DNA of 33,987 nt. It comes from Candidatus Acutalibacter pullistercoris. Lineage in GTDB: Bacteria; Bacillota; Clostridia; Oscillospirales; Acutalibacteraceae. The notes under the pieces are model-generated. The model saw only the letters and a list, made by a program, of their open reading frames with translations, searched no databases and was not told the DNA's origin. Position 1 is the first letter of the stretch; every line of letters begins with the position of its first letter. Positions 1 to 33,987 of this stretch are shown one piece after another. The DNA lies in contig DXDU01000012.1 of the NCBI GenBank assembly GCA_019115285.1, forward strand, positions 1-33,987, in the 5' to 3' direction. Both the position numbers and the translations under genes were made by a program.

Positions 1-1944
1 GTCACCAAGGACTACATCAAGGTCCGCTACCAGAAGAACGACACCCTCTACGTCCCCGTCACCCAGCTGGACATGGTGAGCAAGTACATCGGCCCCCGGG
101 AGGACGCGGCGGTCAAGCTCAGCCGCCTGGGAGGCACCGAGTGGCAGAAGCAGAAAACCCGGGTCCGGGCGGCGGTGAAGGACATCGCCAAGGAGCTGAT
201 CCAGCTCTACGCCCAGCGGATGCAGACTAAGGGCTTCCCCTTCCCCCCCGACGGGGAGTGGCAGCGGGACTTCGAGTCACGGTTCGAGTTTGACGAGACC
301 GAGGACCAGCTGCGGTGCATCCAAGAGATCAAGGACGACATGGAGGCCCAGGCCCCCATGGACCGGCTGCTCTGCGGCGACGTGGGCTTCGGCAAGACAG
401 AGGTGGCCCTGCGGGCGGCCTTCAAGTGCGTGGCCGCCGGAAAGCAGTGCGCCATTCTGGTCCCTACCACCATTCTGGCCTGGCAGCACTACCAGACCAT
501 CTTAAAGCGCATGGAGGGCTTCCCCGTGGACGTGGAGCTGCTTTCCCGGTTCCGCACCTCCAAGCAGCAGGACCAGATCCTGCGGAAGGTGAAGCGGGGC
601 AGCATCGACATTGTGGTGGGCACCCACCGCCTGGTGAGCAAAGACGTGAAGTTCCACGACCTGGGGCTGGTCATCATCGACGAGGAGCAGCGCTTCGGCG
701 TGGCCCAGAAGGAGAAGCTCAAGCAGATGTGCCAGACCGCCGACGTGCTCACCCTCTCCGCCACCCCCATCCCCCGGACCCTGAACATGGCCCTCTCCGG
801 CATCCGGGACATGTCTGTCATCGAGGAGGCCCCCCACGACCGGCACCCGGTGCAGACCTACGTGCTGGAGTACGACGCCGGCATCATCGCCGACGCCATC
901 CGCCGGGAGCTGCGCCGGGGCGGGCAGGTGTACTACCTGCACAACGACGTGGCCTCCATCTCCCGGACAGCGGCCCGGCTGCAGCAGCTGGTGCCCGAGG
1001 CCCGGTTCGGCATCGGCCACGGGAAAATGAACGAGGAGGAGCTCTCGGAGGTGTGGCGGCAGCTGCTGGACCAGGAGATCGACGTGCTGGTGTGCACCAC
1101 TATCATCGAGACCGGGGTAGACGTGCCCACCGCCAACACCCTGATCATCGAGAACGCCGACAGGATGGGGCTGTCCCAGCTCCACCAGCTCCGGGGCCGG
1201 GTGGGGCGCAGCAGCCGCCGGGCCTACGCCTACCTGACCTACGCCAGGAACAAGGCCCTGACGGAGATCGCCCAGAAGCGGCTGTCCGCCATCCGGGAGT
1301 TCACGGAGTTCGGCTCCGGCTTTAAGATCGCCATGCGGGACCTGGAGATCCGGGGGGCCGGCAACGTGCTGGGGGGCGAGCAGCACGGCCACATGGAGAC
1401 CGTGGGCTACGACATGTACGTCAGGCTCCTCAGCGAGGCGGTGAGCCTGATGAAGGGCGAGGAGCCGGAGCGCCCGGTGGACCAGGAGTGCCTGGTGGAC
1501 GTGCAGGTCCAGGCCCACATTCCCGAGAGCTACATCGACAGCCTCTCCCTGCGGCTGGACGTGTACCGGCGCATCGCCGAAATCACCACCCAGGAGGAGG
1601 CCATGGACGTCACCGACGAACTCATCGACCGGTTCGGCGATCCCCCCGCCTCCGTCAAGGGCCTGATCGATGTGGCCCTGCTCCGGGGCACCGCCGCCCG
1701 GCTGGGGGTGACGGAAGTCAAACAGCAGGGGGACTCTCTGCTGCTCTTCCAGCAGAAGTTCGACATGCGGGAGGTGTCGAAGCTGGTCCAGGCCCTGCAG
1801 GGGCGGGTGCTCCTCTCCGCGGGGAGCAAGCCCTACCTCAGCGTCAAGCTGGCGGGCAGAGACCCCCTCTCCGGCCTGTCGGAGGTTCTCTCCGCCATGG
1901 AGCAGGCCAGGGCTTCCCTGTCCCCCTCCCCTGCCGGGAGCTGA
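1..1944 (+). CDS. mfd: Transcription-repair coupling factor Mfd, C-terminal part (5' end outside window)
   Basis: Mfd is the ATP-driven translocase that removes stalled RNA polymerase and recruits UvrA to lesions. The reading frame is open from base 1, so the gene is cut by the window edge and the ATG at 73 is internal. About 647 residues are present. The first ~30 residues are the end of the RNAP-interaction (CarD-like) domain. The RecG-like helicase core follows: Walker A GDVGFGKT (about residues 126-133), DEEQ box (227-230), the SATPIPRTLN motif, and the ETGVDVPTANT / QLRGRVGR motifs. The C-terminal ~150 residues (with IDRFGDPP) are the regulatory D7 domain. The gene ends in TGA. No terminator hairpin is visible before the next promoter. 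Identity is near certain; the N-terminal UvrB-like half lies upstream. Confidence 0.97.
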   Translation, partial: VTKDYIKVRYQKNDTLYVPVTQLDMVSKYIGPREDAAVKLSRLGGTEWQKQKTRVRAAVKDIAKELIQLYAQRMQTKGFPFPPDGEWQRDFESRFEFDETEDQLRCIQEIKDDMEAQAPMDRLLCGDVGFGKTEVALRAAFKCVAAGKQCAILVPTTILAWQHYQTILKRMEGFPVDVELLSRFRTSKQQDQILRKVKRGSIDIVVGTHRLVSKDVKFHDLGLVIIDEEQRFGVAQKEKLKQMCQTADVLTLSATPIPRTLNMALSGIRDMSVIEEAPHDRHPVQTYVLEYDAGIIADAIRRELRRGGQVYYLHNDVASISRTAARLQQLVPEARFGIGHGKMNEEELSEVWRQLLDQEIDVLVCTTIIETGVDVPTANTLIIENADRMGLSQLHQLRGRVGRSSRRAYAYLTYARNKALTEIAQKRLSAIREFTEFGSGFKIAMRDLEIRGAGNVLGGEQHGHMETVGYDMYVRLLSEAVSLMKGEEPERPVDQECLVDVQVQAHIPESYIDSLSLRLDVYRRIAEITTQEEAMDVTDELIDRFGDPPASVKGLIDVALLRGTAARLGVTEVKQQGDSLLLFQQKFDMREVSKLVQALQGRVLLSAGSKPYLSVKLAGRDPLSGLSEVLSAMEQARASLSPSPAGS

Positions 1945-1961
1945 GAAATCCACATTGGTTC

Positions 1962-1990
1962 TGGACATCCGTCCCGATTTGGGGTATAAT
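1962..1990 (+). promoter_or_regulatory. Sigma-A promoter of the lipoprotein gene
   Basis: -35 TGGACA (1962-1967), 17-base spacer and a perfect -10 TATAAT (1985-1990). It starts about 20 bases after the mfd stop codon and lies ~50 bases before the lipoprotein start. Confidence 0.85.
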
Positions 1991-2038
1991 GAGGGGCGTT
2001 AGTGCAAAACCGACATTTTTTGGAAAGGCTTGATACCC

Positions 2039-3199
2039 ATGATGAAATCCATGAAACGACTGATGGCTCTGGCCCTGGCCCTGCTGCTGTGCCTGAGCTT
2101 TGCTGGCTGCTACAGCCAGGATAAGACCTGGGCCGCCAAGATGGGCAACGACACCATGCCCATCGGCGCCTACATCTACTACCTCTCCAGCGCCTACACC
2201 GAGGCCGGCAACAAGATCTCCACCGACACCGAGGTCCTGAAGGGCGAAGTGGACGGCCAGCCCGCCCAGGAGTGGATCGAGGACCGGGCCATGGCCTACC
2301 TCTACGCCGACTACTACCTGGTCGACAAACTCCAGGAGCTGGACCTGTCCCTCACCGACGAGGAACTGGAGCAGGCCGACGAGATCACCAACGGCACCTG
2401 GAGCTACTACCAGACCACCTTTGAGAGCATGGGCATCTCCAAGGACTCCTTCCACCGGGCCTACTCCCTGTACAGCCTCCGGTACCAGAAGCTGATGAAG
2501 GCCCTCTACGGCGAGGGCGGCGAGATGGCCATCCCCCAGGAGGAGCTGGAGACCTTCTTTAACGACAACTACTACGCCTACGAGTACTTCACCGTCTCTC
2601 TGAACACCACCGACGAGGACGGCAACAGTGTGGCCATGGACGAGGAGCAGGAGGAAGACCTGCGCCAGGAGCTGGAGACCTACGCCAAGCAGATCACCGA
2701 CGGCAGCATCACCCTGGGCGAGGCCGCCACCGAGTACGGCTACGTCAGCGGCACCACCCCCACTCCCAGCGGGGAGGTCCACTCCGAGAAGGAGACCATC
2801 TCCGACACCCTGGGCGACGCCCTGGCCGAGATGGACGAGGGCGAGACCTCCGTGGTAGACGGCGGCTCCACCCTGTACCTGCTGCACAAGCTCCCCATGG
2901 ACGAGGCCTTCCAGGGCATCCTGGAGGATGAGGACGAGACCGTGAGCCTCATCGCCGACATCAAGGGCGACGAGTACGCCGACTACGTCATGGAGCAGGG
3001 CCAGAACCTGGAGGGCGTGGAGCTGAACCAGCGGGCCATTGACAGCGTGAGCCTGAACGCCATCATCAACGACAGCAACCGCAACGGCGCCTCCTCCACC
3101 GCCGAGGAAGAGGAGAGCAGCTCCTCCGACAGCGAGGAGGAGTCCTCCGGCCAGGAGTCTTCCGCCGAGGAGAGCTCTTCCAGCGAAGAGGCGGAGTAA
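2039..3199 (+). CDS. Extracytoplasmic lipoprotein, SurA/PrsA-like foldase (peptidyl-prolyl isomerase family)
   Basis: A 386-residue lipoprotein. The signal peptide has a Lys/Arg N-terminus, a Leu/Ala-rich core and a lipobox LSFAGC with the lipid-accepting Cys at residue 24, so it should be anchored outside the membrane. The body is largely helical and acidic, with the SurA/PrsA-type layout (N-terminal chaperone helices, then a possible parvulin-like segment around residues 180-290). I do not see clear parvulin catalytic residues, so isomerase activity is uncertain. The last ~45 residues are a low-complexity Ser/Glu tail. The start is the ATG at 2039, or the adjacent ATG at 2042, behind GGAAAGG (2022-2028). 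The in-frame TTG at 2030 is too close to that site. The gene has its own promoter and terminator, so it is probably monocistronic. Confidence 0.8.
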   Translation: MMKSMKRLMALALALLLCLSFAGCYSQDKTWAAKMGNDTMPIGAYIYYLSSAYTEAGNKISTDTEVLKGEVDGQPAQEWIEDRAMAYLYADYYLVDKLQELDLSLTDEELEQADEITNGTWSYYQTTFESMGISKDSFHRAYSLYSLRYQKLMKALYGEGGEMAIPQEELETFFNDNYYAYEYFTVSLNTTDEDGNSVAMDEEQEEDLRQELETYAKQITDGSITLGEAATEYGYVSGTTPTPSGEVHSEKETISDTLGDALAEMDEGETSVVDGGSTLYLLHKLPMDEAFQGILEDEDETVSLIADIKGDEYADYVMEQGQNLEGVELNQRAIDSVSLNAIINDSNRNGASSTAEEEESSSSDSEEESSGQESSAEESSSSEEAE

Positions 3200-3220
3200 A
3201 TTCCCCCAGACAGCCAGCAA

Positions 3221-3251
3221 AAGGGACAGCGTTTTCCGCTGTCCCTTTTTT
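3221..3251 (+). terminator. Rho-independent terminator after the lipoprotein gene
   Basis: Perfect 11-bp stem AAGGGACAGCG / CGCTGTCCCTT around a TTTTC loop, followed by a T-run to 3251. Confidence 0.93.
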
Positions 3252-3273
3252 GCGCCCGTTTTCCCCGGCGGTC

Positions 3274-3301
3274 TTGCAAATCTCCCCGCCCGTGCTATAA
3301 T
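3274..3301 (+). promoter_or_regulatory. Sigma-A promoter of the transglutaminase-like gene
   Basis: -10 TATAAT is perfect (3296-3301). A weaker -35, TTGCAA (3274-3279), sits at 16-base spacing. The start codon follows ~40 bases later. Confidence 0.75.
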
Positions 3302-3340
3302 AAGGCAAACTGCAACTGTTTGGGACAAGGAGGAATTCCG

Positions 3341-4705
3341 ATGCTGGAATTGAACCGCTATCTGGAGATCCCCCTGCCGGAGGACGTGGAAAAGGCCAAA
3401 TGGTGCGGCGACTTTGACAGGGCGCTGCGGCTCATCCACAGAAAGCTCTCGGAGGGGAAACTGCCCTTTGCCGCCAGGAAGCGGCTGGAGCTGGAGGAGC
3501 ACATCCTCCGCCGGCTGCCTCTGGATTACCGCTACAGCGAGGAGGAGGGCCTGGCCCTGCTCCGGGAGCACATTCCTGACTTTACCCGGGAAGAGCTGCA
3601 GGAGCTGGAGGACAGCGGCGCCATCGACTGGATCTACATCCAGGGCAAGCCCCACTTCAGCAGCAGCTTTTACGACACCCTGGAGAAGGTCTACCCGGAC
3701 ATCGCCCGGCGGGCCGGGCTGCCCCCCGCCGAAGAGAGCAAAGAGCGCAAGCTCCTGTACGACACGGTGAAGAAGCTGGAGGAGACCGGCTCCGCCGCCT
3801 GCAGAATCCGGCTGCGGGCCCACCTCCGGGTGGCCGACAGCGCCTTCCGCCCCGGGGAGCCCCTGCTGGTCCACCTGCCCATCCCCGCCCCGGCGGTAAA
3901 TATGGAGAACATCCAGATCCTGGAGTGCTCTCCCCAGCCGGCCCGCATCGCTCCGGAGACCGCCGGCCAGCGCACGGTGTCCTTTTCCTGCGCCCCTCAG
4001 GAGAACCCCCTGTTCACCGTGGAGTACCAATATGACTGCCGGGCGGTGTACCGTCCCCTGGACCCGGAGAAGGTCTCTCCCCTCCAGCCGGATTTCGACA
4101 CCCAGGAGCAGGCCCCTCACATCCGATTCACCCCCTTTATCCGGGCCCTGTGCAAAGAGCTCTCCGCCGGGGAGATCAACCCCTTAAAGCTGGCCCGGAA
4201 GTTCTACGACTACTGCACCACCGTGGTGACTTACGCCTTTATGCGGGAGTACGCCACCCTCACCCAGATTCCGGAGTACGCCGGCCTGGGCCTGAAGGGG
4301 GACTGCGGCGTACAGGCGCTGCTGTTCATCACACTGTGCCGGTGCGCGGGTATCCCCGCCCGGTGGCAGTCGGGGCTGTACGTCACCCCCTACGACGTGG
4401 GCTGCCACGACTGGGCCATGTTCTACGTGGCCCCCTACGGCTGGCTCTTCGCCGACCCCTCCTTCGGCGGGTCCGCCTACCGGTCTGGGAACAAGCTGGG
4501 CCACGACCACTACTTCGGCAGCCTGGACCCCTTCCGCATGGCCGCCAACTCCCAGTTCCAGTGGGAGTTCGATCCCCCCAAGGCCCAGCTGCGGGCCGAC
4601 CCCACCGACAACCAGCGGGGCGAGGCGGAATACCCCGACCGTGGCCTTGCCCGGGAGGAGCTGGAAGAGAGCTGGGAGCTTGTCTCCTGGGAGGAGATCC
4701 CCTAA
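3341..4705 (+). CDS. Transglutaminase-like domain protein
   Basis: A 454-residue protein with no signal peptide, probably cytoplasmic. The C-terminal third (about residues 270-390) is a transglutaminase/papain-like fold. The catalytic Cys lies in GDCGVQALLF (~residue 322), the His in GCHDWAMFYV (~355) and the Asp in LFADPSFGG (~371), the usual Cys-His-Asp order. The N-terminal half is helical and charged, with no domain I recognise. It is followed by a possible beta-rich linker domain (~150-250). Family members act as proteases, amidases or transglutaminases; the substrate is unknown. The ATG at 3341 is chosen because AAGGAGG (3327-3333) stands 7 bases upstream. An upstream in-frame TTG (3320) lacks a site. 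It faces rubredoxin across a shared terminator. Confidence 0.85.
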   Translation: MLELNRYLEIPLPEDVEKAKWCGDFDRALRLIHRKLSEGKLPFAARKRLELEEHILRRLPLDYRYSEEEGLALLREHIPDFTREELQELEDSGAIDWIYIQGKPHFSSSFYDTLEKVYPDIARRAGLPPAEESKERKLLYDTVKKLEETGSAACRIRLRAHLRVADSAFRPGEPLLVHLPIPAPAVNMENIQILECSPQPARIAPETAGQRTVSFSCAPQENPLFTVEYQYDCRAVYRPLDPEKVSPLQPDFDTQEQAPHIRFTPFIRALCKELSAGEINPLKLARKFYDYCTTVVTYAFMREYATLTQIPEYAGLGLKGDCGVQALLFITLCRCAGIPARWQSGLYVTPYDVGCHDWAMFYVAPYGWLFADPSFGGSAYRSGNKLGHDHYFGSLDPFRMAANSQFQWEFDPPKAQLRADPTDNQRGEAEYPDRGLAREELEESWELVSWEEIP

Positions 4706-4710
4706 AGCAA

Positions 4711-4747
4711 AAAAAGGACGGCGCTTGTACTCGCGCCGTCCTTTTTT
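4711..4747. terminator. Bidirectional terminator between convergent genes
   Basis: Perfect stem AAAGGACGGCGC / GCGCCGTCCTTT, extended by A-tract/T-tract pairing on both sides, around an 8-base loop. T-runs on both strands serve the transglutaminase-like gene (+) and rubredoxin (-). Confidence 0.92.
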
Positions 4748-4752
4748 CGCTC

Positions 4753-4911
4753 TCACTCTTTGGAGAACTGGTCCTTGCCTACACCGCACAGGGGGCAGAC
4801 CCAATCCTCAGGGATGTCCTCGAACTTGGTGCCGGGGGCAATTCCGTTATCGGGATCGCCCACCTCCGGGTCGTACCGGTAGCCGCACACGTCGCACACG
4901 TACACTTCCAT
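4753..4911 (-). CDS. Rubredoxin
   Basis: A 52-residue protein of classic rubredoxin length. It has the two iron-ligating knuckles CDVCGY (Cys6, Cys9) and CPLCGV (Cys39, Cys42 region), plus the family features [27 protein letters not shown]. It binds one iron as Fe(Cys)4 and carries single electrons in anaerobes, often to oxygen- or peroxide-detoxifying enzymes; no such partner is adjacent. The ATG at 4911 has AAGGAGG 8 bases upstream. An in-frame ATG further out (4959) would add 16 residues not seen in rubredoxins and is rejected. A weak minus-strand promoter-like pair (TTGAGA / TATTCT, 15-base spacing) lies near 4995-5021. Confidence 0.96.
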
Positions 4912-5051
4912 TGGCTGTTCCTCCTTATCTCGCGGCCCTCTGGGGGCCTTCCGTTTCATAATAGGACAAGACGGGCCGTTTATAATTCCAAATTAGAATA
5001 TACGCCCCACTTTTTTCTCAAAAAAACAGACTACTTTCCACAAATAGAACA

Positions 5052-5080
5052 TTGAAAACTTTACCATTTTGTGTTACTAT
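5052..5080 (+). promoter_or_regulatory. Sigma-A promoter of the uxuA operon
   Basis: -35 TTGAAA (5052-5057), 17-base spacer, -10 TACTAT (5075-5080). It implies an untranslated leader of about 97 bases before uxuA. Confidence 0.82.
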
Positions 5081-5087
5081 GAATACA

Positions 5088-5170
5088 ATCTCAGAGAAAA
5101 CCGCCCTGGCCCCTCTTTCTCGGGCCGGGCTATTCCTGAGAGAGCCCAAAGCAGCGCCTATGGCAGGCGG
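5088..5170 (+). other. Structured 5' leader of uxuA (candidate cis-regulatory RNA)
   Basis: The leader can form a closing helix TCTCAG (5089-5094) with CTGAGA (5136-5141). It encloses a strong hairpin CTGGCCC (5106-5112) with GGGCCGG (5122-5128). Two alternative small hairpins follow (GGGCT..AGCCC at 5127-5146, GCCT..AGGC near 5156-5167). I do not recognise a known riboswitch core. It may only be a stable leader. Confidence 0.35.
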
Positions 5171-5183
5171 GAGAGGAGCCACT

Positions 5184-6239
5184 ATGAAGTTATCGTTCCG
5201 CTGGTATGGAGAAGACGACAAGGTCACCCTGGAGCAGATCCGCCAGATCCCCGGCATGGAGGCCATCGTCACCGCGGTGTACGACGTGCCTGTGGGAGAG
5301 GTGTGGAGCCGGGAGAGCATCTCCAGGCTCAAGAGCCTCACCCAAGAGGCCGGGCTGAAGTTTGAAGTCATCGAGAGCGTCCCGGTCCACGAGGACATCA
5401 AGCTGGGCAAACCCAGCCGGGAGAAGTACATCGAGAATTACTGTGAAAACATCCGCCGGCTGGCGGAGGCCGGGGTCAAGTGCATCTGCTACAACTTTAT
5501 GCCGGTGTTCGACTGGACCCGCACCCAGCTGGACCACCTGCTGTCCGACGGGTCTACCTCCCTGGTGTACTACCAGGAGCAGGTGGACCAGGTGGACCCC
5601 CTGAAAAGCGACAGCGACTTGACCCTGCCGGGCTGGGACGCCAGCTATACCAGGGAGCAGCTGCGGGACGTGGTGGCCCAGTACCAGGCCCTGACGGAGG
5701 AGGACCTGTGGGCCAACCTCCAGTACTTCCTGGAGAAAGTCATTCCCGTGGCGGCCCAGTGCGGGGTGAACATGGCCATCCACCAGGACGACCCCTGCTG
5801 GAGCATCTTCGGCCTGCCCCGGATCATCACCGACGAGAAGAACCTGGACCGCTTTTTAAAGCTGGTGGACGACCCCCACAACGGCCTGACCCTGTGCTGC
5901 GGGTCTTTGGGGTGCTCCGCCAAAAACGACGTGCCTGCCCTGGCCGCCAAGTACGCCAAGATGGGGCGCATCCACTTTGTGCACCTGCGCAACGTGGCGG
6001 TGCTGCCCAACGGCTTCGAGGAGCGCGCCCACCTGAGCCGCTGCGGCTCGCTGGACATGTACGCCATCGTCAAGGCCCTGGTGGAAAACGGCTTTGACGG
6101 CTACGTCCGCCCCGACCACGGGCGGATGATCTGGGGAGAGACCGGCCGGGCCGGCTACGGCCTGTACGACCGGGCCCTGGGGGCCGCCTACCTCAACGGC
6201 CTGTTCGAGGCGGCGGAAAAGGAAGCCGCCCAAAAGTGA
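5184..6239 (+). CDS. uxuA: Mannonate dehydratase
   Basis: UxuA removes water from D-mannonate to give 2-keto-3-deoxy-D-gluconate in the glucuronate branch of hexuronate breakdown, in the cytoplasm with a divalent metal. The 351-residue product is near the usual length for the short Firmicute form. Family features: the N-terminal [24 protein letters not shown], the block [22 protein letters not shown], the metal-site segment [18 protein letters not shown], the conserved CCGSLG, FVHLRNV and the C-terminal [11 protein letters not shown]. The ATG at 5184 has a purine-rich GGGAGAGGAG site. Longer in-frame starts (5052) would begin inside the promoter. A TIM-barrel sugar enzyme gene follows 72 bases downstream, probably co-transcribed. 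Other uronate genes (uxaC, uxuB, kdgK) are not in the window. Confidence 0.96.
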
Positions 6240-6262
6240 CCGCTCCCCCCTTTTCTTTACGG

Positions 6263-6285
6263 AAACAAAGCCACGGCTTTCGTTT
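6263..6285 (+). other. Intercistronic hairpin between uxuA and the next gene
   Basis: AAAGC (6267-6271) and GCTTT (6276-6280) pair around CACG, extendable by AAAC / GTTT across a one-base bulge. The T-run after it is broken (GTTTTACTATTTTG), so it may be a weak attenuator or mRNA stabiliser rather than a true terminator. Confidence 0.4.
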
Positions 6286-6311
6286 TACTATTTTGTTAGG
6301 AGGAACCTGAA

Positions 6312-7217
6312 ATGAAACTTGGTATCATCTGCCCTCCCGAGGCAACCAGCATCGACCACGCCAAAGAGCTTGGCCTGGACTTTGTGGAATTCGACTGCAA
6401 CCCCACCGACTTCTTCGGCCTGCCCGTAGAGGAGCTGAAGGCCCGGCAGGCTTCCATCAAGGAGGCCTGTGAGAAGACCGGCGTGGAAGTGGGCGCTGTG
6501 GGCCGCTGGGCCAGCCACATCCTGGACGCCAATGGCGAGGTGATCCCCGAGGAGTGGAACAACGTGGTGGCTGTCATGGACTTTGGCCAGTACCTGGGGG
6601 CCAAGTACTACCTGTGCAGCGTGGCCTACGTGAAAGAGCTCTCCTACTATAAGAACATCACCGCCGCCATCAAAGTGCTGAACCAGATCGTGGCCGCCGC
6701 CAAGGAGCGGGGCATGGAGTGCGCCATCGTCAACTGCATGATGGGCGACAACTACATCCGCACCCCCGAGCAGTGGAAGCTGGTCCTCAGCGAGGTGCCC
6801 GGCCTGGGCATCAAGTACGATCCCTCTCACAGCTTCGTCCACGGCGGCGAAAAGGGCGCCTACATGGACGAGGGCATGCAGTGGGGCTCTCAGTTCAAGT
6901 ACGTGCACATCAAGGGTGTCATCCAGCGGGGCGAGTCCGAGGAGCCCGACACCTGGGCCAAGCGTGACCTGCTCATGAAGCACCCCGAGCTTAAAGACAT
7001 CCTGGGCGCCGGCATGTACGATCCCAAGAACACCAACTACGACAACCCCCCCGCCGGCATCGACTCCATCAATTGGCGGGCCTTCTTCGCCATCCTGTAC
7101 ATGCACGGCTACGACGGCTACCTGGCCATCGAGCCCCACTCCCGCACCTGGCAGGGCGAGCTGGGCGAGAAGGGCGTCAAGTACACCATCAAGTACATCC
7201 GCGATTTGATGCTGTAA
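6312..7217 (+). CDS. Sugar phosphate isomerase/epimerase family protein (xylose isomerase-like TIM barrel)
   Basis: A 301-residue protein of the AP-endonuclease-2-like TIM barrel superfamily. These bind a divalent metal and act on sugars or sugar phosphates. Visible features are the first strand MKLGIICPPEA, the acidic strand end LDFVEFDCNP, the metal-region segment GIKYDPSHSFVHGG, the strand YVHIKGVI and the C-terminal YLAIEPHSRTW with a candidate metal-binding Glu. AGGAGG (6298-6303) stands 8 bases before the ATG. Its place behind uxuA suggests a role in uronate or related sugar interconversion, but the exact substrate cannot be read from sequence. Confidence 0.85.
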   Translation: MKLGIICPPEATSIDHAKELGLDFVEFDCNPTDFFGLPVEELKARQASIKEACEKTGVEVGAVGRWASHILDANGEVIPEEWNNVVAVMDFGQYLGAKYYLCSVAYVKELSYYKNITAAIKVLNQIVAAAKERGMECAIVNCMMGDNYIRTPEQWKLVLSEVPGLGIKYDPSHSFVHGGEKGAYMDEGMQWGSQFKYVHIKGVIQRGESEEPDTWAKRDLLMKHPELKDILGAGMYDPKNTNYDNPPAGIDSINWRAFFAILYMHGYDGYLAIEPHSRTWQGELGEKGVKYTIKYIRDLML

Positions 7218-7236
7218 GAGTTTCCAAACCAGCCGA

Positions 7237-7268
7237 AAAAGGCCTCTGCAAAAGCAGGGGCCTTTTCC
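7237..7268 (+). terminator. Terminator of the uxuA operon
   Basis: 13-bp stem AAAAGGCCTCTGC / GCAGGGGCCTTTT (one T-G pair) with an AAAA loop, ending in CCTTTTCC. Confidence 0.87.
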
Positions 7269-7284
7269 TGTAGCGTGGGCAAGA

Positions 7285-7318
7285 AAAGGCCCCCGGCTGC
7301 TTGCCGGAGGCCTTTCGT
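7285..7318. terminator. Terminator of the add-M23 operon (minus), possibly bidirectional
   Basis: Stem AAAGGCCCCCGGC (7285-7297) with GCCGGAGGCCTTT (7303-7315), one mismatch, loop TGCTT. On the minus strand it is followed by TTTTCTTG, just after the M23 stop codon. Confidence 0.82.
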
Positions 7319-7331
7319 TCTGTTCCGAGTG

Positions 7332-8666
7332 TTAGATGCCCAGATAGGGGTCGGGGTCCACGCGGACGTTGTTGTAGTACACCTCGAAGTGCAGGTGGTT
7401 GCCAAAGGAGTAGCCGGTGCTGCCCACGTAACCGATGATCTGCCCCTGCTCCACGTACTGGCCCACGCTCACCGCCAGAGAGCTGCAGTGGGCGTACCGG
7501 GTGGCGTAGTTGGCGTTGTGGCTGATGAGCACGTTGTTGCCCCAGGACCAGTGGTAATCGGCGTAGAGCACTGTGCCGGACTGGGCGGCGATGATGGGCG
7601 TGCCGTAAGCCGCGGCGATGTCCAGGCCGTTGTGGGGGTTGCCATCGTCATAGATGTCTCCAAAGTGGCCGCTGATGTAGGCGTAACCCGGGCAGGGCCA
7701 GATGGGGTTGAAGCTGTCGTCGTACACCGGGGTCTCGGGGATCACCACAGAGGTGGTGTCGTCGGAGCCGTCGTCCACCGTGCCATCGCCGGTGTCCGTG
7801 CCCTCAGCGGAGCCCTCCTCGCCGGTGGTCTCCTGGGCGTTCTGCTCCTCCTGGGCCTGCTGGGCCTCTTGGGCGGCCTGTTGGGCAGCCAGCTCCTGCT
7901 GGCGGCGCTCCTCCTCAATCCTGGCCTGCTCCGCGGCCAGCAGGGCCTCTAAGGTGGCGTTGAGCTCCGCGTCCTCGCTCTCGTTCTGCTGGATGGTGTC
8001 CTCCACCATCAGCTGCTGGTCCACCAGGTCGGCAATGACCGCCTCATTCTCAGCGTTCAAGTCCTTCAGCTCGTCCTGGTCAGACTCCAGATCCCGCTTG
8101 TTCTGGGCCACTTCCTCCTGGAGCTTCTGCAGCTCCTCCCGGTCGGCCTGGGTGGCGTCCACATACTCGGTGAGCTGGTCCACGATCTCCTGGTCGTGGC
8201 GGGCCACCGCAGACATCATCTCCGTCTTCAGGGCGAACTCCGAAAAGCTCTTGGAGTTGAGCAGCACCGCCAGGGTGTCGGCGTTGCCGGTCTTATACAA
8301 GGCCCGCACCCGCTGGGCGAACAGGTCCAAGGTCTCCTGATACTCCTCCTGGGCGGCGTCCAGTTTCTTTTCCAGCACCAAGATCTCCTCGTCCATCAGC
8401 TGGATATTCTCCCGGGCGGTGTCGATCTTCTCCTCCACCACGCCGATCTTCTCCTCCAGGGTGGCCTGGTACTCCAGGGCAGCGGACTCATCCTCCTTCA
8501 GGGTGGCCAGCTTTTCCTCCAGCTGGGCGTTCTCCTGGGCCAGCTCTTCCTGCCTGGTCTGGACTTCGTCGATGGTGACGGCGGAGGCCTGCAGCGGCAC
8601 CGCCAGCAGCAGGGACAGCAGCAAAGCCGTGCCCCGGACGAAGGACTTGGGTCGTCTGTTTCTCAT
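7332..8666 (-). CDS. Secreted M23 murein hydrolase with N-terminal coiled coil (EnvC/NlpD-like)
   Basis: A 444-residue exported protein. A signal peptide (Arg/Lys-rich start, Leu-rich core, cut near QASA-V, ~residue 29) precedes ~200 residues of Glu/Gln/Leu-rich heptad coiled coil. A low-complexity linker rich in Gln, Glu, Ala, Gly, Thr and Asp follows (~residues 235-320). The C-terminal LytM/M23 domain carries the zinc motifs HNGLD and HLHFE, with YAHCSSLAV between them. Such proteins cut peptidoglycan peptide cross-links, or activate amidases, during cell separation. Both zinc motifs are complete, so it is probably an active enzyme. GGGAGG stands 9 bases before the ATG. It lies 21 bases downstream of add and is probably co-transcribed with it. 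Confidence 0.94.
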   Translation of the reverse strand: MRNRRPKSFVRGTALLLSLLLAVPLQASAVTIDEVQTRQEELAQENAQLEEKLATLKEDESAALEYQATLEEKIGVVEEKIDTARENIQLMDEEILVLEKKLDAAQEEYQETLDLFAQRVRALYKTGNADTLAVLLNSKSFSEFALKTEMMSAVARHDQEIVDQLTEYVDATQADREELQKLQEEVAQNKRDLESDQDELKDLNAENEAVIADLVDQQLMVEDTIQQNESEDAELNATLEALLAAEQARIEEERRQQELAAQQAAQEAQQAQEEQNAQETTGEEGSAEGTDTGDGTVDDGSDDTTSVVIPETPVYDDSFNPIWPCPGYAYISGHFGDIYDDGNPHNGLDIAAAYGTPIIAAQSGTVLYADYHWSWGNNVLISHNANYATRYAHCSSLAVSVGQYVEQGQIIGYVGSTGYSFGNHLHFEVYYNNVRVDPDPYLGI

Positions 8667-8687
8667 GGTGCGTTTCCTCCCTTGCGT

Positions 8688-9683
8688 TTAGTTTGATGCT
8701 CTGTGAGCGGGCAGCCACTGCCCTTTGCGAGAAGACAGCCTCTCCCACAGCGCCTCCTTCTCCTTGGGGGGGAGGAAGGCGGCCTCCACGCTGTTTCGCA
8801 GCAGCTGTTCCCCCTCCTCAAAGGAAAGGTCCAGCAGGCTGTACTCCCGGCGCAGCTCTGTGTGGGAGACTGTCATGTTATCTGTGTTCACCGTGACACA
8901 AAGGCCCCCACGCAAATACGCCTTCAGGGGGAAGGCCTCCAGGCTGGGCACCGCTTTCGTCTGCAGGTTGCTGGTTGGGCACAGCTCCAGGGGGATCCCC
9001 TCCTCTTTCAGGAACTCCAGCAGGGCGGGGTCTTCCCCGGCCCGCACCCCGTGGCCGATGCGGCTGGCGCCCAGCTTCACAGCGCCCCAGACGCTCTCCG
9101 ACCCGGCGGCCTCTCCGGCGTGTAGGGTGAAGGGCAGCCCCTGGGCCTTGGCCCAGGAAAACAGCCCCCGGTACGCCTCCACCGGGTACAGGGCCTCGGC
9201 CCCGGCCAGGTCGGCGGCGCACACCCCCTGCCCCAGATAGCGCAAGGCCGTCTCCAGGGTCTGGCGGTTGTCCGCCTCCTCCCCGCCCCGCATACAGCAG
9301 AGGATGAGCTGCACGGAAAGCTGGGAACCCTCACAGCCCTGGGCCGCGCCGGCCCGCACCGCCTCCACCGCCTGGGCCTGGGTCAGGCCCCTCTTGGTGT
9401 GCAGCTGCGGAGCGAAGCGGATCTCCCCGTAGAGCAGCCCTTGGGCCGCCAGCCGCTGGGTCAGGTCTCTGGCCGCTGCCTCCAGGGCCTCTCCGCTTTG
9501 CAGCAGTTCTCCCGGCAGCCGGAAACACCGCAGGTACTCCTCCAGGCTGCGGCAGTCCTCCGGGGCCTGGAGCAGCCGCTCCAGCGCTTCCCCCTGGGGC
9601 AGGTCGAGGCCCTGCTCCCGTCCCAGCCGGCTGACAAGGCCCGCGGACAGGGAACCATCCAGGTGCAGATGCAGGTCGATCAT
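8688..9683 (-). CDS. add: Adenosine deaminase
   Basis: Converts adenosine (and deoxyadenosine) to inosine in purine salvage, in the cytoplasm with one zinc. The 331 residues match the family length. The zinc motif HLHLDGSL has His5 and His7, HAGE (188-191) holds the catalytic Glu, RIGHG (208-212) is present, and CPTSN (235-239) and NTDN (266-269) supply the substrate and metal residues. The gene starts with ATG at 9683 behind AAGGAG. It heads a two-gene minus-strand unit with the M23 hydrolase; the pairing appears to be simple co-transcription rather than a shared pathway. Confidence 0.95.
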   Translation of the reverse strand: MIDLHLHLDGSLSAGLVSRLGREQGLDLPQGEALERLLQAPEDCRSLEEYLRCFRLPGELLQSGEALEAAARDLTQRLAAQGLLYGEIRFAPQLHTKRGLTQAQAVEAVRAGAAQGCEGSQLSVQLILCCMRGGEEADNRQTLETALRYLGQGVCAADLAGAEALYPVEAYRGLFSWAKAQGLPFTLHAGEAAGSESVWGAVKLGASRIGHGVRAGEDPALLEFLKEEGIPLELCPTSNLQTKAVPSLEAFPLKAYLRGGLCVTVNTDNMTVSHTELRREYSLLDLSFEEGEQLLRNSVEAAFLPPKEKEALWERLSSRKGQWLPAHRASN

Positions 9684-9753
9684 GGCGGTCTCCTTCTCCC
9701 CTTTCCCGAAAAAAGCCCGGAAAATGGGAAAGTTATGTCACGTTACAGAAACC

Positions 9754-9781
9754 ATTATACCACAAAATCCCGATTTGTGAA
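9754..9781 (-). promoter_or_regulatory. Sigma-A promoter of add
   Basis: Minus-strand -35 TTCACA (9776-9781), 16-base spacer ending in TGG (extended -10), -10 TATAAT (9754-9759). It diverges from the feo promoter about 30 bases away. Confidence 0.8.
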
Positions 9782-9811
9782 GCAAAAAAGGAAAAAAGTC
9801 GGAAAAACGCA

Positions 9812-9840
9812 TTGACAAAAAAGTTAGCTCGTGCTAACTT
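9812..9840 (+). promoter_or_regulatory. Promoter of feoAB
   Basis: -35 TTGACA is perfect (9812-9817). At 17 bases the -10 position is TAACTT (9835-9840), a poor match. It is embedded in the inverted repeat listed separately, so repression or activation control is likely. Confidence 0.65.
9821..9840. promoter_or_regulatory. Perfect inverted repeat over the feo promoter (candidate metal-regulator operator)
   Basis: AAGTTAGC (9821-9828), four bases, GCTAACTT (9833-9840): a perfect 8-bp palindrome filling the spacer and -10 of the feo promoter. TTAG...CTAA half sites resemble DtxR/IdeR/MntR-type iron boxes. The identity of the regulator is inference. Confidence 0.6.
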
Positions 9841-9900
9841 ATGGAAGGAAAAGTTCGATCAAACAGCACTGGCAAATGGAATCAAGTGGAGGGACAGCGC

Positions 9901-10119
9901 ATGACATTGCAGGAGGGAACACCCGGGGCCCAGTACGTGGTCACCGGCATCGATCTCCCTTTGGAGCTGGAACGCCGTCTGGAGGCCCTGGGCCTTTTGG
10001 AGGGCAGCAGAGTGTTGGTACTGGAAAAAAAACGCCGGGGCGCGGTGATCGTCAAGGTGCGGGGCACACGCTTCGCCCTGGGAGACGGCATCGTCCGGCA
10101 CGTGACAGTGAGGGAATAA
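9901..10119 (+). CDS. feoA: Ferrous iron transport protein FeoA
   Basis: A 72-residue cytoplasmic SH3-like protein that works with FeoB in Fe(II) uptake. Family features are LELERRLEALGLLEGSRVLVLEKKRRGAV (written here in parts: LERRLEALGL, then EGSRVLVLEK), followed by VKVRGTRFALGDGIVRHV, which is the FeoA/DtxR C-terminal SH3 pattern. The ATG at 9901 is chosen because GGAGGG stands 7 bases upstream and the length is typical. An in-frame ATG at 9841 abuts the promoter -10 and has no ribosome site. The stop is one base before the feoB ATG, so the two are translationally coupled. Confidence 0.93.
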   Translation: MTLQEGTPGAQYVVTGIDLPLELERRLEALGLLEGSRVLVLEKKRRGAVIVKVRGTRFALGDGIVRHVTVRE

Positions 10120-10120
10120 C

Positions 10121-12181
10121 ATGGCGGAAGAATTGACCATAGGCTTTGTGGGCAACCCCAACTGCGGGAAGACCACGCTGTTCAACGCCTACACCGGCGC
10201 CAACCTGAAGGTGGCCAACTGGCCTGGCGTCACCGTGGAGAAGAAAGAGGGCCGGTTCCAGTACCACGACAGGGAGTACAGGCTGGTGGACCTGCCCGGC
10301 ACTTACAGCCTCACCTCCTACACCATGGAGGAGCAGGTGACCCGGCAGTACATTTTAAGCGACGACGTGGACGTGATCATCGACGTGGCGGACGCCTCCT
10401 CCCTGGGGCGCAACCTGTACCTGACCCTGCAGCTCATCGAGCTGGGCAAGCCGGTGATCCTGGCCCTGAACATGATGGACATCGTGGAGAAGCGGGGCAT
10501 GGAGATCGACACCCACCGGCTCCCGGAGATGCTGGGCATCCCGGTGATCCCCGTGTCCGCCCGGCGGAAGACCGGCCTGGACATCCTGATGCACGCCGCG
10601 GCCCACCACAAGGACCACAAGCACGACATCCCCCTGATCCACCACCACGGGGAGGACGAGCCCCAGACCCTGCAGACAAAGCACCGGCACCATCACCACT
10701 CGGAGTACGCCATGGTGTATTCCGACGAGCTGGAGGACAAGATTGACCTGGTGATAGACGCCCTGCGGGCGAAGTACCCCGATCTGCAAAACTACCGGTG
10801 GCACGCCCTCAAGCTTCTGGAGCGGGACAAGGAAATCACCGCCCAGTACCCGGTGGACCTCCCCGACGTGCTGGACCGGAGCTACGAAAAGGACATCATC
10901 AACCAGAAGTACGACTTCATCGACGAGGTCATCCAGGAGGTGCTGGTGAACAAGGACCGGAAGGCCGCCGTCACCGACAAGGCCGACAGGTTCCTGGTCA
11001 ACCGCTGGCTGGGCCTGCCCATCTTCCTGGTCATCATGGCCCTGGTGTTCTTCCTCACCTTCACCATCGGCGACTGGCTCAAGGGCTACTTCGAGACAGG
11101 CCTGGAGCTTTTCTCCGGAGGCGTCCGGGGCGGCTTGGAGTCGCTGCACGTGCCGGCGGCGGTGATCTCCCTGCTGGTGGACGGCATCATCTCCGGCGTG
11201 GGAGGGATCCTCACCTTCCTGCCCAACATCTTCATCCTGTTCCTGGCCCTGGCCTTTTTGGAGGACAGCGGCTACATGGCCCGGGTGGCCTACGTCATGG
11301 ACGGCATTATGGGCAGGCTGGGGCTGTCGGGCCGGTCCTTCATCCCCATGGTGCTGGGCTTTGGCTGCACGGTGCCGGCCATCATGGCCTCCCGCGCCCT
11401 GGAGAACAAGCGGGACCGCTACAAGACCATGCTCATCACCCCCTTTATGTCCTGCAGCGCGCGGCTGCCCATCTACGTGCTCTTCTCTCAGATGTTCTTC
11501 CCGGAGAACGCCATGGTGGTGGCCTTCTCCCTGTACGTGCTGGGGTTGGTGGTGGCGGTGCTCATCGCCTTCCTCACCCACCTCATCGACAAGAAGCACG
11601 ACCGGGAGGACACTCTGCTCATCGAGCTGCCGGAGTTTAAGGCCCCCAGCGCCCACACCATAGCCATTTACGTGTGGGAGAAGGTCAAGGACTACCTGAC
11701 CAAGGCGGGCACCACCATCTTCCTGGCCTCCATCGTCATGTGGTTCTTGCTGAATTTCGGCCCCTCCGGCTACTCCACCGACATGGGCAGCACCTTCGGC
11801 TCCGTCCTGGGCCGGTGGATCGTGCCCTTCTTCGCCCCCATCGGCCTGGGCTTCTGGCAGGTGGTGGTGGCCCTCATCGCCGGCATCTCCGCCAAGGAGG
11901 TGGTGGTCTCCAGCTGCGCCGTGCTCTTCGGCATCTCCAATGTCACCACCGCCGCCGGCATGTCCAGCCTGATGGCCACCCTGGGAGGCATGGGCTTCGG
12001 CGCCCTCAACGCCTACTGCCTGATGACCTTCTCCCTACTGTACGTGCCCTGCGCCGCCACCCTGGCCACCATCAAGAAAGAAACCGGCAGCTGGGGCTGG
12101 ACGGGCTTTGTGGCCCTGTTCCAGATCGCTGTGGCCTGGTTGGTCACCTTCCTGGTGTACCACGTGGGCCTGCTGCTGTAA
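10121..12181 (+). CDS. feoB: Ferrous iron transporter FeoB
   Basis: A 686-residue inner membrane GTPase-transporter for Fe(II). The N-terminal G domain shows G1 GNPNCGKT (11-18), G3 DLPG (57-60), G4 NMMD (117-120, the form FeoB uses instead of NKxD) and G5 SAR (146-148). The regulatory helical domain follows. It carries an unusual His-rich insertion (about 161-193, with HHKDHKHD, IHHHGED and HRHHHHSEY). The membrane half has the Gate motifs (FIPMVLGFGCTVPAIMASR, then SCSARLPIYVL) and the late GISAKEVVVSS segment. It is co-transcribed with feoA and a small Cys-rich gene. The His-rich loop may bind or buffer metal; that is inference. Confidence 0.96.
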   Translation: MAEELTIGFVGNPNCGKTTLFNAYTGANLKVANWPGVTVEKKEGRFQYHDREYRLVDLPGTYSLTSYTMEEQVTRQYILSDDVDVIIDVADASSLGRNLYLTLQLIELGKPVILALNMMDIVEKRGMEIDTHRLPEMLGIPVIPVSARRKTGLDILMHAAAHHKDHKHDIPLIHHHGEDEPQTLQTKHRHHHHSEYAMVYSDELEDKIDLVIDALRAKYPDLQNYRWHALKLLERDKEITAQYPVDLPDVLDRSYEKDIINQKYDFIDEVIQEVLVNKDRKAAVTDKADRFLVNRWLGLPIFLVIMALVFFLTFTIGDWLKGYFETGLELFSGGVRGGLESLHVPAAVISLLVDGIISGVGGILTFLPNIFILFLALAFLEDSGYMARVAYVMDGIMGRLGLSGRSFIPMVLGFGCTVPAIMASRALENKRDRYKTMLITPFMSCSARLPIYVLFSQMFFPENAMVVAFSLYVLGLVVAVLIAFLTHLIDKKHDREDTLLIELPEFKAPSAHTIAIYVWEKVKDYLTKAGTTIFLASIVMWFLLNFGPSGYSTDMGSTFGSVLGRWIVPFFAPIGLGFWQVVVALIAGISAKEVVVSSCAVLFGISNVTTAAGMSSLMATLGGMGFGALNAYCLMTFSLLYVPCAATLATIKKETGSWGWTGFVALFQIAVAWLVTFLVYHVGLLL

Positions 12182-12191
12182 AGGAGGACCT

Positions 12192-12350
12192 ATGGAAGGC
12201 ATCATCGCCACTGCCGTCCTGGTGGCGCTTCTGGCCGCGGGCGTGTTCTTCGCCGCCAGGAAGCTCTACCGGGACAAGAAAGCCGGCCGCACCTGCTGCG
12301 GCGGCAGCGACTGCTCCTGCTGCTCCGGCTGCGGGAAAAAGCGGAAATAA
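12192..12350 (+). CDS. FeoB-associated Cys-rich membrane protein
   Basis: A 52-residue protein with one N-terminal membrane helix (about residues 3-21) and a short basic, Cys-rich cytoplasmic tail (CCGGSDCSCCSGCGKK, seven cysteines). It matches in size and layout the small protein often found after feoB in Firmicutes, sometimes compared with FeoC; its function is unproven and metal or redox sensing is plausible. AAGGAGG sits directly before the ATG (4 bases). The start is 10 bases after the feoB stop, so it is part of the feo operon. Confidence 0.88.
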   Translation: MEGIIATAVLVALLAAGVFFAARKLYRDKKAGRTCCGGSDCSCCSGCGKKRK

Positions 12351-12667
12351 ACAGCCAAAAGGACAGGGAAGCCCTCTTCCCTGTCCTTTTTTTACCCTTA
12401 GGCACACCTTTTTCAAACACGGGGAATGGAAAGGTGGGCTGGGAAGTTTTCCCGAAAAGTTCCCCCTTTGCTGGAATGGCGTGAAAAGCCTGGCGTGCCG
12501 GGTTTCCCCAGGCGTGGCGCGTCCGCCGGGCTGGCGGGCCTTTCCCGCCGTTTTGTACGTGGGCCAACCGCCTGGCGCCTGGCCCCGCCTCTCTCAGAAC
12601 ATCCCTGGCATTTTCCGGGGAATGGCGCGTAAAAAGCCGGGGGCTTTTCCAGCTCCCGGCTCGTTTT
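12351..12667. other. Gene-free gap between the feo operon and the ynbB-like gene
   Basis: 317 bases. It holds the feo terminator and the terminator of the opposing gene (both listed). Between them (12394-12634) I see no credible gene or promoter, only small GC hairpins such as GGCGGG-CCTTT-CCCGCC near 12533-12550. Confidence 0.7.
12357..12393 (+). terminator. Terminator of the feo operon
   Basis: Perfect 15-bp stem AAAAGGACAGGGAAG / CTTCCCTGTCCTTTT with a CCCT loop and T-run to 12393. Confidence 0.95.
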
Positions 12668-12669
12668 TT
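12631..12669 (-). terminator. Terminator of the ynbB-like gene
   Basis: AGCCGGG (12635-12641) pairs with CCCGGCT (12655-12661). On the minus strand the stem is followed by TTTTTAC; the plus strand also has a T-run (TTTTTTA), so it may act both ways. Confidence 0.75.
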
Positions 12670-13942
12670 ACAACTGCAGCAGGCCCTCGTCCAGCATCTC
12701 TTGGGCGGCCAAGAGCACCCCCAGCTGGCCGCTGTGGTAGTTCAGCGCCCCTTGCAGCCACACGGCGTAGGGCTCCCGCAGGGGGGCGTCGGCAGACAGC
12801 TCGATGGAAGCCCCCAGAGTGAAAGCCCCCGCCGCCATGATCACGTCACAGTCGTAGCCAGGCATGGGGCTGGGCTCCGGCACCACGAAGGAGTCCACCG
12901 GGGCCCCCTTCTGCACCCCTTTGCAAAAGGCGATCAGGGCCTCCCGCTTTTGCAGCTCGATGACCTGGATGATGTCGTGGCGGTCCTCCTCCGGCCCGGG
13001 GGTCACCCCGTAGCCCAGCTTGGAGAACAGGTGGGCGGCGAACACCGCGGTCTTCACCGCTTCCCCGGCCACGTGGGGGGCGTGGAAGGCCCCCAGGAAC
13101 AGCTCCCGGTTGTGCCCTAAGGTGCAGCCGATCTCCCGGCCGGTGCCCGGGGTGGTGAGCCGGTAGGCGCACTGCTCCACCAGGTCGTGGCGGCCGGCGA
13201 TGTACCCCCCTGTGGGGGCGATGCCCCCTCCCGGGTTTTTGATCAGGGAGCCGGCCATCAGGTCCACGCCAGGGCGCTGCACCGGCTCCTCCTGTTCCAC
13301 AAACTCCCCGTAGCAGTTGTCCACGAAGACGATGCACTCCGGGGCCTTCCGCTTGGCGATGGAGGCCATCCTGGCGATCTGGTCCACGGAGAAGGAAGGC
13401 CGCAGGCTGTACCCCCGGGAGCGCTGGATGTAGATCATCTTGTACTGGGGGGAGATCCGCTCCTCCATGGCCTGGTAGTCCGGGGCGCCGTTGGGCAGCA
13501 GGTCCAGCTCCTCGTAGCCGATGCCGAACTCCTTCAGACACCCGGGCTCCTCCCGGCCCTCCAGGCCGATGACCCCTTGGATGGTGTCGTAGGGCCTGCC
13601 GGTGACGCACAGGATCTTGTCCCCCGGCCGCAGCACGCCGAACAGGGCCACCGTCAGGGTGTGGGTGCCGCTGACGAAATTGTACCGCACCAGGGCGTCC
13701 TCCGCCCCGAAGGCCGCGGCGTACACCTGGTCCAGCACGTCCCGGCCCCGGTCTCCGTAGCCGTAGCCCGTGCTGGCGGCAAAGTGGCTCTCGCTCACCC
13801 CCGCCTGGTGAAAGGCCGCCAGCATCTTCTGCTGGTTGTACCGCTGTATCTCCTCCACCCGCTCAAATTGGGGGGCCAGCTCCCGCTCCGCCTCTTGAGA
13901 CAATGCCTGGAGCTTGGGGTCGATCTGAAAGTACTCGTACAT
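12668..13942 (-). CDS. PLP-dependent methionine gamma-lyase / aluminium-resistance family protein (YnbB-like)
   Basis: A 424-residue fold-type I PLP enzyme of the family annotated as aluminium-resistance protein or methionine gamma-lyase family. The PLP Lys is most likely Lys235 in GSLIKNPGGG. Other family features are the N-terminal GYGYGDRGRDVLD, RYNFVSGTHT, the Asp of IVFVDNCYGEF that should hold the PLP ring nitrogen, and the mobile segment LTTPGTGREIGCTLG. The real reaction is not established for this family; a lyase acting on sulfur amino acids is the usual guess. The start ATG at 13942 follows AGGAGA. It begins 12 bases after the GNAT gene, with which it is surely co-transcribed. Confidence 0.88.
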   Translation of the reverse strand: MYEYFQIDPKLQALSQEAERELAPQFERVEEIQRYNQQKMLAAFHQAGVSESHFAASTGYGYGDRGRDVLDQVYAAAFGAEDALVRYNFVSGTHTLTVALFGVLRPGDKILCVTGRPYDTIQGVIGLEGREEPGCLKEFGIGYEELDLLPNGAPDYQAMEERISPQYKMIYIQRSRGYSLRPSFSVDQIARMASIAKRKAPECIVFVDNCYGEFVEQEEPVQRPGVDLMAGSLIKNPGGGIAPTGGYIAGRHDLVEQCAYRLTTPGTGREIGCTLGHNRELFLGAFHAPHVAGEAVKTAVFAAHLFSKLGYGVTPGPEEDRHDIIQVIELQKREALIAFCKGVQKGAPVDSFVVPEPSPMPGYDCDVIMAAGAFTLGASIELSADAPLREPYAVWLQGALNYHSGQLGVLLAAQEMLDEGLLQL

Positions 13943-13954
13943 AGTCTTCTCCTC

Positions 13955-14689
13955 TCACAGCTGGGACCGGACCCAGGTATCCGCCCGCAGGTACCCCAGT
14001 CCCCAGTAAAATTCCTTGTTCTTGCCCTGCTCCCGGAAGACGTACACTGTCTTGCCGGGGAAGGCCCCTTCCGCCTCTTTCACCAGGGCGGAGCCCAGCC
14101 CCTGGCGGCGGCAGTCCTCCCGCACCGCCACGGCGGAGAGCACCACGCTCCCTTTTGTAACGGCAGACACCAGGGCGCAGCCTGTCAGGCCCTGCCCGTC
14201 CCGGCGGGTGCTGGCCCAGGCCTGGCCATGCCGCAGCTTGTGGGACAGGTCCAGGTAAAAGGGCTCGAATTCCGGGGCCATGCCCACGTCCTCCAGCAGG
14301 CCGTAAATCTCCCGGATCCCTCCCGGCTCTCCCTCCGGCTCCGGGGCCTTTGCCCCAGGGGCGGAGAGCTTCTTCAGCACGGCCCCTGTCTCCAGGGGGG
14401 CAAGGCCCAGGGCCTCGGCGTTGCGCACGGCGCAGAACACCTCCTGGGGGCCTACCGCCCGAAGGAAGCTTCTGGCCTGCTCCTCCTGCACCACCGTGCC
14501 GGAGAGGAGCATCACCCCGTCCGCCAGACAGTACACCACCTGGTCCTGGTCGTCCAGCCAAAAGCAGGCAAATCCCTTGTCGAAACCGTAAGCCAGCGCC
14601 AGAGAGGCGATCTTGCAGCCGAAGGCGGTCTTCTCGCACAGGGCGAGCAGCCGCCGCTGCTGTTCTTCCTTTTCCACCAGCCGGATCAT
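13955..14689 (-). CDS. GNAT family N-acetyltransferase
   Basis: A 244-residue cytoplasmic protein. The C-terminal half (about residues 130-244) is a GNAT fold. The acetyl-CoA motif is AVAVREDCRRQGLGSALV, with the pyrophosphate loop R/Q-x-x-G-x-G/A as RRQGLG. A C-terminal YVFREQGKNKEFYWGLGY follows, typical of the last beta-alpha unit. The N-terminal ~120 residues resemble a second, degenerate GNAT-like half (FACFWLDDQDQVVYCLADG), as in tandem GNAT proteins. The substrate is unknown. AAGGAGG stands 5 bases before the ATG. It follows the secG terminator by only ~24 bases and has no separate promoter that I can see. Confidence 0.85.
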   Translation of the reverse strand: MIRLVEKEEQQRRLLALCEKTAFGCKIASLALAYGFDKGFACFWLDDQDQVVYCLADGVMLLSGTVVQEEQARSFLRAVGPQEVFCAVRNAEALGLAPLETGAVLKKLSAPGAKAPEPEGEPGGIREIYGLLEDVGMAPEFEPFYLDLSHKLRHGQAWASTRRDGQGLTGCALVSAVTKGSVVLSAVAVREDCRRQGLGSALVKEAEGAFPGKTVYVFREQGKNKEFYWGLGYLRADTWVRSQL

Positions 14690-14712
14690 AGGGTCCTCCT
14701 TCCCACAGAGAG

Positions 14713-14740
14713 AAAAAACGCCCCGCCTAACAGCGGGGCG
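14713..14740 (-). terminator. Terminator after secG
   Basis: Perfect 8-bp GC stem CGCCCCGC (14719-14726) / GCGGGGCG (14733-14740), 6-base loop, followed on the minus strand by six T. It stands between secG and the GNAT gene, so it may be a partial terminator that meters downstream expression. Confidence 0.88.
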
Positions 14741-14758
14741 CCAGGTCGCACAGAACCA

Positions 14759-15007
14759 TCAGGCGGTGAAGTACAGGATGACGTTCACCACGATGACCAG
14801 CACAAAGAAGCCGATAGCGATGACCTTGGTCCAGCGGGACAGGAACGCGTCCACGGACCGGGCCTTATTCTTGGACAGGAACGTGTCGGCGCCGCCGGTG
14901 ACTACACCCAGGTTCTTCTGGCTGCCTTCCTGCAGCAGGACCACGATGATGATAGCCAGCGCGAACACCAGCAGCACAATTCCGAAAATGATCTCTAAAA
15001 CACCCAT
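14759..15007 (-). CDS. secG: Preprotein translocase subunit SecG
   Basis: An 82-residue inner membrane protein, the small non-essential subunit of SecYEG. It has two membrane helices (about residues 3-24 and 60-80) linked by the conserved cytoplasmic loop with LLQEGSQKNLGVVTGGADTF and a SKNKARS segment, and the LSRWTKVIAIGF entry into helix 2. The ATG at 15007 follows AGGAGGG at 9 bases. A longer frame from 15082 adds 25 residues that no SecG has, so it is rejected. A clear promoter lies upstream. Confidence 0.95.
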   Translation of the reverse strand: MGVLEIIFGIVLLVFALAIIIVVLLQEGSQKNLGVVTGGADTFLSKNKARSVDAFLSRWTKVIAIGFFVLVIVVNVILYFTA

Positions 15008-15072
15008 TTGGTCGATCCCTCCTGAAAACTTTCCTCCTCCCCGCGGCGCGGTTCGGAAATGGAGCTTTAGTA

Positions 15073-15101
15073 ATGATACCATACTCCGCCGCCCATTGCA
15101 A
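15073..15101 (-). promoter_or_regulatory. Sigma-A promoter of secG
   Basis: Minus-strand -35 TTGCAA (15096-15101), 17-base spacer ending in TGG, -10 TATCAT (15073-15078). Confidence 0.78.
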
Positions 15102-15160
15102 GCAAAGTCTGGGATTTTTTCAAAAGAATTTCCCCCTTTTCCCGCTTCCGCTGCATAATC

Positions 15161-15345
15161 GGGGCCATTCGGCCCACACTACTGCCAAACGGACCGGGAA
15201 GCGTTTGCTTGCCTGGGAGAAGGAACAGAGCGTCCCAAAGGACCAGGGCCCAGCGGGGACCTGTGAAACTCTTTCCCCCTGCCGGGCCCTGGCCGTTTGC
15301 CCCCTGCTCCCAGATTCACCCTGGGGCAGGGGGCTGATTTTTTTA
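15161..15345 (+). ncRNA. Candidate plus-strand small RNA with its own terminator
   Basis: This gap lies between two minus-strand genes yet ends in a strong plus-strand terminator. The stem GCCCCCTGCTCCCAG (15299-15313) pairs with CTGGGGCAGGGGGC (15321-15334) across one bulge and is followed by GATTTTTTTATTTT. Upstream are further stable helices: GGGCC-ATTC-GGCCC (15162-15175), CAGGGCCC (15244-15251) with GGGCCCTG (15284-15291), and GTCC-CAAA-GGAC (15232-15243). CAAACGG (15186-15192) can pair either with CGTTTG nearby (15202-15207) or with CCGTTTG (15293-15299). No ORF with a ribosome site is visible. The promoter is unclear (CATAAT at 15154-15159 lacks a good -35). SRP, RNase P and tmRNA signatures are absent. 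Confidence 0.4.
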
Positions 15346-15346
15346 T
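15299..15346 (+). terminator. Plus-strand intrinsic terminator with no plus-strand gene upstream
   Basis: 14-bp GC stem with one bulge, then GATTTTTTTATTTT. The minus strand has no T-run after this stem, so it does not serve the nucleotidyltransferase gene that ends at 15343. Confidence 0.85.
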
Positions 15347-16266
15347 TTTCCCCACAGGGGAGCGGGATACCGCCCCTGTCTGGTCATGGCCCGGATGGCC
15401 TCCACCACCGTGGCCTTGTCCTCGTGGTAGGTGACGCCGTACCACTTGTCGGCGGAGGACAGCACCGTCACCCGGGCCCGGCCCTGGTCCAGCAGCCGGT
15501 TGACGGCGAAGGGCAGGTAGAACTCGGCCTTCTCCGGGTTCTTGGGCACGTCCTCCTGGAAGAACCGCCGGTAGTCCTCCTCCAAGGCGGCGGTGAACCC
15601 GGCGGGGAAGCCCCACAGGTTCATGGAAACCACCGTGTCCCCCGGCAGGGGCACCCAGGTCTCTCCCCCGTCCTCGGAGTAGGCGATGCCGTCTTCCCGC
15701 TGCTCGATGCGGGTCCGCTCGGTGATGCCCTCCAGCATGTGGTCCTTCACCTGGCACACCCCCCGGGAGACGTAGCCGTTCTCCGTCACGGTGTTGCGCA
15801 GGTAGAAGCCCACCATGGCCAGGTCCAGCACCGGCCCCTCTTTGCTCTCTTTCAAAAACTGGTAGATCTTCTCAAAGCCCTCCCGGCCGTAAAAGTCGTC
15901 GGCGTTGATGACGGCGTAGGGGGCGTCCCCCAGCACCCGGGCGGCGCACAGGGCCGCGTGGCCGGTGCCCCAGGGCTTTACCCGGCCCTCCGGCACAGAG
16001 AAGCCCTCCGGCACGTCCTCCAGCTTCTGGTAGACCACCTGGTAGTCGATCTGCCCCTGGAGCTTGGAGAACACCGCCTCCTGAAAGTCCTGGGCGTTCT
16101 CCTCCTTGATGATGAAAATCACCTTTTGAAAGCCCGCCTCCCGGGCGTCGTACAGGGAGTAGTCCAGGATCTTTTCCCCCTGGTCCCCCACCGGGTCAAT
16201 CTGCTTTAAGCCGCCGTAACGGCTGCCCATGCCGGCAGCCATCACCACTAATACTGGCTCGCTCAT
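15343..16266 (-). CDS. Sugar nucleotidyltransferase (NTP transferase domain protein)
   Basis: A 307-residue GT-A fold nucleotidyltransferase related to glucose-1-phosphate uridylyl/thymidylyltransferases. The NTP-binding loop is MAAGMGSRYGGLKQ (9-22), the base-recognition segment WGTGHA (99-104), and the metal-binding Asp lies in NADDFYG (121-127). It would activate a sugar 1-phosphate as NDP-sugar in the cytoplasm; sugar and nucleotide cannot be fixed from sequence. It is the last gene of the gtrA-LCP-LCP run and starts 36 bases after LCP-A, so a role in wall polysaccharide precursor supply is inferred. The ATG at 16266 has AAGGAAG 10 bases upstream. Confidence 0.87.
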   Translation of the reverse strand: MSEPVLVVMAAGMGSRYGGLKQIDPVGDQGEKILDYSLYDAREAGFQKVIFIIKEENAQDFQEAVFSKLQGQIDYQVVYQKLEDVPEGFSVPEGRVKPWGTGHAALCAARVLGDAPYAVINADDFYGREGFEKIYQFLKESKEGPVLDLAMVGFYLRNTVTENGYVSRGVCQVKDHMLEGITERTRIEQREDGIAYSEDGGETWVPLPGDTVVSMNLWGFPAGFTAALEEDYRRFFQEDVPKNPEKAEFYLPFAVNRLLDQGRARVTVLSSADKWYGVTYHEDKATVVEAIRAMTRQGRYPAPLWGK

Positions 16267-16302
16267 GTCACTGCACTTCCTTTTTCAAATTTCCGGACTT
16301 GC

Positions 16303-17658
16303 TCACACCCCGCCATTCCAGTAGGGGGAGTCTTCCTCATAAATAAACCGGCTGATGTGCTGGGCCGCCTGCTCCGTATCGTAGACGTAGACCCAGGCGC
16401 CGCTTTCGGTATAGCTGCCGCTGGGGGCCTCTTCCGCCCCGGGGATGGACAAGGTCTCCAGGCGCAGCCCCCGCAGGACGATGGGCGACAGGGAGAGCAG
16501 CTCCCCCGCCCCCAGGGAGGTCTCGCAGTGGGCGGCCACCTCCCGGAGCAGGCCGGGATACTGGAAGATGTTCTTTTTCTTCAGCTGGGCCACCAGGGCC
16601 TGGAGCACCTGCTGCTGCCGGCTGACCCGGGCGTCGTCGCTGTCGATCTCCCGGATGCGGCCGTAGGCCACGGCCTGGTTGCCGTTTAACAGCTCCACGC
16701 TGTCGCTGTAGGTGGAGCCCAGCAGGTCCACCACCTGGCCGTTGGCGTCAGCTAAGTAGTCCGTACCCTTGATCAGCCCCTCGGTCTCCACGCTCAGGTT
16801 CCACAGGTTCCGGTTGATCTCCCGCTTCTCGTCGGCGGTGAGGGCGATCTCCACCCCGCCGAAGGCGTCCACAATCTGGGCCATCTCCCCGAAGTTCACC
16901 GTCACATAGTCGGTGATGTCCAGGTGAAAGGTCTGGTTCAACGTGCGCACGGCCAGCTCCGGCCCGCCGTAGGCGTAGGCGTGGGTGGCCTTGTCGTAGC
17001 CGTAGCCCTCTATGTACACCTGGGAGTCCCGCAGAATGGAGGTGAGCTTCAGCGTCCCCCGGCGGTTGTCCACGGTGAGGATGGCCAGCACGTCGGACCG
17101 GCCCTCGTTGGAGTCGTCCCGGGCGTCCACTCCGAACAGGGCGATGTTCTTCACCCTGCTGTCAGAATAGGCGCTGCCCCCGTCGGCCAGGTCCCCGGAG
17201 AGGGGCGAGACCCGCAGCCCGCTGAGCACAAAGAGGAACGCCCCGGCCAAGCCCACCAGGGCCACCACCAGCACCGCCAGGGCGAGAGACAACACCCGCC
17301 TGCCGGCGCCTTTCTTGGGCTTTCTTACAGCCTCCCTCCCCTGGGGGGCGCCGCTCCAGGCCTGGTCTCCCCGGGAGCGGGCAGGGTAGCTCTGGCTGGC
17401 GGCCTGGCGGGAGGCCTGGCGCAGCTCCCGCTGGTCCTGCTGGCGCTGCCTGTCCGAGGAGTAGCTGGAGATGTCCTGGAACTCTCCCCCGCCCTGGGAG
17501 CTGCTGGAGATGTCCTCAAACTCCATAGGCTCCCGGCTGTGGCGGGGAGGCTGTTCGTAGTAGTAGTTGTCCCGCAGGGGTTCCCGCCGCCGGCCGGTCT
17601 GTTCCCCGGCCTTCCCGGCGTGGCGCCCCTGGGGCTTGTCGCTTTGCTGTTTTCCCAT
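16303..17658 (-). CDS. LCP (LytR-CpsA-Psr) family cell-wall transferase, paralogue A
   Basis: A 451-residue membrane protein. About 120 cytoplasmic residues rich in Gln, Arg and Ser come first, then one membrane helix (~122-146), then the extracellular LCP domain. LCP enzymes move wall polymers (teichoic acids, capsules) from lipid carriers to peptidoglycan. Conserved features are LFGVDARDDSNEGRSDVL (Asp/Arg pyrophosphate site), the SILRDSQVYI strand, YGGPELAVRTLNQTFHLDI and GNQAVAYGRIREIDSDDARVSRQQ with its Arg pair. GGGAGG stands upstream of the ATG, and the gene starts 17 bases after the LCP-B stop. It is clearly a duplicate of LCP-B, with shorter internal loops and no repeat tail. Confidence 0.93.
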   Translation of the reverse strand: MGKQQSDKPQGRHAGKAGEQTGRRREPLRDNYYYEQPPRHSREPMEFEDISSSSQGGGEFQDISSYSSDRQRQQDQRELRQASRQAASQSYPARSRGDQAWSGAPQGREAVRKPKKGAGRRVLSLALAVLVVALVGLAGAFLFVLSGLRVSPLSGDLADGGSAYSDSRVKNIALFGVDARDDSNEGRSDVLAILTVDNRRGTLKLTSILRDSQVYIEGYGYDKATHAYAYGGPELAVRTLNQTFHLDITDYVTVNFGEMAQIVDAFGGVEIALTADEKREINRNLWNLSVETEGLIKGTDYLADANGQVVDLLGSTYSDSVELLNGNQAVAYGRIREIDSDDARVSRQQQVLQALVAQLKKKNIFQYPGLLREVAAHCETSLGAGELLSLSPIVLRGLRLETLSIPGAEEAPSGSYTESGAWVYVYDTEQAAQHISRFIYEEDSPYWNGGV

Positions 17659-17675
17659 TCCCGACCTCCCTTAGG

Positions 17676-19337
17676 TCAATAGGTCCCATATCCCGTCCCG
17701 TCGCTGTAGCCGGAATCGTAGCTGTCATTGTAGCCATCCCCGGTGCCGGAATCGTAGCTGTCATTGTAGCCATCCCCGTACCCGGAGTCGTAGCTGTCGC
17801 TGTAACTGTCCCCGTACCCGGAATCGTAGCTGTCGGTGTAACCGTCCCCGTAGCCGGAGTCATAGCTGTCGGTGTAACCGTCCCCGTAGCCGGAGTCGTA
17901 GCTGTCGCTGTAGCTGTCTCCGTACCCGGAATCGTAGCTGTCGCTGTAGCCGTCCCCATAGCCGGAGCTGTCGCTACTGTCATCCCCATAGTTGGAGCTG
18001 CCAGTGTAGCTGTTCCCAGCGTGGCTGCTGGCGTTGTCCCGGGCCTCCTGCTCCGCAGTGCCCTCGGCGGGGGTGGCGCCGCTGTTGCCGAACTCCGACC
18101 AGTAGGCGGAGTCCTCCTCGTTGATAAAGCTGTCGATGCGGTGGCCCGCCCGCTCCACGTCGTAGTTCAGGTAGGCGCCGTCGTCGCTTAAGTCGAACTC
18201 ATAGTCCACATCGGGGATGGAGATGGTCTCGATGGTAAAGTCGCTGGCCAGGATGGGGGTCATGCCCACCACGTCCGTCAGGTCCAGAGAGGTCTCGCAG
18301 TAGGGCATGAGCTGGGCGATGAGGCTGGGGTACTCCCCGAAGCTCAGCTCCGTCACCCGGCTGACCAGCGCCTTAAAGACGATCTGCTGCCGCTCCACCC
18401 GCTGGTAGTCGTTGCCAATGTGCCGGATGCGCCCGTAGGCCACGGCCTGGTTGCCGTTTAGCAGCTCCACGCTGTCGCTGTACTCCGCCCCAGCCAGGTC
18501 CACCACCTGGCCGTTGGCGTCCTCCAAAAAGTCGCTGTCCAAAATTTCCGTGTAGCTGCGGGGGTTCACATAGGTGCCGTTTTCAATGGCCTCCATGGTG
18601 TCGTAGTCCCCTTCCAGCTGGGCGGCGTAGTAGTCGTTTTCCAGGTCTCTTTCCTTCTCCCGCTCCACGTCCACCTTCAGGTTCCACAGGTTCTGGTTGA
18701 TCTCCCACTTCTCCTCGGCGGTCAGGGAGATCTCCACCCCGCCGAAGGCGTCCACAATGGCGGCGGTGTCAGTGAAGTCGATGGTCACATAGTCCATGAT
18801 GTTCAGGCCGAAGTTCCGGTTCAAGGTGCGGATAGCCAGCTCGTAGCCGCCCACGCTGTACGCGGCGTTGATCTTATCCATGTAGTCCACGTGCTCGCCA
18901 GAGCTGGTCTCCCCCTCGATGGAGACGTAGGAGTCCCGGAGGATGGAGGTGAGCTTCAGCTTCTTGTGCTTGTTGTCCACGGTGAGCACCATGATCACGT
19001 CGGAGTTGCTGCTGTCTCCCTCGGTGCCGTCGCTGCGGGAGTCCAGGCCGAACAGGGCGATGTTCTTGATGCTGTCGTCCATCTCCACGCTGGGGTCGAT
19101 GCCCAGGGCCGTGGGGTCTTTGGTGATGTTAGTGGTAGTCAGGTCGCCGATGAGGTGGGTGGCCACGTACATAGAGCCGCCCCCCACCAGGATGAGCAGC
19201 CCGCTGAGCACCCCGGCGAAGATCTTGGCGGCCAGCCTTGCCCGGCTGCCCCGGCGGTTCTTTTTGTATTCTTTGGTAGAGGAGTAGCTGGAGAGGTCCT
19301 CGAACTTCTGCTTCTGTTTGCTGTGTCTGGATGCCAT
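17676..19337 (-). CDS. LCP (LytR-CpsA-Psr) family cell-wall transferase, paralogue B with tandem-repeat tail
   Basis: A 553-residue membrane protein. A short basic cytoplasmic N-terminus, a membrane helix (~36-58) and an extracellular LCP domain come first. Its features are LFGLDSRSDGTEGDSSNSDV, SILRDSYVSI, YELAIRTLNRNFGLNI and GNQAVAYGRIRHIGNDYQRVERQQ. Residues ~430 onward are Ser/Gly/Asp/Tyr-rich and end in seven 12-residue repeats of type GYGDGYSDSYDS, probably a flexible surface tail. The ATG at 19337 is preceded by AAGGAGG at 6 bases. The longer frame from 19400 overlaps gtrA and lacks a site. Role: attachment of a wall glycopolymer, perhaps overlapping with paralogue A. Confidence 0.92.
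   Translation of the reverse strand: MASRHSKQKQKFEDLSSYSSTKEYKKNRRGSRARLAAKIFAGVLSGLLILVGGGSMYVATHLIGDLTTTNITKDPTALGIDPSVEMDDSIKNIALFGLDSRSDGTEGDSSNSDVIMVLTVDNKHKKLKLTSILRDSYVSIEGETSSGEHVDYMDKINAAYSVGGYELAIRTLNRNFGLNIMDYVTIDFTDTAAIVDAFGGVEISLTAEEKWEINQNLWNLKVDVEREKERDLENDYYAAQLEGDYDTMEAIENGTYVNPRSYTEILDSDFLEDANGQVVDLAGAEYSDSVELLNGNQAVAYGRIRHIGNDYQRVERQQIVFKALVSRVTELSFGEYPSLIAQLMPYCETSLDLTDVVGMTPILASDFTIETISIPDVDYEFDLSDDGAYLNYDVERAGHRIDSFINEEDSAYWSEFGNSGATPAEGTAEQEARDNASSHAGNSYTGSSNYGDDSSDSSGYGDGYSDSYDSGYGDSYSDSYDSGYGDGYTDSYDSGYGDGYTDSYDSGYGDSYSDSYDSGYGDGYNDSYDSGTGDGYNDSYDSGYSDGTGYGTY
17712..17963 (-). repeat. Seven 36-bp tandem repeats coding the LCP-B tail
   Basis: Seven in-frame units encode GYGD-[GS]-Y-[STN]-DSYDS variants, with one GTGD variant. 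A degenerate partial unit follows at the stop codon. The units are near identical in DNA, so copy number may vary between strains by slippage or recombination. Confidence 0.9.
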
Positions 19338-19371
19338 AGCGGTCCTCCTTTGGGGAATCGGTGATAGGCGG

Positions 19372-19785
19372 TCAGCTCCGGCGGGAGGGCCGGAACACAA
19401 AAAGCTTGCTGAACACGTAGTTGGCGATGATCACCAGGATGTTGGCGAAAAGCTTCATCCAGGTGTCGGGGATGTGGAGCAGGTCCACGCCCACGTACAT
19501 ACACAGAAGGTCCAGGAGGAACGAGACCCCTCTGGCCCCGAAAAACCGGACCATCTCCAGGAAGATCTCCCCGGCGCCCCTGGCCTTGCTCTCGAAGACC
19601 CAGGTGCGGTTGGTGACGTAGGCGAAAAGGATGGCCGCCACCTGAGAAAGGGCCGTGGCCCACAGATAGGGCACTCCCAGGGGCTTGGCCAGCACCCAGT
19701 ACAGGCCCCAGTTCACCAGGGTGGTAAGGCCCCCGAACAACACGTAGAGGATGAGCTCCCGGTACTTTGCTAGCAGCCCGCGCAG
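19372..19785 (-). CDS. GtrA family membrane protein, likely non-ATG (CTG) start
   Basis: A ~137-residue four-helix membrane protein of the GtrA/flippase-associated family. These help move lipid-linked sugars across the membrane for glycosylation of wall polymers. Family features are YVLFGGLTTLVNWGLYW (helix 1), FAYVTNRTWVF after helix 2, FFGARGVSFLLDLLCMY (helix 3), and WMKLFANILVIIANYVFSKLFVF (helix 4, given here only as its ends WMKLFAN and NYVFSKLFVF). The start is a problem: the promoter at 19822-19850 rules out the in-frame GTG at 19911. No ATG, GTG or TTG fits AAGGAGG (19794-19800), but CTG at 19785 is 8 bases from it and gives the normal GtrA length. It is the first gene of the LCP operon. 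Confidence 0.85.
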   Translation of the reverse strand: MRGLLAKYRELILYVLFGGLTTLVNWGLYWVLAKPLGVPYLWATALSQVAAILFAYVTNRTWVFESKARGAGEIFLEMVRFFGARGVSFLLDLLCMYVGVDLLHIPDTWMKLFANILVIIANYVFSKLFVFRPSRRS

Positions 19786-19793
19786 GGGGACCG

Positions 19794-19801
19794 CCTCCTT
19801 T
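19794..19801 (-). promoter_or_regulatory. Ribosome binding site that sets the gtrA start
   Basis: Minus-strand AAAGGAGG, 8 bases before CTG (19785-19783). The codon between them in frame is GTC, which is not a usual start codon. Confidence 0.7.
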
Positions 19802-19821
19802 CTTCCCGGCTTATCTGGTTT

Positions 19822-19850
19822 AGTATACCGTAAATCCAAGAAAAATTCAA
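19822..19850 (-). promoter_or_regulatory. Sigma-A promoter of the gtrA-LCP operon
   Basis: Minus-strand -35 TTGAAT (19845-19850), 17-base spacer, -10 TATACT (19822-19827). The transcript would begin near 19815. Confidence 0.82.
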
Positions 19851-19960
19851 GCAAAAAGGAAAAAACCCTGGGGACTGCCGGGATTTCCCTCCCGTCCTCC
19901 AGGGGCGCCACATGACATAACTTTTTCGAACCCCCCGCCCCTTTTGGGAGCAGGGCAAGG

Positions 19961-19996
19961 AAAAAGGGCTTCCAAGCTACCCTGGAAGCCCTCTTA
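19961..19996 (-). terminator. Terminator of the large noncoding transcript
   Basis: Perfect 10-bp stem AGGGCTTCCA (19965-19974) / TGGAAGCCCT (19983-19992), 8-base loop. On the minus strand a T-run follows at once. The plus strand has only a broken T-run and no gene to terminate. Confidence 0.85.
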
Positions 19997-20894
19997 TTTT
20001 TTACTTGTTTGCCGACTAGTGGACGGAACGAATGGAGGTTTACACTGCGCTGGAAATGGACCGTTACAATGTTCTGCTCTTCTTCTTTGTCCAGGAATCA
20101 GCTGGCCGTTTCCAAAGGATCTGGAAACTTTTCTGGCCTGGTTCTGCAACCATTGTACCCTTTCGCATCCCTGGAAAACGTTCTGTGCTTTTTTCAGAAA
20201 GACGTTTCCTTTTCGCTGGAACGTTCAGGTCTACACCTGCGCTTTCTTTTCGCCAGCCGTTTTCTTTCGGGCCCTGCGTTTGGGGTCATCATTTATTTCA
20301 AATGACTAGTACATTGGCTTTAGTTCCTTTTCTGGCACATATTCTTCTGTTTTCTTCAGCCGTATTACTTTATGTTGTCCACGTCTTGTGGCTTACGCTT
20401 TACCAAGCTTTAGAAAGGAACGGCGCTCAAACAGCTCTGTGCCTTTTTTGGTTCCCTTTGAACTGCGTTTCGTTCAGAACTGGGACCCCTTTCTTTAAGA
20501 TTTCTCTTAAATGGATTTTCTCTTTATTTCTCTGCGGATGTGAGTCCGCAGATCATAAAGTGCTGAGGTTCTGATTTGTCCACTGGACTCACCCGCCTTT
20601 CTGATCTAATTTTTTTGTTTTCGCAGCCTCGCAATTTCTTCTCGATCCAGTTTCTCTGGATCTTTTTCTGGTCCGCCTTTCTTCCCACTTCACCGACTAT
20701 TTTCGGTTACTTTTCTTGGAAGGGGTTTGCCAGTTTTTACTTTTCACACACTCCCCACCGTTTTCTCCAGGTATTTTTCCTTGCTCCTGTTCTCTTTTCT
20801 CGTTGGAGAACAAGTATGGATTTTTCTGGATACTTCCGGCTTTGCGAAGCCGCCTTGAAGATGTTCGAGATCTTTTGGTCTTCTCTTATCTTCT
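19961..20894 (-). ncRNA. Large (~930 nt) structured noncoding RNA, class unknown
   Basis: A minus-strand unit runs from a consensus promoter (20901-20929) to an intrinsic terminator (19961-19996). No ORF with a ribosome site lies within it. The strand is purine-rich and visibly richer in A+T than neighbouring genes. Perfect hairpins are spread along it: CGGCTT/AAGCCG (20837-20852), GTTCTC/GAGAAC (20789-20811), ACCGA/TCGGT (20692-20707), GATCCAG/CTGGATC (20644-20662), TCTGCGGA/TCCGCAGA (20531-20552), CAGGT/ACCTG (20226-20239) and GTTTCCA/TGGAAAC (20108-20128). I see no RNase P, tmRNA, SRP, rRNA or group II intron domain V signature. Size and style recall the large bacterial RNAs (OLE, GOLLD, ROOL), but membership is not claimed. 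Confidence 0.72.
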
Positions 20895-20900
20895 GGCACT

Positions 20901-20929
20901 ATTATAACGGAAACGAGCGCGGTTGTCAA
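20901..20929 (-). promoter_or_regulatory. Perfect consensus promoter of the large noncoding RNA
   Basis: Minus-strand TTGACA (20924-20929), exactly 17 bases, TATAAT (20901-20906): both hexamers match 6/6. Transcription should start near 20894. Confidence 0.92.
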
Positions 20930-20939
20930 TAGGTATTTT

Positions 20940-20965
20940 GCACTTTTTTAAAATTTTTTAGAGAT
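20940..20965 (-). promoter_or_regulatory. A/T-rich UP-like element upstream of the noncoding RNA promoter
   Basis: On the minus strand the sequence before the -35 is an A-tract, T-tract, A-tract run (TAAAAAATTTTAAAAAAG). It lies about 10-35 bases beyond the -35 and resembles UP elements bound by the RNA polymerase alpha C-terminal domain. Confidence 0.6.
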
Positions 20966-21001
20966 TTTTTCCAAGCCGGCCCCCTTTCCCCTCTTTCCCC
21001 G

Positions 21002-21020
21002 AAAATTCCTCTGGAATTTT
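21002..21020. repeat. Perfect inverted repeat between divergent promoters
   Basis: AAAATTCC (21002-21009), TCT, GGAATTTT (21013-21020). It lies between the noncoding RNA promoter and the DUF1292 promoter. It could be an operator or a small hairpin; no T-run follows. Confidence 0.55.
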
Positions 21021-21041
21021 ACAAAGGCCATTTTCACACTA

Positions 21042-21070
21042 TTGACTTCCCCCCCGCTTTTGGGTACAAT
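21042..21070 (+). promoter_or_regulatory. Sigma-A promoter of the DUF1292 gene
   Basis: -35 TTGACT (21042-21047), 17-base spacer, -10 TACAAT (21065-21070). Confidence 0.83.
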
Positions 21071-21116
21071 ACAGGTAGAAGAAGCGCCAACGCGCTCTGG
21101 AAAGGAGCTTCCGCTG

Positions 21117-21416
21117 ATGGATAATCAATACGAGGCCGATCTGATCACCCTCATCGACGACGACGGCCAGGAGCACGAGTTCGAGATCATCGACGAGCTG
21201 GACACCGACGACGGCCACTACATGGCTCTTGTCCCCACCCAGCAGGACCCGGAGGAGATCTCCTCCGAAGCCGAGACCTACTACATCTTCGAGGTGGTAG
21301 AGGAAGACGGCGAGGAGCAGCTGCAGGAAGTGGAGGACGACGAACTGCTGGATAAGCTGGCGGAGATTTTCGAGAGCCGCTTTAACGAGGCCTACTTCGA
21401 CGAGCCGGAGGAATAA
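21117..21416 (+). CDS. DUF1292 domain protein (YrzB-like)
   Basis: A 99-residue, very acidic cytoplasmic protein. It matches DUF1292 (YrzB family) by the start ADLITLIDDDGQEHEFEIID, the ALVP strand, the YYIFEVVEEDGEE stretch and the end LDKLAEIFESRFNEAYFD. The function is unknown. In many Firmicutes it sits beside ireB and ruvX; here ruvX is ~5 kb away in another operon, so that link is broken. AAAGGAG (21101-21107) stands 9 bases before the ATG. No terminator follows directly; the transcript may run into the structured RNA downstream. Confidence 0.9.
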   Translation: MDNQYEADLITLIDDDGQEHEFEIIDELDTDDGHYMALVPTQQDPEEISSEAETYYIFEVVEEDGEEQLQEVEDDELLDKLAEIFESRFNEAYFDEPEE

Positions 21417-21449
21417 TCCTCCCCCCACAAGCGTACCATTTTGATAGAC

Positions 21450-21685
21450 CCGACGGCCCGGCCCGCGCCGGACCTGCGGCCTGCCTGATTCGCGGACTGC
21501 GCACATATAACCCTACACTCGATTGAAAGGGAGCCCTGTCTCCGCCTGGGGATCGCAGACCTCCCGGCACGGCTTTGACCGGTTGCTGGAGGAAGGGAGC
21601 GTGAAGCAGGAGGGGGGGCACCCACCTGCTTATTGGTAGCAGGTTATTGAGTTGCGCGATACGGTCGGGCGGGCCGCTTTTTATG
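21450..21685 (+). ncRNA. Structured RNA candidate with 6S-like layout
   Basis: The ends pair: CGGCCCG (21454-21460) with CGGGCCG (21670-21676), extended by CCCG / CGGG across a bulged G, and T5 follows. Inside, TCGCG (21490-21494) can pair with CGCGA (21655-21659). An apical rod is formed by GGGAG (21529-21533) with CTCCC (21561-21565), CTG with CAG, and TCTCC with GGGGA around GCCT. On the 3' side there is a perfect 7-bp hairpin ACCTGCT / AGCAGGT (21624-21644). This order (closing stem, long rod, 3'-side hairpin beside a central open region) is that of 6S RNA, the RNA polymerase regulator. Primary-sequence proof is lacking and the promoter is unclear. Confidence 0.5.
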
Positions 21686-21696
21686 CCCATTTGCAG

Positions 21697-21723
21697 GGGC
21701 GGACGGAGGTGTCCGCCCTTTTT
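21697..21723 (+). terminator. Terminator after the 6S-like RNA
   Basis: Perfect 8-bp stem GGGCGGAC / GTCCGCCC around GGAGGT, followed by a T-run. Confidence 0.9.
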
Positions 21724-21867
21724 CTATGTGCTAAGGACAAAAAATACTTAAAATACTCTTGACTTTTGGTCACTCATAGGGTTGAATTATAGTAAGGGAC
21801 ATGCGGCCTTTCTCACCCCTGGCCGCGGGACGACCTGGAAAAATCTGAAAAATGGGAGGAATCACCT
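21724..21867 (+). promoter_or_regulatory. Promoter region and leader of the Gfo/Idh/MocA gene
   Basis: -10 TATAGT (21788-21793) has only a weak -35 at 16-17 bases (TTGGTC or TTTGGT near 21765-21771). A better TTGACT lies too far upstream, so an activator may be needed. A perfect hairpin GCGGCC (21803-21808) / GGCCGC (21821-21826) lies in the leader. Confidence 0.5.
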
Positions 21868-22992
21868 ATGATCGACGGCAAGGTAGCTGTTGCCATCGTC
21901 GGCTGCGGCGGCATGGGCGGCGGCCACGCGGTTGCCATCTCCACCGGCAGCGGCCAGGCCCTTTGGATGACCGACGGCTCGAAAGGCCGGGAACTGCTTC
22001 CCGGGGATACGGACCTGAAAGAAAAGATGGTGCTTGCCGGCACCTACGACATCAAGGAAGAACGCCAGGAGTGGGCCCGGAAGCAGGGCTTCTTCACCTA
22101 CGGCAGCTTCGAGGAGATCCTGTCTGACGACCGGGTGGACGTGGTCCTGGTGGCCACTCCCAACGACAGCCACAAGGAGCTCTCCATCCAGGCCATGCGG
22201 GCCGGCAAAAACGTGCTGTGCGAGAAGCCTGTGATGATGAACAGCAAAGACCTGGAGGACGTGCTGGCCGTGGCCAAGGAGACCGGCAAGGTCTTCTACC
22301 CCCGGCAGAACCGCCGCTGGGACAAGGACTACCTGACCATGAAGAAGCTCTACGACGAGAAGACCCTGGGCAACGTGTTCCACATCGAGAGCCGGTACCA
22401 CGGCTCCCGGGGCATTCCCGGCGACTGGCGGGGCATGAAGGAAAAGGGCGGCGGCATGATGTTCGACTGGGGCGTGCACCTGCTGGACCGGCTGGTGCAG
22501 ATGGTCCCGGAGAAGATCAAGAAAGTCTACGCCAAGATGACCCACGTGACCAACGACGAGGTGGACGACGGCTTCATCATGAACATGGTCTTCGAGAGCG
22601 GCCTGACCGCCACGGTGGAAGTGGGCACCTGCAACTTCATCACCCTGCCCCTGTGGTACCTGTGCGGCGACCAGGGCACCGCGGAGATCAAGGATTTCCG
22701 GGACCCCGGCCACATGGTGGTGCTGCGCAGCTGGGAAGACAAGGACGCCACCCCCATCCTCATGGGCGAGGGCCTTTCCAAGACCATGGCCCCCCGGAAC
22801 GCCGATTCCGTGGACGACCTTCCCCTGCCTGACATCCAGTACGACCGCAACCAGCTGTACTCCAACGTGTGCGACGTGGTGCTGGGCAAGGCCGAGCAGA
22901 TCGTGAAGAACGAGGAGGCCCTGCGGGTGCTGCGGCTGATGGAAGCCGCCCTGGAATCCGACGAGAAGGGCATCGCGGTGGACTTCGAGTAA
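21868..22992 (+). CDS. Gfo/Idh/MocA family NAD(P)-dependent oxidoreductase
   Basis: A 374-residue cytoplasmic dehydrogenase of the inositol/glucose-fructose oxidoreductase family. The N-terminal Rossmann fold has the dinucleotide loop VGCGGMGGGH (11-20). The family motif EKP (119-121) holds the catalytic-region Lys. Asp200 and His204 in FDWGVHLLD fit the substrate/active-site D-x-x-x-H pattern. The C-terminal part is the alpha/beta substrate domain. Substrates are sugars, inositols or derivatives and cannot be named here. GGGAGGAA stands before the ATG. It is monocistronic, ending at a shared bidirectional terminator with mgtE. Confidence 0.9.
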   Translation: MIDGKVAVAIVGCGGMGGGHAVAISTGSGQALWMTDGSKGRELLPGDTDLKEKMVLAGTYDIKEERQEWARKQGFFTYGSFEEILSDDRVDVVLVATPNDSHKELSIQAMRAGKNVLCEKPVMMNSKDLEDVLAVAKETGKVFYPRQNRRWDKDYLTMKKLYDEKTLGNVFHIESRYHGSRGIPGDWRGMKEKGGGMMFDWGVHLLDRLVQMVPEKIKKVYAKMTHVTNDEVDDGFIMNMVFESGLTATVEVGTCNFITLPLWYLCGDQGTAEIKDFRDPGHMVVLRSWEDKDATPILMGEGLSKTMAPRNADSVDDLPLPDIQYDRNQLYSNVCDVVLGKAEQIVKNEEALRVLRLMEAALESDEKGIAVDFE

Positions 22993-23019
22993 GCTCCCCA
23001 CCCCCATCCCAATCACGTA

Positions 23020-23060
23020 AAAAAAGAGGCCTGGAACATGACGTTCCGGGCCTTTTCTTT
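23020..23060. terminator. Bidirectional terminator between the oxidoreductase and mgtE
   Basis: 11-bp stem AGGCCTGGAAC (23027-23037) / GTTCCGGGCCT (23043-23053) with one T-G pair. T-rich on both strands (CCTTTTCTTT, and CTCTTTTTTT on the minus strand). Confidence 0.9.
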
Positions 23061-23077
23061 GCTTTTTGGGTCCCCCG

Positions 23078-24412
23078 TCAGATCTGCAGCACCGCCACGG
23101 CGATGTTGAAGTAGATCACCAGGCTCACCGCGTCCAGAATGGTGCTGATCAGGGGGCTGGCCATCACGGTGGGGTCCAGGCCCACCCGCTTGGCGAACAG
23201 GGGCAGCAGGCTCCCCAGCAGGTTGGCCACCAGGGACACCGCCAGAATGGTGAGGCACACCACCAGGGCCACCGCCACCCCCACCTGGTCCAGCAGCATG
23301 AGCTTTAGAAAATTGGCCACCGCCAGGGTGACGCCGCAGAGCACGGCGGTGCTGGACTCCTTTAAGAGGATCTGGGGGATGTCCCGGTAGCGGACCTCTC
23401 CCAACGACAGGCTGCGGATGATGGTGGTAGAGGCCTGGCTGCCGGTGTTGCCCCCGGTGCTCATGAGCATGGGGATAAAGCTGGAGAGCACCAGGTTGGC
23501 CGCCAGGGCCGTCTCGAAATGGGTGATGATGCTGCCGGTAAAGGCGGCGGAGATCATGAGGAACAGCAGCCAGGGGGCCCGCTTTTTCCAGTTCTCAAAG
23601 ACAGAGACCTTCATGTAGGGCTTGTCGGAAGGGGCGATAGCCGCCATCCGCTCCATGTCCTCGGTGGCCTCTTCCTGCATGACATCCATGGCGTCGTCCA
23701 CGGTGACGATGCCCACCAGCCGCTCCTCGGCGTCCACCACTGGCAGGGCCAGAAAGTCGTACTTGCTCAGCAGCCGGGCGGCCTCCTCCTGGTCGGTGTG
23801 GGTGGTGACGAACTTCACGTTGGTCTCCATGATATCCCTGAGCACCGCGTCCTTGGGGGCCAGAAGCAGCTCCCGCACGGTGATGACCCCCTCCAGCTTC
23901 CTGCGGCCGTCGGTGACGTAGCAGGTGTACACGGTCTCGCTGTCCAGGGCGGTGGAGCGGATGCGCTCGAAGGCCTGTTCCACCGTCATCCGGCGCTTCA
24001 AGTCCACGTACTCCATGGTCATCATAGCGCCAGCGCTGTCCTTGGGGTAGTTGAGCACCTGGTTGATCATCTTCCGGGTGTCGGCGTCCACGTGGCGGAG
24101 GATCTTCTTCACCACGTTGGCGGGCATCTCCTCAATCATGTCCACCGCATCGTCCAGGAACATCTCCCCGATGACCTCGTCCAGCTCTTTGTCGGTAAAG
24201 CCCTGGATCAGCACCTCCTGGGCGTCGCCCTCCATATAGGCGAAGGTCTCCGCCGCCAGCTCCTTTGGCAGCAGGCGGAACACCAGGGGCATCTTGCTCT
24301 CCGGCAGTTCCTGGAGCATAGCCGCCGCGTCGGCGGGGTTCATATCCTTTACCAGGGCCGCGATCTCCCCGTACTTCCGGTCCTCCAGCAGTTGTAAGAT
24401 CTTCTCTTGCAT
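23078..24412 (-). CDS. mgtE: Magnesium transporter MgtE
   Basis: A 444-residue Mg2+ channel. An N-terminal helical superhelix domain comes first (about residues 1-115, with ALVKDMNPADAAAML and LPKELAAETFAYME). A CBS pair follows (~120-245, with VGIVTVDDAMDVMQEEATEDM into the plug helix), then five C-terminal membrane helices (~275-444) including the pore segment MLMSTGGNTGSQASTT. The cytosolic domains close the pore when Mg2+ is high. The ATG at 24412 has GGGAGG 8 bases upstream. A longer frame from 24472 adds 20 residues foreign to the family. A ~230-base folded leader precedes it, so RNA-level control is likely. Confidence 0.96.
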   Translation of the reverse strand: MQEKILQLLEDRKYGEIAALVKDMNPADAAAMLQELPESKMPLVFRLLPKELAAETFAYMEGDAQEVLIQGFTDKELDEVIGEMFLDDAVDMIEEMPANVVKKILRHVDADTRKMINQVLNYPKDSAGAMMTMEYVDLKRRMTVEQAFERIRSTALDSETVYTCYVTDGRRKLEGVITVRELLLAPKDAVLRDIMETNVKFVTTHTDQEEAARLLSKYDFLALPVVDAEERLVGIVTVDDAMDVMQEEATEDMERMAAIAPSDKPYMKVSVFENWKKRAPWLLFLMISAAFTGSIITHFETALAANLVLSSFIPMLMSTGGNTGSQASTTIIRSLSLGEVRYRDIPQILLKESSTAVLCGVTLAVANFLKLMLLDQVGVAVALVVCLTILAVSLVANLLGSLLPLFAKRVGLDPTVMASPLISTILDAVSLVIYFNIAVAVLQI

Positions 24413-24642
24413 GGCCTGTACCTCCCATGTTCGTAAACTTTCCCATCTCTCTTCTGGAAGCGTACAGCACAAAACCGGCGGGCGGTATTACCCTCTCAGG
24501 GCCCTTAGGGGCAGGCGAAGAAGCGCCCGGCCCTGGGGCCCAGCCATAGTCCCTCCGGCTTTGCGCCGCTGCTACTTCGCGGAACACTCACTTCGCTCCC
24601 TCCTTTTCTCGTTCAGTCTCCGGAGGCTGCCTGCCGCCGTCC
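24413..24642 (-). other. Long structured leader of mgtE (riboswitch candidate)
   Basis: About 230 untranslated bases on the minus strand. A closing helix can form between CGGCGG near the 5' end and the CCGCCCGCCG segment (~24476-24487). Within it, CAGCC-TCCGG pairs with CCGGA...GGCTG, a CGGC-GCAAA-GCCG hairpin follows, and AGGGCC...GGGCCCT encloses a GGGC...GCCC stem. The M-box Mg2+ riboswitch core (GGTGAGGCTCC and its partners) is not visible. I can place no known class on it. Confidence 0.5.
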
Positions 24643-24648
24643 TGTTTT

Positions 24649-24677
24649 ACTGTACCCTTTTCCCCTTGGTTTGTCAA
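24649..24677 (-). promoter_or_regulatory. Sigma-A promoter of mgtE
   Basis: Minus-strand -35 TTGACA is perfect (24672-24677), 17-base spacer, -10 TACAGT (24649-24654). It begins just after the degV terminator. Confidence 0.88.
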
Positions 24678-24680
24678 GAC

Positions 24681-24717
24681 AAAAAGCCCCAAAGGGACCT
24701 TGCTTTCCCTTTGGGGC
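24681..24717 (-). terminator. Terminator of degV
   Basis: Perfect 12-bp stem GCCCCAAAGGGA (24686-24697) / TCCCTTTGGGGC (24706-24717), followed on the minus strand by T5. Confidence 0.94.
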
Positions 24718-24735
24718 CGGTGATTTAACCGAGAT

Positions 24736-25608
24736 TTAACGGGTGCTTCCCAAGAAGAACAGGGCCACCGTGCCGGGGCCGGAGTGGGCGCCGATCACCG
24801 GGCCGATGAAGTTGATCTTCACCTCTTTGACCCCCAGCTTCTCCTTGACCTGCTTGGCCACGTACTGGGCGTCCTCCAGACAGTCGCCGTGGCTTAAAAA
24901 CACCACCTGGTCTTTGGGGTCGATGGCGGTCTCCTCCATCTTCTTCACCAATGCGTCCAGGGACTGCTTTCTCCCCCGGACCTTGGAGACGGGGATGAGA
25001 TGGCCCTCGTCGTCCACGTGGAGCACCGGCTTGATGCCCAGCATGGTGCCCACCAGGGCCGTGGCGGTGGAGACCCGGCCGCCCCGCTTCAGGTGGTTCA
25101 GGTCGTCTACGGTAAACCAGTGGCACAGGTGCAGCACGTTCTCCTTCAGCCAGGCCAGCACCTCATCCATCGTGGCGCCCTGGTTCTTCCGGGTGGCGGC
25201 GTGGTACACCAGCAGCCCCTCTCCCATAGAGGCGCACAGGGAGTCGAACACCTCCACCCTGCGCTCCGGGAACCGGTCTTTCAGCTCTCGGGCGGCCAGG
25301 TGGGCGCTCTGGCAGGTGCCGCTGAGCCCCGAGGAAAAGGCGATGTAGAGAATGTCCTCCCCGGCCTCCAGCACCGGGGTGAACAGGGCCACAAACTCCT
25401 CGGAGTTGATCTGGGTGGTGGTGGGCATGGTGCCCTCTCTGAGCTTCTGGTAAAAGGCCTGGTCGCTCATTTCCCCGCCCCCGGGGATGTTGTGGTACGT
25501 GCTGCCGTCCATCACATAGCAAAGAGGGGCCACCTGCACCCCCAGCTCCCGGATCATCTCCGGGGCCAGGTCCGTGGTGGAATCTGTGATGATGCGATAC
25601 TCTGCCAT
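24736..25608 (-). CDS. DegV family fatty-acid-binding protein
   Basis: A 290-residue cytoplasmic protein of the DegV family. DegV proteins bind a fatty acid and in Firmicutes can act as the FakB partner of the fatty acid kinase FakA. Features are the N-terminal ITDSTTDLAPEM, the Gly/Ser loop FSSGLSGTCQSA, and LKRGGRVSTATALVGTMLGIKPVL (given as LKRGGRV and LGIKPVL), which holds the fatty-acid carboxylate-binding region. The C-terminal IGAHSGPGTVALFFLG is typical. No fakA is in the window. It starts with ATG behind GGAGGAGG and has its own promoter, though it lies 91 bases after ruvX. Confidence 0.93.
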   Translation of the reverse strand: MAEYRIITDSTTDLAPEMIRELGVQVAPLCYVMDGSTYHNIPGGGEMSDQAFYQKLREGTMPTTTQINSEEFVALFTPVLEAGEDILYIAFSSGLSGTCQSAHLAARELKDRFPERRVEVFDSLCASMGEGLLVYHAATRKNQGATMDEVLAWLKENVLHLCHWFTVDDLNHLKRGGRVSTATALVGTMLGIKPVLHVDDEGHLIPVSKVRGRKQSLDALVKKMEETAIDPKDQVVFLSHGDCLEDAQYVAKQVKEKLGVKEVKINFIGPVIGAHSGPGTVALFFLGSTR

Positions 25609-25628
25609 AGCTGTTTCCTCCTCCGCTT

Positions 25629-25649
25629 CCAGGGCGAGGGCCGCCCTGG
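25629..25649 (-). other. Hairpin in the degV leader
   Basis: Perfect 8-bp CCAGGGCG / CGCCCTGG with a 5-base loop, between the degV promoter and its ribosome site. No T-run follows. Confidence 0.6.
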
Positions 25650-25666
25650 CAACTTATCCTGCTCTC

Positions 25667-25695
25667 AGTATACCAGAAACAAGGGCCCCTGTAAA
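25667..25695 (-). promoter_or_regulatory. Sigma-A promoter of degV
   Basis: Minus-strand -35 TTTACA (25690-25695), 17-base spacer ending in TGG, -10 TATACT (25667-25672). Confidence 0.83.
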
Positions 25696-25699
25696 CCGT

Positions 25700-26125
25700 T
25701 CATCCCCTGTTCTCCATCCGCCGCTTCTCCAGGAAGTTCTCCAGGATCACCGTGGCGGCCACGGCGTCCACCACGGCCTTTCGCTTTTTGCCCCGGGTGT
25801 TGGTGTCGTTCAAATACCCGTGGGCGGTGATGGTGGTCCCCCGCTCGTCCACAAACTCCACGGGCAGGCCGGTGGACTCTTCCAAAAGGGCCCCGATCTC
25901 CCGGGCGTTCTGGGCGCTCTCCCCTTCGGTGCCGTCCATGTTCCGGGGCAGGCCCACCGCCAGCAGCTGGGCCCCCGCCTCTCCGGCCTTGGCGGCGATG
26001 GCCTCCACCAGCCGCTCCCGGTTGTGCTCCCGCAGGACGCACAGGGGCGACGCCAGCAGCTCCCCCTTGTCGCACAGGGCCAGGCCCGTCCTAGCCTTGC
26101 CCAGGTCTACTCCCAAAATGATCAT
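25700..26125 (-). CDS. ruvX: Holliday junction resolvase-like protein RuvX (YqgF)
   Basis: A 141-residue RNase H-fold protein involved in 16S/pre-rRNA maturation, also called a putative Holliday junction resolvase. Acidic active-site residues are Asp7 (GVDLGKARTG), Glu94 (FVDERGTT) and Asp120 (AVVDAVAATVIL). The VGLPRNMDGTEG motif is intact. The start is the ATG at 26125, which overlaps the phosphatase stop as ATGA, with GGAGG close upstream. The frame is open far upstream but that part is a shadow of the phosphatase gene. It is the last gene of the pyr run. Confidence 0.94.
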   Translation of the reverse strand: MIILGVDLGKARTGLALCDKGELLASPLCVLREHNRERLVEAIAAKAGEAGAQLLAVGLPRNMDGTEGESAQNAREIGALLEESTGLPVEFVDERGTTITAHGYLNDTNTRGKKRKAVVDAVAATVILENFLEKRRMENRG

Positions 26126-26784
26126 AGCGCCTCCGTGTGGAAACTGTACTGCATGGGGGCCTTCCGCAGCTCCTCCGGCAGGTGGGACTGGTCGTCGGTG
26201 CTCTCCCAGCGGAGCTTGCCGTCCTCGCAAAGCAAGGTGCTCACGCTGGTGTTGCCGAAGACCTTCCCCTTCCGCAAGCCCTGGATTGAGCCGTACTCCA
26301 CCCAGGCGTTCAGGTTTTTGATAAAACCCCCGTGGGTGGCCACAGCCACAGTCTTCCCCTGGTTTTCCCCGATGATGCGCAGAATGGTGTCCTGCACCCG
26401 GTGGTAGACCTGCTCCATGGTCTCCCCCCCGGGGAAGACGCACAGGTCCGGGGCCTGGTCCCAGTCGTGGGCCAGCTGGGGGTACTCCTTGCCGATGTCG
26501 GTGAGGAGCTTGTTCTCCATCTCCCCCACGTCGATTTCCAACAGGCCGTCGTCCTTGCGGATGGGCAGCCCGTGGTACTTGTTGATGGCCTCCGCCGTGC
26601 GGTAGGCCCGGATGAGGGGGCTGGAGTAGATGGCGTCGATCTTCTCGTTGCGAAAACGCAGGGACAGCAGCTCCAGCTGCTTCTCCCCGGTTTCGCTGAC
26701 AGCGGAATCGAACCGGCCCTGGAACCGGCCCCCGGCGTTTCCCGCCGACTGGCAGTGCCGCACGATGTAGAGCTTTGTCACCAT
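26122..26784 (-). CDS. Histidine phosphatase family protein (phosphoglycerate mutase-like)
   Basis: A 220-residue cytoplasmic phosphatase of the RHG branch. The catalytic His10 sits in IVRHCQS (the usual G is replaced by C). Arg59 in SSPLIRAYRTAE, the acid residue Glu83 in LLEIDVGEME and the second His151 in ATHGGF complete the site. Family members remove phosphate from sugars, nucleotides or alpha-ribazole phosphate; the substrate here is unknown. GGGAGG stands 9 bases before the ATG. It overlaps pyrD by 7 bases and ruvX by 4, so translation is coupled. Confidence 0.9.
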   Translation of the reverse strand: MVTKLYIVRHCQSAGNAGGRFQGRFDSAVSETGEKQLELLSLRFRNEKIDAIYSSPLIRAYRTAEAINKYHGLPIRKDDGLLEIDVGEMENKLLTDIGKEYPQLAHDWDQAPDLCVFPGGETMEQVYHRVQDTILRIIGENQGKTVAVATHGGFIKNLNAWVEYGSIQGLRKGKVFGNTSVSTLLCEDGKLRWESTDDQSHLPEELRKAPMQYSFHTEAL

Positions 26785-27689
26785 GGCTTCACGCCTCCCG
26801 TCAGCTCAGAAAGGGACTTCACGCCGTTCTCGTCCATATAGTTCGAAAGGCCCTGGGCGATTTTAAGGGGGGCGTAGGGGTCGGTGAACAGTACCGTGCC
26901 GATCTGCAAAGCGGTGGCGCCGGCCAGCAGCATCTCCACGGCGTCCTGCCAGGTGGAGATGCCCCCTAGGCCCACAATGGGGATCTTTACCTTCTGGCTG
27001 GCCTGCCACACCATGCGCAAAGCCACGGGCAGCAGGGCCGGGCCGGACAGGCCCCCGGTGTTATTGCGGATGATGGGCCGCCGGGTGCGGATGTCAATGC
27101 GCATGCCGGTGAGAGTGTTGATCATGGAAATGGCGTCGGCCCCGGCGCTCTCCGCGGCCACAGCCATCTCGGAGATGTCCGTCACGTTGGGGGAGAGCTT
27201 GACCATCAAGGGCTTTTTGCAGTGTTTGCGCACCTCCGAAGTGATGCCGTAGACCCCCTGGGTGGTGGTGCCGAACTGGACGCCCCCCTGCTTTACGTTG
27301 GGGCAGGAGATGTTCAGCTCGATCATGTCCACGCAGGTGTCATTGAGTTTTTCCACCGTGGCGCAGTAGTCCTCCGGGGCGTTGCCCGCCACGTTGGCGA
27401 TGATCTTCGTCCCCTGCTGGGAGAGCCAGGGCAAGTCGTGCTCTATGAAGTGGTCCACCCCGGGGTTTTGCAGCCCCACGGCGTTGAGCATCCCTCCCGG
27501 GGTCTCCGTCACCCGGGGGGGCGGGTTGCCGGGCCGCTCCTTGATGGTGATTCCCTTGCAGGAAATGCCCCCCAAAGCGGACAGGGGGTAGAATTCCTTG
27601 TATTCCCGGCCAAAGCCAAAGGTGCCGGAGGCGGCGATGAGGGGGTTCTGAAACTCCACCCCAGCCACCGTTACACGCAGATCAGCCAT
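26778..27689 (-). CDS. pyrD: Dihydroorotate dehydrogenase class 1B, catalytic subunit
   Basis: PyrD oxidises dihydroorotate to orotate with FMN. In class 1B, electrons pass through PyrK to NAD+. The 303 residues have the FMN-binding barrel with the start LIAASGTFGFG, Lys45, the LNAVGLQNPG substrate loop, and Cys129 in NISCPN, the catalytic base of class 1 enzymes. Later motifs include VKLSPNV, INTLTGM, NNTGGLSGPA and the phosphate-binding VGLGGIS. AAAGGAGG precedes the ATG. pyrK lies 15 bases upstream in the same operon, which confirms the 1B type. Confidence 0.97.
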   Translation of the reverse strand: MADLRVTVAGVEFQNPLIAASGTFGFGREYKEFYPLSALGGISCKGITIKERPGNPPPRVTETPGGMLNAVGLQNPGVDHFIEHDLPWLSQQGTKIIANVAGNAPEDYCATVEKLNDTCVDMIELNISCPNVKQGGVQFGTTTQGVYGITSEVRKHCKKPLMVKLSPNVTDISEMAVAAESAGADAISMINTLTGMRIDIRTRRPIIRNNTGGLSGPALLPVALRMVWQASQKVKIPIVGLGGISTWQDAVEMLLAGATALQIGTVLFTDPYAPLKIAQGLSNYMDENGVKSLSELTGGVKPW

Positions 27690-27704
27690 TGTCTCCCCCC
27701 TCCT

Positions 27705-28463
27705 TTACCACGCCACCCGGTGAGATTCAAACACCGGGCCGTCTTTGCACACGTGACCGAAATACTCTGTGCCGTCTTCCCTGTACAGGGCCACGGCGCA
27801 GCCCAGGCAGGCCCCGATGCCGCAGGCCATGCGCTCCTCCAAGGAGACAGAGCAGGCCGCGCCCCGCTGCTGGGCCAGGGCCTTCACGGCCTTCAGCATG
27901 GGGGCCGGGCCGCAGGCCATGACGCAGTCGAACTCCTGGTCCTGGCACAGGTCTGTCACCAGGCCGTGGTGGCCGTAAGATCCGTCGTCGGTGGCGATGA
28001 ATGTCTTGGCCCCCGCCTGTTGAAAGTCCTCTTCCAGAATCACGGCGTCCTTGTTGCGAAAGCCCAGCACCGCGATGGCCTTGTCCCCCAGCTGGGAAGC
28101 CACCCCCAGCAAGGGCGGCACCCCGATGCCCCCGCCTACCAGCAGGGTGCGCTTTTCACGGTCGATGGGGAATCCGTTGCCCAGAGGGGCCAGGATCTCA
28201 ATCTCCTGCCCAGGGGTGAACCGGGCCAGCTCCGCCGTGCCCTCCCCCCGGATCTGGAACACGAACCGCAGGGTGCCGGCGGCTTTGTCCATGCCGCAGA
28301 TGGAGATGGGGCGGCGCAGGGTGTGGCCGGGCACCTTGATCTGGGCGAACTGGCCGGGGACGGCCAGGGCCGCCAGCTCCGGGCAGGCCAGGACAAAGTC
28401 GTACACGTCCCCGGAAAGCTGCCGGGCGGAGACCAGCTTGCAAACTTGAGAATCGTATTTCAT
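27705..28463 (-). CDS. pyrK: Dihydroorotate dehydrogenase electron transfer subunit
   Basis: A 252-residue FAD and [2Fe-2S] protein that passes electrons from PyrD to NAD+. It has a ferredoxin reductase-like FAD domain (RRPISICG, 50-57), an NAD-binding domain (VGGGIGVPPL, 109-118) and the cluster cysteines Cys214, Cys219, Cys222 and Cys239 (ACGIGACLGC...HVCKDGPVF). The ATG at 28463 is chosen by length and by GAGAGG upstream. The frame extends 43 codons further into pyrF but reads as shadow sequence. The start is 11 bases after the pyrF stop. Confidence 0.96.
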   Translation of the reverse strand: MKYDSQVCKLVSARQLSGDVYDFVLACPELAALAVPGQFAQIKVPGHTLRRPISICGMDKAAGTLRFVFQIRGEGTAELARFTPGQEIEILAPLGNGFPIDREKRTLLVGGGIGVPPLLGVASQLGDKAIAVLGFRNKDAVILEEDFQQAGAKTFIATDDGSYGHHGLVTDLCQDQEFDCVMACGPAPMLKAVKALAQQRGAACSVSLEERMACGIGACLGCAVALYREDGTEYFGHVCKDGPVFESHRVAW

Positions 28464-28474
28464 ACCGGCACCTC

Positions 28475-29410
28475 TCAGGGCAGTTTGATCTGGCCGATGC
28501 GGCCCACGATCTCGTCCCGCATGCGGATGGCTTCCCGGCGGGCGGCGGCGGCGTAGTCCTTGCCGTCGATGCCCTCTTTCTGCCAGGCGCACATAATGCC
28601 CCGGGAGGAGTTGACGATGGCGCCCAGGCCGTTCTTGTCAAAGCCGGGGGCCACGTCGTCGGCGGCGCCCCCCTGGGCCCCGTAGCCCGGCACCAGGAAG
28701 AAGGTGTGGGGCATGGCGGCCCGCAGCTCTTCCAGCTGGGCGGGGTAGGTGGCCCCCACCACGGCCCCCACGCCGGAGTAGCCGTACTTGCCGGGGAGCT
28801 TCTCCCCCCAGCCCTCGCACATGGCGCCCATGGCCCGGTAGACGGTGTCCCCGCCCTCCAGCTTTCTATCCTGCAGCTCGCCGGAAGAGGGATTGGAGGT
28901 CTTCACCAGCACGAAGATGCCCTTGTCCCCTTTGCCGCAGACCTCCAGCAGGGGGGCGATGCCGTCGGTACCCAGGTACCCGTTGACGGTGAGGGCGTCG
29001 GCCCCAAAGGGGGTGAAGAGCTCCTCCCCCACCTGGGTCTGGCCCAGATGGGCGGCGGCGTAGGCGGTCATGGTGGCGCCGATGTCGTTGCGCTTGCCGT
29101 CGGTGATGACGAACATGCCGCGGCTCTTGGCGTAGGCGATGGTCTCGGTGAGGGCCTTCACCCCCTGCCAGCCGTACATCTCGTAGTACGCGGCCTGGGG
29201 CTTTACCGCCGGAACGATGTCGCACAGGGCGTCAATGAGGCCCTTGTTAAACTGCAGCAGGGCGTCGGCGGCCCCTTCCAGGGTGACGCCGTACTCCCCG
29301 AAGCTCTTTTCCAGCAGCTGCTGTGGGATGTAGCTGAGCTTGGGGTCCAAGCCGGCCACAGTGGGGTTTTGCTTTTCCGCGATCTTCTCGATGAGTTTGT
29401 CCATGGACAT
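28475..29410 (-). CDS. pyrF: Orotidine 5'-phosphate decarboxylase
   Basis: Last step of UMP synthesis: OMP to UMP plus CO2. The 311 residues match the longer bacterial (type 2) form. The catalytic Asp-Lys-Asp tetrad region is DGKRNDIG, with Asp104, Lys106 and Asp109. Lys70 in AVKPQ and the C-terminal VPGYGAQGG phosphate loop are also present. AAAGGA stands 9 bases before the ATG (29410); a second ATG two codons later is possible. It lies between pyrC and pyrK in the same direction. Confidence 0.96.
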   Translation of the reverse strand: MSMDKLIEKIAEKQNPTVAGLDPKLSYIPQQLLEKSFGEYGVTLEGAADALLQFNKGLIDALCDIVPAVKPQAAYYEMYGWQGVKALTETIAYAKSRGMFVITDGKRNDIGATMTAYAAAHLGQTQVGEELFTPFGADALTVNGYLGTDGIAPLLEVCGKGDKGIFVLVKTSNPSSGELQDRKLEGGDTVYRAMGAMCEGWGEKLPGKYGYSGVGAVVGATYPAQLEELRAAMPHTFFLVPGYGAQGGAADDVAPGFDKNGLGAIVNSSRGIMCAWQKEGIDGKDYAAAARREAIRMRDEIVGRIGQIKLP

Positions 29411-29467
29411 GGTGCGTCGTCCTTTCCCTTTTCTAGTCTGCCAGGGTCTCCCCTGGGATGTTCCTGT

Positions 29468-30733
29468 TCAGCGCCCGTCGTAGACCAGCCGCCCCCGGGA
29501 GAAGGTGAGCTTCACCCGGCCCCGGAGCGCCATGCCTTTAAAGGGCGTGTTCTTGCTTTTGCCGTGGAGCTTCTCCGGGTCCACCGTCCACCGCTCCTCC
29601 GGGTGGAAGAGGACCACGTCGGCGGCAGCGCCCACCTGCAAAGTCCCCGCCGGAATGCCCAGGATGCGGGCGGGGGCGGTGCTCATCTTCTCGATGACCT
29701 GGGAGAGGGTGAGCCTGCCCTCCAAGGCGGTGAGGGCGGCGGAGAGGGAGGTCTCCATACCGATGGAGCCGTTGGGGGCCCCGGCAAAGTCGGCCTTCTC
29801 CTCCGGGCTGTGGGGGGCGTGGTCCGTGGAGATGGCGTCGATGGTGCCGTCGGCCAGGCCTTCCAGCAGGGCCAGCCGGTCCGCCTCCTCCCGCAGGGGC
29901 GGGTTCATGCGGTAGTCCGCGTCTTTCCGCCGCAGTGCCTCCTCTGTGAGCAGCAGGTAGTGAGGGCAGGTCTCGGCGGTGACTCGCACCCCCCGCCTCT
30001 TGGCGTCCCGAATCAGGGCCACCGAGCCCTTTGTGCTCACGTGGCAGATGTGCACCGGCGCCCCGATGGAGGCAGCCGCCGCGATCTCCCGGGCGGTGCC
30101 GCAGTCCTCCGCGGCGGCGGGGATGCCGGGAACCCCCAGCTCCCGGGCCACGGCCCCGTCGTGGATCTTCCCCCCTGCCGCCAGGTCCAGGTCCTCGCAG
30201 TGGGCGGTGAACACCAGCCCCAGCTGGGGGGCCAGGCGCAAGGCTTCCAGCAGACACCGGGAGCTGCCCACAGGCACCCCGTCGTCGCTGATGGCGATGG
30301 CTCCGGCCTCCTTTAAGGCGGCCAGGTCCGCCAGCTCCTTGCCCTGCATCCCCTTGGTGACGCAGGCGGCGGTGTACACCGTGGCGTCGGCCTCCCTGGC
30401 CCGGGCCAGCAGGTCCCGGACCAGAGCCGGGTCGTCCATGGGGGGCTTGGTGTTGGGCATGGCCAGCAGGCTGGTGACGCCTCCGGCGGCGGCGGCCCGG
30501 CACCCGGAGAGCACATCCTCCTTATAGGTGAGCCCCGGGTCCCGCAGGTGGACGTGCATGTCCACCAGACCGGGGGCGGCCACCAGGCCCTCCCCGTCGA
30601 TCACCAAGTCGGCATCAGCGGCCTCCACCTGTCCCACCTGGGCGATCTTCCCCTCCCGCAGGAGCAGGTCCCCTATCTGGTCCAGCCCCTGGCTGGGGTC
30701 GATCACCCTGGCACCTCGGATCCACACAGTCAT
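29468..30733 (-). CDS. pyrC: Dihydroorotase
   Basis: Closes carbamoyl-aspartate to dihydroorotate. The 421 residues are a class I, Bacillus-type dihydroorotase. Zinc ligands fall at the expected places: His60 and His62 in DMHVHLRDPG, Asp151 in ISDDGVPV (an Asp in place of the carboxylated Lys of other types), His178 in AHCED, His231 in CHVSTKGS and Asp304 in TDHAPHS. AAAGGAGA stands before the ATG. It begins 16 bases after the YdcF-like stop. pyrB and pyrE are not in the window. Confidence 0.97.
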   Translation of the reverse strand: MTVWIRGARVIDPSQGLDQIGDLLLREGKIAQVGQVEAADADLVIDGEGLVAAPGLVDMHVHLRDPGLTYKEDVLSGCRAAAAGGVTSLLAMPNTKPPMDDPALVRDLLARAREADATVYTAACVTKGMQGKELADLAALKEAGAIAISDDGVPVGSSRCLLEALRLAPQLGLVFTAHCEDLDLAAGGKIHDGAVARELGVPGIPAAAEDCGTAREIAAAASIGAPVHICHVSTKGSVALIRDAKRRGVRVTAETCPHYLLLTEEALRRKDADYRMNPPLREEADRLALLEGLADGTIDAISTDHAPHSPEEKADFAGAPNGSIGMETSLSAALTALEGRLTLSQVIEKMSTAPARILGIPAGTLQVGAAADVVLFHPEERWTVDPEKLHGKSKNTPFKGMALRGRVKLTFSRGRLVYDGR

Positions 30734-30749
30734 ACGCTCTCTCCTTTCC

Positions 30750-31520
30750 TCAGCCTAAAAACTGCCGCTCCACCATCCACTTAGTCAGGCTCAGCAGCTC
30801 TCTTCCGTAGTATTCCGGCAGCAGCAGGGGGTCGCTTTGGGCGGTGAGGCTGTACGCCGTAAAGCCCGCGGTCTCCGCCAGCTGCAGGGCCCGGAACATG
30901 TGAAACTCCTGGGTGACCACCACGAACTCCGTGCCCAGCCCTTCCTCCTGGGCGATGTCCATGGCGTACTCCAGGTTCTGCCTGGTGTTGTGAGAACGGT
31001 CCTCCTGGAAGATCCTGTCCTCCTCCACCCCTTGGGCCACCAGGGCGTTGCGCTGGGTCAGGGACTCGGGGCAGGGCTCGTCGGCCCCCTGCCCCCCGGT
31101 GACGATCACCTTGGCCTGGGGGTGGGAGAGCAGGTACTCCCCGGCTTTTTCCACCCGGCCCGCCAGGCTCACCCCCATGCGCTCGGCGCTGTAGACCTGG
31201 GCCCCCAACACCACCACATTGGCGTTTTCCGGGGGGACCCTGTTCTGGGCGGAGATCATCAGCCCGGTGAGGAACCCGGCCCAGCAAAGCCCCAGAAGGT
31301 AGCAGCACACCGCGCCCCGGGCCAGGGCTTTGCGCCAGCCTCCCCCGGCGGCGGCCCGCCGGTAGAACAGCACCAGGCACAGCCCCAGGGTGCACACGCA
31401 CAGCCCGAAGACCGCCCCCAGCCGGAAGCCGCCCCGCAGCAGGGGCAGCAAGAACCACGCCATGCCCCCGGCGCAGGCCGCCGCCCCCAGGACCTTTCCC
31501 ACCAGTTTCAGCGCCTTCAT
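30750..31520 (-). CDS. YdcF family membrane protein (DUF218)
   Basis: A 256-residue protein with three N-terminal membrane helices (about residues 7-28, 34-53 and 68-90), then a DUF218/YdcF domain (~100-250). Features are NVVVLGAQVYSAERMGVSLAGRV, the glycine loop IVTGGQGADEPCPES, the acidic/basic stretch EDRSHNTRQNLEYA and VVTQEFHMFRA. Relatives (SanA, ElyC) act in envelope maintenance; the biochemical activity is unknown. The ATG at 31520 has only a weak purine-rich site (GGAAGGGAACGGGA). It is the first gene behind the promoter that also drives the pyr genes. Confidence 0.85.
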   Translation of the reverse strand: MKALKLVGKVLGAAACAGGMAWFLLPLLRGGFRLGAVFGLCVCTLGLCLVLFYRRAAAGGGWRKALARGAVCCYLLGLCWAGFLTGLMISAQNRVPPENANVVVLGAQVYSAERMGVSLAGRVEKAGEYLLSHPQAKVIVTGGQGADEPCPESLTQRNALVAQGVEEDRIFQEDRSHNTRQNLEYAMDIAQEEGLGTEFVVVTQEFHMFRALQLAETAGFTAYSLTAQSDPLLLPEYYGRELLSLTKWMVERQFLG

Positions 31521-31551
31521 CCACGTCCCGTTCCCTTCCGCGTTTTTCGTT

Positions 31552-31580
31552 ATTATACAACATTTTGCCCCGGGGGGCAA
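31552..31580 (-). promoter_or_regulatory. Promoter of the YdcF-pyr operon
   Basis: Minus-strand -35 TTGCCC (31575-31580), 17-base spacer, -10 TATAAT (31552-31557). The leader is only ~25 bases, so no PyrR-type attenuator can be present. Confidence 0.78.
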
Positions 31581-31581
31581 A
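31564..31581. promoter_or_regulatory. Perfect palindrome over the YdcF-pyr promoter (candidate operator)
   Basis: TTTGCCCC (31564-31571), GG, GGGGCAAA (31574-31581): 8-bp half sites covering the -35 and most of the spacer. Regulator unknown. Confidence 0.55.
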
Positions 31582-31637
31582 TCTTTTCCGCGGGGAAGGC
31601 GCTCTCTTTTTCCCTTTCCCGAAAAAACCGCCCCACG

Positions 31638-31670
31638 AAAAAAGAGCACACAGCAAAGGCTGTATGCTCT
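31638..31670 (-). terminator. Terminator of the hydrogenase operon
   Basis: 12-bp stem (31643-31654 with 31659-31670, one U-G pair in the minus-strand RNA), 4-base loop, followed by a T-run on the minus strand. Confidence 0.9.
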
Positions 31671-31695
31671 CTTCTCTCGCTTTAGAAAATGCAGC

Positions 31696-33432
31696 TTAGT
31701 GGCCGCGCTTGACGTAGGTGGTGTGCAGGACCTCGTGGGCCTTGTGGCTGCCGGGAGTGCCCAGGAACTCCTCGTAGCACTTCTGCAGCACGGGGTTCTT
31801 GTGGCTCTTGCGCAGAGGCATGGCCTTGTCCTGGTCGTACAGAGCCTGGGCCCGGAGCTTCTTGATGTCGTAGAAGCTGTGGTTGTCAGAGCTCTGGATG
31901 GGCTGGCCGCCGCCGTTGACACAGCCGCCGGGGCAGCACATGACCTCGATGAACTGGTAGTCGGCTTCGCCGGCCTGTACCTTCTTCAGCAGGGCGTCGG
32001 CGTTGGACAGGCCGCTGACCACAGCGACTTTCACGTCCATGCCGGCCACGTTGTACACGGCCTCCTTAAAGCCCTCGGTGCCCCGGATCTCGGTGTAGTC
32101 GATGGTCTCCAGGTCCTCTCCGGTGAGCAGGTCCGCCGCGGTGCGCAGGGCGGCTTCCATCACGCCGCCGGTGGCGCCGAAGATGACGGCGGCGCCGGTG
32201 GACACGCCCATGGCGTCGTCGAACTTCTCCTCGGGCAGGCGGTTGAAGTTCAGCTGAGCCTTCTTGATCATCCGGGCCAGCTCCCGGGTGGTGATGGAGA
32301 TGTCCACGTCGGGCAGGCCGGCGGCGTCCTCATCGTCCCGCTGGATCTCGAACTTCTTGGCGGTGCAGGGCATGACGGACACGGACACGATGTTCCGGGG
32401 GTCGATGCCCTCCTTCTGGGCGTACCAGGTCTTAATCAGGGCGCCCGTCATATTCTGGGGGGACTTGCAGGTGGAAAGGTTGTCCACCAGGTCGGGGTAG
32501 TAGTGCTCGCAGAACTTCACCCAGCCGGGGGAGCAGGAGGTGATCATGGGCAGCACGCCGCCGTTCTTCACCCGGTCGATAAACTCGCTGGCCTCTTCCA
32601 TAATGGTCATGTCGGCGCCGAAGTCGGTGTCGAAGACCTTGTCGAAGCCCAGGCGGCGCAGGGCGGCCACCATCTTGCCCTCCACGTTGGTGCCGATGGG
32701 CAGGCCAAACTCCTCGCCCAGGGCGGCGCGGACCGCGGGGGCGGTCTGGACGATGACGATCTTCTCGGGATCGTTGATGGCGTCGATGACCTCCTGGGTG
32801 TTGTCCTTCTCGGTGAGAGCGCCGGTGGGGCAGCTGACGATGCACTGGCCGCAGGCCACGCAGGACACGTTGTTCAGGGGGCTCTCAAAGGCGCAGCCGA
32901 TCTCGGTGTCGAAGCCCCGGTTGTTGGCGCCGATGACAGACACATGCTGGTTCTGGCAGGCGGCCACGCAGCGGCGGCACAGCACACACTTGGCGTTGTT
33001 GCGCTCCAGGTAGGGGGTGGAGAAATCCTTGCTGCCGGCGGGGATAGCGCCCTCGAACCGGTTCTCCTCCTCGATGCCCATGTCGTTGCACAGCTTCTGG
33101 AACTCGCAGTTGCCGCTGCGCTCGCAGGACAGACATTTCTTATCGTGGACGGACAGCAGCAGCTCCAGGGTCATCTTCCGGGACTCCTGGACCTTGGGGG
33201 AGTTAGTGAACACCTCCATGCCCTCGTTGACGGGGTACACACAGGCGGCCACCAGGGACCGGGCGCCCTTCACCTCTACCATGCACATACGGCAGGCGCC
33301 GATCTGGTTGATGTCCTTCAAATAGCAAAGGGTGGGGATGTCGATTCCAGCGGTGCGGGCAGCTTCGAGGATCGTGGAGTTCGCGGGCACTTCGTAGCCC
33401 ACACCGTTGACTTTGATGTTGACCATTTCCAT
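31696..33432 (-). CDS. NADH-linked [FeFe]-hydrogenase large (catalytic) subunit, HydA/HndD type
   Basis: A 578-residue H2-activating subunit of a multi-subunit, probably electron-bifurcating, hydrogenase. In order: a [2Fe-2S] domain (Cys36, 47, 50, 64), a NuoG-like His-Cys cluster site (His96, Cys100, 103, 109), two [4Fe-4S] sites (Cys149-159 and Cys191-201), then the H-cluster domain. H-cluster motifs are L1 TSCSPGW (298-304), L2 MPCTAKKFE (354-362) and L3 EVMCCPGGCVNGGGQP (496-511). L1 has Ser where the textbook motif has a second Cys. The C-terminal small-subunit-like part is fused. The ATG at 33432 follows AGGAG; an ATG two codons later is possible. The partner NuoF-like gene is 18 bases upstream. 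Confidence 0.95.
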   Translation of the reverse strand: MEMVNIKVNGVGYEVPANSTILEAARTAGIDIPTLCYLKDINQIGACRMCMVEVKGARSLVAACVYPVNEGMEVFTNSPKVQESRKMTLELLLSVHDKKCLSCERSGNCEFQKLCNDMGIEEENRFEGAIPAGSKDFSTPYLERNNAKCVLCRRCVAACQNQHVSVIGANNRGFDTEIGCAFESPLNNVSCVACGQCIVSCPTGALTEKDNTQEVIDAINDPEKIVIVQTAPAVRAALGEEFGLPIGTNVEGKMVAALRRLGFDKVFDTDFGADMTIMEEASEFIDRVKNGGVLPMITSCSPGWVKFCEHYYPDLVDNLSTCKSPQNMTGALIKTWYAQKEGIDPRNIVSVSVMPCTAKKFEIQRDDEDAAGLPDVDISITTRELARMIKKAQLNFNRLPEEKFDDAMGVSTGAAVIFGATGGVMEAALRTAADLLTGEDLETIDYTEIRGTEGFKEAVYNVAGMDVKVAVVSGLSNADALLKKVQAGEADYQFIEVMCCPGGCVNGGGQPIQSSDNHSFYDIKKLRAQALYDQDKAMPLRKSHKNPVLQKCYEEFLGTPGSHKAHEVLHTTYVKRGH

Positions 33433-33450
33433 CTTTCACACTCTCCTCTC

Positions 33451-33987
33451 TTATTTCTTCACCACAGCGCCGAACTTGCACTTCTCCATGCAGACGCCGC
33501 ACTTGATGCACTTGGTGGTGTCGATGACGTGGGGCTGCTTGACAGAGCCGCTGATGGCGCCCACAGGGCAGTTCCGGGCGCACAGAGTACAGCCCTTGCA
33601 CTTGTCCGCGTCGATAGAGAAGTTGGTGAGGGCCTTGCAGGCGCCGGCGGGACACCGGTGCTCCAGCACGTGGGCCTCATACTCGTCGCGGTAATACTTC
33701 AGGGTAGACAGCACCGGGTTGGGAGCGGTCTGGCCCAGGCCGCACAGGGAGTTCTCCTTGATGTAGTAGCACAGCTCTTCCATCTTGTCGATGTCCTCCA
33801 GGGTGCCGTTGCCGGAGGTGATCTTATTCAGGATCTCCAGCAGGCGCTTGGTGCCCACCCGGCAGGGGGTGCACTTGCCGCAGGACTCGTCCACGGTAAA
33901 CTCCAGGAAGAACTTGGCGATGTCCACCATGCAGGTGGTCTCGTCCATGACGATCAGGCCGCCGGAGCCCATCATGGAGCCGATGGC
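33451..33987 (-). CDS. NuoF-like hydrogenase subunit (HydB/HndC type), C-terminal part (5' end outside window)
   Basis: The flavin/NADH-binding partner of the hydrogenase; only the last 178 residues are in the window, and the frame stays open to the edge. Visible are the [4Fe-4S] site [13 protein letters not shown] with its later Cys in [13 protein letters not shown] (the NuoF N3 cluster), then a C-terminal 2x[4Fe-4S] ferredoxin domain with [16 protein letters not shown] and [16 protein letters not shown]. The fused ferredoxin tail is typical of HydB/HndC rather than of complex I NuoF. It should oxidise or reduce NAD(P)H and pass electrons to the H2-forming subunit. The GTG/ATG start is not in view. 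Confidence 0.94.

Follow-up and report, generated by a model that had tools for sequence, protein, structure and literature searches.

A candidate class of bacterial RNA built around very strong translation initiation sites

The window, by which we mean the whole stretch of 33,987 nucleotides that was analysed, carries on its minus strand a predicted free-standing RNA gene. Comparison with relatives, which like all our evidence on the gene is computational, shows that what is conserved most widely is one or more putative, very strong initiation sites, and that the reading frame, as judged from these sequences, is protected and the peptide is not. We read the RNA as a new class of a bacterial order, which would act by recruiting ribosomes rather than through a peptide. 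The predicted transcription unit and its neighbours are as follows:

20901 to 20929, minus strand: promoter TTGACA-17-TATAAT, recognized by its hexamers and by the same divergent position in relatives.
19960 to 20894, minus strand: RNA gene, from a predicted start at ~20894 to a predicted end past the T run at ~19960.
19960 to 19992, minus strand: intrinsic terminator, a stem followed by T's.
20831 to 20839, minus strand: CCGGAAGTA, conserved near the 5' end in the alignment of transcripts.
21117 to 21413, plus strand: DUF1292 gene (Pfam).
19372 to 19785 (as tested), minus strand: gtrA (Pfam).
21475 to 21679, plus strand: 6S RNA gene (Rfam RF00013, 65.4 bits).

A minus-strand transcription unit from ~20894 to ~19960 is well supported by its predicted signals, and we infer that the RNA gene itself is transcribed. 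The promoter, a perfect sigma-70-type signal preceded by an A/T-rich stretch, has TTGACA at 20929-20924 and TATAAT at 20906-20901 with a spacer of 17 nt. As claimed in a first-pass annotation of this DNA, it matches at all 12 of 12 positions, and it is the only such match within 18000-23000, where five sites were found and 1.6 were expected from shuffles. The terminator that the same annotation placed ~930 bases downstream was also recovered (stem 19992-19965 and T run), giving ~935 nt of RNA between the predicted ends. GC content was 42.5-48.5% in the four 200-base segments wholly inside the RNA and 50.5% in the segment spanning its 3' end, and most flanking segments had 55-65.5% (the exceptions being 20900-21099 and 21700-21899), consistent with the earlier remark that the stretch is richer in A+T than its surroundings. 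The minus strand of the gene shows a strong A-over-T skew, the RNA being 38% A and 25% G. The predicted fold (-281.4 kcal/mol) has a z of -6.6, none of 20 shuffles being equally good, and of -7.1 when repeated with 12 shuffles; z ranged from -1.7 to -7.5 across those 17 of the 22 transcripts described below that are shorter than 1000 nt. Several hairpins named in the first-pass annotation recurred in our hairpin listing of the RNA stretch. Close to the 5' end, CGGAAGTA is present in 20 of 22 transcripts, and a candidate partner for CCGGAAGTA is the CGG within GAAAACGG at 20765-20758, a pairing judged by eye only.

No Rfam family reached its gathering score within the RNA; the large-RNA families, OLE, GOLLD and ROOL included, had been proposed as the covariance-model check and all stayed below it. 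At E<=10, a 1.3-kb stretch gave seven matches, all far below gathering and none credible in the sense direction, the best, with an E of 0.013, being that of ctRNA_p42d to the terminator hairpin. When 20 relative loci were scanned at gathering only, 14 matches were obtained, all to 6S RNA, and no resemblance to OLE, GOLLD or ROOL was seen in the window or in these loci. An RNA of such description was not found in open-licence PMC text. 6S RNA was also the sole family at gathering in the window, just downstream of DUF1292, and was matched in 14 of the 20 relative loci; its proximity to the RNA gene is suggestive only. Elsewhere on the minus strand, 17676-19400 encodes a LytR-CpsA-Psr protein whose C-terminal part carries a long repeat of the type SDSYDSGYGDGY.

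By DNA similarity, 12 of the 29 genus genomes had homologues, in the form of conserved patches, and none of 31 other genomes did. This search was too insensitive, and the neighbouring DUF1292 gene, present in 26 of the 29 genus genomes, was used instead. We collected 26 named DUF1292 loci (for example from Acutalibacter and Neglectibacter), 23 of them from the genus. A TTGACA-17-TATAAT/TATACT promoter directed away from DUF1292 was found in 22 of the 26, with both hexamers identical in 19, and 20 of the 23 genus loci allowed a transcript to be delimited. Together with the window and L065, a locus from another genus with the same sequence as L073 that was kept in the set, these make 22 promoter-to-terminator transcripts of 433-1244 nt, for each of which one terminator candidate was chosen from several listed. 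No transcript was drawn for L056, which reaches a contig end, or for L067 and L068, where DUF1292 is distant and the RNA was not found. Loci L054 and L063 have no recognizable RNA between gtrA and DUF1292, similarity to gtrA starting ~240 and ~170 nt, respectively, from the DUF1292 start; these two are likely losses of the RNA. The aligned transcripts show conserved blocks within a variable background. The elements discussed below lie in the window at:

20585 to 20602, minus strand: extended Shine-Dalgarno AGAAAGGCGGGTGAGTCC, able to base-pair with the 16S tail GGATCACCTCCTTTCT if one base bulges out in GTGA-G-TCC.
20524 to 20583, minus strand: 19-codon frame with GTG start and TAA stop, translating to VDKSEPQHFMICGLTSAEK.
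20531 to 20592, minus strand: putative switch-like element, formed by possible pairing of GTGAGTCC at 20592-20585 with GGACTCAC at 20547-20540.
20334 to 20443, minus strand: structured domain of the genus, supported by compensatory changes, with an outer helix of GGCAC (20443-20439) and GTGCC (20338-20334).
20306 to 20314, minus strand: two-codon frame ATG TAC TAG (Met-Tyr-stop) with a weak ribosome site, ranking 1284th of 2713.

The best-conserved block of the RNA is gaaaggcgggtgagtcc-N-NTG, a ribosome site, which opens a frame of 16-24 codons in all 22 transcripts (21 from the genus, one from another genus). In the window, the GTG of the 19-codon frame begins 1 nt past agaaaggcgggtgagtcc, and the pairing energy of the site with the 16S tail ranks 11th among 2713 NTG sites. 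The tail itself, CTGGATCACCTCCTTTCT, was recovered in seven of 29 genus genomes and was not found in the window's own draft. The first-pass annotation had described the stretch as lacking an ORF with a ribosome site, which this frame contradicts; its term noncoding RNA holds as far as the RNA gene goes, and fails for a gene whose core is a ribosome-binding site with a protected short frame. Sites picked by the GTGAGTCC motif had median pairing energies with the 16S tail of -18.0 kcal/mol for long frames and -12.6 kcal/mol for short ones, all ATGs of the window giving -6.5 kcal/mol.

The protection is specific to the frame. Among 33 homologues (21 from the genus and 12 from other genera) none has a stop in codons 1-15 in frame, whereas the two shifted frames have one in 14 and 20 of the 33, respectively, and the start varies as NTG (ATG in 30, GTG in 2, TTG in 1) and the stop as TAA (18), TGA (10) or TAG (5). 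The long frame measures about 15-34 codons across relatives. We saw no sign of purifying selection on its amino acids; by crude counts on short sequences, pS was 0.141 and pN 0.156 over 26 close pairs (pN/pS ~1.1), and 0.133 and 0.183, respectively, in codons 2-8, which lie outside the hairpin. Thus, of what marks a dual-function RNA, the conserved open frame with a ribosome site was found, and conservation of amino acids was not, although the residues M-x-x-x-E-x-Q recur in the longer frame.

The GGACTCAC segment that can pair with the ribosome site is also part of the hairpin 20552-20531, so that the predicted pairings alternate. GG[AG][CT]T[CT], the complement of GAGTCC, lies inside 43 of 61 long frames, where letter shuffles gave an expectation of 6.6. 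In 33 sequences the GAGTCC helix had 96.0% of cells paired and eight double changes versus 1.6 in shuffles, in an alignment fitted to a model that already contained this helix; its covariation lacked significance on a 20-sequence alignment, where 114 of 500 shuffles scored as high. In the clade of L053, L059, L060 and L064, the GGACTCAC segment is read in a phase different from that of the window frame, as if RNA pairing there outranked the peptide.

Compensatory changes beyond those in shuffles, the mark of a structured RNA, were found in 19 genus sequences, in the 3' domain. A count over the four helices of the domain in 19 genus transcripts out of 21 (L057, L062 and L065 do not enter structure alignments A1 and A3) gave 93.0% of cells paired, versus 37-41% when the partner was slid. 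Thirty-three cells were changed on both sides, a number that none of 500 shuffles attained (9.2±2.4); the sequences are related, and the structure was in part derived from this alignment. One of the helices is invariant, and the third pairs in 78.6% of cells only. The search for covariation in homologues that had been proposed with the first-pass annotation was thus positive for this domain, and, with a fold z of about -7 and the homologues, it bears out the suggestion of a structured, conserved and independent RNA gene absent from Rfam. A model of the domain, R2, gave no match in 40 loci outside the genus (two of them duplicates); this is weak evidence, because one R2 helix was mis-set by a column.

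Initiation signals are not confined to the long frame. At the position of the two-codon frame of the window, 13 of 18 genus transcripts have a stop within three codons and five run longer; the test covered 18 of 21 transcripts, L047 and L048 having no site and L062 being left out. The L062 transcript has, at 442-684, a repeated gaggattcagccaATG followed by AAC CAG TAA, AAC TAG and CAC AAC TAA; in these repeats, as we read them, the sequence is diverged and the stop kept. Other relatives repeat the signal up to six times per RNA, mostly before frames of two to three codons. Downstream copies of GTGA[GTA][TC]CC-N-ATG have an in-frame stop within three codons in 20 of 21 cases; either shifted frame has one in 1 of the 21, and the antisense strand has none. 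These copies are not independent, because nine come from one genus and three from another, and the background of 5 of 27, taken over all long loci, itself contains copies from these RNAs.

The pattern recurs in whole genomes. Following GTGAGTCC-N-ATG, the stop was in frame in 40 cases and out of frame in 14 across 290 genomes of the order, and in frame in 48 and out of frame in 14, among the matches listed, across 300 genomes of the family, the two samples overlapping. With A, T or C replacing the middle G of GTGA-G-TCC in GTGAGTCC, there was no in-frame excess (34:37 and 45:43). We also sampled by neighbour, taking 85 DUF1292 loci, one per genus, and allowing one mismatch in the site; two partial matches of G130 among the 87 DUF1292 matches were omitted, and contig ends shortened eight of the 85 loci to <750 nt. 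Of these loci, 23 carry 38 sites in the sense direction and none in antisense. Nineteen of the 38 open frames of two to three codons, the shifted frames having stops within one to three codons in 6 and 9 of 38. The remaining 62 loci have no site at the threshold used, and the window is counted among them because its frame starts with GTG. The peak at two to three codons over all loci is biased, many loci having been fetched by that pattern; the downstream copies, the whole-genome counts and the neighbour-based sample are the fairer comparisons. Start, one or two sense codons and stop thus occur beyond chance in the relatives, as in minigenes.

Individual loci illustrate the arrays. L096 has a 16-codon frame followed by five frames of 3-4 codons, L188 a 21-codon frame followed by three short ones, L201 four short frames (MK, MR, MA and MYK), and L187, L189 and L190 three each. 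At L189 and L193 start-X-stop units stand where no DUF1292 was seen. L193 lies beside a ParA-like gene and L196 upstream of an MreB-like gene (both named by eye), and the unit of L200 is upstream of a 525-codon ORF; some of these three may be separate RNAs and some gene leaders. L191 (contig C25 of genome G204) has two start-stop frames, MYN and MYS, separated by ~880 nt, and G204 seems to hold two loci, this one and the DUF1292-linked RNA L081 on contig C1.

We followed the spread of the RNA with covariance models, in an order that we take to be Oscillospirales, the order and family names being those we associate with the named loci. The core model R1 had matches in 17 genomes out of 300 from the family, of which 13 lie outside the genus, and among these 13 loci DUF1292 lay within the fetched stretch in 10 and the frame was present in 12. 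The R1 match at L080 is false, being the ribosome site of a 317-codon ORF. A wider model, R3, matched in 43 genomes among the 300 of the family (inspection left out 13 of the 43 matches) and in 21 of 295 genomes drawn from the order, 17 of them outside the family; among the 22 matches of the order draw, G404 and a second place in G360 were viewed for neighbours only. A frame of 15-32 codons, a length not improbable alone, is open in 32 of 33 inspected loci (three re-cut from earlier ones). Doubtful or rejected matches are L102, with a 9-codon frame, and L112, L097 and L103, where no promoter and no DUF1292 were seen. In a class-wide draw R3 matched 2 of 291 genomes, the window's own and one of the same order; because of this result the RNA looks like an order-level feature, and R3 does not appear merely to detect ribosome sites. 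Homologues lie divergently beside DUF1292 in the genus and also in other genera and other families of the order. All seven inspected loci of family f26 adjoin DUF1292, whereas in family f13 it is near none of seven, and three of the six f13 loci with wider flanks adjoin an apparent iron-containing alcohol dehydrogenase (by eye). This other context indicates that the RNA is independent of its DUF1292 neighbour.

If the sites function as their sequence suggests, 30S subunits would dock on them (extended Shine-Dalgarno and GAGTCC-N-AUG), and the docked ribosomes would initiate, stop almost immediately and rebind. The RNA would hold ribosomes without making useful protein and perhaps free fMet-X-tRNA. 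The GAGTCC:GGACTC pairing would close the first site until it is opened by a ribosome, and would set the amount of docking. In trans, the outcome would be titration of ribosomes under particular conditions. Because the sites are repeated and the promoter matches the consensus, we tentatively prefer such capture in trans over a purely cis effect, as a reading that falls somewhat short of probable. Several points run counter to it, among them the 62 DUF1292 loci with no site at the threshold used, the two genus loci that seem to lack the RNA, and the non-significant covariation of the GAGTCC helix in 20 sequences. Titration also leaves the function of the structured 3' domain of the genus unexplained; the two-codon site in the window's genus appears weak and is absent in L047 and L048; and the recurrent M-x-x-x-E-x-Q leaves room for a role of the peptide. 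That the RNA is a translational counterpart of 6S RNA, in which an abundant transcript would mimic serial mRNA starts, soak up 30S subunits or ribosomes and throttle protein synthesis in these gut bacteria, the arrays being binding sites, seems to us rather unlikely.

The main rival to capture in trans is cis protection or a sensing switch. Here parked ribosomes would shield the RNA from nucleases or fix its fold, and the structured RNA would act in trans, by pairing or through a protein, reporting translation capacity. Mini-ORF ribosome sites can stabilize or regulate mRNAs in cis (PMC8708949), the 3' domain of the genus is structured with covariation, and an alternative pairing is conserved at the first site; yet the initiation sites persist across the order while the 3' domain was unseen in the 40 loci searched with R2 and its mis-set helix, and multi-site arrays exceed the need of one protective plug. 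We consider this rival doubtful. A dual-function RNA of the RNAIII kind, whose active product would be the peptide of 15-34 residues, is in our view improbable: the strong site and open frame in every one of the 22 transcripts and in 12 of the 13 R1 loci outside the genus agree with it, as does the recurrence of M-x-x-x-E-x-Q, but the pN/pS of ~1.1 extends outside the hairpin, one clade reads the second half in another phase (GLxxR versus ADSxSAD), and frames of two to three codons are too short to encode a peptide product of the usual kind.

The conserved synteny with DUF1292 would fit a leader or regulator of that gene or of gtrA. We rejected this very improbable reading on direction, terminator and context, since transcription runs away from DUF1292, the terminator precedes gtrA, and the f13 elements sit at other loci; besides, the distance to gtrA varies and gtrA was not found within 5 kb at 9 of 26 loci (one a 475-base stretch). 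A purely noncoding structured RNA with coincidental starts and stops would suit the covariation and fold energy but is scarcely credible, because the presence and absence of stops is frame-specific and the start varies as NTG.

If ribosome capture in trans is correct, this would be an RNA class whose function is being translated, irrespective of what is translated, and bacteria would gain a ribosome-side equivalent of 6S control. It would offer a natural system for minigene translation and peptidyl-tRNA release, and would account for a transcription unit of 0.4-1.2 kb that has a consensus promoter and that gene callers would leave blank. Candidates for large noncoding RNAs should then be screened for start-stop frames.

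Minigenes and dual-function RNAs are already known, phage lambda bar being a further bacterial minigene, and we know of no free-standing RNA built around serial start-stop frames. On mini-ORF sites, PMC8708949 cites Lodato 2012 for protection from RNase E. As in the present RNAs, minigenes have AUG, one or two sense codons and a stop behind a ribosome site. According to PMC8708949, axe-txe mg2 and the LEE1 and LEE4 leaders contain two-codon mini-ORFs, a strong Shine-Dalgarno promotes re-initiation on minigenes, toxicity is highest for two-codon frames, and mini-ORF ribosome sites may give an RNA protection in cis. The minigenes described in that paper lie within protein-coding operons and act in cis, whereas here an RNA gene without a protein carries them, several in a row in some relatives. 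The ribosome-binding reading fits this known biology of re-initiation, toxicity and cis protection. RNAIII, SR1 and SgrS, which are dual-function RNAs, likewise combine an RNA gene with an internal small ORF; unlike in them, the peptide here gave no evidence of purifying selection, and the initiation sites are repeated. Small RNAs coding for peptides are the subject of PMC5521070, and OLE, GOLLD and ROOL appear as large RNAs in PMC12286853. The last three are alike in size and structure, but here there is no Rfam match to them and the core is a translation start. tmRNA, an RNA with a short internal frame, is alike in that respect, and the Rfam scan of the window gave no match to it. 6S RNA captures RNA polymerase by mimicking its substrate; it too is an RNA gene, on the far side of DUF1292 and unlike the present one in sequence, for which the mimicked substrate would be the translation start.
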